DNA of 64,000 bases, from positions 1 through 64,000 of the forward strand of contig CAIWTJ010000010.1 in NCBI GenBank assembly GCA_903915535.1, read 5' to 3'. The notes under the pieces are model-generated. The model was not told where the DNA came from. It worked only from the letters and a program-made list of their open reading frames with translations, and did no database searches. Origin of the DNA: Enhydrobacter aerosaccus (GTDB lineage Bacteria > Pseudomonadota > Alphaproteobacteria > Reyranellales > Reyranellaceae). The translations under genes and the position numbers were made by a program. This document shows positions 1 through 64,000 of the stretch, piece after piece. Position 1 is the first letter of the stretch; every line of letters begins with the position of its first letter.

Positions 1-104
1 CATGTTTTCCGCGGCAAGAAAAGGGCTTTCCAATGCGCAAGCTTTTGGCGCCTCACGGCGCAGAACCTTGCGATCCAATAACGCCCCTCAGCACCTAAAA
101 TGCT

Positions 105-353
105 TCAATGCCAATGCGCGAGGGGTTTTTCACGGCCGACGTGATAGGCGGCGAGGCGCTTGCCGAAGGTCTCGCGCTCCACCGGCATCAGGTTCGCCTG
201 GCCCACGGTGCAGTCGAAGATCTTGGCGTAGCCGACGGCCTTCGCCTTCTCGACGTCGTCGAGATAGCCCATCAGGTCGGCCAGCGTGACGTCACCCTCG
301 GTCCTGCCGACCATCGTGCGGTCGAGATGATAGAAGGTCACATAAATCGGCAC
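105..353 (-). CDS. Short SpoIIAA/STAS-like hypothetical protein, C-terminally truncated
   Basis: Unnamed small cytosolic protein of 82 residues. The N-terminal 60 residues align by eye with the intact 134-aa protein at 60411-60815 (GDVTLADLMGYLDDV against GDVTLPEYGKFIGDL, then KIFDCT against KIIDVT), and both start GTG-CCG-ATT. The alignment continues to KPLA against GPLA and then stops, so about 50 C-terminal residues are missing. The GTG at 353 is preferred over the upstream TTG at 398 because a GGGAG-like ribosome site precedes it and it matches the paralogue's start. The fold resembles the SpoIIAA/STAS-like family; the function is unknown. It may be a decaying copy. Confidence 0.6.
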   Translation of the reverse strand: MPIYVTFYHLDRTMVGRTEGDVTLADLMGYLDDVEKAKAVGYAKIFDCTVGQANLMPVERETFGKRLAAYHVGREKPLAHWH

Positions 354-461
354 GGTTACTCCCAACGCTCGAGTTGAGTGTGGAGTACACCTTCGCAACC
401 TGCAATCGCGGCATTGTTTTAATCGTCAGTGCAGGCTGACGTATTTGTTACCGGCGATGCG

Positions 462-1541
462 TCAGGTGCGGATGTTCAGCAATTTCGCAGCAGTCTCGCC
501 CAGGATGGCGCGCTTCTCGTCGTCGCTCAGCGTTTCGCAGGCAAATATGTGATCGACCGGATGCAGCTCCCAGATGTACGGGAAGTCGCTGCCCAGCACG
601 ATCTGGCCCGAGCCCACCTGGGCGGCGAGATGGCGGATCGCCTCGGGCGTGAAGATCAGCGAGTCGAAATAGATCTGCTTCAGGTACTCGGTCGGCTTCT
701 TCTTGAGCTTGATGTTGGGATTGCAGCCGGCGGGGCCGACCAGGCAGGCGTGGTCGGAGCGGTCGGCGTAGGACGGCAGGTAGCCGCCGCCGTGGGCTGC
801 GATCACCTTCAGCCCGGGATGGCGGTCGAACGTGCCCTCGAAGATCATGTGCGACAGCGCGATCGTGGTCTCGAGCGGATTGCCGATGGTGTTGCCCAGC
901 CAGCCGTTGCCGGCCAGCCTCTTGTCGAGCTCGGGCACGCCTTGTGGGTGGATGAACAGCACCGCGCCCAGCTCCTCCGCCTTGGCCCACACCGGGCTGA
1001 AGCGCGGGTCGGAGAATTCGACGCCCGCCACGCCGCCGCCGATCGCGGCGCCCTTCAGGCCCTGCTTGCGCACGGCGGTCTCGAGTTCCTGCACGGCGAG
1101 CTCCGGCGCCTGCAGCGTGAGCGAGGCGAAGCCCGCGAAGCGGTTGGGCTGGGCTGCGCACAGCTCGGCCATCTTCTCGTTCTGCAGCTTCACGACCTTG
1201 GCCGCGAGATCGCGGTCGAGCCCGTACCAGTAGGGATTGACCGACAGCACCTCCATGTCGACGGCCTGCGCGTCCATCGCGTCGAGCCGCTTCTGGATCT
1301 CGATGAAGGCGTTGGCCGCGTAATTGACCGGCGGCAGGAACCGCCTGGCGATCTCGGGGCCGACCAGCGGCTCGACATCATGGAAATAGCAATGGGCGTG
1401 CACGTCGATGGTGCGCACCTTCTTGCCGTTCACCGCGACCGGCAAGGTGCGGCCTCCCGGATTCTGCGCGTGTGCCCGGTCGAGCAGGCCGCAGCCGCAG
1501 AACACAACACCGCCCTTGAGAAAGTTCCGGCGCGTCGTCAT
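462..1541 (-). CDS. Tat-exported amidohydrolase (ACMSD-like, amidohydrolase_2 family)
   Basis: Predicted metal-dependent hydrolase or decarboxylase of the family that includes aminocarboxymuconate-semialdehyde decarboxylase. The N-terminus carries a twin-arginine signal (TTRRNFLKG followed by a hydrophobic stretch, cleavage after AHAQ), so it acts in the periplasm. The DVHAHCYF metal motif lies near residue 47, an LFIHPQG segment is mid-protein, AAHGGGY comes further on and LGSDFPY is near the C-terminus, as usual for this TIM-barrel family. The 359-aa length is normal. GGGAGGGACG precedes the ATG. The substrate cannot be read from sequence; the next gene upstream is the frameshifted STAS-like relic. 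Confidence 0.85.
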   Translation of the reverse strand: MTTRRNFLKGGVVFCGCGLLDRAHAQNPGGRTLPVAVNGKKVRTIDVHAHCYFHDVEPLVGPEIARRFLPPVNYAANAFIEIQKRLDAMDAQAVDMEVLSVNPYWYGLDRDLAAKVVKLQNEKMAELCAAQPNRFAGFASLTLQAPELAVQELETAVRKQGLKGAAIGGGVAGVEFSDPRFSPVWAKAEELGAVLFIHPQGVPELDKRLAGNGWLGNTIGNPLETTIALSHMIFEGTFDRHPGLKVIAAHGGGYLPSYADRSDHACLVGPAGCNPNIKLKKKPTEYLKQIYFDSLIFTPEAIRHLAAQVGSGQIVLGSDFPYIWELHPVDHIFACETLSDDEKRAILGETAAKLLNIRT

Positions 1542-1577
1542 CGATCGTCCCTCCCAGGACCTTTTATTCCCGGGAGA

Positions 1578-1998
1578 TTACAACGCTTCGCCGACCTGGT
1601 CGAATTGCGGTTTGTCGAGGCCGAGCAGGCGGTAGGCCTCCTCGAGCGTGTCGGCGATCACCGGCTCGCGATGGCCCGCGGCGCGCAGCTGTTCCGCGAT
1701 CAGTCGCACGAAATCGAGTCCGGCCGTGCTGGCCGGCGGCACCACGACCCGGAAGCCGCCGATGATCGCGGGCCGCTGGCCGCGCTGGGTAAGCTTGCTG
1801 TTCGGTACCGCGAGCGCCTCGACCTGGCTGAAGTCATAGAGGCCGCGCACCTGACGTTCGCTGGCGAAGAGGCCGGCCAGGAACAACAGGACGGCGCGAT
1901 CGTGCTGCTCGATATCGTCTGAACTGAGCACGCCGGTCATGCGCGTCATGATCACATTGTGGCGGCGCTCGTAGAAACTCGTAGAAAAGAGAAAACAA
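1578..1998 (-). pseudogene. Frameshifted SpoIIAA/STAS-like gene
   Basis: The downstream frame (GTG at 1955 to the stop at 1578) encodes TGVLSSDDIEQHD, then GLYDFSQVEAL, a GFRVVVPPAS strand and a DTLEEAYRLLGL helix, the layout of the SpoIIAA/STAS-like family seen intact at 60411-60815. Its expected first strand, FYERRHNVIMTRMTG, starts upstream of any start codon in that frame. A perfect 10-bp tandem duplication at 1968-1987 separates the two parts. Deleting one copy joins the upstream frame (possible TTG at 1998 or GTG at 2034) to give FSLFYERRHNVIM. It therefore looks like a one-event frameshift, or a sequencing artefact. Translation from GTG 1955 would give a protein lacking the first strand. 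Confidence 0.65.
1968..1987. repeat. Perfect 10-bp tandem duplication
   Basis: Two adjacent copies of CTCGTAGAAA (1968-1977 and 1978-1987). Because 10 is not a multiple of three, the duplication shifts the reading frame of the STAS-like gene on the minus strand; removing one copy restores a continuous N-terminus. Confidence 0.9.
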
Positions 1999-2072
1999 TT
2001 GGGTTACTGGTCCGAGGCCGACATCGGCGGACACTAGATCACGCGTGCGTGACTGGTAAAGAAGAGCTTCAT

Positions 2073-2309
2073 TCAGAGACTCTGCTTGTTGTTGCCCGTC
2101 AGTGCGAAGGCGCCGAGCAGCAGGACTGTGCCGCCCAGCCAGAGAAGAAGGGCCGCCACGGGCGCGTGCCCGATGAAAGCCAGCGCCACGCAGGATAGCG
2201 TAAGTGCAACGTGAAGGACGGCGTAGAGGACCAGATGAGCGAAGGCGAAATAGGACCGGTAATGCTCGGTCACTTCTTCGCGCGAGGGACTGTGAGGAAT
2301 GTCGGACAT
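2073..2309 (-). CDS. aa3-type cytochrome c oxidase subunit IV-like small membrane protein
   Basis: 78-residue protein with a short charged N-terminus (EEVTEHYRSY) followed by two hydrophobic segments (about residues 23-46 and 49-70). This resembles the bacterial aa3-oxidase subunit IV (COX-IV, PF07835-like) architecture, although that family usually has one membrane span and the second segment here is extra. GGGAGAACGTC precedes the ATG. The 44-aa membrane peptide directly upstream has the same ribosome site, so the two are probably one small operon. No oxidase genes lie nearby. The family call is by pattern only. Confidence 0.6.
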   Translation of the reverse strand: MSDIPHSPSREEVTEHYRSYFAFAHLVLYAVLHVALTLSCVALAFIGHAPVAALLLWLGGTVLLLGAFALTGNNKQSL

Positions 2310-2329
2310 GACGTTCTCCCAGATCGGTT

Positions 2330-2464
2330 TCAGAGGACTCCGGCGATCATCAGTACGAAGGCGGCGGTGCACAGCACCGCGAGGAACCGGAACGTGCCGA
2401 GCGAGATGTCTCGGATTTCGCCGTCGTGCGGCTCCATGAGGGCGCGTTCGCTGTGGTCCTGCAT
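2330..2464 (-). CDS. 44-aa single-span membrane peptide
   Basis: ATG at 2464 preceded by GGGAGAACAC, almost the same leader as the next gene. The peptide is polar at its start (MQDHSERALMEPHDGE) and ends in one hydrophobic span (FRFLAVLCTAAFVLMIAGVL). The stop lies 20 bp upstream of the following gene, so the two are probably co-transcribed. The family is not recognised; a structural or accessory subunit of a membrane complex is possible. It is easily missed because of its length. Confidence 0.6.
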   Translation of the reverse strand: MQDHSERALMEPHDGEIRDISLGTFRFLAVLCTAAFVLMIAGVL

Positions 2465-2546
2465 CGTGTTCTCCCGCCGGGCAACGACCTCCGGTCAAGG
2501 ATAGAACCCGCCCGGCGCGCCAGGGTTGCCTGCAGTCCGCACGAAT

Positions 2547-2582
2547 CCCTCACGGCCCAAACGAGGGTAAGGGCCGTGAGGG
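2547..2582. terminator. Strong inverted repeat, 12-bp arms
   Basis: CCCTCACGGCCC and GGGCCGTGAGGG pair perfectly around a 12-nt loop. It lies downstream of the minus-strand gene at 2647-3003. There is no T-tract, so it may be a processing or barrier hairpin rather than a classical terminator. Confidence 0.55.
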
Positions 2583-2587
2583 CGAGG

Positions 2588-2611
2588 ACGCCGGGAGGGG
2601 AGTCCCGGCGT
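2588..2611. terminator. Second inverted repeat, 9-bp arms
   Basis: ACGCCGGGA and TCCCGGCGT pair perfectly around a 6-nt loop, 6 bp from the previous hairpin. The pair of hairpins separates the gene ending at 2647 from the small-membrane-protein operon that starts at 2464. Confidence 0.55.
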
Positions 2612-2646
2612 ACTCCGCTCGTGCTGCAGGTTACGCGTGCCGTTAG

Positions 2647-3003
2647 CTACTTGGAGGGTGCCGTGCTGGCGCCGACGCTGGCGCCGGTCGATGCGCCGGC
2701 CCCGACGCCGGTGCTCGTGCCGCCCATACCGCTGGTCGTGCTGGTCCCCACGCCCGTGCTGGTGCTCGCGCCGACGCCCGCGCTGGTGCCGCCGACCCTC
2801 GCGCCCGCGCCCGTACCGGTGTTCAGGTTGGTGCTGGTGCCGGTCGACGGCATGTTGGTCGTCCCGGTGCTCGTGCCGATGCCCGTGCTGCCGCCGACGC
2901 TGGTGCCGGCGCCGATGCCGGTCGACTGCGCGTGGGCGGAGACGCCCGCGAACGAAAGCGCGATCGCGGCGACGGGAGCCATAACGAGGGCAAACTTCTT
3001 CAT
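2647..3003 (-). CDS. Secreted low-complexity Gly/Thr/Ser-repeat protein
   Basis: 118-residue exported protein. An N-terminal Sec signal (MKKFALVMAP and a hydrophobic stretch ending AHAQ) is followed entirely by degenerate repeats of the type STG-(I/V)-GAGTS and TSTGVG, with no Cys and almost no hydrophobic core. The ATG at 3003 is chosen because AGGAGGA lies 8 nt upstream. The repeat is presumably disordered and extracytoplasmic. The function is unknown; the DNA is internally repetitive and prone to slippage. Confidence 0.75.
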   Translation of the reverse strand: MKKFALVMAPVAAIALSFAGVSAHAQSTGIGAGTSVGGSTGIGTSTGTTNMPSTGTSTNLNTGTGAGARVGGTSAGVGASTSTGVGTSTTSGMGGTSTGVGAGASTGASVGASTAPSK

Positions 3004-3061
3004 GTGATCCTCCTGTTGGTTGTTGTGGGGAGACAACACGCGGAGGGAAGGCGGGGTTGCA

Positions 3062-3583
3062 TCACGCGGCGATATCCATCGGTTGCCGGTCGATAGCGCC
3101 CTTCAAACGGCGATAAACGGCAGCTGCGACAAGAAAGCAGCGCCAGGCTTGCCGCCGCCGCACCAGGTATCCGCGCAGGTCGATCACCGTCGCGTCGGCC
3201 GCCTCGGCCCAGTACAGGCGGTGGCTCTCGGGCCGGCCGCCATCGAGGGCCGCGGCGCGCTGTCGGCGAAGCTTTGCCACGAGCTCGGCAAGGCGCCACT
3301 GCGCCACGTCGAGATGCAGGTGGCAGTTCACCACGCGCGCCGCGGCCCTCTCGTGCGGCAGGCGCCATTCCTCCGACGGATGCGATCCGTGACTTTCGGT
3401 CTCCGGATCGCCCGCGAGCAGGCGCCACTCCGCCACGGCCCACTCGAGCTCTGTCCGGCAGGTTTCCACCAGCCAGAGACGGGGCGACGGCGCCCCCCGC
3501 CACGCAATGCACGCCAGGCGTCGGGCAACGAACGAGGGAGAAGCGGGCTGCCGTTGCAAGGCCTGCGGTACGGGGGAGGGCAT
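3062..3583 (-). CDS. Repressor-controlled hypothetical protein of the prophage-like region
   Basis: Protein of about 173 residues, rich in Arg, Trp and Ala, with a helical C-terminal half (LYWAEAADATVIDLRGYLVRR); no known domain recognised. The coding claim rests mainly on its promoter. A TTGACA -35, a perfect repressor-type palindrome and an AATATT -10 lie immediately upstream, an arrangement repeated at 6437-6465. The -10 touches an ATG at 3589, so transcription should start near the second ATG at 3583, giving a leaderless message that encodes MPSPVPQALQ. No ribosome site is visible. A role as a phage early or accessory gene is inferred. Confidence 0.55.
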   Translation of the reverse strand: MPSPVPQALQRQPASPSFVARRLACIAWRGAPSPRLWLVETCRTELEWAVAEWRLLAGDPETESHGSHPSEEWRLPHERAAARVVNCHLHLDVAQWRLAELVAKLRRQRAAALDGGRPESHRLYWAEAADATVIDLRGYLVRRRQAWRCFLVAAAVYRRLKGAIDRQPMDIAA

Positions 3584-3589
3584 CGGCAT

Positions 3590-3618
3590 AATATTGCGTA
3601 TATCGCAATCAATGTCAA
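3590..3618 (-). promoter_or_regulatory. Promoter with embedded palindromic repressor operator
   Basis: On the minus strand: TTGACA (3618-3613), a 17-bp spacer, then AATATT (3595-3590). The spacer contains the perfect palindrome ATTGCGTATATCGCAAT (3593-3609), the same half-site ATTGCG-N5-CGCAAT found three times around the S24 repressor gene at 6.4 kb. A repressor bound here would block RNA polymerase. The predicted transcript starts at about 3583, on an ATG. Confidence 0.7.
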
Positions 3619-3688
3619 TGCGAAAATAGCATCTGTAAACCGGACCGTACGGGGTGACGCCGGGCGTCTGCCGCGCGACAGTGCGGCC

Positions 3689-4174
3689 ATGAAAGAAATC
3701 GCGTTATGGACGGCCCTGTTCGCTGCCGTCACCGTCGGGGCCATCGCTTTCGAGCTGCGCCGTGACGTCGTTCCGCTCTGGCGCCTGGCCCTTGCCCCCC
3801 TTGCCGCCGTCGCGTGCGCGCTGTCGCTCCCGCCCGAGCCGCGCTGGCTGGGCGCGGCGATCGGCGCTGCCGTGGTCGGTGTCGTGGCGGGCAGCGTGCG
3901 CGGCCTCTCGACGACGCTGCGGGTCGATCACATGTGGAAGCTGGTGCGCCTGAGACGGGTCGAGGTGGACGGCCTCGCGGTCGCCCTGGTGTTGGCGATC
4001 GTGGCCGGCGCCAACATCGCGCCGGTCGTCGAATTCGTCACCCAACGGTTCACGCCGCCGCCCTTCGCCGCCATCGCCTTTCTGTGCGCCGGCTATCTGG
4101 TCGGGCGCGCCGCATCGATCGGTGTTCGCAGCCGCTCGACCCCGCACGACGACATGCGGCCGGACGCCGTCTAA
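3689..4174 (+). CDS. Membrane protein, tandem paralogue 1
   Basis: 161-residue integral membrane protein with about four hydrophobic spans. It shares segments with the next gene: ELRRDVVPLWR against ELKGNAVPLWR, GSVRGL followed by an ADH/VDH-KLVRL loop, and LCAGYLVGRA against LCAGYLTGRA. The two are a tandem duplication. ATG 3689 follows GCGGCC without a clear Shine-Dalgarno sequence. It lies about 80 bp downstream of the divergent repressor operator. The function is unknown. Confidence 0.65.
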   Translation: MKEIALWTALFAAVTVGAIAFELRRDVVPLWRLALAPLAAVACALSLPPEPRWLGAAIGAAVVGVVAGSVRGLSTTLRVDHMWKLVRLRRVEVDGLAVALVLAIVAGANIAPVVEFVTQRFTPPPFAAIAFLCAGYLVGRAASIGVRSRSTPHDDMRPDAV

Positions 4175-4294
4175 CGCCCGGCGCCGCCACCGGATAATTG
4201 CAGTCCGCTGCCAGCGTGGTGCCGTGCGGCGAAGGATATTGCCGCCGGAATTGAGCGCTTGTATTGGGAGAGTTCGACAGGAACGGCTGCTCCC

Positions 4295-4792
4295 ATGTTG
4301 CCTGCATTGTACATCACCCACCTCTTTGCCGCGCTGCTCGCGCTGGCCGGGTGGTGGGCGATCCGGTTCGAGCTGAAGGGCAATGCGGTGCCGCTCTGGC
4401 GATTTTTCGTTCCGGCGGCCGCGATCCTGCTGTGCTCGCTTGCCATGCTGGGCGGCCTGTCGTCGCGAGGCCGCGGCCTCCTGCTGGTGGCGCTGTTCCT
4501 GGGCGTGGCGTCGGGCAGCGTGCGCGGCCTCTGGCTGCTCATGCGCGCCGATCACGCATCCAAGCTGGTACGGCTTTCGCGCGTGCGCGATGGCCTCATC
4601 GTGGCCTTCGCCGCCGTCGTGTTCGCCGTGATCGATGTCGGCGTCACCTTCCGCGCCGCCGCAGGCGCGGCGCCGTCACCTGTCTTCGCCGCGGCCGTGG
4701 CACTGTGCGCGGGCTATCTCACCGGCCGCGCGATCGTCATCGTCTCGCGCTCGGGGTCGGCCCAGCATCGCGACATGAGATCGAAGCGCTAG
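4295..4792 (+). CDS. Membrane protein, tandem paralogue 2
   Basis: 165-residue membrane protein with about four spans, paralogous to the gene immediately upstream (same SVRGL, KLVRL and LCAGYL-GR motifs and a similar polar C-terminus ending in a basic stretch). The ATG at 4295 is chosen over the TTG at 4259 because the protein then starts at the first membrane span, as in the paralogue. The stop overlaps the convergent gene by 4 bp. The function is unknown. Confidence 0.65.
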   Translation: MLPALYITHLFAALLALAGWWAIRFELKGNAVPLWRFFVPAAAILLCSLAMLGGLSSRGRGLLLVALFLGVASGSVRGLWLLMRADHASKLVRLSRVRDGLIVAFAAVVFAVIDVGVTFRAAAGAAPSPVFAAAVALCAGYLTGRAIVIVSRSGSAQHRDMRSKR

Positions 4793-5220
4793 TCGTCTTC
4801 GCGGTTGGCGAACCATTGCCGCGAATCGCCCGCGACCAGCAGCGCGCACGAGCCGAACTGCAGCGCGCCCTGGGCCAGCGCCAGCACGGTCTCGAGATGG
4901 ATCGCGCCGCCGTGCCGCAGCAGGGCGAACCAGGGCGCCACGCCCAGCGCCGACAGCACGATCAGGATCCACTTGCAGCGCGTGCTGCCACGCCGGCTGA
5001 TCCGCGCCACCAGGAAGAACACCAGGCCCGACACCGTGCAGAGCGCGATGGCGAACACGATCGGACTCAGCCGGCCGCGCAGCAGGTGATTGTAGGTGAG
5101 GGTGGCGTTGGCCCAGCCCAGCACCAGTGCCGTACCCTGCAGCCGTTCGAACAGCCGGATCGAGCCCGGCGGGCCGCCGTCCGTGGGAACTGAAAGTCCC
5201 TTCAGGATGTTAACGGTCAT
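4789..5220 (-). CDS. Small polytopic membrane protein
   Basis: 143-residue protein with about four predicted spans (TALVLGWANATL; PIVFAIALCTVSGLVFFLVA; WILIVLSALGVAPWFAL; and a C-terminal LALAQGALQFGSCALLVAG), the layout of small DoxX/SPW-like unknown membrane proteins. ATG 5220 is preferred to the upstream in-frame start at 5259, which would overlap the divergent MORN gene. It is convergent with, and overlaps by 4 bp, the preceding membrane gene. The function is unknown. Confidence 0.6.
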   Translation of the reverse strand: MTVNILKGLSVPTDGGPPGSIRLFERLQGTALVLGWANATLTYNHLLRGRLSPIVFAIALCTVSGLVFFLVARISRRGSTRCKWILIVLSALGVAPWFALLRHGGAIHLETVLALAQGALQFGSCALLVAGDSRQWFANREDD

Positions 5221-5253
5221 TGCGGTAGTGTCCGCCCGCAGGGAGGGGTTGTA

Positions 5254-5751
5254 ATGCAATTATATGTACCGTTTGTTGCGGCGATGGTCGCGATGGCGGG
5301 CTCCTTCATTGCGGTCCCGGCGTCCGCCCAGCCCGCGGCCACTCTACCGCCCGCGCTCGACTCGCTGACCGGCTGGGTCGCCGACCCCAAGACCGGCTGC
5401 AAGATCTGGGACGCCGCTCCGGATCCGGCCGAGAAGGTCAGCTGGTCGGGCAAGTGCGAGGCCGGCATGGCCGACGGCGAGGGCACGCTCCAGTTCTACA
5501 TCGGCGACAAGCCGGCCGCGCGCTACGAGGGCGAGATGCGCAACGGCCGCGCCGACGGCCACGGCGTCTACGTAGCGCCCGACGGGGCGCGCTACGAGGG
5601 CGGCTGGCGCAACAATGCGGCCAGCGGCCCGGGCGTCTACACCAAGGCGGGCGTGCGTTCGGAAGGGATGTGGTTCAACGGTTGCCTGAAGCAGGGCGCG
5701 GCCGAACTCGCCGTCGGCGTGACGCGCGAGTCGTGTGGCTTCAAACCCTAG
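5254..5751 (+). CDS. Exported MORN-repeat protein
   Basis: 165 residues. A Sec signal peptide (MQLYVPFVAAMVAMAG, cleavage after ASAQ) is followed by two to three MORN repeats: GEGTLQFY, YEGEMRNGRADGHGVYV and YEGGWRNNAASGPGVYT. Four Cys residues (KTGCKIW, SGKCEAG, NGCLKQG and ESCGF) could form disulfides in the periplasm. MORN repeats usually act as binding or envelope-associated scaffolds; the specific role is unknown. The stop lies 3 bp from the end of the convergent repressor gene. Confidence 0.75.
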   Translation: MQLYVPFVAAMVAMAGSFIAVPASAQPAATLPPALDSLTGWVADPKTGCKIWDAAPDPAEKVSWSGKCEAGMADGEGTLQFYIGDKPAARYEGEMRNGRADGHGVYVAPDGARYEGGWRNNAASGPGVYTKAGVRSEGMWFNGCLKQGAAELAVGVTRESCGFKP

Positions 5752-5754
5752 GCT

Positions 5755-6378
5755 TCAACCGTAGCGCTTCTCGGTGATGCACAGCGCCTTCGCCCATTTC
5801 TTCTTCGGCAGGTTGAAGTCCTTGGGCGGATTGTACTGGCGCACATGCCAGTGGTCGGGGGTGACCTTCAGCAGGCGCTTCACCAGCGCCAGCATCGTGC
5901 CGCTGGCGTCTTCCTGGATGAACACGCAGTCGGTGCCCGGGCGCACCGGGATCGTCGGATTCACCACCACCTGGTCGCCGTGCTCGATCGCCGGGCTCAT
6001 GCTGGCGCCGATCACGTAGAAGGCGAACGGCGCCTTCACGCCCTGCATGCGCTCGCTGCGGCGGATGTAGTCGATCGGTTCGGTCGTCAGCACGATCGAG
6101 CCGTCGCTGCCGGCCTCGGCCGACGCCCACACCGGAACGTCCGGACGGTCGCCGCTTTGCGGGATCGCGGAGATCATCTGGCTGTAGAGGCCGGTGCCGT
6201 CGTCGGGCGGCGTGGCCTTCAGGTAGCCCAGGATCGTCGGCAGTTCGTTTGCCTTGATCAGGCGCTCGCCCTTCAGCATGCGGTTGACGGCGGCGGCGTC
6301 CTTTCCGAGGGCGCGCGCGAGACCTGCCTGGCTGAAGCCGGGCCGGTCGAGTTGTTCGGCAATCCACTTGATATCCAT
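5755..6378 (-). CDS. Phage-type repressor (HTH plus S24 peptidase domain)
   Basis: 207-residue CI/LexA-like regulator. Residues 1-45 form an XRE-like helix-turn-helix (FSQAGLARALGKDAAAVNRM). The C-terminal S24 domain has the nucleophile serine in VIGASMSPAIEHGD and the general-base lysine in MLALVKRLLK, so RecA-stimulated self-cleavage is likely, by analogy with LexA and CI. Three palindromic operators lie between this gene and the divergent early gene at 6474, and a fourth controls the gene at 3583. The ATG at 6378 (DIKWIAEQL) is preferred over the GTG-type start at 6462, which would place the operators inside the gene. It is the control centre of the prophage-like region. Confidence 0.85.
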   Translation of the reverse strand: MDIKWIAEQLDRPGFSQAGLARALGKDAAAVNRMLKGERLIKANELPTILGYLKATPPDDGTGLYSQMISAIPQSGDRPDVPVWASAEAGSDGSIVLTTEPIDYIRRSERMQGVKAPFAFYVIGASMSPAIEHGDQVVVNPTIPVRPGTDCVFIQEDASGTMLALVKRLLKVTPDHWHVRQYNPPKDFNLPKKKWAKALCITEKRYG

Positions 6379-6393
6379 ACATCTAGTGTGCCT

Positions 6394-6414
6394 CTGTTGC
6401 GTGATCCGCAACAG
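6394..6414. promoter_or_regulatory. Repressor operator O1
   Basis: Perfect 8-bp palindrome arms, CTGTTGCG-TGATC-CGCAACAG, with the same TTGCG-N5-CGCAA core as the other operators. It lies 16 bp upstream of the repressor ATG, positioned for autoregulation. Confidence 0.7.
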
Positions 6415-6429
6415 TGCGTATATCGCAAC
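6413..6429. promoter_or_regulatory. Repressor operator O2
   Basis: GTGCG-TATAT-CGCAAC, a slightly imperfect copy of the palindrome (the core TGCG-TATAT-CGCA is symmetric). It abuts O1, suggesting cooperative binding. Confidence 0.6.
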
Positions 6430-6436
6430 AAAAATC

Positions 6437-6465
6437 TTGACATGTAATTGCGATAGACGCAATTA
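6437..6465 (+). promoter_or_regulatory. Early promoter with operator O3; predicted leaderless transcript
   Basis: TTGACA (6437-6442), a 17-bp spacer and CAATTA (6460-6465; AATTAT with an 18-bp spacer is an alternative). The spacer holds operator O3, AATTGCG-ATAGA-CGCAATT (6446-6464), with perfect 7-bp arms. The ATG at 6474 starts 8 nt after the -10, and no Shine-Dalgarno sequence is present, so the mRNA probably begins at or next to the start codon. Confidence 0.7.
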
Positions 6466-6473
6466 TCGCAACC

Positions 6474-6737
6474 ATGCTCCAAGGCTTCCTGATCCGGCGC
6501 GCCGCCAGGCTCCGCCGCGAGGTCGTCGACCGCGAACGCGCACTCTACGGCCGGCATTTCGACGACGCGATCTTCCTGCGCAAGCGCGGCTTCGGCGTGC
6601 ATGTCGAGGCGACGCCGCACGGCCGCCGCTTCCGTCTCGGCAACCGGCTGATCAGCGGTACCGAGCTCAAGGCCGTCGTCGCGCGCGAACGGCGTCTCCT
6701 CAAGCATGCCCGCAAAAACACCAGCGAAGGAAACTGA
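6474..6737 (+). CDS. Prophage early protein, unknown
   Basis: 87-residue basic protein (many Arg; RRAARLRREVVDRERA, then a GFGVHVEATPHGRRF strand and a basic helical end). It is the first gene of the repressor-controlled early operon; its ATG sits at the predicted transcription start. The next gene begins 1 bp after its stop. A DNA-interacting or regulatory role is possible from its charge and position. No family recognised. Confidence 0.6.
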   Translation: MLQGFLIRRAARLRREVVDRERALYGRHFDDAIFLRKRGFGVHVEATPHGRRFRLGNRLISGTELKAVVARERRLLKHARKNTSEGN

Positions 6738-6738
6738 C

Positions 6739-7551
6739 ATGGCCCGCATCCGCACCATCAAGCCCGAGTTCTTCACCTCCGACGACATCTGCGCGCTCTC
6801 GCCGCTGGCCCGGCTTCTCTATGTCGGCCTGTGGTGCGAGGCCGACCGCGAGGGCCGTCTCGTGTGGACGCCGGGCGTCATGAAGCGCCGCTACCTGCCC
6901 GACGATGCCTGCGATATCGAGGCGCTCGGCGCCGAGCTCACCGGCCGCGGCCTGATCCGCCTCTACGGCGACGGCCTCGCGTGCATTCCAAGCTTTGCAC
7001 GGCATCAGCACGTGAACATCCGTGAAGCTCAGTCGAAACTGCCGCCACCGCCCGGTGAGGTTCAGGCGCAATTGCCGCTCGGAAGGGAAGGGGAAGGAAA
7101 GGAGCGGGAAGGGGAGGGAACGGAAGACGGCGCACGCGCGCACATGCTGCCGCAGGACTGGAAGCCCGATGAAGAGGATCTCGCGTGGGCGAGGGCCGCG
7201 CGTCCCGATCTCGACCGCATCGCGCTCGAGGCCGAGAGCGAACGCTTCTGCCATCACGCGGCGGCCAACCGGCGCACGGCCCATCGCTGGGGGCCGGCGT
7301 GGCGGATCTGGATCAGCAAGGCGCATCCGCCGAAGGCCGCTGCGGCCGCGGCGGGCGGCGGAACGGGCGACGGACCCGCCGAGCGCGAGACCGAGGCGCA
7401 GTGGCGCGCCCGCCTCGCGCGCTACCGGCCGGGCAAGTTCTGGCTCGAGGGCGACTGGGGGCCGCGGCCGGAGTCGGGCAATGCGCGCGTGCCGCCCCAC
7501 CTGCTGGCCGACTGGCTGGCCGGATGGCGCAAGCAGTCGGAGGCGGCATGA
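6739..7551 (+). CDS. Phage replisome-organiser-like protein (DnaT/winged-helix N-terminus)
   Basis: 270 residues. The N-terminus MARIRTIKPEFFTSDDICAL with ARLLYVGLWCEADREGR is the familiar opening of phage replication-initiation or helicase-loader-type proteins, where it forms a winged helix. A charged linker (about residues 105-135) follows, then a C-terminal domain with WGPAWRIWISKA, of the kind proposed to bind single-stranded DNA or DnaC. AAGGAAACTGAC precedes ATG 6739; the ATG at 6706 lies inside the upstream gene and was rejected. It is part of the early operon. Replication function is inferred from family pattern only. Confidence 0.7.
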   Translation: MARIRTIKPEFFTSDDICALSPLARLLYVGLWCEADREGRLVWTPGVMKRRYLPDDACDIEALGAELTGRGLIRLYGDGLACIPSFARHQHVNIREAQSKLPPPPGEVQAQLPLGREGEGKEREGEGTEDGARAHMLPQDWKPDEEDLAWARAARPDLDRIALEAESERFCHHAAANRRTAHRWGPAWRIWISKAHPPKAAAAAAGGGTGDGPAERETEAQWRARLARYRPGKFWLEGDWGPRPESGNARVPPHLLADWLAGWRKQSEAA

Positions 7552-7552
7552 C

Positions 7553-7837
7553 ATGCCGCGCAGTCTGCGGCCGATCCTCGATGTCGCGGCGGGCAATCTC
7601 ATGCTGATGATCGCCATCCATCAGGACAGGCCCTGCCCGACCAACGAGGAGATCATGGAATGGACCGGCGTCCCGCGCGGCCGTCTCAATGCCTGGTTCG
7701 CCGAACTCGAAGCGCGCGGCATCCTCGAGGTCCAGCGCAAGGGGCTTGGACCGCCCCGGCGGCGCCGCCTGCGCGCGGTGGGCGGAAGCTGGACCGGCTG
7801 GACCGCGCGGCGCAACAAGCAAAGGAGGGACCGATGA
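7553..7837 (+). CDS. Winged-helix phage protein
   Basis: 94 residues; TNEEIMEWTGVPRGRLNAWFAELEARGIL is interpreted as a helix-turn-helix with a following wing, and the C-terminus is strongly basic (PPRRRRLRAV and RRNKQRRDR). ATG 7553 lies 1 bp after the stop of the replisome-like gene, and its own stop overlaps the next start (ATGA), so translation is coupled within the early operon. A DNA-binding regulator or replication accessory protein is likely. Confidence 0.6.
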   Translation: MPRSLRPILDVAAGNLMLMIAIHQDRPCPTNEEIMEWTGVPRGRLNAWFAELEARGILEVQRKGLGPPRRRRLRAVGGSWTGWTARRNKQRRDR

Positions 7838-8055
7838 AGCGGCGGCGCATGAACGGCGAGCAGATCCTGGACGCCTTCGAAACGATCCTGAAGGGCGCGA
7901 TGGCGGCGGAGCAGTGGCCCGCCGCGATCCGGGCAGGCGAGCTGCTCGGCAAGCAGGCCGGGCTTTGGAAGAGCGAGGCGCCGCAGCAAACCTCGCTGGC
8001 CGACATGATCAACGAAGCCGCCGCAAAAGGCGGCGACGATGGGCGGCAACCGTAA
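7834..8055 (+). CDS. Putative terminase small subunit-like phage protein
   Basis: 73 residues, with an excellent AAGGAGGGACC ribosome site and an ATGA overlap with the previous gene. The segment WPAAIRAGELLGKQAGLW resembles the ALELLGKHLG helix that ends the DNA-binding part of many phage small terminases. The protein is short for a full subunit (usually 140-180 aa) and is separated by 5 kb from the large terminase, so the call is tentative; it may be only the oligomerisation helix. Confidence 0.45.
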   Translation: MKRRRMNGEQILDAFETILKGAMAAEQWPAAIRAGELLGKQAGLWKSEAPQQTSLADMINEAAAKGGDDGRQP

Positions 8056-8086
8056 TATGATCGGAGGGAGGCGGCGGGAGAGCGCG

Positions 8087-8278
8087 TTGAGTAAGGATCC
8101 AAACCGATATTGGTGGGTGTCGCTGGTGCTGGTTTTCGGCACCACGGTGGGCTTCTGGTATTTTCAGCAGAGGATGTTCCCCGCCAGCGACGGCGGCCTG
8201 GGAGCGGTCATCGGCTTCCTGATGGGAGCGTTCCTGGCGGCGCTGTTCGAGGACTATATCGACCAGAACGCCAAGTGA
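8087..8278 (+). CDS. Small two-span membrane protein
   Basis: About 63 residues from a TTG at 8087, which has GGGAG 6 nt upstream; ATGs at 8039 and 8057 give N-terminal extensions that overlap or abut the previous gene. Two hydrophobic spans (WWVSLVLVFGTTVGFWYF and GGLGAVIGFLMGAFLAALF) are joined by a short loop, with a charged end (EDYIDQNAK). Size and layout would suit a class II holin, but no endolysin is nearby, so that is only a possibility. Confidence 0.5.
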   Translation: MSKDPNRYWWVSLVLVFGTTVGFWYFQQRMFPASDGGLGAVIGFLMGAFLAALFEDYIDQNAK

Positions 8279-8377
8279 TGGATCGTCAGTAAGCCTCCCG
8301 TAAGCCAATCGGCACATTCCCGCCGCGCCCGTATCGGAATATGATTGCCGCTCCGAACCGCGCGAGGCAGATCGACT

Positions 8378-10501
8378 TTGGCTGACGTGACGAATTCCAC
8401 CGCGACGCCTGCCGTCGGCGACACCGACTTCGCCGCGCTGGCGCCCGGCCAGATGATCGGCCGCTATCAGATCGTGTCGATCCTGGGCCAGGGCGGGTTC
8501 GGCATCACCTATCGCGCGCACGACGACCAGCTTCACCGCGAGGTCGCGATCAAGGAATACCTGCCGTCGGCGCTGGCGATCCGCCAGGACGGCGCCACCG
8601 TGCTGCCGCGCTCGACCAAGGTGGCGGAGGATTTCGCCTGGGGCCGCCAGCGCTTCGTCGACGAGGGCCGCACGCTCGCCACGCTCCAGCGCGCGCCCGC
8701 GATCGTCAATGTCTTCGATTTCCTCGAGACCAACGGCACCGCCTATATCGTGATGGAGCTGGTGCCCGGCCACACGCTCGAGGAGCGGCTGAGGACCGGC
8801 CCGCTCACGCCGGCCGAGCTCGACCGCATCCTGTGGCCGCTGCTCGACGGGCTGGAACAGGTGCATGCCACCGGCTTCCTGCACCGCGACATCAAGCCCG
8901 CCAACATCCTGCTCGACGCGCAAGGCAATCCCACGCTGATCGATTTCGGCGCCTCGCGCGCGGCGATGGCCGGCCGCTCGCAGGCGATGACGGCGATCTT
9001 CACGCCGGGCTATGCCGCGGCCGAGCAGATGACCTCGGCCAAGCAGGGACCGTGGACGGATATCTACGGCCTCTCGGCCACGCTCTATCACGCGATCACC
9101 GGCAGCACGCCGCCCAGCGCCTTCGACCGCATGCTCGACGACGAGTACCGGCCGCTCGGCCAGCTGCAGCCGCCTGGCTTCCTGCCCGGACTGCTGGTCG
9201 GCCTCGATGCGGGCCTCGCCGTGCGCGCCAGCGACCGGCCGCAGTCGATCGCGGGCTGGCGGCCGATCCTGGGACAGACCTCGATGGCCGATGCGCAAGC
9301 CACTTTTGCGATGACGCGACAGGCCGATCCGAATGCCACGGTTGTGGTGCGCCAGCCGACGATCGCGCCGACCATCACGCCAACCGTTGCGCCGCCGACG
9401 ATTTCGCCGCCCTCGATTGCGCCGCCCTCGATTGCGCCGCCCTCGATTTCGCCGACGCCAGCGCCCGCTCCGCCCGCGCCCGAGGGCAACAAGCGCACGC
9501 GGCGGCGGTGGCTTGCCGCGGCGGTGCTGCTGATCTTTGCGGCGGCGGGCGGCTATCGTTACGCGACTCGGCCGCCGCCGGTCGACGTGGCGGCGCAGGC
9601 GAGGGCCACGCAGCAGCAGGAAGAGCTCGACCGGCTGCGCGCGGACAAGATCAGGCGCGACCAGGAAGCGCACGACGAGGAGATCAAGCGCCAGGCCGCC
9701 GCCGAAGCGCGCCAGAAACTGATGGCCTAGGAAGCCGAGCGCAAACGCCTGGCCGACGAAGCGGCCGCCCGGGCCGCCGCCGACGCCGCCGCGCGGCAGA
9801 AGGCGCTCGAGGCCGACCGGACGAAGGCGGCGGAAGCGGAGGCCAGGCTCGGCCTCACCCTGCTCGACCGCCAGCATGCCCAGGTCGCGCTCACGTCGCT
9901 GGGCTTCGCAACCAACCGTACCGACGGCGTGTTCTCGCCGCACACCCACGACATGATCGCGGAGTGGCAGAAGACCCACGGCTGGCCCGACACCGGCTAT
10001 CTGACCGGACCGCAGTATCAGGAGCTGGTGAAGGCGGGTGCCGCCGCCATCGCCAAGTTCGACGACGATCAGAAGAAGGCCGCGGCCGCGACGACCACGC
10101 AGTCGCCGCAGAGCGCCGCCGTCTCGCCGGGGCCGCCGCGGCAGGTGTCGCCGCCGGTCGTGGCGGGATCGCCCGACGGTGTGTGGACCGGGACGTATCA
10201 GTGCGGCGCCAACAAGGTCGGCTCGCCCTTCACGATGCCGGTGCGCATGACGGTGCAGGGCGGCCGCGGCGTTCACACGATCAACATCGCCAGCCCGGCC
10301 CAGCCCGGCAATCATTCGCTCGCCGTGACGATCACGGGCGCCACGGCGGTGTTCCAGCGCACGTTCGTCGCCGGGAACGGCAAGAACGCCGGCACCCAGA
10401 TCACCACCTCGCTGAACGCGCGCTTCGAGGGCGGCACGATCACCGGCACGGGCGAAGAATCGCAGGGAAATCGCACCTGCACCGTCAGCCTGACGCGCTG
10501 A
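8378..10501 (+). pseudogene. Membrane Ser/Thr protein kinase with C-terminal peptidoglycan-binding-like domain, interrupted by TAG
   Basis: One reading frame encodes a Hanks-type kinase: GQGGFGITY P-loop, VAIK lysine near residue 59, HRDIKPANILL catalytic loop, DFGAS near 190. A Pro-rich linker of 5-residue repeats, a membrane span (WLAAAVLLIFAAAGGY) and a coiled-coil Ala/Glu/Arg region follow. A TAG at 9728-9730 stops it after QKLMA. The same frame then runs on without a break to 10501: coiled coil, a peptidoglycan-binding-like helix bundle (VALTSLGFATNRTDGVF, then AEWQKTHGWPDTGYL) and a C-terminal beta domain. A GAG or CAG codon probably became TAG. The truncated 450-aa kinase may still be made. 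The start is a TTG with a weak ribosome site; GTG 8387 is an alternative. Confidence 0.75.
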
Positions 10502-10530
10502 AAAGCCAACAAATCCGGGCATTTTTTCGT

Positions 10531-10574
10531 CAGTAACGACCGTAATCGTCGATTTTCGCCGGCGCTCCTATGCT
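10531..10574 (+). promoter_or_regulatory. Phage-type promoter P1 with 16-bp box
   Basis: Box CAGTAACGACCGTAAT (10531-10546) and -10 hexamer TATGCT (10569-10574), 38 bp apart start to start. No TTGACA-like -35 is present; the box occupies about -51 to -36, as an activator site would. The ATG of the HNH gene (10582) is 7 nt after the -10, predicting a leaderless mRNA. Copies at 12322, 23840 and 27231 share the exact box and spacing. Confidence 0.7.
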
Positions 10575-10581
10575 GGCGCAC

Positions 10582-10878
10582 ATGTTCAAAAGACGAACCC
10601 TTGCGAAGAGCCTGCGCTTCGAGATCCTGAAGCGCGACAACTCGACCTGCCGCTATTGCGGCGCCCGGCCGCCCGGCGTGGTGCTGCACATCGACCATGT
10701 CCATCCGGTGGCGCAGGGCGGCAAGAACGAGCTGGAAAATCTCGTGACCGCCTGCCGCGATTGCAACGCCGGCAAGGGCGCGCGCCTGATCGAGGACCGC
10801 TCCGCCTTCGCGCGCCAGCTCGACCTGCCGATGCCGACGCGTGTGCAGACACGGCTGCGGCGGCGAAAATTCAACTGA
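10582..10878 (+). CDS. HNH endonuclease
   Basis: 98 residues containing the whole HNH module: CRYCG zinc knuckle, HIDHVHPVAQGGKNELENL (the His pair and Asn of the beta-beta-alpha-metal fold), and CRDCNAGKG. Free-standing HNH proteins are common beside phage terminases and can help DNA packaging or homing. The second ATG (10582) fits the promoter; ATG 10570 lies within the -10. It is followed by a Sel1 gene remnant rather than a terminase, so the phage gene order is disturbed. Confidence 0.85.
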   Translation: MFKRRTLAKSLRFEILKRDNSTCRYCGARPPGVVLHIDHVHPVAQGGKNELENLVTACRDCNAGKGARLIEDRSAFARQLDLPMPTRVQTRLRRRKFN

Positions 10879-10980
10879 AGGTTGCTTCAATCATGCAGCT
10901 TGTCGGCGTAGTAGTGCTTGCATGAAACGCGCCGTGTGCCCGGGCCTGATTGTCGTGTTGGGATCGCTCGCCACCGCGAG

Positions 10981-11079
10981 ATGCGCGACAAGTTTCGCAC
11001 GAATGACCGCATCTTCACGGCCGTGGCGCGCGAACGGCTCAAAAAAATGCCGGCAAATCCGCCCTTGGATTGCAAATAG
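10981..11079 (+). pseudogene. C-terminal remnant of a Sel1-type gene
   Basis: The short frame ends RERLKKMPANPPLDCK and stops one base before the next gene. The same ending, AQLAKMPANPPLDRQ, closes the Sel1 lipoprotein at 11644-12327. The frame is open back to 10915 but has no Sel1 repeats, so this is the tail of a lost paralogue, probably left when phage DNA or a deletion replaced its 5' part. Confidence 0.6.
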
Positions 11080-11080
11080 C

Positions 11081-11647
11081 GTGCGTCGACTTGCACGCCT
11101 TCTCTCGATCGCCGCGGCGAGCCTCTCGTGCGCCGCACTGGCGCAGAGCACCTCGCCGGCCGATGTCGGAGGCTACGCCTACCTGACGACCGCGCCGGAC
11201 GACGCTGCCGTCAGGTCTTTGATACGCCGGCAGGCCGACACCGGCGATCCGCGCTCCATGGTCGAGTATGCCGAGCTGCTGCGGCAGTCGATCACGGGTG
11301 ACTATGACGAGGCAATGCGCTGGCGCGCCGAGGGCGATCGCGTAAACCGCGCCGCTGCCGAGCGCGGAGATGCCTTGGCGCAGATCAATGCCGGTGTGCG
11401 GTGTCACGAGAGCAGAGGAATTCAGACGCTCCCCGGAGTCTGCCGCGACGACGCCGAGGCCGTGCGCTGGTTCAAGCGTGCGATGGACCAGGGCAATGCC
11501 GACGGCATGGCCTTCTACGGATATATGGTGGAACACGGGCTGGGCGGTCTCGAGAAGAATCGCGAGCAGGCAGTCGGTTACTACCAGGAAGCCCTCCGCC
11601 GCGGCAGCCGCTACGCAAGCGCATTCCTCGCTGGCGACAGACGATGA
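11081..11647 (+). CDS. Exported Sel1-repeat protein
   Basis: 188 residues. The GTG start gives a Sec signal (RRLARLLSIAAASLSCAAL, cleavage after ALAQ). Sel1/TPR-like repeats follow: GDPRSMVEYAELLRQ, GDALAQINAGVRCHE and GNADGMAFYGYMVEHGLGGL with a final NREQAVGYYQEAL helix. Such solenoids bind partner proteins in the envelope. No clear ribosome site is seen; the ATG at 11003 is in frame but would hide the signal peptide. It overlaps the next Sel1 gene by 4 bp (ATGA), so the two are made together. Confidence 0.7.
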   Translation: MRRLARLLSIAAASLSCAALAQSTSPADVGGYAYLTTAPDDAAVRSLIRRQADTGDPRSMVEYAELLRQSITGDYDEAMRWRAEGDRVNRAAAERGDALAQINAGVRCHESRGIQTLPGVCRDDAEAVRWFKRAMDQGNADGMAFYGYMVEHGLGGLEKNREQAVGYYQEALRRGSRYASAFLAGDRR

Positions 11648-12327
11648 CGTGGCGCCGGACCATTCTGCTTGTCGTGCTCGCCGTTGCGGGCTGCAAGGCC
11701 GATCCGAACGGCATGCCACCCCGCCCATACTACGTCTCCTACACGAAGACGCTCCCGGATGTCGTGCGCCGGGCAGCCGACGCTGGCGAGGCGGGTGCGC
11801 AGACGGCGCTGGGGCATTTCTATGAGCGCGGCGAGAATGGCTTTGCGGTACGGGAAGATGAGGCGTTGCGCCTCTATCGTCTCGCCGCGGCGCAGGGCTA
11901 TCCGCCGGCCCTCACCAATCTCGCGGTGCTCGTCGCCACGGGACGGGGCGTGGCACGCGACGACGCCGAGGCCGCGCGCCTGCTGTCACTCGCCGCGCAG
12001 CAGGATTACGAGCCTGCGCAGGTCTATCTCGCGGCCTGCTATCTCGCGCATCGGGGACAGATCGCCGACGGCGACGCGGTGGCGATCGCTGCCCTGCGCG
12101 CCGTGGCAGCGCGGGAGATGGGCTCGAACCATTGCCGGCATGTCCGTATCGTCGTCGGCCTGGCACAGCTCTCCCGGGACGGCGCGCCCGGCGTGCCGCG
12201 CGAGCAAGCCGAGGCCATCCGGCTCCTGAAAAAGATGGCGGCACCCCGCGGGAGCGGCTGCGACGATGAAAATGCGAAGGCGCAGCTCGCGAAAATGCCA
12301 GCAAATCCGCCATTAGACCGTCAGTAA
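11644..12327 (+). CDS. Sel1-repeat lipoprotein
   Basis: 227 residues. MTWRRTILLVVLAVAGC is a lipoprotein signal with lipobox AVAGC. Three or four Sel1-like repeats follow (GEAGAQTALGHFYERG, AAAQGYPPALTNLAVLVATGRG, AAQQDYEPAQVYLAACYLAHRG), ending NAKAQLAKMPANPPLDRQ. Translationally coupled to the upstream Sel1 gene. Likely an outer- or inner-membrane-anchored scaffold; the partner is unknown. The stop lies only 5 bp from the phage promoter box P2, so the phage unit was joined directly to it. Confidence 0.75.
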   Translation: MTWRRTILLVVLAVAGCKADPNGMPPRPYYVSYTKTLPDVVRRAADAGEAGAQTALGHFYERGENGFAVREDEALRLYRLAAAQGYPPALTNLAVLVATGRGVARDDAEAARLLSLAAQQDYEPAQVYLAACYLAHRGQIADGDAVAIAALRAVAAREMGSNHCRHVRIVVGLAQLSRDGAPGVPREQAEAIRLLKKMAAPRGSGCDDENAKAQLAKMPANPPLDRQ

Positions 12328-12365
12328 CGACCGTAATCGTCGATTTTCAGGACATGGCCTAGATA
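12322..12365 (+). promoter_or_regulatory. Phage-type promoter P2 with 16-bp box
   Basis: Box CAGTAACGACCGTAAT (12322-12337) and -10 TAGATA (12360-12365), again 38 bp apart. The region from CGTCAGTAAC through CGATTTT is identical to P1 for about 29 bp. The predicted start near 12372 gives a leader of about 20 nt before the ATG at 12393, unlike the three leaderless copies. Confidence 0.65.
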
Positions 12366-12392
12366 GATCATCGAGCCCCATGACAGGGAACG

Positions 12393-13118
12393 ATGGAGAA
12401 AGCCGTGAACGACGATGAAGATTTGCCGATCAATGAAGACATTGAACGCCTGAGATTGAAGTCCCCGGAATTGCCACCCGACTACGGGCGGCCCGGCGAA
12501 TGGCAACTTGCGCGCAAGAGCCTCCCGGTTGTCGGCGGCACCGAACACAACTACCTGGCCCTTCAATTCGTTCCCGCCGCAAGCACCGCGGCCGACGATG
12601 TCGAAGAGATTCACGGTGCCAATCTCGATCGGGAAAAGACGGTCACCGCGCGCGATGGGACGAAAGTGAAGGGCGGATACGGCACTGTTGCCATTGGCGA
12701 CGGCAATGATCTCGTCGCCATAAATACGAGATATGGCGAGCATTGGGGCAATGCACCGACCAACAAGAACGTCGTCCTCGCGAAAGGCAGTTACGATGAT
12801 ATCGTTGCAAATCATTGGAAAAGCGCCAAGGACAAGGCGCTGGAGATCAACCGGGAGCCGGTCGTCTATCGCTTCGACGAGCAGAACAGCAACAACTTCG
12901 CGCGCAACCTGATCGCCCATCTGGGTCTGGAAGCGCAGAGCGGCAAATGGGATGGGAACTACAAGGACTACGGCGCCTTCGGCTTCAATTACAATCCCGG
13001 TCAATGGAACGTTCGCAACGTCTTTGATCCGGACCAAAGGGTAACCCGCGAGAAACTGCGGGCAAGATCGATCCGCAGCCTGGAGGAGCGGAACACAAAC
13101 CGCGAACCCGTGCCATGA
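12393..13118 (+). CDS. Hypothetical phage-associated protein upstream of terminase
   Basis: 241 residues, acidic N-terminus (NDDEDLPINEDIERL) and a mixed alpha/beta body (VVGGTEHNYLALQFVPA, GYGTVAIGDGNDLVAI, WDGNYKDYGAFGFNY). No family recognised. AGGGAA precedes the ATG; GTG 12405 is an alternative. Its stop overlaps the terminase start (ATGA), so it is the first gene of the P2 operon and is co-translated with the packaging ATPase. A packaging accessory or moron gene is possible. Confidence 0.6.
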   Translation: MEKAVNDDEDLPINEDIERLRLKSPELPPDYGRPGEWQLARKSLPVVGGTEHNYLALQFVPAASTAADDVEEIHGANLDREKTVTARDGTKVKGGYGTVAIGDGNDLVAINTRYGEHWGNAPTNKNVVLAKGSYDDIVANHWKSAKDKALEINREPVVYRFDEQNSNNFARNLIAHLGLEAQSGKWDGNYKDYGAFGFNYNPGQWNVRNVFDPDQRVTREKLRARSIRSLEERNTNREPVP

Positions 13119-14539
13119 GCGCGGTTGACCTCGCCGCCGGCAACAATCTCATCCGCTGGAAGAACCATCCCGTGCAGTTCGTGCGCGAGCTGTTCGGCGT
13201 CGTACCCGATCCCTGGCAGGTGGGCGTGCTCGAAGCCTTCCCGCGCCAACAGCGCCTGGCGATGAAAGCCTGCAAGGGGCCGGGCAAGACCGCGGTCGAG
13301 GCCTGGCTCGCGTGGAATTTTCTGCTCACGCGGATCGAGCCCAAGGTCGCCGCGGTTTCCGTCACGGCCGAGAATCTCGCGGACAATCTGTGGTCGGAGA
13401 TGGCCAAGTGGCAGCAGAAGTCGCCGCTCCTCAAGGCCGAGTTCGAGTGGACGAAGTCGCGCATCTTCAAGCGCGAGCGGCCCGAGACCTGGTGGATGTC
13501 GGCGCGTTCGTGGTCGAAGACCGCCGATCGGGCGCAGCAGGGCGCCACGCTGGCGGGGCTGCACGCCGACCACGTGCTGTTCATTCTCGACGAGGCGGGC
13601 GGCATTCCCGACGCGGTGATGGCGAGCGCGGAGGCTGCCCTCTCCTCGTGCAAGGAGGGCCACATCGTGCAGGCGGGCAATCCCACGCATCTGGAAGGCC
13701 CGCTGTGGCGCGCCTGCACCACCGAGCGCGCGCTGTGGCACATCACCGAGATCACCGCCGATCCCGACGATCCCAAGCGCTCGACGCGCGTGAAGCCGGA
13801 ATGGGCGCGCGAGCAGATCCAGAAATACGGCGCCGACAATCCGTGGGTGCTGGTGAACGTGTTCGGCAAGTTCCCGCCGGGCTCGCTCAACACGCTGATC
13901 GGGCCCGACGAGTGCCGCGAGGCGACGCGGCGTTCCTATCGCGCCGAGGATGTCGCGTCCTTCGCGCGTGTACTCGGCGTCGACGTCGCGCGCTTCGGCG
14001 ACGACGCCTCGGTGATCTTCCCGCGCCAGGGGCTGGTCGCGCATCCGCCGCTCAAGTACCGCAACATCGACGGCACGCAGGGCGCGGGCGTGGTGGCGCG
14101 CAAATGGACCGACTGGGGCGCCGACGCGGTGTTCATCGACGACACCGGCGGCTGGGGCGCGTCGTGGATCGACAATCTGCGCCGCATCGGCCGCCAGCCG
14201 GTCGGCGTCGGCTTCGCGAGCAAGCCGAGCGATCCGCGCTACGACAACAAGCGCACCGAGATGTATTTCGAGGCGATCGAGTGGATCAAGCAGGGCGGCG
14301 CGCTGCCCGACATTCCCGAGCTGATCGCGGCACTGAGCCAGACCACCTACGGCTTCCGAGGCGACCGCCTGCTGCTCGAGCCCAAGGACCAGATCAAGGC
14401 GCGGCTGGGATATTCACCCGACGACGCCGACGCCTTCGCCCTCACCTTCGCCCAACCCGCGACGCGCGCGGGCATGGGATATGGCGGCAACGTCCGGCGG
14501 TTCTGTATTACGGAGTACGATCCGCTGGAGGACGCCTAG
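13115..14539 (+). CDS. Phage terminase large subunit
   Basis: 474 residues, normal for the family. The packaging ATPase domain has a Walker A-like KACKGPGKT (residues 51-59) and Walker B VLFILDEAGG (D159/E160), with ARSWSKTADRAQQGATLAGLHA between them. The RNase H-like nuclease domain opens with GVDVARFGDDASV (D290), continues with DAVFIDDTGGWG and ends with GYSPDDADAFALTFA. All key acidic residues are visible, so the enzyme looks intact even though capsid genes are absent. The four-base overlap with the upstream gene indicates coupling; the stop overlaps a convergent small gene. Confidence 0.9.
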   Translation: MSAVDLAAGNNLIRWKNHPVQFVRELFGVVPDPWQVGVLEAFPRQQRLAMKACKGPGKTAVEAWLAWNFLLTRIEPKVAAVSVTAENLADNLWSEMAKWQQKSPLLKAEFEWTKSRIFKRERPETWWMSARSWSKTADRAQQGATLAGLHADHVLFILDEAGGIPDAVMASAEAALSSCKEGHIVQAGNPTHLEGPLWRACTTERALWHITEITADPDDPKRSTRVKPEWAREQIQKYGADNPWVLVNVFGKFPPGSLNTLIGPDECREATRRSYRAEDVASFARVLGVDVARFGDDASVIFPRQGLVAHPPLKYRNIDGTQGAGVVARKWTDWGADAVFIDDTGGWGASWIDNLRRIGRQPVGVGFASKPSDPRYDNKRTEMYFEAIEWIKQGGALPDIPELIAALSQTTYGFRGDRLLLEPKDQIKARLGYSPDDADAFALTFAQPATRAGMGYGGNVRRFCITEYDPLEDA

Positions 14540-14652
14540 AGAACGCGCTTCAGGGCGACGAACAGGGCGACGGCGATGGCGGTACCGACAATGGCGTAGT
14601 GCAGGGGCGCGGCCTCGGCGGTGGTCTTCAACTTGCGGAACATGGAGAGCAT
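14536..14652 (-). CDS. 38-aa Flp-pilin-like membrane peptide
   Basis: ATG 14652 with AAGGA 8-9 nt upstream. The peptide MLSMFRKLKTTAEAA, then LHYAIVGTAIAVALFVALK, resembles the core of Flp/Fap type IVb pilins (short basic start, E before a single hydrophobic helix). The usual GATAIEYG motif is reduced to EAAPLHYA. It is convergent with the terminase and shares a CTAG at the stops. The assignment is tentative; a generic single-span peptide is the alternative. Confidence 0.5.
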   Translation of the reverse strand: MLSMFRKLKTTAEAAPLHYAIVGTAIAVALFVALKRVL

Positions 14653-14713
14653 TGGAACGTCCTTCCTCGTGCGGTTTCGGAGGATCGCATCCTACGCACG
14701 GAGGCCGGCAGCG

Positions 14714-14753
14714 CCATCGCGCAAGTGTGTCAACGATTGCGCAAGTGTTTCAA
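14714..14753 (-). repeat. Two 20-bp direct repeats upstream of the Flp-like gene
   Basis: On the minus strand two abutting 20-mers, TTGAAACACTTGCGCAATCG and TTGACACACTTGCGCGATGG, match at 17 of 20 positions. The period is two helical turns, so both sites face the same side of the DNA. They lie 62-101 bp upstream of the ATG at 14652, as regulator-binding sites would. Confidence 0.55.
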
Positions 14754-14759
14754 ATGCAC

Positions 14760-16970
14760 CTAGCCGATTGCGCGCGCATCGGCGTTCTTCTCGTTCCTCA
14801 GCTTCTCGAGCCCGTAGCCGATGTTCTCGGCAAAGCGCGTCAGCAGGGCCGCCTCCTCGGCGTCGAAGGCGTTGGGTTGCTCGGCATAGATCGTCAATGC
14901 GCCGATGACGGGGCCGCCGCACCGCAGGGGCAGGCTGAAGCTTGCCTGTATGTTCCACTTCAAGGCCGCCTCTCGCCACGGCGCGACTTTCGGGTTGTGG
15001 GTGAAGTCCTGGTTCACCTGGGGGATGCCTTCGCGAATTGCCGTGCCCGTCGGCCCGGCGCCGCGGGCGTCTCTGCCCCAGGAGACCCGTATTTCGTCGA
15101 GATAGCCGGTGGCGGCGCCGGCGGCCGTCACGAAACGGATGGTCTTGTCGTCGTCGTGATTGGGCTTGCCAACGGTGGCCAGACGATAACCGCCGTCCTG
15201 AACCAGGATCCGGCACATGTCGCGGAACAGCTGTGCCTCGCTTTGCGCCCTGAGCAGAACGCCGCCGGCGTTGAAGAGCGCCTGCTGTACGCGCGACAGG
15301 CGCGCGACCTGCATTTCCAGCGACCTGCGTTCGCTGAGGTCGCGAATGAAGGCCTGGGTGTAGGCCGTGCCGTGGATTTCAAAAGCGTTGTTGGAGACTT
15401 CGACAGGGAGGGTCGTGCCGTCTTTGCGGCGGTGAACCGTCTCATAGACGCGCCCCGGCACCTGCGGCGATGGCGACCATTGTTGCTCGAAGGTCACGCG
15501 ATGCTCCGGCGCCCGAAGGTCGATGGCCTTCATCTGCCGAAATTCCTCGAGGCTGTAGCCGTACTGCCTGATCGCCGCGGCATTGGCCTCGAGGAAGTTG
15601 CCCTGCGCGTCGGTGAGAAAGGACGGGTCGCGTACCGACGAGGCCATGCTTTCATAGTGCCGGGTGACGGCGGAAAGCTCTGCCTGATGCTGCTCGCGAA
15701 ACGACAGGATGCCGGCCCGCTGCCCCTGCCAGAGAAGGCCGCCGATCATCGCGACCAGGAGAATCGCTCCACCCACGATCAGGGCGAGCGTCTCGATCCT
15801 GCGGTGCACGCCGGCCATCACCGCGTCGCGATCGATCTTGGCGACGACGCACCAGTCGTCGATGCCGCGGACGCGTGCGGATGCAGCGATGACCTCGACG
15901 CCGCGATAGTCACGGCTTTCGTGCGCGCCGTCGGCCTGCAGGATCGCCGCCCGCAGCTCCTGCGATGCCGCAATGTCCGGCGCGTTCACGTCCGGTCCCG
16001 TGGAATTCGTCGAGGTCGTGGGCGTGACGAGGAGCAGGTCATCGTCGATGCGCCTCACCACCACGATCTGACCGCTTGTGTTCGCAACAGGCCAGGCCTG
16101 TACCTGACTCAAGAGGTCGATGACGGGGTCCAAGGTAAGGGCGAGAACGGCGATGGGCGCGGTGCCGCCGGCTTGTTTGATCGGGACCGCAAATAAAACG
16201 GTCGATGTCCGGGGCTCGCTGCGGGTCGGGCCGTTCGCGACGATCTGCAGGCCTTTTGCCGGAGAAGTCGCCTGCAAGGTCCGGGCAATGACATCGGTTG
16301 GGGGAAGCTGGCCGCGGCTGGCCAGCATCTTGCCATCCGGCGACAGCAACGCGAACGAGACCCGGTCGCGGCGGCCTGCGAGAAATTCCGACATCAGAAC
16401 GCTGACGATCTGCGGCACTTCGGGATCGGCCGACCATCGCTCCAGCGGAAACTGCTGCAGGGATGCCGCGACCAGTTCTGTGTCGATCGAGCGCTGATAA
16501 AGCCAGTTGTCGATCAGATCGGCCTTCACTCGGGCGAGCGTTTGCATCTGCACGAGCGATTCACGATGCGTCTCGCGCACGAGGTCCATCGCGTAGAAGC
16601 CGCCGGTCGCCATCAGCGCCAGTGCGAACAGGGCCTGTGCCAGCAGCAAGCGCAGTCGCTGCCGCCGCAGCACGTTTTCGGCCGTACTTGCATCGCCCGC
16701 CTTCCATGGCGAGGACTTCAGGAAAACATAGCCGAAGGCAAGAAACCCGATCGCAATCGCCTCGGTCGCGAGCATCCAGGGCGACACCAGATAGCTCAAC
16801 GTCTGACCGAGTCCTTCGGCGAGGGAGCTGCCGGGCCGCGCCGCGACCATGTAGGCGCCAAACAGTCCGAATATGACGAAAGCCTGGCTCGCGAGTGGGA
16901 ACACCACATAGAGCCACAGGCGCCTGTCGCCGGTGGCGTAGTGTGCGTTCTTCGCTCGTTTGATATGCAT
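14760..16970 (-). CDS. Membrane PAS-GAF sensor protein without output domain
   Basis: About 736 residues. Three N-terminal spans (VFPLASQAFVIFGLFGAYMV; MLATEAIAIGFLAFGYVF; LLLAQALFALALMATGGFY) are followed by an extracytoplasmic dCache-like region of about 280 aa, a fourth span (ALIVGGAILLVAMIGGLLW), a PAS domain (DPSFLTDAQGNFLEANAAA, then RRKDGTTLPVEVSNN) and a GAF domain. It ends right after the GAF helix (ENIGYGLEKLRNE), where a GGDEF or kinase domain would normally follow; none is present. It may signal through a partner or be a truncation. The start is uncertain (ATG 16970 or 17015; no clear ribosome site). Confidence 0.7.
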   Translation of the reverse strand: MHIKRAKNAHYATGDRRLWLYVVFPLASQAFVIFGLFGAYMVAARPGSSLAEGLGQTLSYLVSPWMLATEAIAIGFLAFGYVFLKSSPWKAGDASTAENVLRRQRLRLLLAQALFALALMATGGFYAMDLVRETHRESLVQMQTLARVKADLIDNWLYQRSIDTELVAASLQQFPLERWSADPEVPQIVSVLMSEFLAGRRDRVSFALLSPDGKMLASRGQLPPTDVIARTLQATSPAKGLQIVANGPTRSEPRTSTVLFAVPIKQAGGTAPIAVLALTLDPVIDLLSQVQAWPVANTSGQIVVVRRIDDDLLLVTPTTSTNSTGPDVNAPDIAASQELRAAILQADGAHESRDYRGVEVIAASARVRGIDDWCVVAKIDRDAVMAGVHRRIETLALIVGGAILLVAMIGGLLWQGQRAGILSFREQHQAELSAVTRHYESMASSVRDPSFLTDAQGNFLEANAAAIRQYGYSLEEFRQMKAIDLRAPEHRVTFEQQWSPSPQVPGRVYETVHRRKDGTTLPVEVSNNAFEIHGTAYTQAFIRDLSERRSLEMQVARLSRVQQALFNAGGVLLRAQSEAQLFRDMCRILVQDGGYRLATVGKPNHDDDKTIRFVTAAGAATGYLDEIRVSWGRDARGAGPTGTAIREGIPQVNQDFTHNPKVAPWREAALKWNIQASFSLPLRCGGPVIGALTIYAEQPNAFDAEEAALLTRFAENIGYGLEKLRNEKNADARAIG

Positions 16971-17083
16971 TCCGATAGAGTAGGAGAGTTGCGCGGTCGG
17001 ATTGTTGATCTGCATCAAGCGCCGGCCCGTTGATTGTGCGAGAAATACGACAGGCTTGCTACCAAAAGGGGAGGCTGTCGGTC

Positions 17084-18283
17084 GTGATTTGGCACCACGC
17101 CATCGCGTTTGCGGTCGCTGCACTGATAGGTGCGGTGGCGAGTTCCGCGGTGGCGGCGGCATCATTTGTCGTGGACGGGGGATCCTCCGCAAAGCGCGAG
17201 GTGGAGGGTGGATCGAACGCGGGTGCCGTCCGGATCACGATCCGTATCACCGGCGCCCTCGAAGACGGCGATCCCGAGCGCCTGCGCGCCATCCTCATGC
17301 GCATCGCCGGTGCGGCGGGCCATGGTGGAGCGCCGGTGCGGATCGTTGCCGAGCTCAGCAGCAATGGCGGCGATATCTATGCCGGCCTCAACATGGGCTA
17401 TCTCTTCAAGGAGTTCGACGTGGCCACGCTGGTGCGTGCCGGCGATCTCTGCTTCTCCGCCTGCGCCCTGGCCTTTCTCGGCGGGACGGCCAGTCATCTG
17501 CCGCCCAATTCAATTCCCGACCGCACCGTCGAAATAGGCGGGCAGGTGGCCTTCCACAGTTTCAACATCAACCCCAACAGCAAAAGCCTGTCGGCGGCGA
17601 CCGACGTCACGTCGGGGCTGGTCATCGGATTCAGTCTTGCGCGCGGCGGCTCTTCACTTCTCGTGCGCTACGCGGCGGCGATGGCGATCGATCCGGCCTT
17701 CATCGCGCGGCTGCTCGGACGGCCTGCGGAAGTCTGGGAATATGTCGATCGCGACGGGGAGTTCGTCGATCTGGCGTCGTGCGCGGCGGGCATCGGGCGT
17801 CCCGCGATCACGTACGCCGAGATGGCCGCCAACATCTGCAATCACGCGACCGGCGACTTCAGCCCGGTCGATGCCTCGAAGGCCCGCGAGATGACGGCCA
17901 TGCAGGCACGGCGCCACTTGCTGAGGCATGTGCAGGAGAACAGCGAATCCTTTGGCTTGCAGGGGTCGGTGCTCATCAAGGAAATCGGGACGGCGCTCGC
18001 CGCTCGCACCGACCGGCAGGTCGAAGCGGTCTACCGCGATCTCCGGCAGCTGGGTGTCGCTCTTCCCGAGATCGTCGGCCCCGTGTTCGAGGTCACCGGG
18101 TACATCTCGGGTTCCTACACGTTGCAGTGCCACGTCAGCTTCTCGCTGGAGGATCCCGATCGCTACGATCTTGCCATCCAGGGGCCGACGGGACTGACCA
18201 AGGCCTTCAGGCACGCTCCCCGCCAATGCGGGCGGCTTTTTCTGTTCGACCGCGACGCCGTGCTCAATCCGGAGAAGAAATAG
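17084..18283 (+). CDS. Exported ClpP/crotonase-fold protein
   Basis: 399 residues. The GTG start (GGGGAGG 9 nt upstream) yields a Sec signal (WHHAIAFAVAALIGAVASSAVA). The body resembles periplasmic ClpP-like proteins: RIVAELSSNGGDIYAGL (strand and GG turn), DLCFSACALAFLGG with the putative catalytic serine between cysteines, then QVAFHSFN with the candidate histidine. The related gene at 25559-27129 has CLSACTIAFIAG and LGFHRES in the same order. The C-terminal 150 aa are unassigned. Protease activity is inferred, not proven. Confidence 0.65.
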   Translation: MIWHHAIAFAVAALIGAVASSAVAAASFVVDGGSSAKREVEGGSNAGAVRITIRITGALEDGDPERLRAILMRIAGAAGHGGAPVRIVAELSSNGGDIYAGLNMGYLFKEFDVATLVRAGDLCFSACALAFLGGTASHLPPNSIPDRTVEIGGQVAFHSFNINPNSKSLSAATDVTSGLVIGFSLARGGSSLLVRYAAAMAIDPAFIARLLGRPAEVWEYVDRDGEFVDLASCAAGIGRPAITYAEMAANICNHATGDFSPVDASKAREMTAMQARRHLLRHVQENSESFGLQGSVLIKEIGTALAARTDRQVEAVYRDLRQLGVALPEIVGPVFEVTGYISGSYTLQCHVSFSLEDPDRYDLAIQGPTGLTKAFRHAPRQCGRLFLFDRDAVLNPEKK

Positions 18284-18309
18284 ACAGGCGTTTCAAAATG
18301 CTTACGCGC

Positions 18310-18330
18310 TTTTGAAGCGAAGCTTCAAAA
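18310..18330. terminator. Bidirectional terminator hairpin
   Basis: TTTTGAAGC and GCTTCAAAA form perfect 9-bp arms with a GAA loop. It sits between the converging genes ending at 18283 and 18325 and includes the latter's stop. The A and T runs at the stem base give a U-rich or A-rich tail in both directions. Confidence 0.6.
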
Positions 18331-18585
18331 CGCTTTGTCCGTCAGCGCCTTCAGGAAGGTCGTGAGGTCGGCAGGCTTGTTGTTCTTCTTGCAATAGGCC
18401 TCGAACTCGGCGGGCGAGATGTCGACCATCTTGATGGCGTGACGGCGGGCCTTCCAGTCGGCCATCTTCTTCTGCTCGCGGAACTTCCAGTCCTCGTACG
18501 AGCAGCTCGGGTAGTATTTCACGAGCTTCTGGAAGGCTTCGTGTTCTTCCGGCGACTTGACCTTGGCAAAGTACTGAACCGACAT
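18325..18585 (-). CDS. Small charged hypothetical protein
   Basis: 86 residues, cytosolic and mostly helical, with many Lys/Glu (SPEEHEAFQKLVKYYPSCSY, KFREQKKMADWKARRHAIKM, AYCKKNNKPADLTTFLKAL). No motif or family recognised. GGAGAGCGGTCAG lies before the ATG. It stands alone between the ClpP-like gene and a secreted Met/His-rich protein. Confidence 0.6.
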   Translation of the reverse strand: MSVQYFAKVKSPEEHEAFQKLVKYYPSCSYEDWKFREQKKMADWKARRHAIKMVDISPAEFEAYCKKNNKPADLTTFLKALTDKAF

Positions 18586-18706
18586 CTGACCGCTCTCCGC
18601 TGTCCCCGTATCGGCGATCTTCTAGCCCTGTCGGCCGCGATTCGCCAGCCCGTTCAAACCGCCATTTTTGCGGGCGTTTGACGGGCCCGGCGCGTCTACC
18701 GTGCGA

Positions 18707-19339
18707 TTAAGGGTGGTGGTGGCCCGCTGGATCGAATTCGCCTTTGGCCATCGCGAGGTGGTGCGGCTGGTGATGGGCTCCGCTTGCCATCAAGCCGATG
18801 AAGCCCAGGCCTCGGACGTGCGCCACTTCCCTGGGATCGGCCGCCGTGACGGTGAGCAGATCGCCGGTGGGCAGCGCCACCACCTTGGTGATCCAGCCCT
18901 TGTAGCCGTTCATCGTCGCGGCCCAGGCCGGGACCATGCGCTGGATGGCGGCCAAGGTACGGCCGCTTCCGCTGATGGCGATCTCGACGCCGCCATCGAC
19001 CGGCGTTGCCACCGCGTCAGCCTTCAAGGTGACTTCGTTCATGTCGATCAGATGCTGGCGCAGGGCTTCGAGGTTGACCTTCGACCAATCGGTCTTGGGA
19101 TCGGCCTCCAGAAGGCGGACGATCTCCTGCACGGCGCCGAAGGCGTCCTGGCCGGGCGAGGTGGGCGTGGACGCGCCGTCCATGCCGGCCTGACCGTGCA
19201 TCTGCATCATCTTCTGGTGATCCATCGGCATCTTGTCCGTCGGGGCCGCCTGCTGAGCAACGGCACCGCCCGTTGCAAGGGCGAACACGGCGGATGACAG
19301 GAGGACGACAGCACCGAGACTGATTTGAAGCGTCCTCAT
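18707..19339 (-). CDS. Exported Met/His-rich protein
   Basis: 210 residues. The ATG at 19339 (GGGAGGAACAC upstream) opens a Sec signal (MRTLQISLGAVVLLSSAVFA, cleavage after AVAQ). A Met/His segment follows (KMPMDHQKMMQMHGQAGM) and another His/Met run at the C-terminus (ASGAHHQPHHLAMAKGE, PAGHHHP), the sort of sequence that binds Cu or other soft metals in the periplasm. The middle has an alpha/beta pattern (VEIAISGSGRTLAAIQRMVP). Metal binding is an inference. Confidence 0.65.
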   Translation of the reverse strand: MRTLQISLGAVVLLSSAVFALATGGAVAQQAAPTDKMPMDHQKMMQMHGQAGMDGASTPTSPGQDAFGAVQEIVRLLEADPKTDWSKVNLEALRQHLIDMNEVTLKADAVATPVDGGVEIAISGSGRTLAAIQRMVPAWAATMNGYKGWITKVVALPTGDLLTVTAADPREVAHVRGLGFIGLMASGAHHQPHHLAMAKGEFDPAGHHHP

Positions 19340-19386
19340 AAGTGTTCCTCCCGGTCCGGGTTCTATCGGTGCAAGGCTACGCGAAA

Positions 19387-19590
19387 TCAAGCGGACAGGT
19401 CAGGGCCGCTTGGAGCGGTTCGAGTCGCCAGCAATTGCCCGCAATACGGATTGACCAGGTGCAGCCGACCGCATGCCATGCAGCGCACCGGCTTGAACAG
19501 GTGGAGATCGATCGGTCCCTCGTCAGTCTCCGCATGATCCTGCACGTTGGTGCCGGTGACCGGACATCGATAAATGAAAGTCCTTGCCAT
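19387..19590 (-). CDS. Small zinc-ribbon-like protein
   Basis: 67 residues beginning MARTFIYRCPVTG, with Cys pairs in YRCPVTG and VRCMACGRLHLVNPYC, typical of short zinc-ribbon proteins of proteobacteria. ATG 19590 is taken; a GTG at 19593 is in frame. It ends 47 bp before the next minus-strand start, so co-transcription with the Met/His-rich protein is possible. Confidence 0.6.
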   Translation of the reverse strand: MARTFIYRCPVTGTNVQDHAETDEGPIDLHLFKPVRCMACGRLHLVNPYCGQLLATRTAPSGPDLSA

Positions 19591-19660
19591 CACTCTATTA
19601 TCAGGACCGCCGCCCGTTGGTCCTTGATGGAGATCAAACGTCCCCGTCGAAGCGCCAGCC

Positions 19661-19873
19661 TCAGGTGTTCGCCCCCTTCGGGCCGCGCCCAGGTTTGGGA
19701 CCCTTGAGATCCTCGTTCTGGCTTCCCGGAATGCCCGCGCCGCCGTCGTCGCGCGTCACCTTTGGATTGGGCTTGCCGCGTTCCTCCTGCTGGCCCGGAG
19801 GGCCGCCGCCCGGGTTGAGGCGCTCGTACTCTTTTTCGGGCGGGAGATCGGATGTGCTCTTGTCGGTGGCCAT
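19661..19873 (-). CDS. Small hydrophilic disordered protein
   Basis: 70 residues, nearly all Gly, Pro, Lys, Asp and Asn (LPPEKEYERLNPGGGPPG, QQEERGKPNPKVTRDDGG), so intrinsically disordered and heat-stable-like. AGGAGGAACCACC directly before ATG 19873 supports expression. Similar Gly/Pro-rich small proteins accompany stress responses in alphaproteobacteria; the function here is unknown. Confidence 0.6.
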   Translation of the reverse strand: MATDKSTSDLPPEKEYERLNPGGGPPGQQEERGKPNPKVTRDDGGAGIPGSQNEDLKGPKPGRGPKGANT

Positions 19874-20061
19874 GGTGGTTCCTCCTGCCAGTAGCAACGG
19901 GCGACCGATGTCGCCGTTGCGCGGGGTTGGCGCATGTCAGCGGGCCGTAAGCGGGAGGCGCCCGGAATTTTCAGGACGGCAAGGGATGAAGCCGGCCTGC
20001 CTGCGTATTTCAAGAGGGAGTGCCGACCGCACTCGCCCTCGAAATTCGAAAGGACCGACCG

Positions 20062-20403
20062 ATGTTTTCCAGCAGACTGACGAAGTTCGCCACCGTCGCC
20101 TTCGCCGCCACCCTGCTTGCCGCTTCCGGCGGCACCGCTTTCGCCGATACACCGTGGGAAGCCGCGCACCCGCGCCGCGAGGAAGTGAACGACCGACTGC
20201 GCAATCTGAACCATCGCATCGACCAGGAGCGTCGCGAGGGCGAGATCAGTGCCCGTCAGGCGCACCAGCTGCATCGCGAGGATCGTTACATCCGCAACGA
20301 GGAGCGTCGCATGGCCGCGCGCGATGGCGGTCACATCACCCGCGCCGACCAGCGCATCCTGAATCGCCAGGAAAACCGGGTCAGCCGCCAGATCGGCCGC
20401 TAG
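20062..20403 (+). CDS. Exported helical Arg/Glu/Gln-rich protein
   Basis: 113 residues. A signal peptide (KFATVAFAATLLAASGGTAF, cleavage after AFA) is followed by a charged helical domain (RREEVNDRLRNLNHRIDQE, ISARQAHQLHREDRYIRNEE, ITRADQRILNRQENRVSRQI), a pattern common in small periplasmic proteins of this clade. AAAGGACCGACC precedes the ATG. The function is unknown. Confidence 0.7.
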   Translation: MFSSRLTKFATVAFAATLLAASGGTAFADTPWEAAHPRREEVNDRLRNLNHRIDQERREGEISARQAHQLHREDRYIRNEERRMAARDGGHITRADQRILNRQENRVSRQIGR

Positions 20404-20478
20404 GCAGGAAGCAAGCGCCGGGAGCCAGGGAGGGACGCGGCAACGCGCTCCCTCTCCGCCGGCCTCGATCGTCGCGCT

Positions 20479-21312
20479 CTACCGCGGCACGTCGCCCTGC
20501 AGCATCACGCGGTAGAGATAGCGCGTCTCGTTCATGTCGTAGTCGCCGTTGGCCTTGTGCAGCAGGCAGCGGTTGTCCCACAGCACGAGATCGCCCGGCT
20601 TCCAGACGTGGCGATACTGGAAGCGTTCCTCGGTCGCGTGCTCGAGCAGTTCGTGCAGCAGCGGCAGCGCCTCCTTGTGGTCGAGGCCCAGGATGCCCTC
20701 GATGCGGATCGGGTTGATGTAGATCGACTTGGCGCCGCTCTCGGGATGCGTGCGCGCGATCGGATGCAGCACCGCGTTGGGCACGCGCTCCTTGGCGGCG
20801 TCGCTGAGGCTCATCAGCTTCCGCGCGCTGTGGCTGCTCTGATAGACGTGGATCGCCACCAGCCCGTCGATCCGCGCGCGCATCGCGGGGGAGAGCGCCG
20901 CATAGGCCGCGGCCATGTTGGCGAACTGCGTGTCGCCGCCGGTGCTGGGCAGCGTGACGGCGTGCAGCGCCGTGGCCTTGGGCGGCCTGGCATCGTTGGA
21001 ATGATCGGTGTGCCAGCCCTCGCCCGGGATGTAGCGCTTGCCGTCGGGGAATTTGTCCTGGTTCGAGAGGTAGTGGATCTGCGGGCAGTCGGGCAGGGCG
21101 AACTTCGTGTTGTGCTGATGGAACACCGGGCCGAACAGCTCGACGGCGCCCAGCACCTGCCTGGGCTCGAGCCGCTGGTCGCGGATGGCCAGCACATGAT
21201 GCTCGACGAAGGCGCGGTTGAGCGCGGCTTTCGTCGCGGCATCGACGGGACGGGAAAGATCGATGCCGGTCACTTCCGCGCCCGTGTGATCGGTCATCTG
21301 CCGGATCTGCAT
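20479..21312 (-). CDS. TauD/TfdA-family 2-oxoglutarate dioxygenase
   Basis: 277 residues, normal length. Fe(II) ligands are visible in GWHTDHSN (HxD) and in the distal RCLLHKANGDYD; the 2-oxoglutarate-binding Arg is probably in ETRYLYRVMLQGD. The N-terminus GAEVTGIDLSRP is typical of taurine dioxygenase relatives. The substrate could be taurine, another sulfonate or an aryloxyalkanoate; no sulfonate transporter is adjacent. GGGGAACGACC precedes ATG 21312; longer in-frame extensions are unlikely. Confidence 0.85.
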   Translation of the reverse strand: MQIRQMTDHTGAEVTGIDLSRPVDAATKAALNRAFVEHHVLAIRDQRLEPRQVLGAVELFGPVFHQHNTKFALPDCPQIHYLSNQDKFPDGKRYIPGEGWHTDHSNDARPPKATALHAVTLPSTGGDTQFANMAAAYAALSPAMRARIDGLVAIHVYQSSHSARKLMSLSDAAKERVPNAVLHPIARTHPESGAKSIYINPIRIEGILGLDHKEALPLLHELLEHATEERFQYRHVWKPGDLVLWDNRCLLHKANGDYDMNETRYLYRVMLQGDVPR

Positions 21313-21372
21313 TGGTCGTTCCCCAGCCTTGTTTCTTTGCCGGGATCGTAGCGCGGCTCTACACTGCGGGCC

Positions 21373-21978
21373 ATGCGCTTCGGCCGCCGTCCGTTCTTGC
21401 TCGCTGCCGCTTCCGCCGTCGTCGCTGCTTCCGCCCGCGCGACGCCCGCGGCCTTCGAGACGCCCCGCACCCTGACCGCGTTCCTGATGAACATGAAGCG
21501 CGCCGCCGAAGAGCGGCTTCTGCTCGACGAGGCCTTCTATGCCGAGGCCAATCTCAGGCGCGCCTTCGCCGCGACCCATGTCGAGTATGGCACCCCGGCC
21601 GCGGGCGTCCGGCGCTCCGGCACGGTGTCGGGTTTCGGCGTCCTGTCGGACGGGGTGCGTGTGCGCGGCAGCGTGCGCGAGAACATGCGGCTCGATTTCA
21701 CCCTGTCCGCGCCGGAGAACGCCGCGCCCGAAGGCAATTTGCGTCTTTCCTTCGTGATCCCCAAGCGCAGTTTCGACGACATCGAAGCGGCCTTCGGCAA
21801 GGCGTGGACGGAGGTGCCCTATGTTCCGCCGTCGACCGATCGGGAGCCCTATGCGTCGCGCCTCCACGGCAGCTCGGTCATCAGTTACACCCTGGGCGCG
21901 GGCTCGCCAGGCGGATGGCTGACCTTCGCGTTCGACGCGCGGGCCCTCCTGGAGCTGGTCACCGTGGCCAATCGCTGA
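21373..21978 (+). CDS. Tat-exported hypothetical protein
   Basis: 201 residues. The start FGRRPFLLAAASAVVAASARA carries a twin-arginine-like signal. The mature part is alpha/beta (TLTAFLMNMKRAAEERLLLDEAF, then GVRVRGSVRENMRLDFTLS). It is divergent from the TauD gene, with the two starts 61 bp apart. No family recognised. Confidence 0.6.
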   Translation: MRFGRRPFLLAAASAVVAASARATPAAFETPRTLTAFLMNMKRAAEERLLLDEAFYAEANLRRAFAATHVEYGTPAAGVRRSGTVSGFGVLSDGVRVRGSVRENMRLDFTLSAPENAAPEGNLRLSFVIPKRSFDDIEAAFGKAWTEVPYVPPSTDREPYASRLHGSSVISYTLGAGSPGGWLTFAFDARALLELVTVANR

Positions 21979-22100
21979 GGAAATGGCCCTATAAATTGCA
22001 GTCGAAGCGCCAAATACTGCAGATACCTCACAATATTAGGATCATTTAGCCGCATTGAGCACGCAAACATGACCTTTTCCCCAAAAGGCCTGTTATAAGA

Positions 22101-22538
22101 ATGCAGATGACGCGCAGACACTCTCTCAAGGCAACGATCAACGGCTTCGGCGCTCTGGCGCTGGCCGCGTCGGTTGCCGTGTCCGCGTTTCCGGGAATCG
22201 CCGCTGCCCAGGAGCCCAGCCCGCCGCTCGGCACGCCCGCTCCCAAGCCGCTCGAGGGCAAGCAGAAGAGCGCCAATCCGCCGGGTCCGCGCGACATCGC
22301 CGCCGACTTCCATCTCGAATCGACCGTGCTCGGTTTCGACCAGGGCGTCGGCCCTGCCGTCGGCCGCGAGCTCGACTACAACGGCAAGCATTATGTCGTG
22401 GCCGACATCTACACCGTCGATGGCCAGCCCTGCTTCTCGGGCGGCAGCCACTTCACGATCGCGCCGTCGGGCGGCCGCCTCGTCGTCGGGCTGAAGTCGG
22501 CCACCGGCGACTCGATCAACGTCGCCTCTCTCAAGTAA
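22101..22538 (+). CDS. Exported hypothetical protein
   Basis: 145 residues. The N-terminus TRRHSLKATINGFGALALA is signal-like with cleavage near AAAQ; a Pro-rich linker (EPSPPLGTPAPKPL) and a small beta domain follow (FHLESTVLGFDQGVG, LDYNGKHYVVADIYTV, GGRLVVGLKSA). It is probably periplasmic or envelope-bound. The 122-bp AT-richer leader upstream contains no clear operator. Unknown function. Confidence 0.6.
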   Translation: MQMTRRHSLKATINGFGALALAASVAVSAFPGIAAAQEPSPPLGTPAPKPLEGKQKSANPPGPRDIAADFHLESTVLGFDQGVGPAVGRELDYNGKHYVVADIYTVDGQPCFSGGSHFTIAPSGGRLVVGLKSATGDSINVASLK

Positions 22539-22613
22539 GGCCATCTGAAACGACACAGGCGGCGGATCCTGCGATCCACCGCCTGGTCAGTCATGCGTGT
22601 TTTTCGGGCGCGT

Positions 22614-22889
22614 TCAGCCGCGGGGCGGCAGCGCGACGCCGGCGTTGGTCAGCGCCTTCTCCAGCGCCGGGATGCCGCCGGCGGTGTCGCCCGCCTTGCA
22701 CTGGGCGATCGCGGCGGTCACGCCGACGTTGGCCGGCGCCGGACGATGCTCGTTCTGGTCGGCCACGTAGGTCGTGTACCTGTCGGTCAGGGCCTGGCAG
22801 TACGCGGCGTCTGCGGACTGCGCGTGTGCGGCGCCGAACGGCAGGGCGTACACGAGCAGGGCAGCGAGACTTGCGATCTGGTTTCTCAT
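22614..22889 (-). CDS. Exported small Cys-pair protein
   Basis: 91 residues: a signal peptide (SLAALLVYALPFGAAHA) and a helical mature part with two Cys (AAYCQALTDRYTTYV and AIAQCKAGDTAGGIPALEKAL) probably disulfide-linked. This resembles many short periplasmic proteins of Bradyrhizobium-like genomes. AAGGAGCTCACC precedes the ATG, and a palindrome lies 18-42 bp upstream. Confidence 0.65.
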   Translation of the reverse strand: MRNQIASLAALLVYALPFGAAHAQSADAAYCQALTDRYTTYVADQNEHRPAPANVGVTAAIAQCKAGDTAGGIPALEKALTNAGVALPPRG

Positions 22890-22906
22890 GGTGAGCTCCT
22901 TCCCGA

Positions 22907-22931
22907 TCGATTCATTCGATCGATGAATCGA
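22907..22931. promoter_or_regulatory. Palindrome upstream of small exported gene
   Basis: TCGATTCAT and ATGAATCGA are perfect 9-bp arms separated by TCGATCG. The position just upstream of the ribosome site of the gene at 22889 suits an operator or a 5' UTR hairpin; the regulator is unknown. Confidence 0.45.
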
Positions 22932-23035
22932 ATCTGGGCGCGGCCCTGGCGTGCTTCAACAAAAACACGCTGACGATTTGCTGACTTACACGAGGATGAC
23001 TGACGCTAGTCTGTCGGCCTCCTGCGGGCCTTGGT

Positions 23036-23290
23036 TCAATTGCCGACCGGCACCTGCATCGGCATGTCGATCGGCACGGAGCCGACGGTGAGATCGATGC
23101 CGCTTGCCAATGTGGCGTACGCGAGTCCCAGCGAGACCATCAAACCCAACACTCCGAACGCGGCGACAGCCCAGAAGTCTTTCGAGAAAAAGGCTTTCGC
23201 CTCCGGTGTTGGCCTGTTGCGCGCCGGCCAATCGAAGGCCGGGTACTTGGCGGTCGCAGTTGCAGTCCGGTTCGGCATGTCGCTAACCAT
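23036..23290 (-). CDS. Single-span membrane protein
   Basis: 84 residues. A polar N-terminus (MVSDMPNRTATATAKYPAFD) and one membrane span (WAVAAFGVLGLMVSLGLAYATLA) are followed by a short extracytoplasmic tail (TVGSVPIDMPMQVPVGN). AGGAGGCGAGG before ATG 23290 is an excellent ribosome site, so the upstream in-frame start at 23362 was rejected. Unknown function. Confidence 0.65.
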   Translation of the reverse strand: MVSDMPNRTATATAKYPAFDWPARNRPTPEAKAFFSKDFWAVAAFGVLGLMVSLGLAYATLASGIDLTVGSVPIDMPMQVPVGN

Positions 23291-23374
23291 CCTCGCCTCC
23301 TGTGATCGTGCAGCTGTCCGATCTGAGCAGGTTCGTCCGGCGCGTTCTGTGGCAGTTCCCACACTCGGCGGGGA

Positions 23375-23683
23375 TTACAGGATCTCGATGGGATTGGTGC
23401 GGATGACGAGCTGCTCCTGCCGGAAGGTGCGGGCGAGTTCGCCTCGCATTTTCCGCCACCACGCCCTGTCGAGATGCGCGGTCATCACCTCGTAGATGAC
23501 GATCTGGTCGTGATGCGGATCGCCTGACGGGCCGCGCCAGGCGCCTTCGGCCGGCGCGGTGACGTAGGCGGTCACGCCGCCGAATTTCCCGGTGAAGACG
23601 GTCTTGACGTTGGCGTAGAGCGCGGGCGCGAACGGCTCGCCGTCGTTGTCGTAGATCGGCAGCAGCACTTGCACGAGATGCAT
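23375..23683 (-). CDS. Hypothetical cytosolic protein
   Basis: 102 residues: VLLPIYDNDGEPFAPALY, VKTVFTGKFGGVTAYVTAPA, IVIYEVMTAHLDRAWWRKM and RTFRQEQLVIRTNPIEIL. The alternating strands and helices and the conserved-looking DGEPF suggest a small ferredoxin-like fold of unknown function. GGAGAGGAAGACC precedes the ATG. It ends 85 bp from the membrane gene at 23290, so the two may be co-transcribed. Confidence 0.65.
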   Translation of the reverse strand: MHLVQVLLPIYDNDGEPFAPALYANVKTVFTGKFGGVTAYVTAPAEGAWRGPSGDPHHDQIVIYEVMTAHLDRAWWRKMRGELARTFRQEQLVIRTNPIEIL

Positions 23684-23839
23684 CGGTCTTCCTCTCCGGT
23701 CCCGAGGGACTGTTGTCGGGGAAAAGACCCGGCGGGGATACGTCGCGGGCGCCAGATTTTATCCTGCCGAGCCCTCGCCGGAGGTCGAAAACCGCCCGTG
23801 CCGGATCGATCCGTTTCAAGCGGGCCAACGATATGGCTC

Positions 23840-23883
23840 CAGTAACGACCGTAATGCGCGATTCCGCCCGACGCGCCTAGGTT
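23840..23883 (+). promoter_or_regulatory. Phage-type promoter P3 with 16-bp box
   Basis: Box CAGTAACGACCGTAAT (23840-23855), -10 TAGGTT (23878-23883), 38-bp spacing, then CGCGCGC and ATG at 23891 (leaderless). It is homologous to P4 over about 80 bp, including GTTTCAAGC and GCTC upstream of the box. Confidence 0.7.
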
Positions 23884-23890
23884 CGCGCGC

Positions 23891-24112
23891 ATGGGAATAT
23901 TTTCATCACCTCCATCCGCACCCTATGTCCCCCCACTGCCGGCGGCCCCGCCGCCGCCGCCAACGCCGGTCGATCAGGCCGCGGAGACTGCCGCCCGGCA
24001 GACGCAAGCGCGTCTCGCCGCCGCCGGCGGTGTCGGCGGCACGATCGCCACGGGCGGGCAGGGCGTCACCGCGCCCGCCCAGACCACGCTGAAGACCCTG
24101 CTGGGGCAATGA
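23891..24112 (+). CDS. Small Pro/Ala-rich phage protein upstream of portal
   Basis: 73 residues: a PPLPAAPPPPPTPVDQAAE run, a helix rich in Ala/Gln/Arg and a Gly/Thr tail (GGTIATGGQGVTAPAQTTL). Comparable small proteins precede the portal gene in many podovirus-like phages. Its ATG is 7 nt after the P3 -10 hexamer, and its stop overlaps the portal start (ATGA), so it is translated with it. Function unknown. Confidence 0.6.
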   Translation: MGIFSSPPSAPYVPPLPAAPPPPPTPVDQAAETAARQTQARLAAAGGVGGTIATGGQGVTAPAQTTLKTLLGQ

Positions 24113-25593
24113 CCATGACCCGGCAGAACGACTCTTGGCTCCGTACCTATTTCACCAACCGGCTGGGCGCCCTGGACCGCGACCGCAGCTCCTACTGGAC
24201 GACGTGGCGCGAGCTCGCGTCGCACTTCGCGCCGCGCCGCGGCCGATTCCTCACCGGCACCAGTGACCAGGCCTCGCGCGGACAACGAAAGGACCGCCGC
24301 CTGGTCGACAACACGCCGCTGCTCGCCGCGCGCGTGATGGCCTCGGGCATGATGGCGGGCATCAGCTCGCCGGCGCGTCCGTGGTTTCGCCTGCGCCTGG
24401 GCTCGGACGCCGCCAACCAGGACGCGGCCGTGCGCTTCTGGCTCGACGAGGTGCAGCGCCGCATGCTGCACGTTTTCGCCAGGTCGAACCTCTACAACTG
24501 CCTGCACACGCTCTACGGCGAGCTCGGCACCTTCGGCACGGCCGCTCTCTGGATCGACGAGGACGACGAGGACGTGGTGCGCGGCTACACGCTCACGGTC
24601 GGCGAGTATTGGCTCGCGAGCTCGCGGCGGCTCAGCGTCGACACGCTCTACCGCTCGCTGTGGTGGACGGTGCGCCAGATCGTCGACACCTTCGGCCGCG
24701 ACGCCGTGAGCGCCGGCATCCGCGCCAACTACGACGCGGGCCAGCTCGACCTCGAGTACGAGATCGTGCACGCGATCGAGCCCAATCCGAACGCGCAGCC
24801 GCCCGATATGCGCATTCCGAGAGACAACGCGATCCCGTGGCAGGGCACTGTCGCAGCCGACATGCGCTATCGCTCGGTGTGGTTTGAGCGCGGCACGCAG
24901 GGCGAGAACGCGCTGCTGCGCGTCTCGGGCTACCAGGAATTCCCGGCCATGGCGCCGCGCTGGGAAGTGGCGGGCTCCGACACCTACGGCTGGGGCCCGG
25001 GCTGGACGGCGCTGGGCGATGCGCGGCAGCTCCAGTCCCAGCAGCGGCGCAAGCTCGAGGCGATCGACAAGCAGGTGAAGCCGCCGATGGTCGGCCCGCC
25101 GTCGCTGCGCAACGAGCCCGCGAGCCTGCTGCCGGGCGGCATCACCTACGTGGCCGATCCCAGCGGGCAGAGCTTCCGTCCGGCGATGGAAGTGCGCATC
25201 GACCTCTCCCATCTCGGCCAGGACATCGCCGAGGTCCAGGGCCGCATCAAGCAGGCCTTCTACGCCGACCTGTTCCTGATGATGGCGGAGAGCGACCGCC
25301 GCGAGATCACGGCGCGCGAGATCGACGAGCGCCACGAGGAGAAGATGCTGATGCTGGGGCCGGTGCTCGAGCGTCTGCACGCCGAGCTGCTCGATCCGCT
25401 GGTGACGCGCGTGTTCAACATCATGGAGCGCCAGGGCCTGTTCGCCGACATCCCGTCGCCGCCGATGCTTGACCTCCGTCACCTGCAGGTCGAGTTCATC
25501 TCGATGCTGGCGCAGGCGCAGGCGCAGGCGCAGACGGCGGTGGCGGCGGGCGCGAGCCTTACTTCCCCGCCGGCGTCGCGTTCATGCTGGTGA
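24109..25593 (+). CDS. T7-like head-tail connector (portal) protein, C-terminally broken
   Basis: 494 residues. It resembles the podovirus head-to-tail connecting protein family: SYWTTWRELASHFAPRRGR near the start, NTPLLAARVMASGMMAGISS, then GELGTFGTAALWID and EIDERHEEKMLMLGPVLERL at the end of the core. Normal proteins continue 40-70 aa past the final HLQVEFISMLAQAQ segment. Here the tail changes at about 25555 to SLTSPPASRSCW, which is antisense to the 3' end of the unrelated ClpP-like gene. The two genes overlap tail-to-tail by 35 bp, so a deletion or recombination removed the true 3' end and all capsid and tail genes. Confidence 0.8.
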   Translation: MTMTRQNDSWLRTYFTNRLGALDRDRSSYWTTWRELASHFAPRRGRFLTGTSDQASRGQRKDRRLVDNTPLLAARVMASGMMAGISSPARPWFRLRLGSDAANQDAAVRFWLDEVQRRMLHVFARSNLYNCLHTLYGELGTFGTAALWIDEDDEDVVRGYTLTVGEYWLASSRRLSVDTLYRSLWWTVRQIVDTFGRDAVSAGIRANYDAGQLDLEYEIVHAIEPNPNAQPPDMRIPRDNAIPWQGTVAADMRYRSVWFERGTQGENALLRVSGYQEFPAMAPRWEVAGSDTYGWGPGWTALGDARQLQSQQRRKLEAIDKQVKPPMVGPPSLRNEPASLLPGGITYVADPSGQSFRPAMEVRIDLSHLGQDIAEVQGRIKQAFYADLFLMMAESDRREITAREIDERHEEKMLMLGPVLERLHAELLDPLVTRVFNIMERQGLFADIPSPPMLDLRHLQVEFISMLAQAQAQAQTAVAAGASLTSPPASRSCW

Positions 25594-27129
25594 AGATCGC
25601 GCTCATCACGTCGCCGGCGCGCATCGGCGGCAGCGCTGCGATGCCGCGGAAGATCGCGGTGCCGAGGCGGCAGTAGGTCGCGTACTGCGCCGGGCGCACC
25701 TTGTCGGCATGGCCGAACAGCGCGAGCTCCTCGGGGCTGTAGCGGTCGGAGAGCTGCTTGAAGATCGCGGCGTAGTCGGCCTGAAGCAGGTCCTGCGGCA
25801 CCGGCGTGCGCGGGAAGGTCGAACGCAACGCGCGCTCCTGCAGCACGGTCTCGCGGTCGCGCAGCTCCTGGCTGAAGAACGCCGCCTGGCCGCTCGTGCC
25901 GCCCTGCGTCAGACGGATGAAGCAGGCGCGTGGATCCTTGGCACCGATCGCGGCGTATTGATCGGCCATCAGGTTGGCGTAGTCGATCAGCACCTGGTTG
26001 TCGGCGCCGGCGATGTGTTGGCGGATCCGGCGCGCGACCATCGCCATGAGCCCGTCCTGGATGTCGCCTTCGGACTGGCCCGCGTCGTAGCGGCGCTGAT
26101 ATTCCTCGACCAGGCTTTCGAACACGAAGGGATCGAGGTCCTCGAAGGCGCGGAAGATGCCGTTCTTGTGCAGGTCGCGGGCGAAGGCGCCCGGTTTGGG
26201 GTTGGCGCCGAGGCCGGAGGCCGCGAAGCGATGGGCGGGGACCGTTTCCGTCACGACATGCGCGGCCTGCAGTTCGCCCAGGCTGGGATACCACATGCCG
26301 GTGGCGGGCTGGGCCGCGACCCGGTCGACGAACGGGCGCTCGATGCCGGCGTCGAGCAGCAGCTTGCCCATGACGGTGGCGCCCTCCGAGCCCGCAAAGG
26401 ACTCGCGGTGGAAACCGAGCTTGCCGCCCGTCTTGAGGTAGCGGTTCTCCCCCGCGATGAAGGCGATGGTGCAGGCCGACAGGCAACTCGTGCCGACATA
26501 GGTCGAGAGATGGCGCTCCTTCAACAGCTTCACGAACTCGAGCGCCTCGCCGATGCGGCCGCCGCCGCTCGACAGGTGAACGACCTTGAGGTTGGGCGAA
26601 GCCGCTGCGAGCGCGCGCGCCTGCAGCGTCAGCCCGTATTTGAAGCCGCCGGTGACCTCGAGCTCGGTGCCCTCGCGCACGGTGCGCAACGAGAAGGCGG
26701 GAACGTCGGGGTCGCCCTCGTAGGCCATGCGCCAGGCGGCTTCGACCTGCGGGATGCCGACCTGGCCGAAGCGCACGGCCATCAGCACGATGACCGCCAG
26801 GACCGAGAGCTGCGCGAGGCGGGCGCAGAGCCAGCGCCATCTACTTTCGAGCCTGTCCTTGCGCGAGCGCACAGCGGCACGCCAGACGCCGACGGCCTGG
26901 TAGAACAGGATGGGCACCGTCACCGCCCACGTGCCGAAGATCGCGAGCGCGATGACCTGCGGATCGTAAGGGTCGCGATAGATCAGGCGCGTCAGTCCCA
27001 GGATCGCCACGACGCCCAGGCCGTAGAGCCCAAGGCCGATCAGCCAGAACGAGACCTACAGCGGATAGCCGCCGCGCCAGAAGCGGAGGAGGGGGTTGCG
27101 CGGAAGCGGGGCGGGAAGCGCGGGGACCA
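25559..27129 (-). pseudogene. Membrane ClpP-like gene with in-frame TAG
   Basis: From ATG 27129 the frame reads LLRFWRGGYPL, then TAG (27058-27056), then VSFWLIGLGLYGLGVVAIL and on to 25559. Family members typically have a W or similar residue in this FWRG-YPL-x-VSFW segment, so TGG probably became TAG. Downstream: TM spans, then a ClpP-like domain with VVHLSSGGGRIGEALEF, GTSCLSACTIAFIAG (candidate serine) and KLGFHRESF (candidate histidine), parallel to the exported protein at 17084. A GTG at 27010 could restart translation without the first membrane segment. Its 3' end abuts the broken portal gene. Confidence 0.7.
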
Positions 27130-27230
27130 TACTCAAGATGGCCCCGAAAATGTCCGGCGGAGCCCTCGCGCGCAAGCAAAATAGCGCGCCGCGACATCGA
27201 AGAGTTTCAAGCCGGCCAGCATTTTAGCTC

Positions 27231-27274
27231 CAGTAACGACCGTAATACGCGATTCCGGCCAACGCGCCTAGGTT
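27231..27274 (+). promoter_or_regulatory. Phage-type promoter P4 with 16-bp box
   Basis: Box CAGTAACGACCGTAAT (27231-27246) and -10 TAGGTT (27269-27274), 38-bp spacing, then CGCGCGC and ATG 27282 (leaderless). Nearly identical to P3, including the flank GTTTCAAGC and the segment between box and ATG. Confidence 0.7.
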
Positions 27275-27281
27275 CGCGCGC

Positions 27282-27389
27282 ATGGACAACACCGATCAGA
27301 ATGCTTCCGCCCACGGAGCTGCCGACGCGCCCTACGATGCAGGCGATCGTCGCGCGAAGGAGCGGGCGCTCTTCGAAGGAGACGCCTGA
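27282..27389 (+). CDS. 35-aa phage protein upstream of spanins
   Basis: A short hydrophilic frame (MDNTDQNASAHGAADAPYD, then AGDRRAKERALFEGDA) starting 7 nt after the P4 -10 and overlapping the Rz start by one base (TGATG). It may be a leader peptide or the N-terminal remnant of a Bbp19-like structural protein, as the RRAKER segment hints. Supported by promoter and coupling only. Confidence 0.5.
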   Translation: MDNTDQNASAHGAADAPYDAGDRRAKERALFEGDA

Positions 27390-27781
27390 TGGCCTGGTTG
27401 TCGTTCGCGTGGAAGGTGGGGCCGTGGATCGCGGCGGCGCTGGCGACGATGTTCGCCCTCTACGAGCGCGCGGGCTGGTCCGCCGAGGAAGCCGCGCGTG
27501 CGGGCGACCTGGTGGCGGCGCAGCAGGCCGTGCGCCAGGCCCAGATCGCCGATGTCGCCCGCACGCGCGAGATCGAGGACGCGCACGCCGCCGAAATCAT
27601 TTTCCTGAAGGACCAAGCCAATGCCCGAGAAGTTTCGATCGCCGCCCAGCCGTCCACCGCTGTCTGTGCCGGCAGTCCTGCTATGCGCGCTCTGTTCGAC
27701 GGCCTGCGCGCCCGCGGCGGAGCGGCCGGTGCTGGTCAACCGCGCGACACCGCCCGAGCTGGTGCGGCCGTGCCCCGATGA
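27389..27781 (+). CDS. Rz-like inner-membrane spanin
   Basis: 130 residues: an N-terminal membrane span (WKVGPWIAAALATMFALYE), then a long coiled coil (AARAGDLVAAQQAVRQAQIA, DVARTREIEDAHAAEIIFL) and a C-terminal CAGSPAMRALFDGLRARGG typical of Rz. It would bridge the periplasm to Rz1 in the last step of phage lysis. The Rz1 gene overlaps its 3' half in another frame, the classical arrangement. No endolysin is visible in the window. Confidence 0.8.
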   Translation: MAWLSFAWKVGPWIAAALATMFALYERAGWSAEEAARAGDLVAAQQAVRQAQIADVARTREIEDAHAAEIIFLKDQANAREVSIAAQPSTAVCAGSPAMRALFDGLRARGGAAGAGQPRDTARAGAAVPR

Positions 27782-27914
27782 GCCGCCGCTGCCTGCCGCT
27801 TTCGCCGACGATCGCGAGCAGGCGGCCTGGATCGACCGCGCGATCGAAGCCGGCGCGGAGTGCCGCGCCGCGCATCGGTCGCTGTCGAGCTGGGTGGTGG
27901 AGCCGCCGGGCTAG
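27621..27914 (+). CDS. Rz1-like outer-membrane spanin lipoprotein
   Basis: 97 residues starting inside Rz in a different frame. SVPAVLLCALCSTACAPAAE is a lipoprotein signal with the lipid cysteine in STAC, followed by a Pro-rich periplasmic stretch (ERPVLVNRATPPELVRPCPD) as in Rz1 proteins, and a helical end. Together with the overlapping Rz it forms an intact spanin pair, a lysis relic of the prophage. Confidence 0.75.
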   Translation: MPEKFRSPPSRPPLSVPAVLLCALCSTACAPAAERPVLVNRATPPELVRPCPDEPPLPAAFADDREQAAWIDRAIEAGAECRAAHRSLSSWVVEPPG

Positions 27915-27918
27915 AGGG

Positions 27919-28410
27919 TCAGGGGCCCGTCGATCGGAAGCGGCTCGCGGCGATGAAGCCCACGAAAAGGAAGGCCAGCAGCACGATCACCTGCGCGGCG
28001 ATCAGCGGCGGCTCGGTGCCCTTGGGCGCATAGCGGTGCAGCACCTCGATGCGCTCGAACGCCTGGGTGATGCCCATGAAGACGTTGAGGTAGAGGCCGG
28101 CGATGATCGACAGCGCATAGGTCCAGCGCCACACGCCGTTCAGCGGCGTTGCATAGAGCATGAAGAGGCCCAGCGCGAGCACGCCCAGCAGGATCCAGCA
28201 CACGGTGGTCGGCGGGCCGAAGGTGCCCGGCGGGAACAGGAAGCCCGCGGCGGCCGTGACGATTGTGCTGAAGAAGAAGAGGGGGTTCCAGACGCCGAGC
28301 GGGCGCATCTTGCGCATGTCGCGCACGACCATCATGCCCGAGAACATGGCGAACAGGCTGATGACCACGTAGATCAGCTTGAAGGTGGCGATCGGCAGTC
28401 CCAGGACCAT
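27919..28410 (-). CDS. Four-span membrane protein
   Basis: 163 residues with about four spans (IYVVISLFAMFSGMMVV; NPLFFFSTIVTAAAGFLFP; CWILLGVLALGLFMLYATP; PLIAAQVIVLLAFLFVGF). The WRWTYALSIIAGLYLNVFM loop and QAFERI are typical of a family of small unknown alphaproteobacterial membrane proteins. It is the last gene of the minus-strand cluster 33019-27919 and ends 5 bp from Rz1. Confidence 0.65.
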   Translation of the reverse strand: MVLGLPIATFKLIYVVISLFAMFSGMMVVRDMRKMRPLGVWNPLFFFSTIVTAAAGFLFPPGTFGPPTTVCWILLGVLALGLFMLYATPLNGVWRWTYALSIIAGLYLNVFMGITQAFERIEVLHRYAPKGTEPPLIAAQVIVLLAFLFVGFIAASRFRSTGP

Positions 28411-28419
28411 GGCGGAACT

Positions 28420-29493
28420 CTACACCATTTCCTGCCGGAATGCTGGCATCACTTGCTCGCCGAATCGCCGCATCGAGGCGAGGTTCTGCTCCTGGCTCAT
28501 GGCGCCGAAGCCGGTCTGGCAGAGCAGGTGCTGGACGCCCGCTTCAGCGATCTCGGCCACCTGTTCGCGCACCCGCTTGGGCGAGCCATAGAGCGAGCCT
28601 GTCTCGAGCACGTAGGGGATCGCCACATCGTCCTTCACCGAAGGATCGGTCCACGGGTTCATCGTGTCGGCGCCCGGCGTGAAGTCGGGGGGATTGTAGG
28701 CGGCGCGCACGTGCATCATGTGCTCGCGCTGGCCGATCAGCAGCTGGGCGAGCTCGTCCTCGGCCTGCGCGTCGGACTCCGCCACATAGACGTTGCGCCA
28801 CAGCGCACTCTGCGCGAGGAGGCGGGTGCGCGTGGCCTCGTCGTGGCCGCCGGCCTTCAGGCCCGCGTCGTAGAGCGCCCAGCGTTCCTTCAGTTTCGGT
28901 ACGGCGAGCCGTGCCGTCAGGATGGGAATGCCGAGCTTGCCGCACTCGGTGAAGGAGCCCGGCGAGATCACGCTGCGCCACAACGGCGGCCTGGCCTGCA
29001 CCGGCTTGGGCCGCAGCGCCGGCACCTTCACCTTGTGGAACTTGCCCTCGTATTCGAAGGCCTCGCCGCCCCAGGCGCGCTCGATGATGGCGACGGCTTC
29101 CTCCATGCGCTCGCGGCTGTCGTCGCTGCGCAGGCCGTAGCCCACGAATTCGTACTCGTTGTAGACGGTGCCCTTGCCGAGGCCGACGTCGATGCGGCCC
29201 TTGCTGAGGTTGTCGAGCAGGGCGAGCTGGGTGACGAGGCGGACGGGATGGTGGAACGGCGTCTGCACGACCGCGAAGCCCAGGCGGATGCGGCTGGTCT
29301 TCATCGCAAGCGCGGCGGCAAACATCAGCGAATCGTTGTAGACGCTCTCGCCAGTGAAATAATGCTCGGTCAGCCAGACGTCGCTGAACCCCAACGCCTC
29401 GGCGACACAGACCTGTTCGATCTGATCGTCGATGCGGACCGCATCCTCTTCCGGCGATGGCGACATACTGAGCGTCAGCCAGCCGAACTTCAT
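28420..29493 (-). CDS. LLM-class flavin-dependent oxidoreductase
   Basis: 357 residues, luciferase-like monooxygenase fold. Recognisable segments are SDVWLTEHYF, RIRLGFAVVQTPFHHPVRLV, GRIDVGLGKGTVYNEYEFVG, ERMEEAVAIIERAW and GSPKRVREQVAEIAEAG. Such enzymes use FMNH2 (with an external reductase) or F420 to oxidise organic substrates. The substrate is unknown. Neighbours encode VOC, GST and Fsr-like proteins, which suggests a xenobiotic or aromatic detoxification unit. Confidence 0.85.
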   Translation of the reverse strand: MKFGWLTLSMSPSPEEDAVRIDDQIEQVCVAEALGFSDVWLTEHYFTGESVYNDSLMFAAALAMKTSRIRLGFAVVQTPFHHPVRLVTQLALLDNLSKGRIDVGLGKGTVYNEYEFVGYGLRSDDSRERMEEAVAIIERAWGGEAFEYEGKFHKVKVPALRPKPVQARPPLWRSVISPGSFTECGKLGIPILTARLAVPKLKERWALYDAGLKAGGHDEATRTRLLAQSALWRNVYVAESDAQAEDELAQLLIGQREHMMHVRAAYNPPDFTPGADTMNPWTDPSVKDDVAIPYVLETGSLYGSPKRVREQVAEIAEAGVQHLLCQTGFGAMSQEQNLASMRRFGEQVMPAFRQEMV

Positions 29494-29534
29494 CTCACTC
29501 TCCCCATACGCTCGATCCGGCCGGACCTTATCAC

Positions 29535-30602
29535 CTAGGCGGCTTTATCGTAAATCCAGTGCTGCAGCAGGGTGTACGCGACGGCCAGCACGACGGGGCC
29601 CAGGAACAGGCCGAGCAGGCCGAACGACAGCAGTCCGCCGATGACACCGGCCAGGATCAGCAGCAGCGGCAGGTCGGCGCCGCGCTTGATCAGGAACGGG
29701 CGCAGCAGGTTGTCGAGGGTGACGGCCATGACGGCGAACACCACCACGACGATGCCGGGCCAGGTGGCGGACGTGGCGAACAGCCAGATGGCGGCGGGCA
29801 CCATCACCAGAAGAGGGCCGAGCTGGGCGATGCACAACAGCAGGATCACCGCGCTCAGTACGCCGGCCTGCGGGATGCCCGCGAGCCACAGGCCGATGCC
29901 GGCGACCAGGCACTGCGCGACGGCGGTGACGACGACACCCAGGGCCACGCTGCGGATCGCCATGCCGGCCAGCCGCACCATCTCTTCGCCGCGCTGACCG
30001 GCCAGGCGCTGGCCGAAGCGCACGCACCAGTCCATCGCGCGCTCGCCGCCCGCGTAGAGGACGGCGGCGATGGCGATCGTCATGAGCAAGTGGATGAACA
30101 GTCCGCCCACCGAGCCCGCGGCGCGGACGAACCACTGGCTGATCGTGCCGGCATAGGGCGTGACCTGTCGTGCGAGATCGCGCACGCCGCTGTCGGCGAT
30201 GCTTTGCCACTGGCGTGCCGCGACGTCGCCCACCATCGGGATGTCGGTCAGCCACATCGGCGCGGGCGGCACGCGGAAGTCGGGCAGCGCCACGATCAAG
30301 GCGATGATGTGGTCGGAATGATTGATGACCGCGACGATCGCGAAAGAGAGCGGCAGCAGCACGATCAGCAGCAGGCCGATCGTCATGATCAGCACCGCCA
30401 GCCAGCGCTTGCCGCCGACCAGATTCTGCGTGTGCAGCATCAGCGGCCAGGTCGCGATCACCAGCGTGGTCGCCCACACGGTGGCGGCCAGGAACGGCTG
30501 GACGACCATGAAGGTCGCCACCATCAGGCCGATGATGAACAGCGGCGCCAGCGTGCGGCGCGTCAGGTCGTACGATTCTGCGTCGCTGGTGGGTTTCTTC
30601 AA
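29535..30602 (-). CDS. AI-2E/PerM-family permease
   Basis: About 355 residues with eight or so spans: TLAPLFIIGLMVATFMVVQP, LIMTIGLLLIVLLPLSFAIV, AVILLLCIAQLGPLLVMVP, and LLLILAGVIGGLLSFGLLG with the family-typical GPVVLAVAYTLL end. Starts at TTG 30602, overlapping the GST stop (TTGA), so it is coupled to it; a longer upstream frame lies antisense to no support. The family members export signals or Na+/H+; specific cargo is unknown. Confidence 0.8.
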   Translation of the reverse strand: MKKPTSDAESYDLTRRTLAPLFIIGLMVATFMVVQPFLAATVWATTLVIATWPLMLHTQNLVGGKRWLAVLIMTIGLLLIVLLPLSFAIVAVINHSDHIIALIVALPDFRVPPAPMWLTDIPMVGDVAARQWQSIADSGVRDLARQVTPYAGTISQWFVRAAGSVGGLFIHLLMTIAIAAVLYAGGERAMDWCVRFGQRLAGQRGEEMVRLAGMAIRSVALGVVVTAVAQCLVAGIGLWLAGIPQAGVLSAVILLLCIAQLGPLLVMVPAAIWLFATSATWPGIVVVVFAVMAVTLDNLLRPFLIKRGADLPLLLILAGVIGGLLSFGLLGLFLGPVVLAVAYTLLQHWIYDKAA

Positions 30603-31177
30603 GCCGGCAACTCGTATCCGAGGGCCGCTTCGGCTTCCAGGGTCTTCTTCACGGCGGAGCGCGCCATCATGCGCTCGAGAAGCCCGTCCATCCGGGGAAA
30701 GCCGGTGGCCGGGTTGGGGCGGTTGACCATGCGCCAGTACAGCCGGAACAGGTGGATGTCGGCGATCGAGTACTGGCCGAGGGCCCAGTCTCCGTCGCCG
30801 AATTTCCTTTCCGCGATCGTCCACGCGTTCCTCACGTACTCGCCGCCGAGACGGGCAACGGGATGGATGCCCGAGGCGATGAACGACATCCAGGAAATCG
30901 CCCGCGCTTCCGTCTCGGGATCGTTGGCCGGCAGCAGCTTCGCTTCGGGGTACTTCTTGGCGAGATAGAAGAGACAGGCCGCGACCTGGGAGAGCGGCCG
31001 CCCGTCGATCAGCATCAGCGGCACCGCGCCCTCGGGATTGAGCGCGAGATATTCAGGGCTCTTCATGTCCTTCTTGTTGAACGACATGCGCTTCAGCTCG
31101 AACGGCTGGCCGACCTCGTGCAGCGCGATGTGCACCGCCATCGAGCTCGAGCCCGGCGCCATATAAAGAGTGAGCAT
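30599..31177 (-). CDS. Glutathione S-transferase
   Basis: 192 residues, complete. The thioredoxin-like N-domain (TLYMAPGSSSMAVHIALHE with a catalytic Ser candidate, then NPEGAVPLMLIDGRPLSQ) and helical C-domain (DWALGQYSIADIHLFRLYW) match GST signatures. The start overlaps the VOC gene stop (TGATG) and the stop overlaps the AI-2E permease start. It probably conjugates or isomerises the product of neighbouring enzymes. Confidence 0.85.
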   Translation of the reverse strand: MLTLYMAPGSSSMAVHIALHEVGQPFELKRMSFNKKDMKSPEYLALNPEGAVPLMLIDGRPLSQVAACLFYLAKKYPEAKLLPANDPETEARAISWMSFIASGIHPVARLGGEYVRNAWTIAERKFGDGDWALGQYSIADIHLFRLYWRMVNRPNPATGFPRMDGLLERMMARSAVKKTLEAEAALGYELPA

Positions 31178-31734
31178 CAGGGCCGGCGCAGCAGCTCGGA
31201 CTCCGGGACGCCGGCTTCGTAGTCGGCGACCATCTTGTCGGCGTCGAACAGCACGCCGATCGGGTTCTTGGCGAACGGCTCGGTGTGGAAGTAGCCGGCG
31301 GCGCCTGCCTTGTCGAAGGCGTCGACCTGCAGCTCGACCTGGTTGCCGTCGGGATCCTTGTAGTACATCGACACGGTGGGGCCATGGTTGATGGTGCGCA
31401 CCGGCACGATGCCGTCGTTCTTGAGACGGCGGTAGGTCGAGAGAAGCTGGCCGAGGTTGGCGAAGGTGTAGGCCACGTGCGCCAGGCCCCAGGCCTTGTC
31501 CGAGGCTTTCTCTAGATCGGGGATCTGCACGAAGGCGACGCGATGGTGCTCGTCGTCGTAGCTGATGAACGAGATGTACTCGTTCTCGAACACCTTCCGA
31601 GCGTTCAGCACCTTGAGGTACCAGTCGCGCAGCGGCGTACGGTTCGACGTGCGCAACACGAAGTGCGCGAACAGCGACGGCGAGACAGGCGTGCTGTCGA
31701 GAACGCGGCGCTTGTGATCTGCCTGAGAGTCCAT
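31177..31734 (-). CDS. VOC-superfamily ring-cleavage dioxygenase-like protein
   Basis: 185 residues. Pattern of extradiol dioxygenase or glyoxalase modules: LFAHFVLRTSNRTPLRDWYL with the first metal His, DDEHHRVAFVQI, GLAHVAYTFANL with a second His, and YYKDPDGNQVELQVD with the Glu ligand. It is about the size of one 2-module BphC-like unit. Part of the VOC-GST-permease operon, so breakdown of an aromatic or lipid-derived substrate is plausible. Confidence 0.8.
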   Translation of the reverse strand: MDSQADHKRRVLDSTPVSPSLFAHFVLRTSNRTPLRDWYLKVLNARKVFENEYISFISYDDEHHRVAFVQIPDLEKASDKAWGLAHVAYTFANLGQLLSTYRRLKNDGIVPVRTINHGPTVSMYYKDPDGNQVELQVDAFDKAGAAGYFHTEPFAKNPIGVLFDADKMVADYEAGVPESELLRRP

Positions 31735-31747
31735 GAAGCCCTCCCTC

Positions 31748-33019
31748 TTAGTGGGCGTTCTTCGGCTCTCCGGGCAGGCGCGGCAGGAGAGCCGTCAACA
31801 GGCCCAAGCATAGCAGGAACGGCGTGACTTGGTAGACGGTCGTGATGCTCGTCCAGTCGGCGATCTTGCCCAGACCCGCGGCACCGAGGCCGCCCAGGCC
31901 GAAGGAGAAGCCGTAGAAAATGCCGGCCACCAGGCCGACACGGCCGGGCAGCAGTTCCTGGGCGTACACCAGGATCGCGGCGAACGCGGAAGCCACGATG
32001 ATCGCCACGCCGACCGCCAGCACGCCCGTCCAGAACAGGTTGGCGTGCGGCAACAGCAGTGCGAAGGGCAGCGCGCCCAGGATCGAGAACCAAATCACCG
32101 GGATGCGGCCCACGCGATCGCCGACCAGGCCGCCCAGCAGCGTGCCGACCACGATGCCGAACATGAAGGCGAACAGGAAGTACTGCGCCGTCTGGATCGA
32201 GAGGCCGAACTTGTCCATGAGGTAGAAGGTGTAATAGGAGCCGAGGCTCGCCTGATAGACGTTCTTGCTGAACAGCAGCACGACCAGGATGAACACCGCG
32301 AAGGCGACACGGCCTTTCGACAGGCCATGCGGTGCGGCGATCTTCTTGGCCTTCTTGGCGCCGGCGCTCGCGCCGGTCGCCAGTCTCCCGCGATACCAGT
32401 TGCCCATCTGGAACAGGATCATCATCGCCACGAGCGCGGCGGCGGAGAACCAGGCGAGACTGTGCTGGCCCTGCGAGACGACAACGAAGGCGGCCAGCAG
32501 CGGGCCGCAGGCGGAGCCCATGTTGCCGCCGATCTGGAACAGCGACTGGGCGAGACCGTAGCGGCCGCCGGCGGCGAGGCGCGCCATGCGCGAGGCCTCG
32601 GGATGGAAGACCGACGAGCCCATGCCGATCATCGCCGCCGACAGCAGGATCACCGGATAGGAATGCGCCATCGACAGCGAGAGCAGGCCGACAAGCGTGA
32701 AACCCATGCCGACGACCAGCGAGTAGGGCATCGGGCGCTTGTCGGTATACATGCCGACGACCGGCTGCAGCATCGAGGCGGTGAACTGGAAGGCGAGCGT
32801 GATGAAGCCGACCTGGGCGAAGGAGAGCGCGTAGTTCTCCTTCAGGATCGGATAGAGCGCCGGCACCAGCGACTGCATCATGTCGTTCAGCAGGTGGCAG
32901 AACGAGAGCGACAGGATGATCGCGAAGGTCGTGCCGTCGACGGAGGAGCCTGCGGAGACGGTCTTGGTTTGTGGGGCGGCCGCGGTGCCTGCGGGGGCCG
33001 CCAAGGTGCTGTCGGTCAT
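31748..33019 (-). CDS. MFS transporter, fosmidomycin-resistance (Fsr)-like
   Basis: 423 residues with 12 spans: FAIILSLSFCHLLNDMMQSL, LVPALYPILKENYALSF, SSVFHPEASRMARLAAG and YAQELLPGRVGLVAGIFYG match the Fsr branch of the major facilitator superfamily. A cytosolic loop rich in Lys (AGAKKAKKI) separates the halves. ATG 33019 is chosen because TTG/ATG upstream would add a membrane-like extension; no ribosome site is clear. It may head the minus-strand operon and export small organic compounds. Confidence 0.85.
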   Translation of the reverse strand: MTDSTLAAPAGTAAAPQTKTVSAGSSVDGTTFAIILSLSFCHLLNDMMQSLVPALYPILKENYALSFAQVGFITLAFQFTASMLQPVVGMYTDKRPMPYSLVVGMGFTLVGLLSLSMAHSYPVILLSAAMIGMGSSVFHPEASRMARLAAGGRYGLAQSLFQIGGNMGSACGPLLAAFVVVSQGQHSLAWFSAAALVAMMILFQMGNWYRGRLATGASAGAKKAKKIAAPHGLSKGRVAFAVFILVVLLFSKNVYQASLGSYYTFYLMDKFGLSIQTAQYFLFAFMFGIVVGTLLGGLVGDRVGRIPVIWFSILGALPFALLLPHANLFWTGVLAVGVAIIVASAFAAILVYAQELLPGRVGLVAGIFYGFSFGLGGLGAAGLGKIADWTSITTVYQVTPFLLCLGLLTALLPRLPGEPKNAH

Positions 33020-33126
33020 AAACGCATAATAAAGAAGGCAAATACCCACCACCACCCGGCCCAGGCGCATGCCTCCACTGCATCCGGGGGAACACCTTAT
33101 AAAGAGTGGCGTTATTCGGGCACGTC

Positions 33127-34599
33127 ATGGCGAGCCCCCATACCCTCACGGACGTTCCCGCGCGGCTCGATCGGCTGCCCTGGAGCCGCTTTCACCGCCT
33201 TGTCGTGGCGGCGCTGGGCATCACCTGGATCCTGGACGGACTGGAAGTAACGCTGGCGGGCTCGGTCGCAGCGGCGCTGCAAACCAGCCCGCGGCTGCAT
33301 CTCACGGCCGAGCAGGTGGGCCTCACCGGCAGCGCCTATCTCGCGGGCGCGGTGCTGGGCTCGCTGTTCTTCGGCCATCTCACGGATCGCCTCGGGCGCA
33401 AGAAGCTCTTCAACGTCACGCTCGGCCTCTATCTCGTGGCGACGGCGCTCACGGCGTTCTCGTGGAACTTCGAGAGCTTTCTGTTCTTCCGCTTCATGAC
33501 GGGCGCGGGCATCGGCGGCGAATATTCCGCGATCAACTCGGCGATCCAGGAACTTATTCCCGCGCGCGTGCGCGGCCGCACCGATCTGGCGATCAACGGC
33601 AGCTTCTGGATCGGCGCGGCCGCCGGCGCGCTGGTCTCGGTGTGGCTGCTCGATCCCGAGCTTTTCAGCGCCGACATGGGATGGCGCATCGCCTTCGGCA
33701 GCGGCGCGGTGCTGGGCCTCTTCATCCTGTACTTGCGCCGTTTCCTGCCCGAGAGCCCGCGCTGGCTGATGATCCACGGCCGCGACGGCGAGGCGCACGA
33801 GGTCGTGGCCGGCATCGAGGCGCGCATCATCGAAAGCGAAAAGTGCACGCTGTCGCCCGTCGCGGCGACGCTCGAACTGGGCGACCCGCACGAGCTCACG
33901 CTCACGTCCGTGGCGCGCACGCTGCTGAAGCACTACCCCGGCCGCACGGCGCTCGGCGTCGTGCTGATGGCGAGCCAGGCGTTCATCTACAACGCGATCT
34001 TCTTTACCTACGCGCTGGTGCTCACCAAATTCTACGGCGTGGCAGCGGACAAGGTCGGCCTCTACATCCTGCCCTTCGCGCTCGGCAACTTCCTCGGGCC
34101 CGTGCTGCTCGGGAAGCTGTTCGACACGCTCGGCCGCAAGCAGATGATCGCCGCGACGTATGCGCTTGCCGGCATCCTGTTGGGGCTCACGGGCGAGCTC
34201 TTCCACATGGGCGTGCTGACGGCCACGACGCAAACCGCGATGTGGACGGTGGTTTTCTTCTTCGCTTCGGCGGCGGCCAGTGCGGCCTACCTCACCGTCG
34301 GCGAATGCTTCCCGCTCGAAGTGCGCGCCCTCACGATTGCGCTGTTCTACGCCTTCGGCACCTTGCTGGGTGGCGTCGGCGGTCCGTGGCTGTTCGGCGT
34401 GCTGATCGGCGGCGGCGACCGCGGCAATGTCCTGGTGGGTTACCTGTTCGGCGCCGCACTCATGATCGTCGCGGCCGTGGTCGAACTGATGTTGGGTGTG
34501 AAGGCGGAGGGCAAGTCGCTGGAGGACCTGGCGCCGCCGTTGTCGTCGCTGTCGGCCTCGAGCGTGCCAGCGGCGCAAGGCCATTGCAAACCAACTTAA
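33127..34599 (+). CDS. MFS sugar/aromatic-acid-type carrier
   Basis: 490 residues, 12 spans. ILDGLEVTLAGSVAAAL (first span DG motif), FFGHLTDRLGRKKLFNVTL (loop 2-3 signature), RFMTGAGIGGEYSAINSAI and KLFDTLGRKQMIAA identify a metabolite-H+ symporter. A GEYSAI motif is common in carriers for aromatic acids, niacin and dicarboxylates. ATG 33127 follows GGGCACGTC; ATG 33106 is in frame. Divergent from the Fsr-like gene. Confidence 0.85.
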   Translation: MASPHTLTDVPARLDRLPWSRFHRLVVAALGITWILDGLEVTLAGSVAAALQTSPRLHLTAEQVGLTGSAYLAGAVLGSLFFGHLTDRLGRKKLFNVTLGLYLVATALTAFSWNFESFLFFRFMTGAGIGGEYSAINSAIQELIPARVRGRTDLAINGSFWIGAAAGALVSVWLLDPELFSADMGWRIAFGSGAVLGLFILYLRRFLPESPRWLMIHGRDGEAHEVVAGIEARIIESEKCTLSPVAATLELGDPHELTLTSVARTLLKHYPGRTALGVVLMASQAFIYNAIFFTYALVLTKFYGVAADKVGLYILPFALGNFLGPVLLGKLFDTLGRKQMIAATYALAGILLGLTGELFHMGVLTATTQTAMWTVVFFFASAAASAAYLTVGECFPLEVRALTIALFYAFGTLLGGVGGPWLFGVLIGGGDRGNVLVGYLFGAALMIVAAVVELMLGVKAEGKSLEDLAPPLSSLSASSVPAAQGHCKPT

Positions 34600-34641
34600 G
34601 GTGCATTGCAAGCGCCTTGAGACCGGGCGATTTCTGGCCTC

Positions 34642-35760
34642 ATGAACAAGACTCCGGAACCCCCGGTGGATGCCTTCCCAGATCTTAATCAGGCCTGGCC
34701 ACGCCGTATCATCCGGCGCGGCGACGCGGTGCGGATGCTCCCGCCACACGCCCGTTCGCTCGCGGAGCTGACCTTCGATGTGGGGGACGTCCGCCTCGGC
34801 GTCGGCGACTACATGGTCCGCCGCCGCACGTCGGGGCTGCTGATCCTGAAGGACGGCGAGATCGCCCTCGAGCGCTACGGTCTGGATAGCGGCCCGGAGT
34901 CTCTCTGGACGAGTTTCTCCACCGCCAAGTCGATAACCGCGACGCTGTGTGGCGCGGCGCTGCACGATGGCGCGATCGGCAACCTCGACGATCGCTGCGA
35001 CCTCTATCTGCCGCAACTGCGCGGTTCGGCATATCAAGGCGTTACCGTCCGCAACATCCTGCGGATGTGCTCGGGCGTGGCTTGGAAAGAAGAAGACGAC
35101 GGACATTCCAGCACCGGCGGCCTGAGCCGCGCATTGGCGCGCCGGCGGGCCGGCACAATCATGGACCTGCTGTGCAGCCTGCAGCGCGCCGGGGAGCAAG
35201 GTGTCGTCTTCAACTATTCGACCGTCGAGAGTTGCCTGCTCGGTGCGCTGGTCGCGGCCGCCACCGGCCGGACGCTGGCCGACTACTGCTCTGAAACGAT
35301 CTGGGGGCCTGCCGGCATGGAGGCTGACGGGCGCTGGCTCCTCGAATGCGATGACGGCCTGGAGTGGGGCGGGTTTGGCGTCGGCGCGCGTCTGCGCGAC
35401 GTCGGCCGCTTCGGCCAGTTCGTGCTGGAGAATGGAGAAGGGCTCGGCGGCCGACAGATTCTGCCGCCGGGCTGGCGCGACCTCGCCGGCCAACCCGACT
35501 GCGCGGCCACGGGCTTCGGTCGGCTCATGCCGGGCAATCCCCTGGGATACGGCTACCAATGGTGGGTGTTGCCGCACGGGCCGACAGGCATCCATGCCGG
35601 CGCCTTTTCGGCGATCGGCTCCTTTGGCCAGTACATCTACGTCCATCCGGCGGCGCACGTGGTCATGGTCATCCGCAGCGCCTGGCGGCAGCATGACGAC
35701 AACGACGCCGGCGCCGAGACTTTCGCGCTGTTCCGGGCCGCGGTGCTCGCCCTTCGATAG
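34642..35760 (+). CDS. Beta-lactamase-fold serine hydrolase (class C-like)
   Basis: 372 residues without a signal peptide, so cytosolic. The nucleophile motif SxxK is STAK (S93, K96) in FSTAKSITATL; the Tyr motif is FNYSTVESCLLGAL, and a GYQWWVLP/GIHAGAFSAIGSFGQ region supplies the third element (HAG in place of KTG). This is the pattern of esterase EstB and 6-aminohexanoate-dimer hydrolase (NylB). An amide- or ester-cleaving role is likely. Confidence 0.85.
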   Translation: MNKTPEPPVDAFPDLNQAWPRRIIRRGDAVRMLPPHARSLAELTFDVGDVRLGVGDYMVRRRTSGLLILKDGEIALERYGLDSGPESLWTSFSTAKSITATLCGAALHDGAIGNLDDRCDLYLPQLRGSAYQGVTVRNILRMCSGVAWKEEDDGHSSTGGLSRALARRRAGTIMDLLCSLQRAGEQGVVFNYSTVESCLLGALVAAATGRTLADYCSETIWGPAGMEADGRWLLECDDGLEWGGFGVGARLRDVGRFGQFVLENGEGLGGRQILPPGWRDLAGQPDCAATGFGRLMPGNPLGYGYQWWVLPHGPTGIHAGAFSAIGSFGQYIYVHPAAHVVMVIRSAWRQHDDNDAGAETFALFRAAVLALR

Positions 35761-35833
35761 ACCCACGCCTTTGTCTCTCTACGAACTGGCGTTGCGGATG
35801 GCGGCGCGCCAGACTGGCCGGTGGGGGACGATC

Positions 35834-36496
35834 ATGCAGTCGATGGCTTGGATACTCGTGTTCAACTACGCGATCTCATGGTGGAACGCGTACGCGACCG
35901 GAAAGTCCTGGGCCGAAGCCAAGGCGGTCGGCGGCTGGATCCGGGTCGTGGCGTGGGCAGGAGCCATCCTGTCCGCAGCCGGCTTCTCCACGGTCTACCT
36001 GTTCCTCATTGCCTATGGCGCTCACGCCCTGGGTTATGTCGACGACCAATCGATGCGACTCGCTTTGTCGTTTGGACAACTCGGCCTGGTCACGCCGCTT
36101 CTCGGGGCCGGCATCATTGTCACACTTGAATCCTGGCGGCGCTGGTATCGGCATCAGAGCCTTCTCTCGCTCGGACTGGCAGGATGGAACACCTACGCCA
36201 CGGCCCACAATGCACTCAGCGCGTTCGAGGACTCCGGCGATGCGCTGGATATGATCGGTGAGGCTTATGCCGGCGCGGCGGACAGCAAATCCAAGGCCGC
36301 CGTCGCCGCCTTCATCACGGCGATCGTTATTGCCCTCTTTGCTCTCCTGGCGGGGACGTTGCAGACGGCCTTCCTGATCCGCAAATACGCCGCCACGGAC
36401 CCGATGCCGGACGCTATCGTCAATCGTGGCGGCGGCTTCGGCAGGGCCGGGAAGGGTCGGACTGCGTTGTCCCAGGGCAAGGCGGACATGCGTTGA
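35834..36496 (+). CDS. Polytopic membrane protein
   Basis: About 220 residues, four or five spans (WILVFNYAISWWNAYA; VAWAGAILSAAGFSTVYLFL; LGLVTPLLGAGIIVTLES; AAVAAFITAIVIALFALLAG) and a Gly/Arg tail. ATG 35834 has GGGGG 6-7 nt upstream; in-frame ATG 35798 and TTG 35771 would add a basic helix. Unknown function; it stands 74 bp after the hydrolase gene. Confidence 0.6.
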   Translation: MQSMAWILVFNYAISWWNAYATGKSWAEAKAVGGWIRVVAWAGAILSAAGFSTVYLFLIAYGAHALGYVDDQSMRLALSFGQLGLVTPLLGAGIIVTLESWRRWYRHQSLLSLGLAGWNTYATAHNALSAFEDSGDALDMIGEAYAGAADSKSKAAVAAFITAIVIALFALLAGTLQTAFLIRKYAATDPMPDAIVNRGGGFGRAGKGRTALSQGKADMR

Positions 36497-36731
36497 GTGT
36501 GGCCTTGTAGTGTTGGAGGCCCCTCCGCGGACACAGCCGGATCCCGGCATATCCGTGCTGGCGGGGGCACGGTCCTCGTCGTGCTGGAAGCGGTCGAACC
36601 GGACTGGTGGCACGCGTTGAGATCATGAGTTGTCTTCGTCACCGCGCTTGCGAATGAGAGGCGCACGCGTCTCGAGTGCGCAACTCGGTCACGTTGTCGG
36701 GCCGGGCGCAAATCGCGATACTGGGCAGGTG

Positions 36732-37526
36732 ATGCAAAGGCTATGGGGCACGGGCGGGTCGTCTTTTCTGATGTCCCTCAAGTGGCTCGCGGGAGCTGCG
36801 ATTGCGTTTCATTGCTCGCTGAGCCCCGCCCACGCGGTCGACGAGATTCAGGTCTACAACGCCGAGATTGCAGCACCTGGAACGTTCACTCTGCAACAGC
36901 ATCTGAACTATGTCTGGAGCGGCAGCACGACTCCCGATTATCCCGGCGGCTTCGCGTCCAACCGGACACTGAACGGCACGCCGGAACTGGCCTATGGCGT
37001 GACGGATTGGTACGAGCTCGGTCTCTATGTTCCCTTCGCTTTCGACAGCAGCGGCACTTTCCTGCCGGGCGGCTTCAAGTTGCGGCAACTGTTCGTGTCG
37101 CCTCATGCCGAAGACCGGAAGGTCTTCTATGGCCTCAATGTCGAGTTGAGCTATCAAACCCCTCGTTTCTCGCAAAGTGCCATCGGGCTGGAATTCCGTC
37201 CGATCCTGGGCGTGCGCGATCTCGGCTGGGAATTCATCTTCAATCCGATCGTCGACCTGAGCTTCGCGCCCAACGGCGCCGCGGCATTCGCGCCCGCCGC
37301 CAGATTGGCGCGCAACGTCGGCGGCGATACCTGGCTCGGCGTCGAATACTATTCGAGCTACAGCCCGATCGACGCACTCCCGCCCGCCGATCAGCAGCAG
37401 CACACGCTCTTCGGAGTGGTGGACTTCAAGCTGTTCGGACTGGATATAAATCTCGGCATGGGCTTCGGTCTGACCGGTGCATCGGATACTGTCGTCACGA
37501 AGATGATCATCGGGCGGGCGTTTTAG
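36732..37526 (+). CDS. Outer-membrane beta-barrel-like protein
   Basis: 264 residues. A signal peptide (SLKWLAGAAIAFHCSLSPAHA) is followed by alternating strands (ELAYGVTDWYELGLYVPFAF, FYGLNVELSYQTPR, LGWEFIFNPIVDLSFAPNG, LGVEYYSSYSPIDA) ending in KMIIGRAF with a terminal Phe, as beta-barrel proteins require. Related to transporter-like MetA-pathway of phenol/OmpA-like porins of unknown substrate. ATG 36732 is preferred to the upstream start because it places the signal near the terminus. Confidence 0.65.
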   Translation: MQRLWGTGGSSFLMSLKWLAGAAIAFHCSLSPAHAVDEIQVYNAEIAAPGTFTLQQHLNYVWSGSTTPDYPGGFASNRTLNGTPELAYGVTDWYELGLYVPFAFDSSGTFLPGGFKLRQLFVSPHAEDRKVFYGLNVELSYQTPRFSQSAIGLEFRPILGVRDLGWEFIFNPIVDLSFAPNGAAAFAPAARLARNVGGDTWLGVEYYSSYSPIDALPPADQQQHTLFGVVDFKLFGLDINLGMGFGLTGASDTVVTKMIIGRAF

Positions 37527-37549
37527 GCCGCTCTCCAGGAGCCCTCGAA

Positions 37550-38245
37550 ATGCGCTCGCTCCACAGAGAACGTCATCGCACTCAAAACGTCGGTTGGCTC
37601 CGCGCCGCGGTTCTGGGCGCGAACGACGGCATCGTTTCGACGGCAAGTCTTGTGCTGGGCGTTGCCGCCGCCCATGGCACCCACAGCAGCATCCTGGTGG
37701 CGGGCGTGGCCGGCCTCGTGGCAGGCGCGATGTCGATGGCGGCGGGCGAGTATATCTCGGTGCACTCTCAGGCCGACACGGAGCAGGCCGACCTGGAACG
37801 GGAGCGCGCGGAGCTCAAGGCGGACAGAGGTGCCGAACAGATTGAGCTGACGGCGATCTACGAAGATCGTGGTTTGGATCTGGCGCTAGCGGAGCAAGTG
37901 GCCATCCAGCTCATGGCCCATGACGCCCTGGGCGCACACGCTCGCGACGAACTGGGCATCTCGGAGCCCCTGAGGGCAAGACCGATCCAGGCGGCCCTCG
38001 CCTCGGCGGGGAGTTTTGCCGCCGGCGCCGCCCTGCCGCTGCTGGTGACCGTCGTGGTTCCTGCCGGTCTGCTGATTTCGGTCGTTGCGGGCACGTCTCT
38101 CATCTTTCTCGCCGGCCTCGGCATGTTGGCGGCGCGCGCCGGCGGCGCCAACATGCTGCGAGGTGCGGCACGAGTCACTTTCTGGAGCGCGCTCGCCATG
38201 GCAGTGACGACGGGCGTGGGCGCCTTGTTCGGGACCGCAGTGTGA
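37550..38245 (+). CDS. VIT1/CCC1-family iron/manganese transporter-like protein
   Basis: 231 residues. LGANDGIVSTASLVLGVAAA and GAMSMAAGEYISVHSQADTE are the hallmark first half of the VIT/CCC1 family; a cytosolic acidic linker (ADLERERAELKADRGAEQIE) would hold the metal-binding helices, and spans 3-5 follow (GSFAAGAALPLLVTVVVP and others). Probably moves Fe2+ or Mn2+ out of the cytosol. AGGAG lies 9 nt before ATG 37550; it follows the barrel gene by 23 bp and precedes cytochrome b561 by 9 bp, so an operon is likely. Confidence 0.85.
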   Translation: MRSLHRERHRTQNVGWLRAAVLGANDGIVSTASLVLGVAAAHGTHSSILVAGVAGLVAGAMSMAAGEYISVHSQADTEQADLERERAELKADRGAEQIELTAIYEDRGLDLALAEQVAIQLMAHDALGAHARDELGISEPLRARPIQAALASAGSFAAGAALPLLVTVVVPAGLLISVVAGTSLIFLAGLGMLAARAGGANMLRGAARVTFWSALAMAVTTGVGALFGTAV

Positions 38246-38254
38246 GGAGTTGGG

Positions 38255-38794
38255 ATGACTGATCGCCTTCAGTACGGCACGGCCGCAAAGGTCATGCACT
38301 GGCTCGTCGTGGCACTTCTGATGGTGCAGTTTCCGATCGGATGGCTCATGCCGGACGTCCATGCCGGCCCGCCCCGCACCGCCATGATGCTGCACATCTC
38401 CTTCGGCCTCACGATACTGGTGGTGATCGTGGCGCGATTGATCTGGCGCATCACCCATCCCGTCGCGCCCGAGAGCTCGCTGCCGGCGTGGCAGCGCCTG
38501 TCATCCGAGGCGGTGCACTGGCTACTTTACGTGGCCGTGCTTGCCACGACCCTGAGCGGCTGGCTGTTTACGTCCTATCGCGGCTGGTCGGTTTCGTACT
38601 TCAACCTCGTGCCCCTGCCGATGCTCGCGGCGAAGAACCCGACGGCGATCAAGCAGATCGACGGCTGGCACCAGATCGCGGAGTGGGCGCTGCTCGTCCT
38701 GATCTGCTTCCACGTAGCCGCGGCGCTGGTGCACCTCTTCCTCTATCGCGACCGGGTCATGCACAGGATGCTGCCGGGAACAGGACCCGGTTAA
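38255..38794 (+). CDS. Cytochrome b561 (CybB-like)
   Basis: 179 residues, four spans with haem-ligand His candidates in KVMHWLVVALL, MMLHISFGLTIL, VHWLLYVAVLA and ICFHVAAALVHLF. This is the diheme cytochrome b561 of proteobacteria, which passes electrons from the quinone pool to superoxide or other periplasmic acceptors. GAGGAGTTGGG precedes the ATG. It is co-directional with the VIT-like transporter 9 bp upstream. Confidence 0.85.
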   Translation: MTDRLQYGTAAKVMHWLVVALLMVQFPIGWLMPDVHAGPPRTAMMLHISFGLTILVVIVARLIWRITHPVAPESSLPAWQRLSSEAVHWLLYVAVLATTLSGWLFTSYRGWSVSYFNLVPLPMLAAKNPTAIKQIDGWHQIAEWALLVLICFHVAAALVHLFLYRDRVMHRMLPGTGPG

Positions 38795-38832
38795 GTCGCC
38801 GTCCTGCAACATTCCGCGCTTAGACTCGCGGC

Positions 38833-39660
38833 ATGACGTTTCGCATTGTCCAGATCTCCGATACCCATCTGAGCGAGGCCAAGCCATTCTTTGTCGACAA
38901 CTTCCTGCGCATCGGTGCAGCCCTGCGCGAGAGTCGGCCGGACCTGGTGGTGAACTCTGGTGACATTTCGCTCGACGGCGCCGATGAGGAGGCCGATCTC
39001 ATCTCTGCGCGGGCCCTGAATGACGTGCTCGACCTGCCGACGCGCTTCCTGCCGGGCAATCACGATCTCGGCGATGCGCAGGATGCGCCAAGCCATGGTG
39101 AAGCGCCGATCGATGCCTCTCGCCGCGATCTATATGTGAAGCACTTCGGCCCCGACTGGTGGTGGTTCGACGTGCCGGGCTGGCGCGTGCTCGGCATCGA
39201 CTCGCAATTGCTGGGCAGCGACCTGGCCGCGGCGGCGGAGCAGGAGGCTGCAGTCGCGGAGGTTGCCGTCACACTCGGCCAGCGCCGCCTCGCGCTGTTC
39301 CTGCACAAGCCGTTGTTTGACCAGAGCGCCGACGAGCCCGCGGTCACCGGCCGCTTCGTCAATCCCAGGCCGCGCCGCGCGCTGCTTGCGGTGCTGGGCG
39401 GTGCCGCGCCGTCACTGGTCGCCTGCGGCCATGTCCATCAGTATCGCACCGGCATCGCTGGATCGACGCAGCATATCTGGGCGGCCTCGACGGCCTTCGT
39501 GTTGCCCGACGAGCTGCAGCCGCGTTACGGCCTCAAGGAAGTGGGTTATGTCGAGCATCGCCTGATGCCTGATGGCTCGCACGATAGCCAGTTCGTGCAC
39601 GTGCCCGGCGTGCCAACGTTAAGCATCGCCGACTTTCCGGGGGCCTACGGGCCACCCTGA
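38833..39660 (+). CDS. Metallophosphoesterase (CpdA-like)
   Basis: 275 residues with the full calcineurin-like motif set: QISDTHLSE, NSGDISLDGADEE, LPGNHDLGD, LFLHKPLFD and ACGHVHQYR. These bind two metal ions. The family includes 3',5'-cAMP phosphodiesterase CpdA; the actual substrate is not evident. No signal peptide. Stands alone between cytochrome b561 and the divergent LysR gene. Confidence 0.85.
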   Translation: MTFRIVQISDTHLSEAKPFFVDNFLRIGAALRESRPDLVVNSGDISLDGADEEADLISARALNDVLDLPTRFLPGNHDLGDAQDAPSHGEAPIDASRRDLYVKHFGPDWWWFDVPGWRVLGIDSQLLGSDLAAAAEQEAAVAEVAVTLGQRRLALFLHKPLFDQSADEPAVTGRFVNPRPRRALLAVLGGAAPSLVACGHVHQYRTGIAGSTQHIWAASTAFVLPDELQPRYGLKEVGYVEHRLMPDGSHDSQFVHVPGVPTLSIADFPGAYGPP

Positions 39661-39690
39661 CAGCCCCTGGATTCGCCGGAACTCGAGCTA

Positions 39691-40578
39691 CTAACGCTTG
39701 TCTTCCGTCATGACGATCTCCGCCTTCAACCATTCGCAGAACTCGCGAAGGTGACGATTGCGCGGCGAATCCGGGCGCCACACCAGATAGTAGCCGTAAG
39801 GCTCCTCGACCTCGACATCGAACGGCCTCACCAGGCGGCCCTGACGCAGGTCATCGGCAACGATCAGCCGCCGTGCCAGTCCGATGCCCTGGCCTTCGCG
39901 CACGGCGGCGAGAAGCAGACTTGGATCCCCGAAGGAGCGGCCGCCGGGGGCGGCGGGAAGGCGGATGCCCGCCGCCTGGAGCCAGGGCTCCCAAGGCGGG
40001 AACGGCGACCGCAGTAGCGCGGTGCGATCCATTGCCTCCAGCGGCAGCAGGTTGTTGAGATAAGACGGCGCGCAAACCGGGAATGCCACTTCGCCCGAAA
40101 GCCTTTCGGCGACGACGGAGGGCCAGTTTCCCGGACCGAAGCGAAGGGAGGCGTCGATCCCGCGCTGGCCGGGGCCGTCGATGAGATGACTGCCCACGAG
40201 GTCGATGGTGACGCGTCGGCCCGGCGTCTCGAAGCGCGGCAGTCGCGGGATCAGCCAGCCGGTCGCGAAGTGAGGCAGCACGCTGATCGTCAACCGGCGG
40301 TGCGCTGCTCGTCTCGACGGCGCCCCGAAGGCGCGATCGAGCAGCGCCAGGCCCTGTCTCACTTCGCCGACCAGGGCGAGACAGGCGCCGGTCGGTCGCA
40401 TGCCCTGGCCGTCGCGGACGAACAGCCGTACGCCGAGAAGATTCTCGATTCGCTTTACCTGCTGGCTGACGGCGCCATGGGTCAGCGACATTGCCTCGGC
40501 CGCGCGCGTGAAATTTCCATGCTTCACCGCCGCATCGAGGATCAGAAGACTCTGCAGCGAGGGGATGCGGTTCGACAT
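39691..40578 (-). CDS. LysR-family transcriptional regulator (GcvA-like)
   Basis: 295 residues. The N-terminal winged helix is LILDAAVKHGNFTRAAEAMS followed by HGAVSQQVKRIENLLGVRLF; the C-terminal effector domain has the LTISVLPHFATGWLIPRL opening typical of GcvA-type members. It is divergent from the GlcG-like and cupin genes, which it probably controls; the T-N11-A palindrome TTAGTTTCCCTAA is 10 bp upstream of its start and could be the autoregulatory site. Confidence 0.9.
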   Translation of the reverse strand: MSNRIPSLQSLLILDAAVKHGNFTRAAEAMSLTHGAVSQQVKRIENLLGVRLFVRDGQGMRPTGACLALVGEVRQGLALLDRAFGAPSRRAAHRRLTISVLPHFATGWLIPRLPRFETPGRRVTIDLVGSHLIDGPGQRGIDASLRFGPGNWPSVVAERLSGEVAFPVCAPSYLNNLLPLEAMDRTALLRSPFPPWEPWLQAAGIRLPAAPGGRSFGDPSLLLAAVREGQGIGLARRLIVADDLRQGRLVRPFDVEVEEPYGYYLVWRPDSPRNRHLREFCEWLKAEIVMTEDKR

Positions 40579-40587
40579 CCTGCCTCG

Positions 40588-40600
40588 TTAGTTTCCCTAA
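40588..40600. promoter_or_regulatory. LysR-type T-N11-A palindrome
   Basis: TTAG-TTTCC-CTAA, a perfect inverted repeat with T and A 11 bp apart, between the LysR gene (start 40578) and the divergent glcG-like gene (start 40705). Such sites commonly serve as LysR recognition elements. Confidence 0.55.
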
Positions 40601-40704
40601 CATCCGATGTCAAAAGGCGTGGCGTGGCTGGCGGCTCCCCAGGGCCTACATCCTGCCCAGCCAGGCGGAACTCCCCGGTCCTCGGCAACTACAGGAGAAA
40701 CGCC

Positions 40705-41229
40705 ATGGGTTTTCGACATCGCGCCGGCCTGCTGATCGCGGCCATTGCCGTGCTGCCCGGCCTCACCCTGCCCGTGAAGGCGCAGGTCCAGAAGAGCGGA
40801 TACGTCCTGCCCGCCGCGCTGGCCGTCGAGGCGGCGTCGGAAGCCGTCCGGTTCTGCGAGGCCAACGGCAACAGGATCTCGGTCGCTGTGGTCGATACCA
40901 GCGGCGAGATCCGGGCCTTCATCAAGGGCGACCAGAGCACCGTTCACACCAAGGATACGGCTTTTCGCAAGGCCTACACGGTCGTGACCATGGGACCGGT
41001 GTTCGGCTTCGATGCTCTCGGCACATGGGTCGAGAAGCTCAAGGGCAATCCGAATGCCGCCGCCTTCACGACCGTCCCGAATATCATCCTGCTTGCGGGC
41101 GCGGTGGCCTTCAAGGCCAAGGGCGAGATCGTCGCGGCCATCGGCGTCGGCGGTTCGCCGGGCGGCGACAAGGACGAAGCCTGCGCGGCTGCGGGGCTTG
41201 CGAAGATCAAAGATCGTTTGCCGCAATAG
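40705..41229 (+). CDS. Exported GlcG/HbpS-family protein (DUF336)
   Basis: 174 residues. A signal peptide (LLIAAIAVLPGLTLPVKA) precedes a GlcG-like alpha/beta domain: LAVEAASEAVRFCEANGNR, SVAVVDTSGEIRAFIKGD, KDTAFRKAYTVVTM and GAIGVGGSPGG-type end (AAIGVGGSPGGDKDEACAAAGL). Family members bind haem or cobalamin derivatives or act with glycolate/propanediol enzymes. ACAGGAGAAACGCC precedes the ATG. Probably controlled by the divergent LysR and co-transcribed with the cupin gene. Confidence 0.85.
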   Translation: MGFRHRAGLLIAAIAVLPGLTLPVKAQVQKSGYVLPAALAVEAASEAVRFCEANGNRISVAVVDTSGEIRAFIKGDQSTVHTKDTAFRKAYTVVTMGPVFGFDALGTWVEKLKGNPNAAAFTTVPNIILLAGAVAFKAKGEIVAAIGVGGSPGGDKDEACAAAGLAKIKDRLPQ

Positions 41230-41249
41230 TAGAACAGGGAAATCCGACC

Positions 41250-41702
41250 ATGACTTCTTGCAAAACAACGATTGCGCTGGCGCTTGTTTCGGCGATGACC
41301 GTGGCCGGCATCGCCGCCGCGCAGGCGCCCGGGAACCGGATGTCGCTCAGCATCCCGGCCGGCAAGATCGCCTTCGGGCCCACAGGCGTGAAGACTGAGG
41401 TTGGCGAGCTGCTCGCCGGACCGGCCTACGGTGATCTTGCCAAAGGCGCGCATGGGACCTTCATCCGCATGCCGGCCCATTTCGTGAGCCCGTTGCATTC
41501 GCATACCGAAGACTATCTGGCCGTCGTGATTTCGGGCGTGGGCGTCAACACCCAGCCCGGAAACGCAGACGTGCCGCTGCCCGTCGGGTCGTACTGGTTT
41601 CAGCGCGGCGGCGAGAACCACGTTACCAAGTGCGTGGCCGACACCGACTGTCTCTTCTTTCTGTATCAGCCGGGAAAGTTCGACTACGTGACGGCGAAGT
41701 AA
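41250..41702 (+). CDS. Exported cupin-domain protein
   Basis: 150 residues with a Sec signal (ALALVSAMTVAGIAAAQA). The cupin core shows FVSPLHSHTEDYLAVVISGVG (His-x-His-x4-Glu-like metal motif) and PVGSYWFQRGGENHVTKC (second His). Two Cys near the end may pair. Twenty bp after the GlcG-like gene with its own CAGGGAAATCC ribosome site; the pair probably handles one small ligand in the periplasm. Confidence 0.8.
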   Translation: MTSCKTTIALALVSAMTVAGIAAAQAPGNRMSLSIPAGKIAFGPTGVKTEVGELLAGPAYGDLAKGAHGTFIRMPAHFVSPLHSHTEDYLAVVISGVGVNTQPGNADVPLPVGSYWFQRGGENHVTKCVADTDCLFFLYQPGKFDYVTAK

Positions 41703-41744
41703 GGACTCGCGCCATCCGATCCGGCGGGCTGTTGCGGTTCTCGT

Positions 41745-42473
41745 TCAGCCGACCTTCACAGGCCGGGCGCGCTGGTTGTAGAGCATCTTGCGCAAACGCT
41801 CCTGCTCTTCCGGCGGCAGCTTTTCGCGGTCCACCGAGAGGTCGGCGCCGACCGCCATGCCCTTCTGCACGGCCGGACGCGCGCCCAGTTCCTCGAACCA
41901 GCGCTTGAAGTAGGGGAATTCCTCGATGTCCTGGCCCTGGAATTTCCAATTCACCGTCCACGGGTAGCAGATCATGTCGGCGATCGTGTACTGGTCGCCC
42001 GCGAGATACTTGTTCTTGTAGAGCCGGTTGTTGAGCACGCCGTACAGGCGGTTCACCTCGTCGGTGAAGCGCGTGATCGCATACTTCTGGTCGCCTTCCT
42101 TGGCCTGGTCGACGCGGCGGAAGTGGCCGCACTCGCCGCTCTTGGGACCCTGGTTGGCCATCTGCCAGATCAGCCACTCGTTCACGGTGTGCTTGGTGCG
42201 CAGGTCCTGCGGGTAGAACTTGCCCGCCTTCTCGGCGAGATAGAGCATGATCGCGCCCGATTCGAACACCGCGAAGGGCTTGCCGCCGTCGGCGGGCGCG
42301 GTGTCGACCATTACCGGCATGCGGTGGTTCGGATTCATTTCGAGGAAGGCGTCGCTGAACTGGTCGCCGCGGCCGATGTTCACCGGTACGATCTTGTAGG
42401 GCATGCCCAGCTCTTCGAGCAGGATGGTGACTTTCTTGCCGTTGGGCGTGGGCCAGTAGTGAAGGTCGATCAT
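41745..42473 (-). CDS. Glutathione S-transferase (YfcG/YghU-like)
   Basis: 242 residues. LHYWPTPNGKKVTILLEELG gives the TPNG start of the Nu-class, disulfide-bond-reductase-type GST; NPNHRMPVMVDTAPADGGKP, FESGAIMLYLAEK and QYTIADMICYPWTVNW follow. GGAGGATCCCG precedes ATG 42473, so the upstream extension is rejected. Divergent from the molybdenum hydroxylase gene, 40 bp away. Confidence 0.85.
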   Translation of the reverse strand: MIDLHYWPTPNGKKVTILLEELGMPYKIVPVNIGRGDQFSDAFLEMNPNHRMPVMVDTAPADGGKPFAVFESGAIMLYLAEKAGKFYPQDLRTKHTVNEWLIWQMANQGPKSGECGHFRRVDQAKEGDQKYAITRFTDEVNRLYGVLNNRLYKNKYLAGDQYTIADMICYPWTVNWKFQGQDIEEFPYFKRWFEELGARPAVQKGMAVGADLSVDREKLPPEEQERLRKMLYNQRARPVKVG

Positions 42474-42513
42474 CGGGATCCTCCGGAGGGTTTGACGGGA
42501 GCTTATCGGCGGC

Positions 42514-44796
42514 ATGGCACAGCACGAACAAGAAAAGGTAATCGGTCGATCAATTCGCCGCGTCGAGGACCAGCGGTTCCTTACCGGCCGTGGCCGCTAC
42601 GTCGACGACATCGCAAGCCCGGACTGCCTGTGGGGCCATGTCCTGCGCTCGCCGCACGCGCACGCGACGATCGAGGGGATCGATGTCGCCGCGGCGAAGG
42701 CACTGCCGGGTGTCCATGGCGTTTTTGTTGCGGCCGATCTTGCCGAGCTCGGCCCTATGCCGTGCCTGGCGGCGGTGAAGCCGCTGATCGTGCCGCCGAG
42801 ACAGGCGCTCGCGACGGGCCGCGTGCGCCATGTCGGCGATCCGGTGGCGTTCATCGTGGCCGACAGCGCGGAGATCGCGCGCGAGGCCTCCGAGATGGTG
42901 GAGGTCGACTACGAGTCGTTGCCGTCGGTCGTCGATGGCCGCGCGGCACTCGCGAGCGATGCCCCCGTCCTGTGGGATATCGCGCCCGGCAATGTCGCCT
43001 TCCGCTTCGAGAAGGGCGACGCCGCCGTCGTGCGCGAGGCGATTCGCACGGCCGCGCACGTGGTCGAGATCGACGTGATGAACAACCGCGTGATCGTCTC
43101 GCCGCTCGAACCGCGCGCCGGCATCGCGCGCTATGACGCCGCCACCGACACGCTCGACCTCGAGCTGACGGGGCAGGGCGTCCACGGCATCCGCCGCCAG
43201 TTGGCGGAGTTCGTGTTCAAGGTCTCTCCCGACAAGATCTATCTCCATGCGCCCGATGTCGGTGGCGGCTTCGGCATGAAGAACTTCCTTTATCCTGAAT
43301 GGATCCTGCTGCTGTGGGCGGCGCGCAAGCTCGGCAAGCCCGTGCGCTGGACCGCCGATCGCGCCGAGGAGTTCGTCGCCGGCGCACAGGGCCGCGACAT
43401 CGCGGCGAAGGCCAAGCTCGCACTCGATGCCAGCGGCAAGATCCTGGCGATGGATGTCGAGATGGTGGCCAACATGGGCGCCTACCTCTCGGGCAACGGT
43501 CCGGGCGCGTCGGCGGTGGCGGCTTCGACAGCGCATGGCGGCGTCTACGACATACCCGCAATCCATGTCGACGTGCGCGGCGTCTTCACCAACACCGTGC
43601 CGGTCGATGCCTATCGCGGCGCGGGCAAGCCCGAGGCCAACTACATCACCGAGCGCGCGATCGAGGCGGCGGCGCGCCAGCTCGGTCGCGATCCCGCGGA
43701 TCTGCGGCGCCAGAACCTGATCTCCTCGTTCCCGCACAAGACCGCGATGGGCATGGCGATCGATTCGGGCGGCTTCGTCGCCAACCTCGACCAAGCCGTG
43801 GCGCAGGCCGACGTGGCGGGCTTCGACGCGCGGCGCGCCGAAGCGAAGGCGCGCGGCAAGCTGCTGGGCCTGGGTGTCGGCTGCTTCCTCGAGACCTCGC
43901 GCGGTGCACCCAACGAGGGCGCCGAAGTGCGCTTCGACACCGACGGCACGGTGATGGTCGCCGTCGGCACCGAGTCCAACGGTCAGGGCCACGAGACCGC
44001 CTTCGCCCAGATCGCGGCCGATCGGCTGGGCGTGCCGATGGAGGTGATCCGCTACGTCCAGGCCGACACGCGCGCGGTGAAGAGCGGTTCCGGCCATGGC
44101 GGTGCGCGCTCCATGCATATGGGCGGCGCGGCCGTCGTGAAGGCGATCGATGCGACGCTTGCAAAGGCGCGCAGCCTCGCGGCCCATCTTTTGCAAGCGA
44201 GCGAGGATGAGCTGGTATTTGCGTCCGGCGGTTTCGCGGTGCGCGGCAGCGAGCGGCGTATCGACCTCCTGTCGATGGCGCGCGAGAGCGGAAGTTCCTT
44301 TGTCGCCCACGTGATGAACATGACCGACGTTTTCACCTTCCCGAGCGGCTGCCATGTCGCGGAGATCGAGGTCGATCCCGACACCGGTGCGGCGGCGCTG
44401 GTACGCTATACCGCCGTCGACGATTACGGCCGGCTGATCAACCCGCAGCTCACGGTGGGGCAGGTGCAGGGCGGCGTGGCGCAGGGCATCGGCCAGGCGC
44501 TGGTCGAGCACACGGTTTACGATCCCCAGTCCGGTCAGCTGCTGAGCGGCTCTCTGATGGACTACGCGATGCCGCGCGCCGACGATTTCCCGAACTTCGA
44601 CATCACGCTGGTCGAACGGCCGACGGCGGCCAATCCGCTGGGCGTCAAGGGGTCGGGCCAGGCGGGCTGTATCTCGGCGCCGCAGACGATCATGGCCGCC
44701 GTCCTCGATGCGCTGCGTCCCGCCGGCGTGGAAACGCTCGACATGCCGGCGACGCCGGAGCGGATCTGGCACGCGCTGCGTCAGGCAGCCGCTTGA
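42514..44796 (+). CDS. Molybdenum hydroxylase large subunit (xanthine dehydrogenase/CoxL form II-like)
   Basis: 760 residues. N-domain GRSIRRVEDQRFLTGRGRYVDD; the cofactor region shows PDVGGGFGMKNFLYPEW and the active-site loop VDAYRGAGKPEANY, the AYRGAG form-II type rather than the AYRCSFR of true CO dehydrogenase. The late motif, usually GVGE with the catalytic Glu, reads GVKGSGQAGCISAP, i.e. Gln at that position. The medium (FAD) and small (2Fe-2S) subunits are not adjacent. Substrate unknown. The stop overlaps the EamA start (TTGA). Confidence 0.85.
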   Translation: MAQHEQEKVIGRSIRRVEDQRFLTGRGRYVDDIASPDCLWGHVLRSPHAHATIEGIDVAAAKALPGVHGVFVAADLAELGPMPCLAAVKPLIVPPRQALATGRVRHVGDPVAFIVADSAEIAREASEMVEVDYESLPSVVDGRAALASDAPVLWDIAPGNVAFRFEKGDAAVVREAIRTAAHVVEIDVMNNRVIVSPLEPRAGIARYDAATDTLDLELTGQGVHGIRRQLAEFVFKVSPDKIYLHAPDVGGGFGMKNFLYPEWILLLWAARKLGKPVRWTADRAEEFVAGAQGRDIAAKAKLALDASGKILAMDVEMVANMGAYLSGNGPGASAVAASTAHGGVYDIPAIHVDVRGVFTNTVPVDAYRGAGKPEANYITERAIEAAARQLGRDPADLRRQNLISSFPHKTAMGMAIDSGGFVANLDQAVAQADVAGFDARRAEAKARGKLLGLGVGCFLETSRGAPNEGAEVRFDTDGTVMVAVGTESNGQGHETAFAQIAADRLGVPMEVIRYVQADTRAVKSGSGHGGARSMHMGGAAVVKAIDATLAKARSLAAHLLQASEDELVFASGGFAVRGSERRIDLLSMARESGSSFVAHVMNMTDVFTFPSGCHVAEIEVDPDTGAAALVRYTAVDDYGRLINPQLTVGQVQGGVAQGIGQALVEHTVYDPQSGQLLSGSLMDYAMPRADDFPNFDITLVERPTAANPLGVKGSGQAGCISAPQTIMAAVLDALRPAGVETLDMPATPERIWHALRQAAA

Positions 44797-45695
44797 GCGA
44801 CGCGCCGGCGCCCCCACCCGCCACGGCGCGACAACGCATCATCGCCGGCATCCTGTTCATGTGCGGCGGGGGACTGCTGTTCCCGGTGATGAGCGGCTTC
44901 GCCAAGTTCCTGGGCGAGGACGGCTACGACTCGCTGCAGATCTCCTGGGCGCGCGCCTTCGGTCACATCGTCTACATGCTGCTGGTGTTCGTGCCGCGGT
45001 TCGGGACGCAGATGCTGCGCACGCGGCGCTTCGGCACGCAGCTCTTCCGCTCGACGATGCTGTTCATCTCGAACCTGTCGAGCTTTGCCGCGATCACCTT
45101 CATCCCGCTCGCCAAGGCCGCCTCGATCACCATGATGGCGCCGTTCTTCGTGCTGCCGATCGCCTGGTTCTGGCTCGGCGAGCGCTCGACGCGTGGCCGG
45201 CTGGTGGCGATGGCGGTGGGGTTCGCGGGCGTGCTCCTGGTGATCCGGCCGGGCACCGAGCTGTTCCAGTGGGCCTCGCTGCTCTCGCTGTTGAGCGGTC
45301 TTTGCTACGCGGTCTACCAGGTCGTGACGCGCCTGATCTCGACCATCGACTCGCCCGAGACCTCTGGCTTCTACAGTTCGCTGGTGGGCGGCATCGGCAT
45401 GTTCGCCGTTCTGCCGTTCGTCTGGAAGACACCCGAGACGGCGCGCGACATCTTCTACTTCTGCAGCCTGGGCGTGATCGGCGGCACCGGCCATTACTTC
45501 GTGGCCAAGGCGCTGGCCTATGCGCCTGCCAACGTCGTAGCGCCGTTCCAGTACTTCCAGCTGCTGGGCTCGGTGGCGATCGGCTATCTCTTCTTCGGCG
45601 ACTTTCCCGATCTTCTGGGCTGGATCGGTGCCGCCACCATCGTGGGCGGCGGCCTCTACATCGGCTGGTCGCAGACGCGCAAGGCCAAGCCTTAG
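44793..45695 (+). CDS. EamA/DMT-family transporter
   Basis: 300 residues, ten spans in two EamA repeats (first FMCGGGLLFPVMSGFAKFLGE to FAGVLLVIRPGTELF, second SLLSLLSGLCYAVYQVVTRL to IVGGGLYIGWSQ). TTG 44793 overlaps the hydroxylase stop, suggesting coupled translation and perhaps export or import of its substrate or product. Overlaps the convergent nuclease gene by 4 bp. Confidence 0.85.
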   Translation: MSDAPAPPPATARQRIIAGILFMCGGGLLFPVMSGFAKFLGEDGYDSLQISWARAFGHIVYMLLVFVPRFGTQMLRTRRFGTQLFRSTMLFISNLSSFAAITFIPLAKAASITMMAPFFVLPIAWFWLGERSTRGRLVAMAVGFAGVLLVIRPGTELFQWASLLSLLSGLCYAVYQVVTRLISTIDSPETSGFYSSLVGGIGMFAVLPFVWKTPETARDIFYFCSLGVIGGTGHYFVAKALAYAPANVVAPFQYFQLLGSVAIGYLFFGDFPDLLGWIGAATIVGGGLYIGWSQTRKAKP

Positions 45696-46510
45696 CAGAG
45701 GTCGAGTCTGCTCCACATCGCCGGCGCCATGTCGAGAAGACGCGTGCGGTCGCGCGGCGTGAGCGCGTCGAGGAAGGTGAGCCCGACCCGATCCTCGATG
45801 TCGCCCGCCTTGACCATGAACTGCTTCAGCGCCTCGACGGCGGTCTTGCCCGCCTTGTCGACTGGCTTGTTGGGCAGCACGAAGGCGATGATGCGCTTGC
45901 GCTGGGGATCGTAGAGGATCTTGTAGAAGGCGGTGGGCACGGCGACCTTGTCGTCGCCCACCGTCTCCGGCGCTTCGGCGTAGATCGGGCCGGAGATCGC
46001 GACCAGCTCGTTGTGCTTGCACACCCAGATACGCGTGAGCTTCTCGAGATCGGCCCAGATGCCGCGGTTCATGCCGATGCCGACCTGCGGCGCCATGTTC
46101 GAGAGGTAAAAGCTCTCGATCATCGCCTCGCGGCTGAACTTCATGTCGGCGGCCGGTGCCATGTGCCCGCGATCGTAGCCGCTGGCGGCGTAGTCCTTCA
46201 GCTCCGACCGCTGGCCGGGCTTGAGGTCGGGATCGGGCGCGAAGGGGTTCTTGAGCGCCGTGCGGTCGGCGGTGCCCTTGAAGCGGTCCGTATTCAGGAC
46301 CTCGAGCACCCAGTCGGGCGTGAGGCGATTCTTGTTGTACGAAAGCACGTAGCCGGCGCGACAGAGGATCGTGTGGTCGGGTGCTTCGCTCCCCTTGTAT
46401 TCGGGCGCGCCCGTGATGCTCAGCATGGCCTTGCAATCGTCGTCCGCGGCCGCCGCGGGCAGTGCCCACGCGACGAGAACGAGCGAGAGGATCGATGCGA
46501 GCACGCGCAT
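45692..46510 (-). CDS. Exported DNA/RNA non-specific endonuclease (NUC1 family)
   Basis: 272 residues. A signal peptide (LASILSLVLVAWALPAAAA) is followed by a beta-beta-alpha-metal nuclease with the DRGH motif in YDRGHMAPAADMKFS (His as base, Arg) and the metal Asn in MNRGIWADLEKL. Three Cys may pair. Acts on nucleic acid outside the cytosol, perhaps for nutrient salvage or defence against extracellular DNA. Ends opposite the EamA gene. Confidence 0.85.
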   Translation of the reverse strand: MRVLASILSLVLVAWALPAAAADDDCKAMLSITGAPEYKGSEAPDHTILCRAGYVLSYNKNRLTPDWVLEVLNTDRFKGTADRTALKNPFAPDPDLKPGQRSELKDYAASGYDRGHMAPAADMKFSREAMIESFYLSNMAPQVGIGMNRGIWADLEKLTRIWVCKHNELVAISGPIYAEAPETVGDDKVAVPTAFYKILYDPQRKRIIAFVLPNKPVDKAGKTAVEALKQFMVKAGDIEDRVGLTFLDALTPRDRTRLLDMAPAMWSRLDLC

Positions 46511-46514
46511 TCGG

Positions 46515-46832
46515 CTACTTCTTCGCCAGCGCCGAAATCGCCTTGGAAATCACGAAACTGCCGCCGCTGATGCCGAGCAGGATAAGGACGCTGGTCGGAA
46601 TCTCGACGAACGCGCCGGCCTCCAGCGAGAGGACCAGGAAGGCGCCCGCGATCACGAAGGTGAAGAGCAGCAACTGGAAGCGCGACAGGCTGGTCTTGCC
46701 GGTGTCGTGTTCGTCAAGAAGGGTCGACAGGTCGATCTTGCCCTTGAGGATCGTGTACACGACCGCGGCGAACGCGCCGAGGAACACGAGGGCAAGAACC
46801 ACCATGAGGCCGAACGATGTGTAGGTGACCAT
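46515..46832 (-). CDS. Small two- to three-span membrane protein
   Basis: 105 residues: FGLMVVLALVFLGAFAAVVY, a cytosolic segment LLDEHDTGKTSLSRFQ, then LLLFTFVIAGAFLVLSLE and VLILLGISGGSFVISKAIS. The GKTSLSRFQLLLFTFVI stretch resembles a recurrent bacterial membrane family. Four bp before the nuclease gene's ATG, so the two are likely co-transcribed. Paired with the next membrane gene. Confidence 0.65.
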   Translation of the reverse strand: MVTYTSFGLMVVLALVFLGAFAAVVYTILKGKIDLSTLLDEHDTGKTSLSRFQLLLFTFVIAGAFLVLSLEAGAFVEIPTSVLILLGISGGSFVISKAISALAKK

Positions 46833-46850
46833 GGACGCGGGCTTTCTGGA

Positions 46851-47180
46851 TCAGGAGCGGAAGAACTTGCCGCCGAGATAGAGCGCCTGGCTCGCGAGCG
46901 CGGCTGCCAGCATCCAGGGCTCGGCGTCGGGCAGGGCGCGCGGAACGGCAACTGCCTTTGCGTCGATCACGCAGTGTGCGAGGTAGATCGCGGAGAGGAC
47001 GATGGCCGCCGCGAGAGCCGGGATGCGTTCGAGCTGCGTCTTCCTGTCTGCGCGTCCCGCCAGCAGCCCCGACAGCGGTATCCCGCCGGCGAGCATCTTG
47101 TAGACGACCGAGCCGATCAGGCCGAACGTCGCAATGCAAAGCGCTCCCTGCACGATTTCGATGAAGAAATCATATGACAT
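46851..47180 (-). CDS. Small membrane protein, partner of the previous gene
   Basis: 109 residues, three spans (IVQGALCIATFGLIGSVVYK; LAAAIVLSAIYLAHCVIDA; MLAAALASQALYLGGKFF) with a basic inter-span loop (LLAGRADRKTQLERIP) comparable to LLDEHDTGKTSLSRFQ in the next gene. The two genes, 18 bp apart, are probably a membrane pair, perhaps with the exported nuclease. ATG 47180 is the first Met after a non-membrane upstream extension. Confidence 0.6.
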   Translation of the reverse strand: MSYDFFIEIVQGALCIATFGLIGSVVYKMLAGGIPLSGLLAGRADRKTQLERIPALAAAIVLSAIYLAHCVIDAKAVAVPRALPDAEPWMLAAALASQALYLGGKFFRS

Positions 47181-47235
47181 GCGGGCAACGCTATACGACC
47201 GATGTCCGAATGGAAATCCCCGCGCGGTGAGCGGA

Positions 47236-50200
47236 TCAGGCTTCGAGCATCTCCCGCACCTTGTGCCCGAGCGTCGACATGGCAAAGGGCTTGGTCAGGA
47301 TCGACATGCCGGGATCGAGGTGGCCGTTGCCGATCGCGGCGTTCTCCGCGTAGCCGGTGATGAACAGGACCTTCAGGTCCCGGCGCAGCGCGCGAGCGGC
47401 ATCCGCCACCTGGCGGCCGTTCAGTCCGCCGGGCAGCCCGACATCGGTGATCATGAGATCGATGCGCGCGCCCGACTCGACGATCTGGAGAGCGGATGGA
47501 CCGTCGGCCGCCTCGAGGATGTGATAACGCTGCTCGGTCAGGACCTCGGCCACCAGCATGCGCACGGTGGCATCGTCGTCGACCACCAGCACGCTCTCGC
47601 CGAAGCCGCGTTCCACGGCTGCGTCCTCGACCGACACGATTTCTTCCGCGGTTCCCACGAAGCGCGGGAAATAGAGGCACATGGTCGTGCCCTTGCCGAC
47701 TTCGGAATAGATCCGCACCTGTCCCCCGGATTGCCGCACGAAGCCGTAGATCATCGACAGGCCGAGCCCGGTGCCCTGGCCGAGCGGCTTGGTGGTGAAG
47801 AACGGATCGAAGGCGCGCGCCACGACCTCGGGTGTCATGCCGGTGCCGGTGTCGGTCGCGCAGACCGAGATGTACTGCCCGGGCGAGATGTCGCGTTCCC
47901 GGGCGGCGTGCTCGTCGAGCCATTTGTTGGCCGTCTCGATGGTGAGGTTGCCGCCGTCCGGCATGGCGTCGCGCGCATTGATGCAGAGATTGAGCAGCGC
48001 GCTCTCGAGCTGCGGCGCGTCGATCTTCGCGGGCCACAGGCCGCCCGCACCGATCACCTCGACGGCGATCGTGGGGCCCATTGTGCGGCGGATCAGGTCT
48101 TCCATGCCGGAGATCAGCCGATTGACGTCGGTCGGGCGCGGATCGAGCGTCTGACGGCGCGAGAAGGCGAGCAGCCGATGCGTGAGCCCGGCGGCGCGAT
48201 TGGCGGCGTCGACCGCGGCCTTCAGGAAGCGGTCGACATCCGCGACACGGCCGGTCGAAAGCCGGTGCTGGACGCGATCGAGCGCGCCGGTGATGCCCTG
48301 CAGCAGATTGTTGAAGTCGTGCGCGATGCCGCCGGTGAGCTGGCCCACCGCCTCCATCTTCTGCGCCTGGCGCAGCTGTTCCTCGGCCTGGGCGAGAGCG
48401 GCCGCCTGGGCCTGCTGCTCGGTGACGTCGCGCGCCACGGCATAGAGCCGGTTGTCCGCCGACACCGCCGACCAGGACAGCGTGCGATAGCTGCCGTCGC
48501 GCGTGCGACAGCGATTGACGAAGTCGACCGTCGCGGCGCCGCCGGCCACGCGTTTGATTTCCGCTCGGCTCACCTCGATGTCATCGGGGTGTTCGATCCA
48601 TTCGCTGGTCCGGCCGACCAGCTCGCTCTCCGACCAGCCGAGCACGCGCGTCGCCGCGGGATTGACGCTCAGCCAGACGCCGTGGCTGTCGGTGACGACC
48701 AATATGTCCTGGCTGACCTGCCAGGTGCGGTCGCGCTCGGCGGTTCTCTGTTCGAGACGTGCTTCGAGGCGCGCTTCGGCATTCTTCTGGTCGTCGACGT
48801 CGGTGTTGGTGCCGATCCATCGCACGATCGTCCCGTCGGTGCCGCGCAGGGCGATCGCGCGGGCAAGATGCCAGCGCCAGGTGCCGTCGTAGCGGCGCAG
48901 ACGGAACTCGGTCTGGTAGTCGTCGCCGGAGGACAAGGCCTGGGCCCAGCGGCTGGCGGCCGCCGAGATGTCCTCGGGATGGACCATCGAGCTCCAGCCC
49001 GAGCCGTCGAGCTCGCCCGGCCTCAAGCCGCTGTAGGCGTAGACTTGGTCGTTAAACCAGTCGAGCTCGCCATTGGGCGGTGACGTCCAGACATGGTTCG
49101 GCATGACTTGCGCCAGGACGCGGAACTGCGCCTCGCTGGTGCGCAGCACCTCTTGGCTGCGGACGCGCTCGATATGCGCCCACGACCGTTCGGTCACCTC
49201 CGTGAGCAGGGCCAGGTCATCCCTCGACCACTGCCGCGGTTCCCGGTCGTGAATCGCCATCAGCGCCGAAAGCCGTCCGTTCTTGACCAACGGCATGCAC
49301 ATCGTCGCTGAGATGCCCATGGCATGATAGGCGGCGGCATCTTCCGGTGGCAGCTCGGCCACGGCGTCCCTCACCACCAGCGGTAGTCCTTCGCTGAGAT
49401 TGTCGACGGCAAGCCGGCCAAAATCGGCCAGGCGGTAATGGCCGACGATCGAGGGCGATCCCGGCGCGCACCAGTCGCCGCGGATGGTGAAGCCGTCCTC
49501 GTTCTCGTCCACGTCGGCGTAGGCGCAGATCGAAACGTCGAGATGCTGGCCGACCATGCGCGTGGTCGTGCGGAGGATCGCATCGGCGTCGACACTGCTG
49601 GCGGCTTCCTTGCCGAGCTGGTCGAGGAAGCGCAGCCGTGCCTCGTTGGCGCGCACCGCCCTCGAGGCGAGCAGCCGCTCGGTGGCGCCGCGGATACGGG
49701 CCGCCACCTCGCGCACCAGCGCCAGATCGCCCGTCGTCCAGTGGCGCACGGTGGCATTGTTGATGAACAGCACGGCGACCAGTCGGCCGTTTTCGACAAT
49801 GGGCTCGTTGACGAAGGCGGAAGCGCTGCGCGCCATCAGGGCATCGGCGGCTTCCTGCGTGCGCGGGTCGGCGGTCACATCGGCAATGGTGATGAACTCG
49901 CCGCGCTTCAGGCTGTCGATGAAGCTGCCGTATCCCCGCAGGGGCAGCGTCCCCGCGAGCGTTTCGATCCCCGGCGCCGTCCAGTCGCGCTGGACGGTGA
50001 GGGTCTCGGCAACGGGATCGATCGTGCCGTAGCCGACCCGGTGCGTTGCCAGCGCCTCGCCCAGTATCCTCGAAGCCTCGTACTGGATGATGTCCGGATC
50101 GTCGGCGTCGCGCAGAACCTCGGTGAGCCTCAACAACGCGTCCCGCCGCGCTTCGACCTGCACCCGCTCGGTGGTCTCGACCACGATGGCCACGACGCCG

Positions 50201-50652
50201 CCCGGCCTGCCGGAATCGTCGGGCACCGGCGAATAGTCGAGATTCATCCACACCGGCTCGGGCTGGCCCGACCGATAGAGGGTCAGCTGCTGGTCCTTGT
50301 AGGACAGCGTCTTTCCGGCAAGGCCCACCTTCATGACGTTGTCGTTGAAGTCGGCGACTTCCGGCCAGCCTTCGCGCACCTTGCTGCCGAGCAGGCCAGG
50401 ATGGCGGCCGCCCGCGAAGACCGAATAGGCATCGTTGTAGAGCATGTAGCCGTCTTCGCCCCACAGCAGGACGATCGGCACGGGAGAGTGAACCAGGATG
50501 CCGACGGCGGTCTTCAGGCTCTGTGGCCAGTCCGCGGGCGGTCCCAGCGATTTCGACCAGTCGAAGGCCGCGATGCGCTGCGCCATCTCGCCCGGAGCCG
50601 CCAGAAAAGGCAGTTCGGACGGCTTTTTACCGCTGGCGTTTGGATCTGGCAT
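47236..50652 (-). CDS. Hybrid sensor histidine kinase with multiple PAS/GAF domains
   Basis: 1138 residues, soluble. Order: PAS (about 40-160), GAF (about 185-330), GAF (about 360-510), PAS (about 540-650, [16 protein letters not shown] and a PAC segment), PAS (about 690-790), then HisKA with phosphorylatable His in [16 protein letters not shown], an HATPase domain ([38 protein letters not shown]) and a receiver ([14 protein letters not shown], then [11 protein letters not shown] with the Asp, and TKPF). Phosphorelay inside one protein is expected; the downstream output regulator is not adjacent. ATG 50652 with GGGGGAGAAG upstream. Confidence 0.9.
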
Positions 50653-50701
50653 CTTCTCCCCCGAAAACAGCAAACGCAGGACGGGAGAAAAGGTTGCGGG
50701 A

Positions 50702-52312
50702 CTATCCGACGGTTACCGGCGAAAAATCGACGTACCAGCTCTTGGGGTGGACGTAGCCCTTCACCTTGGCGGATATGGCATTCGGCCAGACGTCATGGAC
50801 GACCCATACGAAGACCGCCTCGTCGACCATGCGCGTGTTGATCTTCGCCAGAACCTTGTCGAGTGCCTTGGGGTCGGAGGTCGACCGCGCTTCCTTGGCG
50901 AGCGCATCGAATTCCGGCTCCTGGATGTAGCCCCAGTTCGAGCCCTTGGGCGGGATCTGCTGGCTGTCGATGAAGCGCATGAAGGCGTTGTGCGGGTCCA
51001 TCGTGTTCCAGCTCACGTTGATCGCGCCGAAATCCTTCGCCTCCGGCGCCTTGGCGCCCAGCCGCATGAAGTTCAGGAGCGCGTTCCAGTCCATCACCTG
51101 GAACTCCGCCTCGATGCCCACGTCCTTCCACTGCTGCTGAATCGCCTCGTTCATGATCAGCGGGTACATCTGGCCCGATCCCGAGGTCGAGATCGCGATC
51201 TTGATCTTCACCGGCTTCTTCGGGCCGTAACCCGCCTCGGCCAGCAGCTTCTTGGCCTCGTCCGGATCGTACTTGATCTTGAAGCTGGGCGTGCCGAACC
51301 ACGGATGGTCGGCGGGCACGCAACCGACGGCGGGGGCGGCGAGGCCGCCCAGCACCTTCACGATCGCGTCGCGGTCGATCGCGAGGTTCATCGCCTTGCG
51401 CACGCGGATGTCGGCGGTCGCGGCCCCCGGCAGCATCGAGAGCGTGTAGGGCCACATGTGCGGGATCGCGTTCGTCTCGATCTTGCAACCCGCGGACCTG
51501 AGGCGCGTGAGCGAGTCCGGCGCGGGCGATTCGATCCAGTCGACCTGGCCCGAGAGCAGCGCGGCGGTACGCGTCGAGACGTCGGGGATCGGCAACAGCA
51601 CCATGCGCTCGCTCTTGGGGATGCGGTCCTTGTTCCAGTAGTCGGTGTTGCGCTCGAGCTCGGCGCGCTCGCGCGGCGTCCACGCCTTCATCTTCCAGGG
51701 GCCGGTGCCCGACGGGGACTTGCGGTAGGCCTGCCAGTCCTTGCCGACCCGATTGAAGTTGTCGACCGAGGCGATGGTGAAGCGGTTGAGCAGCGACGGC
51801 ATGATCGTATCGGTGCCGTTGGTCTGCAGCATCACCGTGTGGTCGTCGATCTTCTTATAGCTCACGAGCGGCCACACCGAGGCGATCAGGACGCTGCGGC
51901 CGAGCCGATCGAAGGCGGGCGATTTGTCGTCGAGCGTGCGGTCGAGCGAGAAGATCACGTCGTCGGCGGTGAAGGGCGCGCCGTGGTGGAACTTCACGCC
52001 CTGGCGCAGTTCGAAAATCCACTTCGAGGGATCGGTTGGATCCTGCGACCACTTGGTGGCGAGGCCGGGCACCAGCTTGGCGGGTTCGGTCGCCGAGGAG
52101 AGGTCCCACATGACCAGCGGGTCGTAGAGCGTGTAGCCCATGAAGCGGATGCCCTCGGTGCCCTGGTCGGGGGCGCCGTCGGTGACCGGGATGTCGGCCA
52201 GGGTCATGGCGATGCGGAGCGTCGAGGGCGCCTGGGCGGCCGCTTCCTTGCCGAGGGCAAGAGCTGCGGGAACGGCGGCACTGGCGAGAAGGGCGGAACG
52301 GCGCGTGAGCAT
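50702..52312 (-). CDS. Tat-exported ABC-type solute-binding protein (SBP_bac_5)
   Basis: 536 residues. A twin-arginine signal (LTRRSALLASAAVPAALALG) precedes a peptide/nickel/opine-binding fold: KWIFELRQGVKFHHGAPFTADDV, SPSGTGPWKMKAWTPRERAEL, RVRKAMNLAIDRDAIVKVLG. It delivers peptides or amides to a DppBC-type permease, which is not in this window. GGAGGTGTCC precedes ATG 52312. Divergent from the amidase genes, 95 bp away, so a shared pathway is likely. Confidence 0.9.
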   Translation of the reverse strand: MLTRRSALLASAAVPAALALGKEAAAQAPSTLRIAMTLADIPVTDGAPDQGTEGIRFMGYTLYDPLVMWDLSSATEPAKLVPGLATKWSQDPTDPSKWIFELRQGVKFHHGAPFTADDVIFSLDRTLDDKSPAFDRLGRSVLIASVWPLVSYKKIDDHTVMLQTNGTDTIMPSLLNRFTIASVDNFNRVGKDWQAYRKSPSGTGPWKMKAWTPRERAELERNTDYWNKDRIPKSERMVLLPIPDVSTRTAALLSGQVDWIESPAPDSLTRLRSAGCKIETNAIPHMWPYTLSMLPGAATADIRVRKAMNLAIDRDAIVKVLGGLAAPAVGCVPADHPWFGTPSFKIKYDPDEAKKLLAEAGYGPKKPVKIKIAISTSGSGQMYPLIMNEAIQQQWKDVGIEAEFQVMDWNALLNFMRLGAKAPEAKDFGAINVSWNTMDPHNAFMRFIDSQQIPPKGSNWGYIQEPEFDALAKEARSTSDPKALDKVLAKINTRMVDEAVFVWVVHDVWPNAISAKVKGYVHPKSWYVDFSPVTVG

Positions 52313-52407
52313 GGACACCTCCAGGGTTCCGCCGGACGAAGCAGGAAGTGCGCCATGACGACGGGAGCGATGGACGCGGCACATTTCTTGCTGTTCGATG
52401 GGCGATC

Positions 52408-53688
52408 ATGGCCGCGCCCAATACGCTCACTGCTACGGATATCGCGCGACAGATCGACTCCGGGGCGCTCACGGCCGAGGCCGTCGTGCGGGCCCATCTC
52501 GATCGCATCGACCTGCGAGACAAGGACGTGCTCGCCTGGACGCATCTCGCGCGCGATCCTGCTCTCGAACGCGCCAAAGTGCTCGATCGCGGGCCCCGCA
52601 AGGGGCTGCTGCACGGCGTGCCGATGGGCGTGAAGGACATCATCGACAGCGTCGAGCAGCCGACCGGCTACGGCTCGCCGATCTATGCCAGGCACCAGCC
52701 GCTGGCCGATGCCGCGACGGTGGCGCTGGCCAAGGATGCGGGCGCCATCCTGCTCGGCAAGACGGTGACGACGGAATTCGCCAATCGCCATCCGGGGGCC
52801 ACGCGCAACCCGCACAATCCTGCGCACACGCCAGGCGGCTCCTCGTCGGGCTCGGCGGCGGCGGTCGCGGATTTCCAGGTGACGCTCGCCACCGGCACGC
52901 AGACCGGCGGCTCGGTGATCCGGCCGGGCGCGTTCTGCGGCATCGTGGCCTACAAGCCCACTTATGGCCACTTCCCGATCGCGGGCATGAAGGCCAACAC
53001 CGAATGGCTCGACACGATCGGCGCCTACGCGCGCTCGGTCGAGGACATCGCGCTCTTCCGCGCCGCGTTGATGGCGATCCCGTTCCGGCCGATCGAGAAA
53101 CTCGACACGCCGCCGCGCATCGCGATCTGCTACACGCCGCACCGCGACGAATTGCAGGCCGAAGCCGTGACGGCGATCGAGAACGCAGCCGTTGCCTTCC
53201 GGAAAGCCGGCGCCCAGGTGCGCGAGATGGAGCTGCCGACACCGGTCAACACGATGCGCGCGGGCCAGCACACGCTCTCGGCCTTCGACGGGCCGCGCGC
53301 CCATGCCGACGACGCGCGCCGCTCCTACGATCTGCTGAGCAAGAGCATTCGCGAGGACAAGCTCGCCAAGGGCGCGACCATCGACTACGCGACCTGGGTC
53401 GCCGCGCGCCTGCTGGGCGAGCGCGGCCGCGCCGCCGTCGACTCCCTGTTCGGCGATATCGACGTGATCCTGACGCCGCCCGCCAAGGGCGAGGCGCCGC
53501 TCGGCCTCGAACGCACCGGCGACGCCACATTCAATCTCTTGTGGACGTTCCTGTGGATGCCCTGTGTGACGCTGCCGTATGCGCGCGGGCCCAAGGGCCT
53601 GCCGGTCGGCATCCAGCTCGTGGGCCGCCAGCATGACGATGCCCGCCTGCTCGATATCGCGGCCTGGGCCAAGGCGGCGCTGACATGA
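52408..53688 (+). CDS. Amidase (amidase signature family), tandem copy 1
   Basis: 426 residues. The catalytic triad is visible: Lys76 in GVPMGVKDIID, the cis-Ser in TPGGSSSGSAAAVAD (145-149) and the nucleophile Ser169 in GTQTGGSVIRP. This family also contains GatA, but no GatB or GatC is near, so a small-molecule amide is the probable substrate. ATG 52408 is preferred over 52348, which overlaps the divergent promoter. The stop overlaps the next amidase start (ATGA). Confidence 0.85.
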   Translation: MAAPNTLTATDIARQIDSGALTAEAVVRAHLDRIDLRDKDVLAWTHLARDPALERAKVLDRGPRKGLLHGVPMGVKDIIDSVEQPTGYGSPIYARHQPLADAATVALAKDAGAILLGKTVTTEFANRHPGATRNPHNPAHTPGGSSSGSAAAVADFQVTLATGTQTGGSVIRPGAFCGIVAYKPTYGHFPIAGMKANTEWLDTIGAYARSVEDIALFRAALMAIPFRPIEKLDTPPRIAICYTPHRDELQAEAVTAIENAAVAFRKAGAQVREMELPTPVNTMRAGQHTLSAFDGPRAHADDARRSYDLLSKSIREDKLAKGATIDYATWVAARLLGERGRAAVDSLFGDIDVILTPPAKGEAPLGLERTGDATFNLLWTFLWMPCVTLPYARGPKGLPVGIQLVGRQHDDARLLDIAAWAKAALT

Positions 53689-54950
53689 AGCCGCTCAGCG
53701 CTACCGAAGCGGTGGCCGCGATCGAAGCGGGCACGCTCACGTCCGAGAAGCTGGTACGCGACGCGCTCGAACGCATCGCCGAGCGCGATCCGGTCGTGAA
53801 GGCGTGGGTCTATCTCCATCCCGAGCTGGCAGTGAAGCAGGCGAAGGCGGCCGATGCGGCCAAGGGCGGCCTGCTGCGCGGCGTGCCGGTGGGCGTGAAG
53901 GACATCATCGACACCTACGACATGCCGACCGGCCACAACTCGCCGATCTTCGAGGGCAAGACGCCGTTCGGCGATGCCGCGTGCGTGGCGCTGTGCCGGG
54001 TCGCCAACGCGGTAATCATGAGCAAGACGGTGACGACCGAATTCGCCAACCGCCATCCCGGTCCCACCACCAATCCGCACAATCCCGCGCATACGCCGGG
54101 CGGCTCGTCGTCGGGGTCGGCCGCGGCGGTCGCCGACGGACACGTGCCGCTCGCCTTCGGCACGCAGACCGGCGGCTCGGTGATCCGGCCCGCGGCCTAC
54201 TGCGGCGTGATCGGCTACAAGCCGACCTACGGCGACTTCAGCCGCGTGGGCATCAAGATGCAGTGCCACTCGGTCGACACTCTGGGCCTCATGGCGCGCA
54301 CGATGGAGGACATCGCGCTCTTCAGAGGCGCCGTGCTCAAGCTGCCGCCGGTGCCGATCAACCAGGACCTGCTGGCGCCGCGCATCGGCCTCTGCGGCAC
54401 GCCGATCTGGAAGACCGCTTCGCCCGACACGCAGGCCCTGCTCGAAAAGACCGCGCGCGATCTCGAGGCCAGGGGCGCCAGCGTGGTCGACATCGAGTTC
54501 GGCCCGGCTTTCAACGACATCCTCGACGATCACGCGGCCATCACCGGCTTCGAAAGCTTCCGCAACTATGCCGACGAGCGGCTGCGCAATCCCGGCAAGC
54601 TCAGCCCCGAGATCACTGCCGTGCTGAAGCGGGGCGGCGCGGTGACGCTCGACCGCTACGTCGCGGCGCAACGCAAGACCGTGGCCTTCAAGGCGCATAT
54701 CGATGCCATGTTCGACCATGTCGACGTGCTGCTGACGCCCTCCGCGCCGGGCGAGGCGCCCGAAGGTCTCAAGGAGACCGGCGATCCGCGCTTCAATTCG
54801 ATCTGGACGCTGTCGGGCAACCCGTGCGTCACCCTGCCGGCGGGCAAAGGACCCAAGGGCCTGCCGCTCGGCGTGCAGCTGGTCGGCCTGCGCCACGACG
54901 ACGACCGGCTTCTGTCCATCGCCGCCTGGGTGGCGGCGCGATTGTCGTGA
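53685..54950 (+). CDS. Amidase (amidase signature family), tandem copy 2
   Basis: 421 residues; a paralogue of the upstream gene with the same GVKDIID, GGSSSGSAAAVAD and GTQTGGSVIRP active-site blocks and the shared TTEFANRHPGPTTNPHNPAH stretch. Starts inside the stop of copy 1. The two copies diverge most in the middle, suggesting distinct substrates in one pathway with the solute-binding protein and the downstream M20-type enzyme. Confidence 0.85.
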   Translation: MKPLSATEAVAAIEAGTLTSEKLVRDALERIAERDPVVKAWVYLHPELAVKQAKAADAAKGGLLRGVPVGVKDIIDTYDMPTGHNSPIFEGKTPFGDAACVALCRVANAVIMSKTVTTEFANRHPGPTTNPHNPAHTPGGSSSGSAAAVADGHVPLAFGTQTGGSVIRPAAYCGVIGYKPTYGDFSRVGIKMQCHSVDTLGLMARTMEDIALFRGAVLKLPPVPINQDLLAPRIGLCGTPIWKTASPDTQALLEKTARDLEARGASVVDIEFGPAFNDILDDHAAITGFESFRNYADERLRNPGKLSPEITAVLKRGGAVTLDRYVAAQRKTVAFKAHIDAMFDHVDVLLTPSAPGEAPEGLKETGDPRFNSIWTLSGNPCVTLPAGKGPKGLPLGVQLVGLRHDDDRLLSIAAWVAARLS

Positions 54951-54962
54951 GTTTACGCAAAG

Positions 54963-55072
54963 TCCTCACCCTGAGGAGGCGCGTAGCGCCGTCTCGAAGG
55001 GTGGGCAACCCGCACCTCGTCTGAAGCCCATCCTTCGAGACGCGACCCTGCGGGCCGCTCCTCAGGATGAGG
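54963..55072. repeat. REP-like inverted repeat pair
   Basis: Two arms face each other: TCCTCACCCTGAGGAGGCGC with CGTCTCGAAGGGTGGG, and CCCATCCTTCGAGACGCGAC with CCGCTCCTCAGGATGAGG. The core CTCATCCTGAGGAGC-GTCTCGAAGGATGGG is a widely dispersed intergenic repeat of Rhizobiales and relatives. It lies between the second amidase and the M20 gene and may form a stable hairpin in the transcript. Confidence 0.75.
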
Positions 55073-55100
55073 TCAATGTGTTTCCGAAGGGAGAAGCAGC

Positions 55101-56327
55101 ATGCCCAAGATCAACGGTGAACGACTCCTGGCCGACCTGCGGCGCATCGCCGACTTCGGCCGCTACGAGACCGGCGTGCATCGCCCGCATCTGTCGAAGC
55201 AGGACGTCGAGAGCCGTCACTGGCTGATGGGCCGCATGAAGGAAGCGGGGCTGGTGCCCGAGATCGATGGCGTCGGCACCGTGATCGGCCGCAGCCCAAA
55301 GACCGGGCCGCGCCTGCTGATGGGTTCGCACTCCGACACTCAGCCGCGCGGTGGCTGGCTCGACGGCGTGATGGGCGTGATCTACGGGCTCGAAGTGGCG
55401 CGCGCGCTCGCCGAGGATCCCGACACGGCGCATCTCGCCGTCGACGTGGCGTCGTGGGCCGATGAAGAAGGCCACTGGGGCCAGATGACCGGCAGCCGCT
55501 CGTTCATGGGCATGCTCTCGGAAGAGGACATCGACAAGTCGCGACACCGCGACGAAGGCACGCCGATGCGCGAGGCGCTGAAGGCGGCCGGCCTCGAAGG
55601 CGTGCCGCGCGCGCATCTGGAAGAGGGGCGCTATCGCGGATATCTCGAGGCGCATATCGAGCAGGGCGGTCTCCTGGAGGCGGGCGACAAGCGCATCGGC
55701 GTGGTAACCGCGATCGTCGGCATCTACGTCTATCGCCTCACGTTCAAGGGCATCCAGAACCATGCCGGCACGACGCCGATGCCGATCCGCAAGGACGCGG
55801 GCGTGGCGATGATGAAGCTCTACAACGACGTGATGGAGAAGTTCCCGACGATCAGCGGTCCGCGCAGCGTGTGGACGGTGGGCAAGATGTCGGTCGAGCC
55901 CGGCGCGCCCGCGATCATTCCGGGCAAGGCCGAGATGATCCTGCAGTTCCGCGACGCCGACAAAGTTATCCTCGACCGCTTCGAGGCCGCGGTGCTCGAG
56001 ATCGTGGCGGCGCACAACAAGAAGGGCCCGTGCACGGTCGAGTGCGTGAACCTGTCGAAGACCATGCCGACGGTGATGGACGAGCGCTTCCTTGATGCGC
56101 TCGACGAATCGGCCGAGGTCCATGCCAAGGGCAAGCATGTGCGCATGCCGTCGGGCGCGGGCCACGACGCGCAGGTGATCGGTCTGAAGGTGCCGGCGGC
56201 GATGATGTTCGTGCCGTCGATCGGCGGCATCTCGCATCACTTCACGGAGAATACCGCGGACGCCGACATCGTGCTGGGCTGCCAGGTCTTCGCCGATGCC
56301 GCCGCCAAGATCCTGAAGAGCAACTAG
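55101..56327 (+). CDS. M20-type Zn-dependent amidohydrolase (N-carbamoylase/allantoate amidohydrolase family)
   Basis: 408 residues. LLMGSHSDTQPRGGWLDGVMGV gives the first metal His and Asp, WADEEGHWGQMTGSRSF the Glu-Glu pair, YLEAHIEQGGLLE the third, and GGISHHFTEN the last His. The IQNHAGTTPMPIRKDAG lid-dimer segment is typical of N-carbamoyl-L-amino-acid hydrolases. AGGGAGAAGCAGC precedes the ATG. Together with two amidases and a solute-binding protein it suggests uptake and stepwise hydrolysis of amides or hydantoin-like compounds. Confidence 0.85.
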   Translation: MPKINGERLLADLRRIADFGRYETGVHRPHLSKQDVESRHWLMGRMKEAGLVPEIDGVGTVIGRSPKTGPRLLMGSHSDTQPRGGWLDGVMGVIYGLEVARALAEDPDTAHLAVDVASWADEEGHWGQMTGSRSFMGMLSEEDIDKSRHRDEGTPMREALKAAGLEGVPRAHLEEGRYRGYLEAHIEQGGLLEAGDKRIGVVTAIVGIYVYRLTFKGIQNHAGTTPMPIRKDAGVAMMKLYNDVMEKFPTISGPRSVWTVGKMSVEPGAPAIIPGKAEMILQFRDADKVILDRFEAAVLEIVAAHNKKGPCTVECVNLSKTMPTVMDERFLDALDESAEVHAKGKHVRMPSGAGHDAQVIGLKVPAAMMFVPSIGGISHHFTENTADADIVLGCQVFADAAAKILKSN

Positions 56328-56653
56328 CCGAAGAGTTTGCGAAGTTCGCCCTTTGCCGCTTCGAGCGTGCGCTTGCGGCTGGCGGAGAGATCCTTTCCGG
56401 CGCGATTGATGTAGAAAGTCAGCATCGACATGGCCGAGCGCAGCGGCGCCGACTTGCGCTGGCGGCTGCGTTCGGCGGAACTTTTCAGGGACACGGCGAT
56501 GTCGTGCGCGCTGCGCTTCGTGAAGACGCCGCTTTCGAGATCGAGCGCATGGCTTGTACGCGTTACTTTTCCCGACCATTTCTTGAGCTTGGCCTGAGTG
56601 CGCGCGCCAACCCGGCCGTGCGGCCGGGACAGTCGTTTCGGGTGGCGTTTCAT
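56324..56653 (-). CDS. DUF3175 protein
   Basis: 109 basic residues. The motif WSGKVTRTSHALDLESGVFT, then SAHDIAVSLKSSAERS, RKSAPLRSAMSMLTFYINRA and LEAAKGELRKLFG follows the DUF3175 consensus closely. Members are small, highly basic and of unknown role, perhaps DNA-associated. Convergent with the M20 gene, overlapping by 4 bp. Confidence 0.8.
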   Translation of the reverse strand: MKRHPKRLSRPHGRVGARTQAKLKKWSGKVTRTSHALDLESGVFTKRSAHDIAVSLKSSAERSRQRKSAPLRSAMSMLTFYINRAGKDLSASRKRTLEAAKGELRKLFG

Positions 56654-56693
56654 GTGAGCTAAACGCCGCGCGGTACGCGTTCGTTGCCTTGCC

Positions 56694-59474
56694 CTAGATC
56701 TGGCCGGCCTGGATGTTCCGCCAGTAATTCCGGAGCGCTTCCATCGGCACGCCGGACCCCGCCATCGGGGCGTGCTCGCCCAGGATCTTCGTCATCGTGT
56801 AGTAGCCGAGCGACCGGTAGCTCTCCATCTGCGACTCGGTGAAGAACTGGTCGGCTGTCGTCTCGTGCGGGAAGGTGAGGTTGGCCAGCGCGTAGGCGGC
56901 GACGTCGGCGGGCTCCTCGCCGTTGTTCATGAACCCGGGTTTGACATAAAGCACGTAGGCCTCGGTCGACGGGCTCTCCGGATAGGTGATCTTGCCCAGC
57001 GCATAATACAGCTTCGGCTTGGGCTCGACGCCACGCTTGCCGATCTCGATCTTCTTGAAGGCGATGCGGACACCGAAGTCGATCCAGATCTTGCGGACCG
57101 CGTTGCCGAGGTCCTCGAACGTGCAGTCGGGGTCGCAACCGGCGTCGCTGACGACGATCATGCGGCAGCGCCGGCGGACCATCTCGTAAAGGCCGAGATT
57201 CTCGAAGTGCCCGCCATCGGACAGGTAAATGTAGTCGCTGGCGTCGGTGGTGAGGCCGAACAATTCCTGGAAGAGCTGCCAGACGCCCCAGCGCGGTCCC
57301 TCGAGCCTGGCCTTGTCTGTCGACGGATTGCCCAGCCACCAGCCCAGGCGGACGTTGAAGAGCGTCATCACCAGGCCGACCAGCGGCGAGGAATGGTAGC
57401 CCTGGTTGGGGCTGGCGGCGGCGCCGGAGACCGCCATGGCGGTGCCAAGCGTCAGGCCGCCCGCCTTGCTGGCATAGGTGCTCGTGGGATGCATGCCGAC
57501 ATACTCGTTGCCGACCGTGAGCGGCGTGGCGGCAAAGGACTCGGCCTTGCGTTCCTGCCAGGCGTTGTTCGTCCCGGAGACGACGTTGAGCGCCATGTTC
57601 ACGACATGGAACAGCCGCGGCCGCGGCGCCGCCGGATCCCGGGATGTCGGCGGAAACATCAGCCTGGCGCAGCGCAGGTTGTCCTGCGAATCGAAGCCGG
57701 TGAACGGATCGCGGCTTTCGCTTGCCTGCCCGGCGGCGCCGCGGCCCGAACCGAGGAAGGCCCGGATCAGCCTGTTGCGGTACAGCGCGTGCGTGGAAAA
57801 CCGGTTCACGTTCACGAACCAGGCAAAGCCGCCGAAGAAGGCGACAAGTACCAGGAACGTAGCGGTGACCGTGGCGAGATGCCGGCCTTCGTCGGCCTCG
57901 CCGAACCAGGTTGCGGCGCGGTCCGTCGATTCCAGCAAGGCGATCAGATCGGCCAGCCAGCTCGACAGGACGATGGCGATCGTCACCAGGAACACCACGC
58001 TCGCGAGCGCAAGCACCTTGGTCATGGGCAGGCTCACGGCCGGCTTCTTCGTTGTCGACTGAGCCAGCGTTCTTGCGCTGGCGCCGATCTTCGCAGCGAG
58101 GGCGCCGAGGCCGATGCCGCTCGCCGCGGCGAGGGCGCTCGAGACGGTCTTGTCGAAGAAGCCCTGGATTTCCGGCGCGTAGAGCACGAGCGCGGCGAAC
58201 GCCGCCCAGACGACGGTAAGTGCCAGGAACCAGCCCGATGAGCGCGCCAGCCATTCGCGTTCGTCGTCGCCGCGGATCGATCGGCTCGTCAGCCCGAGGT
58301 AGATTGAATCGGCGACGAACAGCGAGACCGCCATCCAGCCCACCCCGAAGATCGCAAGCAGGCGGAAGTCGCCGACGGTCTCGGCGGCGAGCGCGCAGCC
58401 CCATCCCAGCATCAATCCCGCGAGGCTGCCGCAAATGACCCAGGCCACGAGGAGCCAGTAATCCCGTTCCGTCTGGAGCGACCACAGGAGGTCGGTGCGC
58501 CAGGCTTCGACTTTCTCCTTCACGTTCCTCGTCGCGGCCTCGTCATCGGGGGCGAAGCGTTCGCGGCTACCGAAAGCCAGGAACGCGATCAGCCACGCGG
58601 CCCCATAGAACGCCGCGCCCAGGACCGCGCCCGAGACCGGGCCGACATCGATTCCGAAAACGGGCTTGTTGCCGCTCGCGACATAGATGGAGAGCAGCAT
58701 CGCCGCGACATAGGTCGGGAAAAGCGCGCACCAGATATAGGCGCTTTGCGTGATGCGCTTGTCCTGCGTGCCGCCGAGACGGCCTTTGACCGACGTGATG
58801 AGGGCCAGCAGGATCGCGAGCGCGGCGCCGACGGCGAGGAGATTTCTCGACCAGTCGCCCCAGTCGGGGGCCGTCTGCAAGACCGCCACGGCGCCGATCG
58901 GGATGAGGAACAGGGCGAGGAAGAGCGGCAGGTAGATCAGCCAGTTCAGGGCCAGGTTGCGGATGTAGAGCGCGACCATCGTCCAGGTGTCGGCCGAGAG
59001 TGCCCCGAGCCTAGGCGTGAGGTAGTTGCTGTTGGCCCGGATCCCGGTCAGCTCGAACGGTTCGCGATAGTTTGGCGCCGGGCGTTTCCATAGATTGGTC
59101 TGGACGATCGTCTCCTTGGCGTCTGCCGGGATCGTCGGGTCTTCGTACACCGCGGCGCGCCATGCGGTCAGCCACGAGCCGATATAGCCGCCGCCCGAGA
59201 CGGTCGACAGGTAATGGAACTTGCCGAGGATATCCTTCTCCGCGAGCGCCTGCAGGATGCCGAAGCCGAAGGACGCGCTGCGGATGCCGCCGCCGGACAG
59301 ACAGAGGGCCGTGCGCGGTTCGGCCAGGCCGTGAATCCGGCGATGGAGCTGGCCGATATCCGCAGGCCGCCCTTCCTCGCCCACGCCGTGAATCACAGCG
59401 TATTCCTCGATCAGCGCATCGACGACGGATTGTTCGCGCGAATCTACCGGCTTGCCGCTCGAAGTATCGACCAT
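56694..59474 (-). CDS. Large membrane patatin-like phospholipase
   Basis: 926 residues. The patatin domain is split by membrane segments: TALCLSGGGIRSASFGFGIL (oxyanion Gly-rich loop), YLSTVSGGGYIGSWLTAW with nucleophile Ser in VSGGG near residue 94, then about ten spans (residues 180-560), and the catalytic Asp in YLSDGGHFENLGLYEM near residue 755. The insertion of a polytopic domain between Ser and Asp is characteristic of a bacterial patatin subgroup. It likely acts on membrane lipids. ATG 59474 is supported by the GGGGGAGCGCC leader. Confidence 0.8.
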   Translation of the reverse strand: MVDTSSGKPVDSREQSVVDALIEEYAVIHGVGEEGRPADIGQLHRRIHGLAEPRTALCLSGGGIRSASFGFGILQALAEKDILGKFHYLSTVSGGGYIGSWLTAWRAAVYEDPTIPADAKETIVQTNLWKRPAPNYREPFELTGIRANSNYLTPRLGALSADTWTMVALYIRNLALNWLIYLPLFLALFLIPIGAVAVLQTAPDWGDWSRNLLAVGAALAILLALITSVKGRLGGTQDKRITQSAYIWCALFPTYVAAMLLSIYVASGNKPVFGIDVGPVSGAVLGAAFYGAAWLIAFLAFGSRERFAPDDEAATRNVKEKVEAWRTDLLWSLQTERDYWLLVAWVICGSLAGLMLGWGCALAAETVGDFRLLAIFGVGWMAVSLFVADSIYLGLTSRSIRGDDEREWLARSSGWFLALTVVWAAFAALVLYAPEIQGFFDKTVSSALAAASGIGLGALAAKIGASARTLAQSTTKKPAVSLPMTKVLALASVVFLVTIAIVLSSWLADLIALLESTDRAATWFGEADEGRHLATVTATFLVLVAFFGGFAWFVNVNRFSTHALYRNRLIRAFLGSGRGAAGQASESRDPFTGFDSQDNLRCARLMFPPTSRDPAAPRPRLFHVVNMALNVVSGTNNAWQERKAESFAATPLTVGNEYVGMHPTSTYASKAGGLTLGTAMAVSGAAASPNQGYHSSPLVGLVMTLFNVRLGWWLGNPSTDKARLEGPRWGVWQLFQELFGLTTDASDYIYLSDGGHFENLGLYEMVRRRCRMIVVSDAGCDPDCTFEDLGNAVRKIWIDFGVRIAFKKIEIGKRGVEPKPKLYYALGKITYPESPSTEAYVLYVKPGFMNNGEEPADVAAYALANLTFPHETTADQFFTESQMESYRSLGYYTMTKILGEHAPMAGSGVPMEALRNYWRNIQAGQI

Positions 59475-59538
59475 GGCGCTCCCCCGATTGCCCGTCGTTG
59501 GCCCAACTTATAGCTGAGCGCGCCTCGGGGCCACCACT

Positions 59539-60354
59539 CTAGTGGGTGAGCACGAACCTCGAAAAAGCCGCCTGCTTGTCGGGCGGCAGCTTGGGCGGTG
59601 CGCCGTCGATCTTGAGATCGATGTCGCACGCGCGCAGCGAGGGGAGCGCCGCGAACCGGTTCAGCCCTTCGAGATCGTCGTTGCTGAAGCCGGTCTCGGT
59701 CAGCATCTGGATCATCTCGGGAGGCGTCGCCATTGCCTGCGGTTTGCCGCCGTTGGACCGGCCGCTGCGATAGGCCGTTTCCATCTTCGCCAGGAAGTCG
59801 TTGAACAGCGCGCGGGCTTCCGGTGTGAGCTGGCTGACCGGCTGGACGCCGTTCATCGCGAAATCGCGGCACGATTGCGGGTCGTCCTTGCGCAGCTGCG
59901 TCGCGAGTGCAAAGCGCGCCGCCATCACGGCGATCACGGTCTTGTCGTCGGCGGCGGCCAGCATCGGGCGGATGTAGTCGCGGCTGACGGCGCCCACGGC
60001 ATAGAAGGCGCGCGCCGGCACGCCTGGCGCCACCGGCTCGCGCTGGTCTTCCAGCATGGCCTCGCGGATCTCCTTCTCCGCCTGGGGATTGTCCTTGATC
60101 GCCTGGCCGATTAGCGGCGTCGCGCGCAGGTTGACGATCACTTGTTCGAGAGGCGACAGCGGCACGCTCTCGAGTTGGATGGTCAGCACCAAGCCCGTGG
60201 CAGCCGCGAGCAGGACCGCGATGATCGCGACCAGAACCACGTTCCGCTTGGGAATTCCGACCGGCGCTCTTGTTGATACAATGTCGGTTGTCACATCGAT
60301 GCCTCGGGGCGGTGCGCCCCCGTCAAGCTTAAGCATAACGCGCCGGAATTGCAT
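59539..60354 (-). CDS. Membrane-anchored hypothetical protein
   Basis: About 271 residues with one N-terminal span (RNVVLVAIIAVLLAAATGLVLTI) and an extracytoplasmic helical domain (SPLEQVIVNLRATPLIGQAI, REPVAPGVPARAFYAVGAVS, DDPQSCRDFAMNGVQPVSQL). Two Cys may be disulfide-bonded. ATG 60354 or 60336 is the start; the upstream 60393 adds residues overlapping the divergent promoter. Probably co-expressed with the patatin 64 bp downstream. Confidence 0.6.
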   Translation of the reverse strand: MQFRRVMLKLDGGAPPRGIDVTTDIVSTRAPVGIPKRNVVLVAIIAVLLAAATGLVLTIQLESVPLSPLEQVIVNLRATPLIGQAIKDNPQAEKEIREAMLEDQREPVAPGVPARAFYAVGAVSRDYIRPMLAAADDKTVIAVMAARFALATQLRKDDPQSCRDFAMNGVQPVSQLTPEARALFNDFLAKMETAYRSGRSNGGKPQAMATPPEMIQMLTETGFSNDDLEGLNRFAALPSLRACDIDLKIDGAPPKLPPDKQAAFSRFVLTH

Positions 60355-60410
60355 CCGCGACCCGAATGCATACACTGTGCGGCGAGGAAACAAAAAGGCG
60401 GTTTTGACCG

Positions 60411-60815
60411 GTGCCGATTCAAGTCGACGTCTTCCATTTCGATCGGCTGGTGGTCGCCATCGGTAGCGGTGACGTCACGCTTCCGGAATACGGCAAGTTC
60501 ATCGGCGACCTGATCCAGCAGGGGCTGATCCATTACCGCAAGATCATCGACGTGACGCGCACCGACTCTTCGGTCATCAATCCGCAGGTGCTGCTGGCTT
60601 TCGACGCCCGGCTGCGCGAATACAGCAAGACCCGGCGCGGACCGCTTGCGATCGTGGGAAAGCGCGATGGCGGCGAGGGCGCTCACGAATTCAAGGTGCT
60701 GACGTCGGCGGAGCGGCCGATCGAGGTCTTCCGGAGCATCCACGATGCGCGGGCCTGGGTGATGCGCCATCCGGTGGGCGAAGTGCTCGCGAAGAAACCT
60801 GGTGACGCCAAGTAA
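60411..60815 (+). CDS. SpoIIAA/STAS-like protein, intact family member
   Basis: 134 residues from a GTG. Strand-helix order: IQVDVFHFDRLVVAIGSGDV, LPEYGKFIGDLIQQGLIHY, KIIDVTRTDSSVINPQVLL, GPLAIVGKRDG, then EVFRSIHDARAWVM. This is the SpoIIAA/STAS-like family that also left relics at 105-353 and 1578-1998. Such proteins bind partners rather than catalyse. AAGGCGG lies about 10 nt before the GTG. Confidence 0.7.
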   Translation: MPIQVDVFHFDRLVVAIGSGDVTLPEYGKFIGDLIQQGLIHYRKIIDVTRTDSSVINPQVLLAFDARLREYSKTRRGPLAIVGKRDGGEGAHEFKVLTSAERPIEVFRSIHDARAWVMRHPVGEVLAKKPGDAK

Positions 60816-60825
60816 GAAGTGAGAC

Positions 60826-60858
60826 CGGTGCTGCGGGTCCCACACCCGCAACACCGGC
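60826..60858. terminator. 14-bp-arm hairpin after the STAS-like gene
   Basis: CCGGTGCTGCGGGT and ACCCGCAACACCGG pair with one G-T position around a 5-nt loop, 11 bp after the stop. No T-tract follows. Likely a transcript-ending or stabilising structure. Confidence 0.6.
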
Positions 60859-60986
60859 CACTGCCGGGCGTCCCAACACAGCCATTCCCCCGAACGCTGC
60901 ACGCCCGAATCGGCAAACTTGGTCCGTGCATATACCCTACGAAGATATTGCGTTCAAGACGCAATTTTACACAAGCCGCGGTAAAA

Positions 60987-61733
60987 TTACGGTGTGTGCC
61001 GGGCCAGGAAGGCATGCACGCGCTGAATCGACTCGTGCAGGTGCGCCGGCGCACGCCACTCCTTCTGGACCTCGAGGTTGGGCGCGAGCGCGATGATTTC
61101 GTCGCTGGTATGGGCCGGGTGGGGCTTGTCCGTGCCGGGCTGAAGGAAGAGCGGTGTCTTGCAGGCCTTCACGAAGTCGCGCGTCACGGAGAACACGAAG
61201 TCGGGGCCGAACATGTTCCGGCCGAACGACTGGATGGTTTCCTTGGTGATCGACGGATCGCGCGCGCACACGGTCTCCTCGTAGCCCGCGACGGCTGCGT
61301 CCCAGGTGTCCCGATTTTCCCACAGTCCGATAGGGTTCTGCAGTACGGCGGAGGCGATGCGGTCGGGGTGCTGTTCGATCGCCTCGAAGCAATAGCTGCC
61401 GCCGATGCAGCCGCCCATGACATGGAACTTGCCGAAGTCCAGGTGATCCATCAGCGCGAAATGATCTCCCGCGAACGTGTGCCAGCCATGGTCGGGCTTC
61501 ACATCGGCGATCGACTTGCCGGCGTTGCGCTGGTCCATCGCGACCACGGTGTACTTGTCGGCGAGTGCTGTCCGCGGATCCATCCAGGGAAAGCCGTTGG
61601 GATAGTTGGGCGAGTAGCCGCCCCACATGTTCATTTCCGACTTCAGGCCGCCCGGCGCGTAGAGCAGAATCGGAAATCCCTTGCCGTGGACCTCGTAGTG
61701 GATTTCGGCATCGGCACGCTTGAACATCGGCAT
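60987..61733 (-). CDS. Alpha/beta hydrolase with Cys nucleophile
   Basis: 248 residues. PILLYAPGGLKSEMNMWGG gives the oxyanion region, MDQRNAGKSI the strand-6 turn, and the nucleophile elbow is VMGGCIGGSYC, G-x-C-x-G with Cys instead of Ser, as in dienelactone hydrolases. The late Asp and His candidates are in DKPHPAHTSDEII and APAHLHESI. Cys suits a dienelactone- or carboxymethylene-type substrate rather than simple esters. AGGAGCCGTTC precedes the ATG. Confidence 0.8.
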   Translation of the reverse strand: MPMFKRADAEIHYEVHGKGFPILLYAPGGLKSEMNMWGGYSPNYPNGFPWMDPRTALADKYTVVAMDQRNAGKSIADVKPDHGWHTFAGDHFALMDHLDFGKFHVMGGCIGGSYCFEAIEQHPDRIASAVLQNPIGLWENRDTWDAAVAGYEETVCARDPSITKETIQSFGRNMFGPDFVFSVTRDFVKACKTPLFLQPGTDKPHPAHTSDEIIALAPNLEVQKEWRAPAHLHESIQRVHAFLARHTP

Positions 61734-61831
61734 GAACGGCTCCTGTGTACTGGCGCGGCTTTATAGCCGATCGCCTGGACAGGAGGATCGAAAAGCGTGC
61801 TGCGTCGCGGGTCGAATCGCCCGCGAAAGTG

Positions 61832-62125
61832 TCAACGGCGCCGGGCGGCCGCGACGTAGAAGCCGCAGCCCAGCAGACCATAGAAGCAGCCGATCGCGGC
61901 CCAGGCTGCCGCCGGATCCATGTACCGCTGCATCAGAGTCAGCGCGGCCGTGCTGAAGCAGAAAATACCGACGGCACCGGCGAACCCGGCGCCCATCGTC
62001 AACAGCGCGCGATGGGAGACTTCGGTGGCAGCGCTCTTGATCGCGCGGCCGGCGGCACTTGCGGCCGCGAGCCGAAGCAGGGGCCCGACGAGCGAACTCA
62101 ACCCGTCGGACTTCTGTCGCGTCAC
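61832..62125 (-). CDS. Phage-holin-superfamily-like membrane protein
   Basis: 97 residues: an amphipathic N-terminus (LSSLVGPLLRLAAASAAGRA), then two spans (LLTMGAGFAGAVGIFCFSTA and AAWAAIGCFYGLLGCGFYVA) ending in AARRR, the layout of the Actino-/proteobacterial phage-holin-fold membrane proteins paired with DUF883 genes. The upstream neighbour is DUF883, 4 bp away, so an envelope-stress operon is likely. Confidence 0.7.
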   Translation of the reverse strand: MTRQKSDGLSSLVGPLLRLAAASAAGRAIKSAATEVSHRALLTMGAGFAGAVGIFCFSTAALTLMQRYMDPAAAWAAIGCFYGLLGCGFYVAAARRR

Positions 62126-62129
62126 CGGC

Positions 62130-62513
62130 CTACGACCGGCGACAAAGAAGCCCCGCGACGAAGCCGATGCCGACGACGGCGGCGAGGGTGGCCAACGGCC
62201 GGGCCTGCACCGTCTCGATCAGGGAGTCGGCGGCGGCGTCGCGCATCTTGGCGGCCTTGTCGAGCGTGGCGTCCGTCATCTCGCGGGCATTCTCGGTCTG
62301 CTCGTCGATGAAATTCTGGGCGGCCTCGAGCGCCTCGTCGAGCACGGCCCGGCTCTTCAGTTCGATGGCCGACACGGCGCCGTTCACACCCTCTTTGGCG
62401 TCCGCTTCCATCGCCGCCGAGAGCTTGCGCAACTGCGACTTCAGGACGGTGACTTCCTTGACGAGGTCCTTGGTGCTGCGTTGGGTACGGGGGGCAATGC
62501 CGTTGGCGCGCAT
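62130..62513 (-). CDS. DUF883 (ElaB/YqjD-like) protein
   Basis: 127 residues: a long amphipathic helix (TKDLVKEVTVLKSQLRKLSA, then VLDEALEAAQNFIDEQTENA) and a C-terminal membrane anchor ARPLATLAAVVGIGFVAGLL with RRS, the DUF883 pattern. These inner-membrane proteins associate with ribosomes in stationary phase. GGAGAACGATC precedes ATG 62513. Confidence 0.85.
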   Translation of the reverse strand: MRANGIAPRTQRSTKDLVKEVTVLKSQLRKLSAAMEADAKEGVNGAVSAIELKSRAVLDEALEAAQNFIDEQTENAREMTDATLDKAAKMRDAAADSLIETVQARPLATLAAVVGIGFVAGLLCRRS

Positions 62514-62577
62514 GATCGTTCTCCGGGCTGGTGGGAGTGAATCTCTGCGCAGTCAACGTCGTGAAGGGAGAAAGGTT

Positions 62578-63327
62578 TCAGCCGTCCCAGACGTTTTGGG
62601 GCATCGGCAGTTTGGCGAAGTCGGCATCAACCAGCGGCCGATGGTGGCTCACGCCTTCCTTCTCCAGCAGCATCATGTACTGGCGCACATGCTGGCCGGA
62701 ATGCCAGGTCGTCCGCTCGAGCAGCTCGTGCAGGGTCTGCGGACCGTAGTAGGTCTCGAGGGTCTTGGACGCGGCGTGGTCGTTCTTCGCCCACCAGTTA
62801 CGATAACGCTCCTGGACCTTCCTGCCATAAGCCACCAGCGCATCGGTGTCGGCGTCGGCGGCGGGCTCCTCGGCGAACATCTCCTTCACCAGGGTGATGC
62901 CCTCGTTGGTGCCGACGAAGGCGTCGACGACGCGGAACAGGTGGAAGGCGAGCGTCCGGTAGCTGCGCGGGCGGCCGGGTACGTGGGTGCCGAGCCGGTC
63001 GTAGGGCATCAGCGGGAAGAGCTCGATCGCCGCACTCATGAACTTGTCGACGCGGGCGTGGAGCTGTTCGACCGAGAGTTGCGGGCCGCCGTCCTCGTTC
63101 AGGCCGACGAAGTCGATGATTTGCTGGGTGTTCTGGCCGAAGATGTACTTGTCGCCGCGCGACAGGACGGGAACGGTGCGCAGGCCGAGCTTCTGCAGCT
63201 GGGCCATCCCGCCTTCTTCAAGCACATTCACCGAGACGAATTCGATCCCACGGACCGATAGAAACTCTTTGAGTCTCAGACAGCTGGTTCAACCAGGCTG
63301 CCAGAAGACCTTGAACGGTTCGCTCAT
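62578..63327 (-). CDS. Candidate selenoprotein: glutaredoxin domain (UxxC) fused to DinB-like domain
   Basis: Read with UGA as selenocysteine, the 249-residue protein starts MSEPFKVFWQPGUTSCLRLK. The UGA (63291-63289, codon 13) stands exactly where the first Cys of the glutaredoxin CxxC belongs; C16 is present. The fold continues as FLSVRGIEFVSVNVLEEGG, LRTVPVLSRGDKYIFGQN, then a DinB-like helical domain (YRTLAFHLFRVVDAFV, LLERTTWHSGQHVRQYMML) with metal-like His residues. GGAG lies 7 nt before ATG 63327. The alternative GTG at 63231 has no ribosome site and would delete the redox motif. A TGC/TGT-to-TGA mutation is the main alternative. Confidence 0.65.
63238..63267 (-). promoter_or_regulatory. 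SECIS-like hairpin after in-frame UGA
   Basis: In the mRNA: GAG, a bulged U, UUC, a U-C mismatch, AUC, the 9-nt loop GGUCCGUGG, then GAU, GAA, UUC. The loop opens with GGUC, as in the E. coli fdhF SECIS, and its first G is 33 nt after the UGA, inside the 16-37 nt range described for bacterial SECIS elements. Identified by hand, not by folding software. Confidence 0.5.
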
Positions 63328-63353
63328 GGCGCTACTCCAGACAGATCGCGAGC

Positions 63354-64000
63354 TTACTCCAGGACGCTCTCGCGCAACAAGGGATGATGCGCGCACCGCA
63401 GGCTGCCGCCGATGCGAATCGGCCCGTCGAACGGGATCGGAATGACATCCATGCGCCGCTTGCGTAGCTCCGCGATCACGCGCGCGTTATCGCTGTCGAG
63501 GATCATGCGTCCTTCTTCGAGGATGAGCCCGTTGGTGGCCAGCAGCGTTGCCTCGGCCTTCGAGACGGCGATGGCATCCCAACCGCGCAGCGACATCGGC
63601 AGTCCGTCGATCAGTTTCTCGGGGCACCAGACCAGCAGGCCGGGCTTGATCAGCGCCATGGCACAGTCGAGGTGCAGCACGTCCGATTTCAGCGCGACCG
63701 GGATCACGCGATAGCGTTCGCCCAGCAGCGCCTGCAGCCAGTCGATGCCCGCCATGTCGGAGGCACAGCCCGACATGCCGACGTAGATCTCGCGGCCGTT
63801 CAGCAGCGTGTCGCCGCCCTCGAGGAACGGCCCGTCGACGGCGTTGAGCCGGCCCATCGGCACGCTCGACCAGAGCGCGCCGCGCTCGTGCGCCGCTTTC
63901 TCGAGATGCGGCCGCAACCCGAAGCGCTCGCGCTGACGGCACTGCAGCCGCAGAGACGCCTCGATCGCGTGGTTGCCGATGACGATCATCCCATCCCGCG
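63354..64000 (-). CDS. Amidinotransferase/dimethylargininase-family enzyme, 5' end outside the window
   Basis: At least 215 residues visible; the frame is open beyond 64000 (RDGMIVIG at the edge). DGPFLEGGDTLLNGREIYVG, LHLDCAMALIKPGLLVW with the catalytic His region, and the terminal GGSLRCAHHPLLRE with the catalytic Cys match the guanidine-modifying superfamily (amidinotransferases, DDAH). The substrate might be arginine or a related guanidino compound. The ATG at 63989 is internal. Confidence 0.8.
   Translation of the reverse strand, partial: RDGMIVIGNHAIEASLRLQCRQRERFGLRPHLEKAAHERGALWSSVPMGRLNAVDGPFLEGGDTLLNGREIYVGMSGCASDMAGIDWLQALLGERYRVIPVALKSDVLHLDCAMALIKPGLLVWCPEKLIDGLPMSLRGWDAIAVSKAEATLLATNGLILEEGRMILDSDNARVIAELRKRRMDVIPIPFDGPIRIGGSLRCAHHPLLRESVLE

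Follow-up and report, generated by a model that had tools for sequence, protein, structure and literature searches.

Evidence for a glutaredoxin–DinB fusion selenoprotein in Reyranella and other Alphaproteobacteria

By profile comparison, the solved protein closest to the N-terminal part of the one described here (E 3e-12) is cGrx1 of Clostridium oremlandii (7c10), which is reported to be a native selenoprotein with its catalytic residue at position 13 and a resolving cysteine at position 16 (PMC7642778). The C-terminal part resembles the DinB/YfiT S-transferase-like superfamily, a group that includes the bacillithiol and mycothiol transferases and the mycothiol-dependent maleylpyruvate isomerase (MDMPI). 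Most members of the superfamily are described as holding a metal by means of three histidines, and relatives of the domain conjugate bacillithiol or mycothiol (PMC10950700). An inventory published in 2026 lists 119 prokaryotic selenoprotein families, and single-domain glutaredoxins and glutaredoxin-like proteins are among them (PMC13188914).

We analysed a stretch of 64,000 nucleotides from Enhydrobacter aerosaccus, referred to here as the window, and followed up one gene on its minus strand that is interrupted by a UGA codon. Our estimate, based on sequence comparisons, is a probability of roughly 0.93 that this gene encodes a selenoprotein, in which the UGA at codon 13 of a fusion of glutaredoxin (Grx) and DinB is read as selenocysteine (Sec).

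An in-frame UGA and its counterparts in relatives

The features of the reading frame are as follows.

62578..63327, minus strand: whole coding frame, 249 residues with a predicted Sec at position 13, aligning over its full length with homologues
63289..63291, minus strand: in-frame UGA, codon 13, the first position of UxxC, predicted to be read as selenocysteine
63335..63338, minus strand: GGAG resembling a ribosome-binding site, 7 nt upstream of the ATG, identified from the sequence

The frame that the initial annotation had drawn from the ATG at 63327, preceded by a GGAG ribosome site, was recovered with both elements in place. It consists of 250 codons, and apart from the terminal TGA at codon 250 (62580..62578) the only stop in it is the TGA at codon 13 (63291..63289), so that the earlier description of one UGA at the first Cys position of a CxxC motif in an otherwise intact frame holds. 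The context of the codon is FWQPG-U-TSCLRLKEFL, and the active-site motif is U13-T-S-C16.

It had been argued that a chance nonsense change at this position is unlikely, and the relatives bear this out. The gene is carried by 34 of the 37 genomes of the genus (those without it are G006, G008 and G025) and codon 13 is TGA in all 34; TGA is thus fixed across species, which also disposes of a read error concealing TGC or TGT. One of these genomes (G004) has an extra paralogue with Cys (TGC; L048, G004:C218) beside the TGA form. Most relatives with names are assigned to Reyranella, to 'Enhydrobacter aerosaccus' or to unclassified Rhodospirillales or Alphaproteobacteria, and on this basis the window probably lies in a Reyranella genome; records of R. 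massiliensis, R. soli and R. aquatilis are among those with the gene. From the 171 loci confirmed in this named collection, 80 were retained. Codon 13 was TGA in 60 of them, TGC in 17 and TGT in two, and the remaining locus did not cover the codon; the proportion of Cys in this collection (19 of the 79 readable loci) is biased, as Cys is written into one of the patterns used for the search.

In an even sample of the class, 45 of 385 genomes gave a match at E 0.001. These included 33 full-length copies in 32 genomes, 19 with one TGA and 14 free of stops, and the other matches cover the glutaredoxin part alone. Eight family codes (f1, f13, f55, f68, f81, f94, f96 and f114) are represented among the TGA copies, and every TGA copy that was fetched has its stop at codon 13. 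All 11 stop-free copies fetched have TGC or TGT at this codon, those of G371 and G402 and the second copy of G341 having been left out of the reading. Hence, homologues with Cys at position 13, which the initial annotation had anticipated, are present in both collections. One genome (G341, contigs 24 and 25) carries one TGA form and one stop-free form.

Further afield, only two of 398 genomes in a sample of the phylum matched at E 1e-30 or less, and these were the genome studied here and one congener. Among viral contigs there were 34 pattern matches, none of which was confirmed as a relative. Plasmid records yielded 13 homologues with 29.6–42.7% identity. Some carry no annotation, and the others are called 'DinB family protein', 'glutaredoxin domain-containing protein' or 'hypothetical protein'; the six of the 13 that were inspected have CSSC and no stop. 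On a plasmid of Roseomonas marmotae (L188), the Cys form is flanked by an isochorismatase-family gene on one side and an AtzG-like gene on the other, possibly a catabolic context.

When residue 13 was masked and a tree of 104 distinct proteins was built, the distribution of Sec and Cys forms needed two changes, compared to a mean of 24.2 when shuffled; this was a quick tree with several long branches and a single change is also compatible with it. Sec therefore appears to have been gained or lost rarely, and it follows that the association with selA described below is clustered by descent and reflects few independent events.

Three genes that lie downstream of the selenoprotein gene in the window are also found next to homologues, in 41, 39 and 34 of the 80 loci, and the upstream neighbour in five. 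Among the 28 loci from L108 on, only L113 and L115 gave neighbour matches. A DUF883-like gene (YqjD/ElaB type) and a gene for a small membrane protein, both named by eye, follow the selenoprotein gene (61832–62513, minus strand), and these adjoin homologues in 41 and 39 of the 80 loci, nearly all of them from near relatives. No common context could be made out in the frames of seven distant loci viewed by eye, and a clustering of neighbouring frames was contaminated with spurious ones that arise from high GC. The neighbours are conserved only among near relatives.

The region downstream of the UGA

Two further features lie in the RNA that follows the UGA.

63242..63258, minus strand: candidate SECIS hairpin, 30 nt downstream of the UGA, with a 6-bp stem UCGGUC/GAUCGA and loop CGUGG
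63259..63288, minus strand: spacer leading from the UGA to the hairpin, in which rare codons (AGA, TTT, CTA) are frozen, recognised from codon counts and from a synonymous divergence that is roughly halved

A hairpin with a GGUC-containing loop had been proposed 33 nt downstream of the UGA. The hairpin is real, but it starts 30 nt after the UGA and the GGUC is found in its 5′ arm and not in the loop. The hairpin has the consensus UCGGUC-CGUGG-GAUCGA, and its 5-nt loop, CGUGN, lies 36 nt after the UGA in the window. In bacterial SECIS elements this spacing is 16–37 nt, and the window hairpin is at the far edge of that range. The small apical loop of the window hairpin includes a G, as described for bacterial SECIS elements (PMC1088965).

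From a gap-free alignment of 57 distinct 60-nt stretches, each beginning with the UGA, RNAalifold returned, unprompted, one hairpin in which columns 34–39 pair with columns 45–50 and columns 40–44 form the loop. At two of the six pairs both sides have changed with pairing kept, the compensatory changes being from UA to CG in five rows and from UA to GC or GU in two. Overall, 99.1% of cells are paired, a level matched by none of 500 shuffles, and seven cells are changed on both sides versus 0.5 in the shuffles; two of the five covariation measures were reached by 10 of the 500. Shuffling ignores relatedness whereas sliding the alignment keeps it, and slides of −3 to −1 paired 22–61% of cells and slides of +1 to +3 paired 6–29%, the maximum being 61.1%. 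An upstream hairpin suggested by the near relatives, AGACUC AAA GAGUUU (columns 16–30; 63276..63262), was also considered and was rejected, as 86.5% of its cells are paired and none of its pairs shows a change on both sides.

The hairpin goes with the UGA. At the fixed place, the stem and the GUG loop are complete in 56 of the 57 distinct TGA rows versus none of the 30 Cys rows, and when any 6-bp stem with a 5-nt loop within 60 nt was accepted, it was found in 57 of 57 TGA rows and three of 30 Cys rows. One distant homologue (L116:5037-5096) retains TGA at codon 13, and the hairpin predicted for it is a different one that lies closer to the TGA and has an 8-bp stem and a GUU loop; it may be a SECIS of separate origin. 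A pattern consisting of TGA, 30 nt and the letters of the hairpin gave one match in each of nine of 12 genomes, all inside the Grx–DinB gene; it was absent from the three genus genomes that do not have the gene, and the backwards control gave no match. Folded as a single sequence, the 75 nt around the hairpin are no stabler than shuffles (z −0.30), and the support for the hairpin therefore comes from the comparison between species and not from single-sequence folding. No Rfam family matched the window at its gathering score, and a relaxed Rfam scan of 301 bases gave two snoRNA matches, both far below their gathering scores.

The spacer is unusual in its codons. Across the 77 full-length Sec genes that are distinct, AGA encodes Arg18 in 60 of 72, TTT encodes Phe22 in 64 of 71 and CTA encodes Leu23 in 57 of 76, compared to five of 1,320 Arg codons, 68 of 803 Phe codons and 33 of 2,013 Leu codons elsewhere in the same genes (outside codons 13–30). 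Among near relatives the spacer codons AGA CTC AAA GAG TTT (63276..63262) are frozen. Synonymous divergence (pS) in 29 ungapped genes was 0.217 for codons 14–33 versus 0.468 for codons 2–12 and 0.486 for codons 34–250, and non-synonymous divergence was low before and after the UGA (0.057 and 0.031), with pN/pS of 0.12 for codons 2–12 and 0.14 for codons 14–33; many of the genes in these codon and divergence counts are close relatives. These values indicate that the RNA following the UGA is under selection, as is the protein on either side of this codon.

These observations bear on whether the UGA is simply a genuine stop, in which case the gene would be a pseudogene, the result of a sequencing error, or a source of the DinB part alone, with translation starting inside the frame, for example at GTG 63231. 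An ORF of 217 codons does start at that GTG and a truncated product is possible in principle. Against this are the UGA in every one of the 34 gene carriers of the genus and in eight family codes, the purifying selection on both sides of the UGA, and the covarying hairpin that is tied to it. On the grounds of conservation and selection we reject pseudogene, sequencing error and restart, and we consider it highly improbable that the UGA terminates translation.

Selenocysteine machinery and its retention

The reading of the UGA as Sec requires its own apparatus, and selA, selB, selD and tRNA-Sec, which the initial annotation had proposed looking for, are all present in the same genome, each above its curated cut-off. 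The tRNA-Sec scored 71.2 bits versus a gathering score of 47, and ARAGORN agrees, with anticodon tca. The scores were 469.1 bits for selB and 557.9 bits for selA, both above the curated cut-offs, and 434.3 bits for selD versus a cut-off of 125. selA adjoins selB, the tRNA-Sec is found 31 nt downstream of the selB frame, and selD is located away from both. At L050:3582-3678 (minus strand) the tRNA-Sec lies after the selB frame and not inside it; in other Alphaproteobacteria, tRNA-Sec nested in selB has been described (PMC8124441).

Of the 34 genus genomes with the gene, selB is above the cut-off in 33, the exception being G019 (89% complete), and the match in G007 (73% complete) is partial. A tRNA-Sec of about 70 bits was found in 32, and not in G007 and G019; RF01852 matches weakly in every genome, controls included, owing to other tRNAs, and only the matches of about 70 bits are counted as tRNA-Sec. 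A further genome with the TGA gene, G048 (77% complete), has no SelA or SelB above the cut-off, and tRNA-Sec was not found in it. selA is present in 16 of the 17 TGA genomes tested (it is missing in G048) versus three of 13 Cys-only genomes, the 17 being drawn from the 19 TGA genomes of the class sample with G016 and G030 left out. It is also present in all three of the genus genomes that lack the Grx–DinB gene. Two genomes with the Cys form (G094 and G232) have selA and no match to the formate dehydrogenase FDH-O, and may hold some other selenoprotein.

Though sequence alone cannot show which amino acid is inserted, and a near-cognate tRNA could read through the UGA with a residue other than Sec, the distribution of selA together with the full Sec machinery, the SECIS-type hairpin that is downstream of the UGA and absent from Cys versions, and the presence of Cys, the counterpart of Sec, in every non-TGA copy whose codon 13 was read, make insertion of another residue a very poor candidate. 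We regard insertion of Sec at codon 13 as near certain on these comparative grounds. The proposal that this UGA is selenocysteine thus stands, upheld by the conserved UGA, the Sec machinery, the Cys homologues and a covarying hairpin that is lost in the Cys versions.

Formate dehydrogenase does not account for the apparatus in all of these bacteria. With a match to TIGR01553 at E 1e-100 or less as the criterion, 29 of 56 genomes have an FDH-O alpha subunit, and in almost every one of them its gene contains an in-frame TGA. The subunit is present in G008 and G025, neither of which has the Grx–DinB gene, and G006 (82% complete) has neither gene. In the genome of the window there was no FDH-O match above the cut-off, and weak relatives, without stops, were the only ones seen. 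No FDH-O match was obtained for 24 of the 50 genomes with the TGA gene. In 23 of the 24, selA or selB exceeds its cut-off, and one of the 23 is G016, a single contig listed as 100% complete; some of the 24 assemblies are incomplete (for example, G048, 77%; G090, 87%; G010, 89%). We hypothesise that Grx–DinB is the only selenoprotein of the genomes that lack FDH-O. More broadly, and tentatively, the gene may represent a new family, a glutathione-transferase-like Sec-glutaredoxin joined to a metal-binding DinB enzyme, that is the main or only reason for the Sec apparatus in many Alphaproteobacteria lacking FDH-O. The gene points to a use besides formate dehydrogenase for which such bacteria may maintain their selenium machinery.

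Domains, possible role and comparison with known systems

Two domains were recognised in the predicted protein.

63142..63309, minus strand: glutaredoxin domain (PF00462), residues 7–62, E 4.5e-8, above the Pfam cut-off and supported by fold matches
62620..63081, minus strand: DinB-type four-helix domain, approximately residues 83–236, assigned from the predicted fold and invariant His129, His209 and His213

The PF00462 match of the window protein scored 33.6 bits versus a Pfam cut-off of 22.9, and the Glutaredoxin profile is matched at E 0.01 or less by all 38 rows of the protein alignment (A3, with the window protein included). For PF12867 (DinB_2) the window protein is below the Pfam gathering score (16.9 bits versus 24.8), and 34 of the 38 rows match it at E 0.01 or less, the best at 6.6e-9. 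Pro53, His129, His209 and His213 are invariant in all 38 sequences. The role of the invariant Pro in glutaredoxins is known, and UxxC with this Pro is the layout of thiol-disulfide chemistry.

An AlphaFold model built from the 38-row alignment had a pLDDT of 93.3 and a pTM of 0.89, and the best Foldseek E value for the DinB-type fold was 1.3e-4. The best structural match is DR0053 (6iz2), a DinB/YfiT protein (Z 15.2, rmsd 2.4, 142 residues aligned). Among the matches listed, ranks 1–14 all fall on the C-terminal part and most are labelled as DinB, YfiT, metal-dependent hydrolase or mycothiol enzyme, with 2yqy and 5cof labelled otherwise. Glutaredoxin-like folds, which match the N-terminal part, rank after them (3zit, Z 12.6; cGrx1 7c10, Z 12.0). 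The C-terminal matches include MDMPI (2nsg, Z 13.7), a mycothiol S-transferase (8f5v, Z 12.9), SenA (8k5i, solved with a thiosugar, Z 10.7) and BstA (5wk0, Z 9.9), and for helical bundles such as these a Z below about 13 may mean merely a common helical arrangement. SenA has a role in selenoneine synthesis. Full-length glutathione transferases in the Foldseek list have a TM of 0.26–0.38 to the query and an rmsd of 9 or more, and judged from the model the resemblance to them is one of layout only. A solved Grx–DinB fusion was found neither by profile, where all 31 hits lie within the first 80 profile positions, nor among the best 50 matches listed in each of two structural comparisons. By its modelled fold and His triad, the C-terminal domain belongs to the DinB/S-transferase-like superfamily, and by analogy its three-His site probably holds a metal.

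In the mechanism that we propose, SelB carrying Sec-tRNA-Sec would bind the hairpin at 63258..63242 and insert Sec at the UGA of codon 13, giving a protein of 249 residues with a U13-T-S-C16 site in which the glutaredoxin is followed by a DinB-fold helical domain whose three-His site probably binds metal. The selenol or selenolate of residue 13 and the resolving Cys16 would then reduce or transfer a low-molecular-weight thiol, probably glutathione, and the DinB domain with its metal site may bind, supply or receive that thiol. The whole would act on disulfides or electrophiles, as a thiol transferase or reductase contained in one chain. This thiol-transferase role is possible, at somewhat less than even odds. 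Less likely again is that the selenoprotein serves not in thiol transfer but in the handling of metals or metalloids (mercury, arsenic) or in organoselenium or thiol-imidazole chemistry. Several selenoproteins, including the UXX-star family, are thought to act on metals (PMC13188914), and the presence of SenA among the structural matches of the C-terminal part would fit organoselenium chemistry; there is little against such roles beyond the layout of UxxC and invariant Pro53, which points to thiol-disulfide chemistry.

A Grx–DinB fusion is absent from the 119-family Table 1 of the 2026 inventory, and 'DinB' does not occur in its main text (PMC13188914) or in the main texts of three other papers on selenoproteins (PMC1088965, PMC9312934 and PMC2398784). 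In titles and the starts of abstracts in the open-licence literature, no description of a Grx–DinB selenoprotein or of a selenoprotein of Reyranella was found, and no title among the matches listed concerned a glutaredoxin/DinB fusion or a DinB thiol transferase. As far as its table and main text go, the Grx–DinB selenoprotein is thus missing from the 2026 inventory, and it may have been described or annotated elsewhere. Gene callers that take every UGA for a stop would break this gene up or omit it, and a recurrent alphaproteobacterial selenoprotein could go unseen as a result.

The window protein does not reach the cut-off of any NCBIfam family. A glutaredoxin-like domain with Sec is common to it and to the UXX-star selenoproteins, but its scores are far below the curated UXX-star cut-offs (NF041212, 23.1 versus 66; NF041211, 15.6 versus 100; NF047338, 18.4 versus 97). 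It is also outside the definition of the C. oremlandii type, a single-domain Sec-glutaredoxin with UPxC. The window protein and cGrx1 are alike in the glutaredoxin fold and in the placing of the catalytic residue at 13 and of the resolving Cys at 16, but cGrx1 is a single domain of 84 residues with U(C)PxC, whereas the window protein has UTSC and a C-terminal DinB-type domain of approximately 150 residues. A four-helix fold and three His are common to this domain and the DinB/YfiT superfamily, but here it is fused behind a glutaredoxin, and the identity is only 14% to the best match and 20% to 8f5v. The Sec-containing FDH-O of the same genus likewise has a UGA for Sec, and the hairpin predicted for it (in G003 and G012 of the genus and G093 of the class) resembles that of Grx–DinB in having a 3-nt loop that starts with GU; it is a different enzyme, and its loop lies 19 nt after the UGA, compared to 36–37 nt in Grx–DinB. 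The SECIS of Grx–DinB, with its compensatory changes and clean loss in the Cys versions, is a good comparative case. The Cys Grx–DinB proteins of plasmid records have the same two domains, with Cys in place of Sec in the six inspected, and natural Sec/Cys pairs of one two-domain enzyme provide the means to test what Sec adds.
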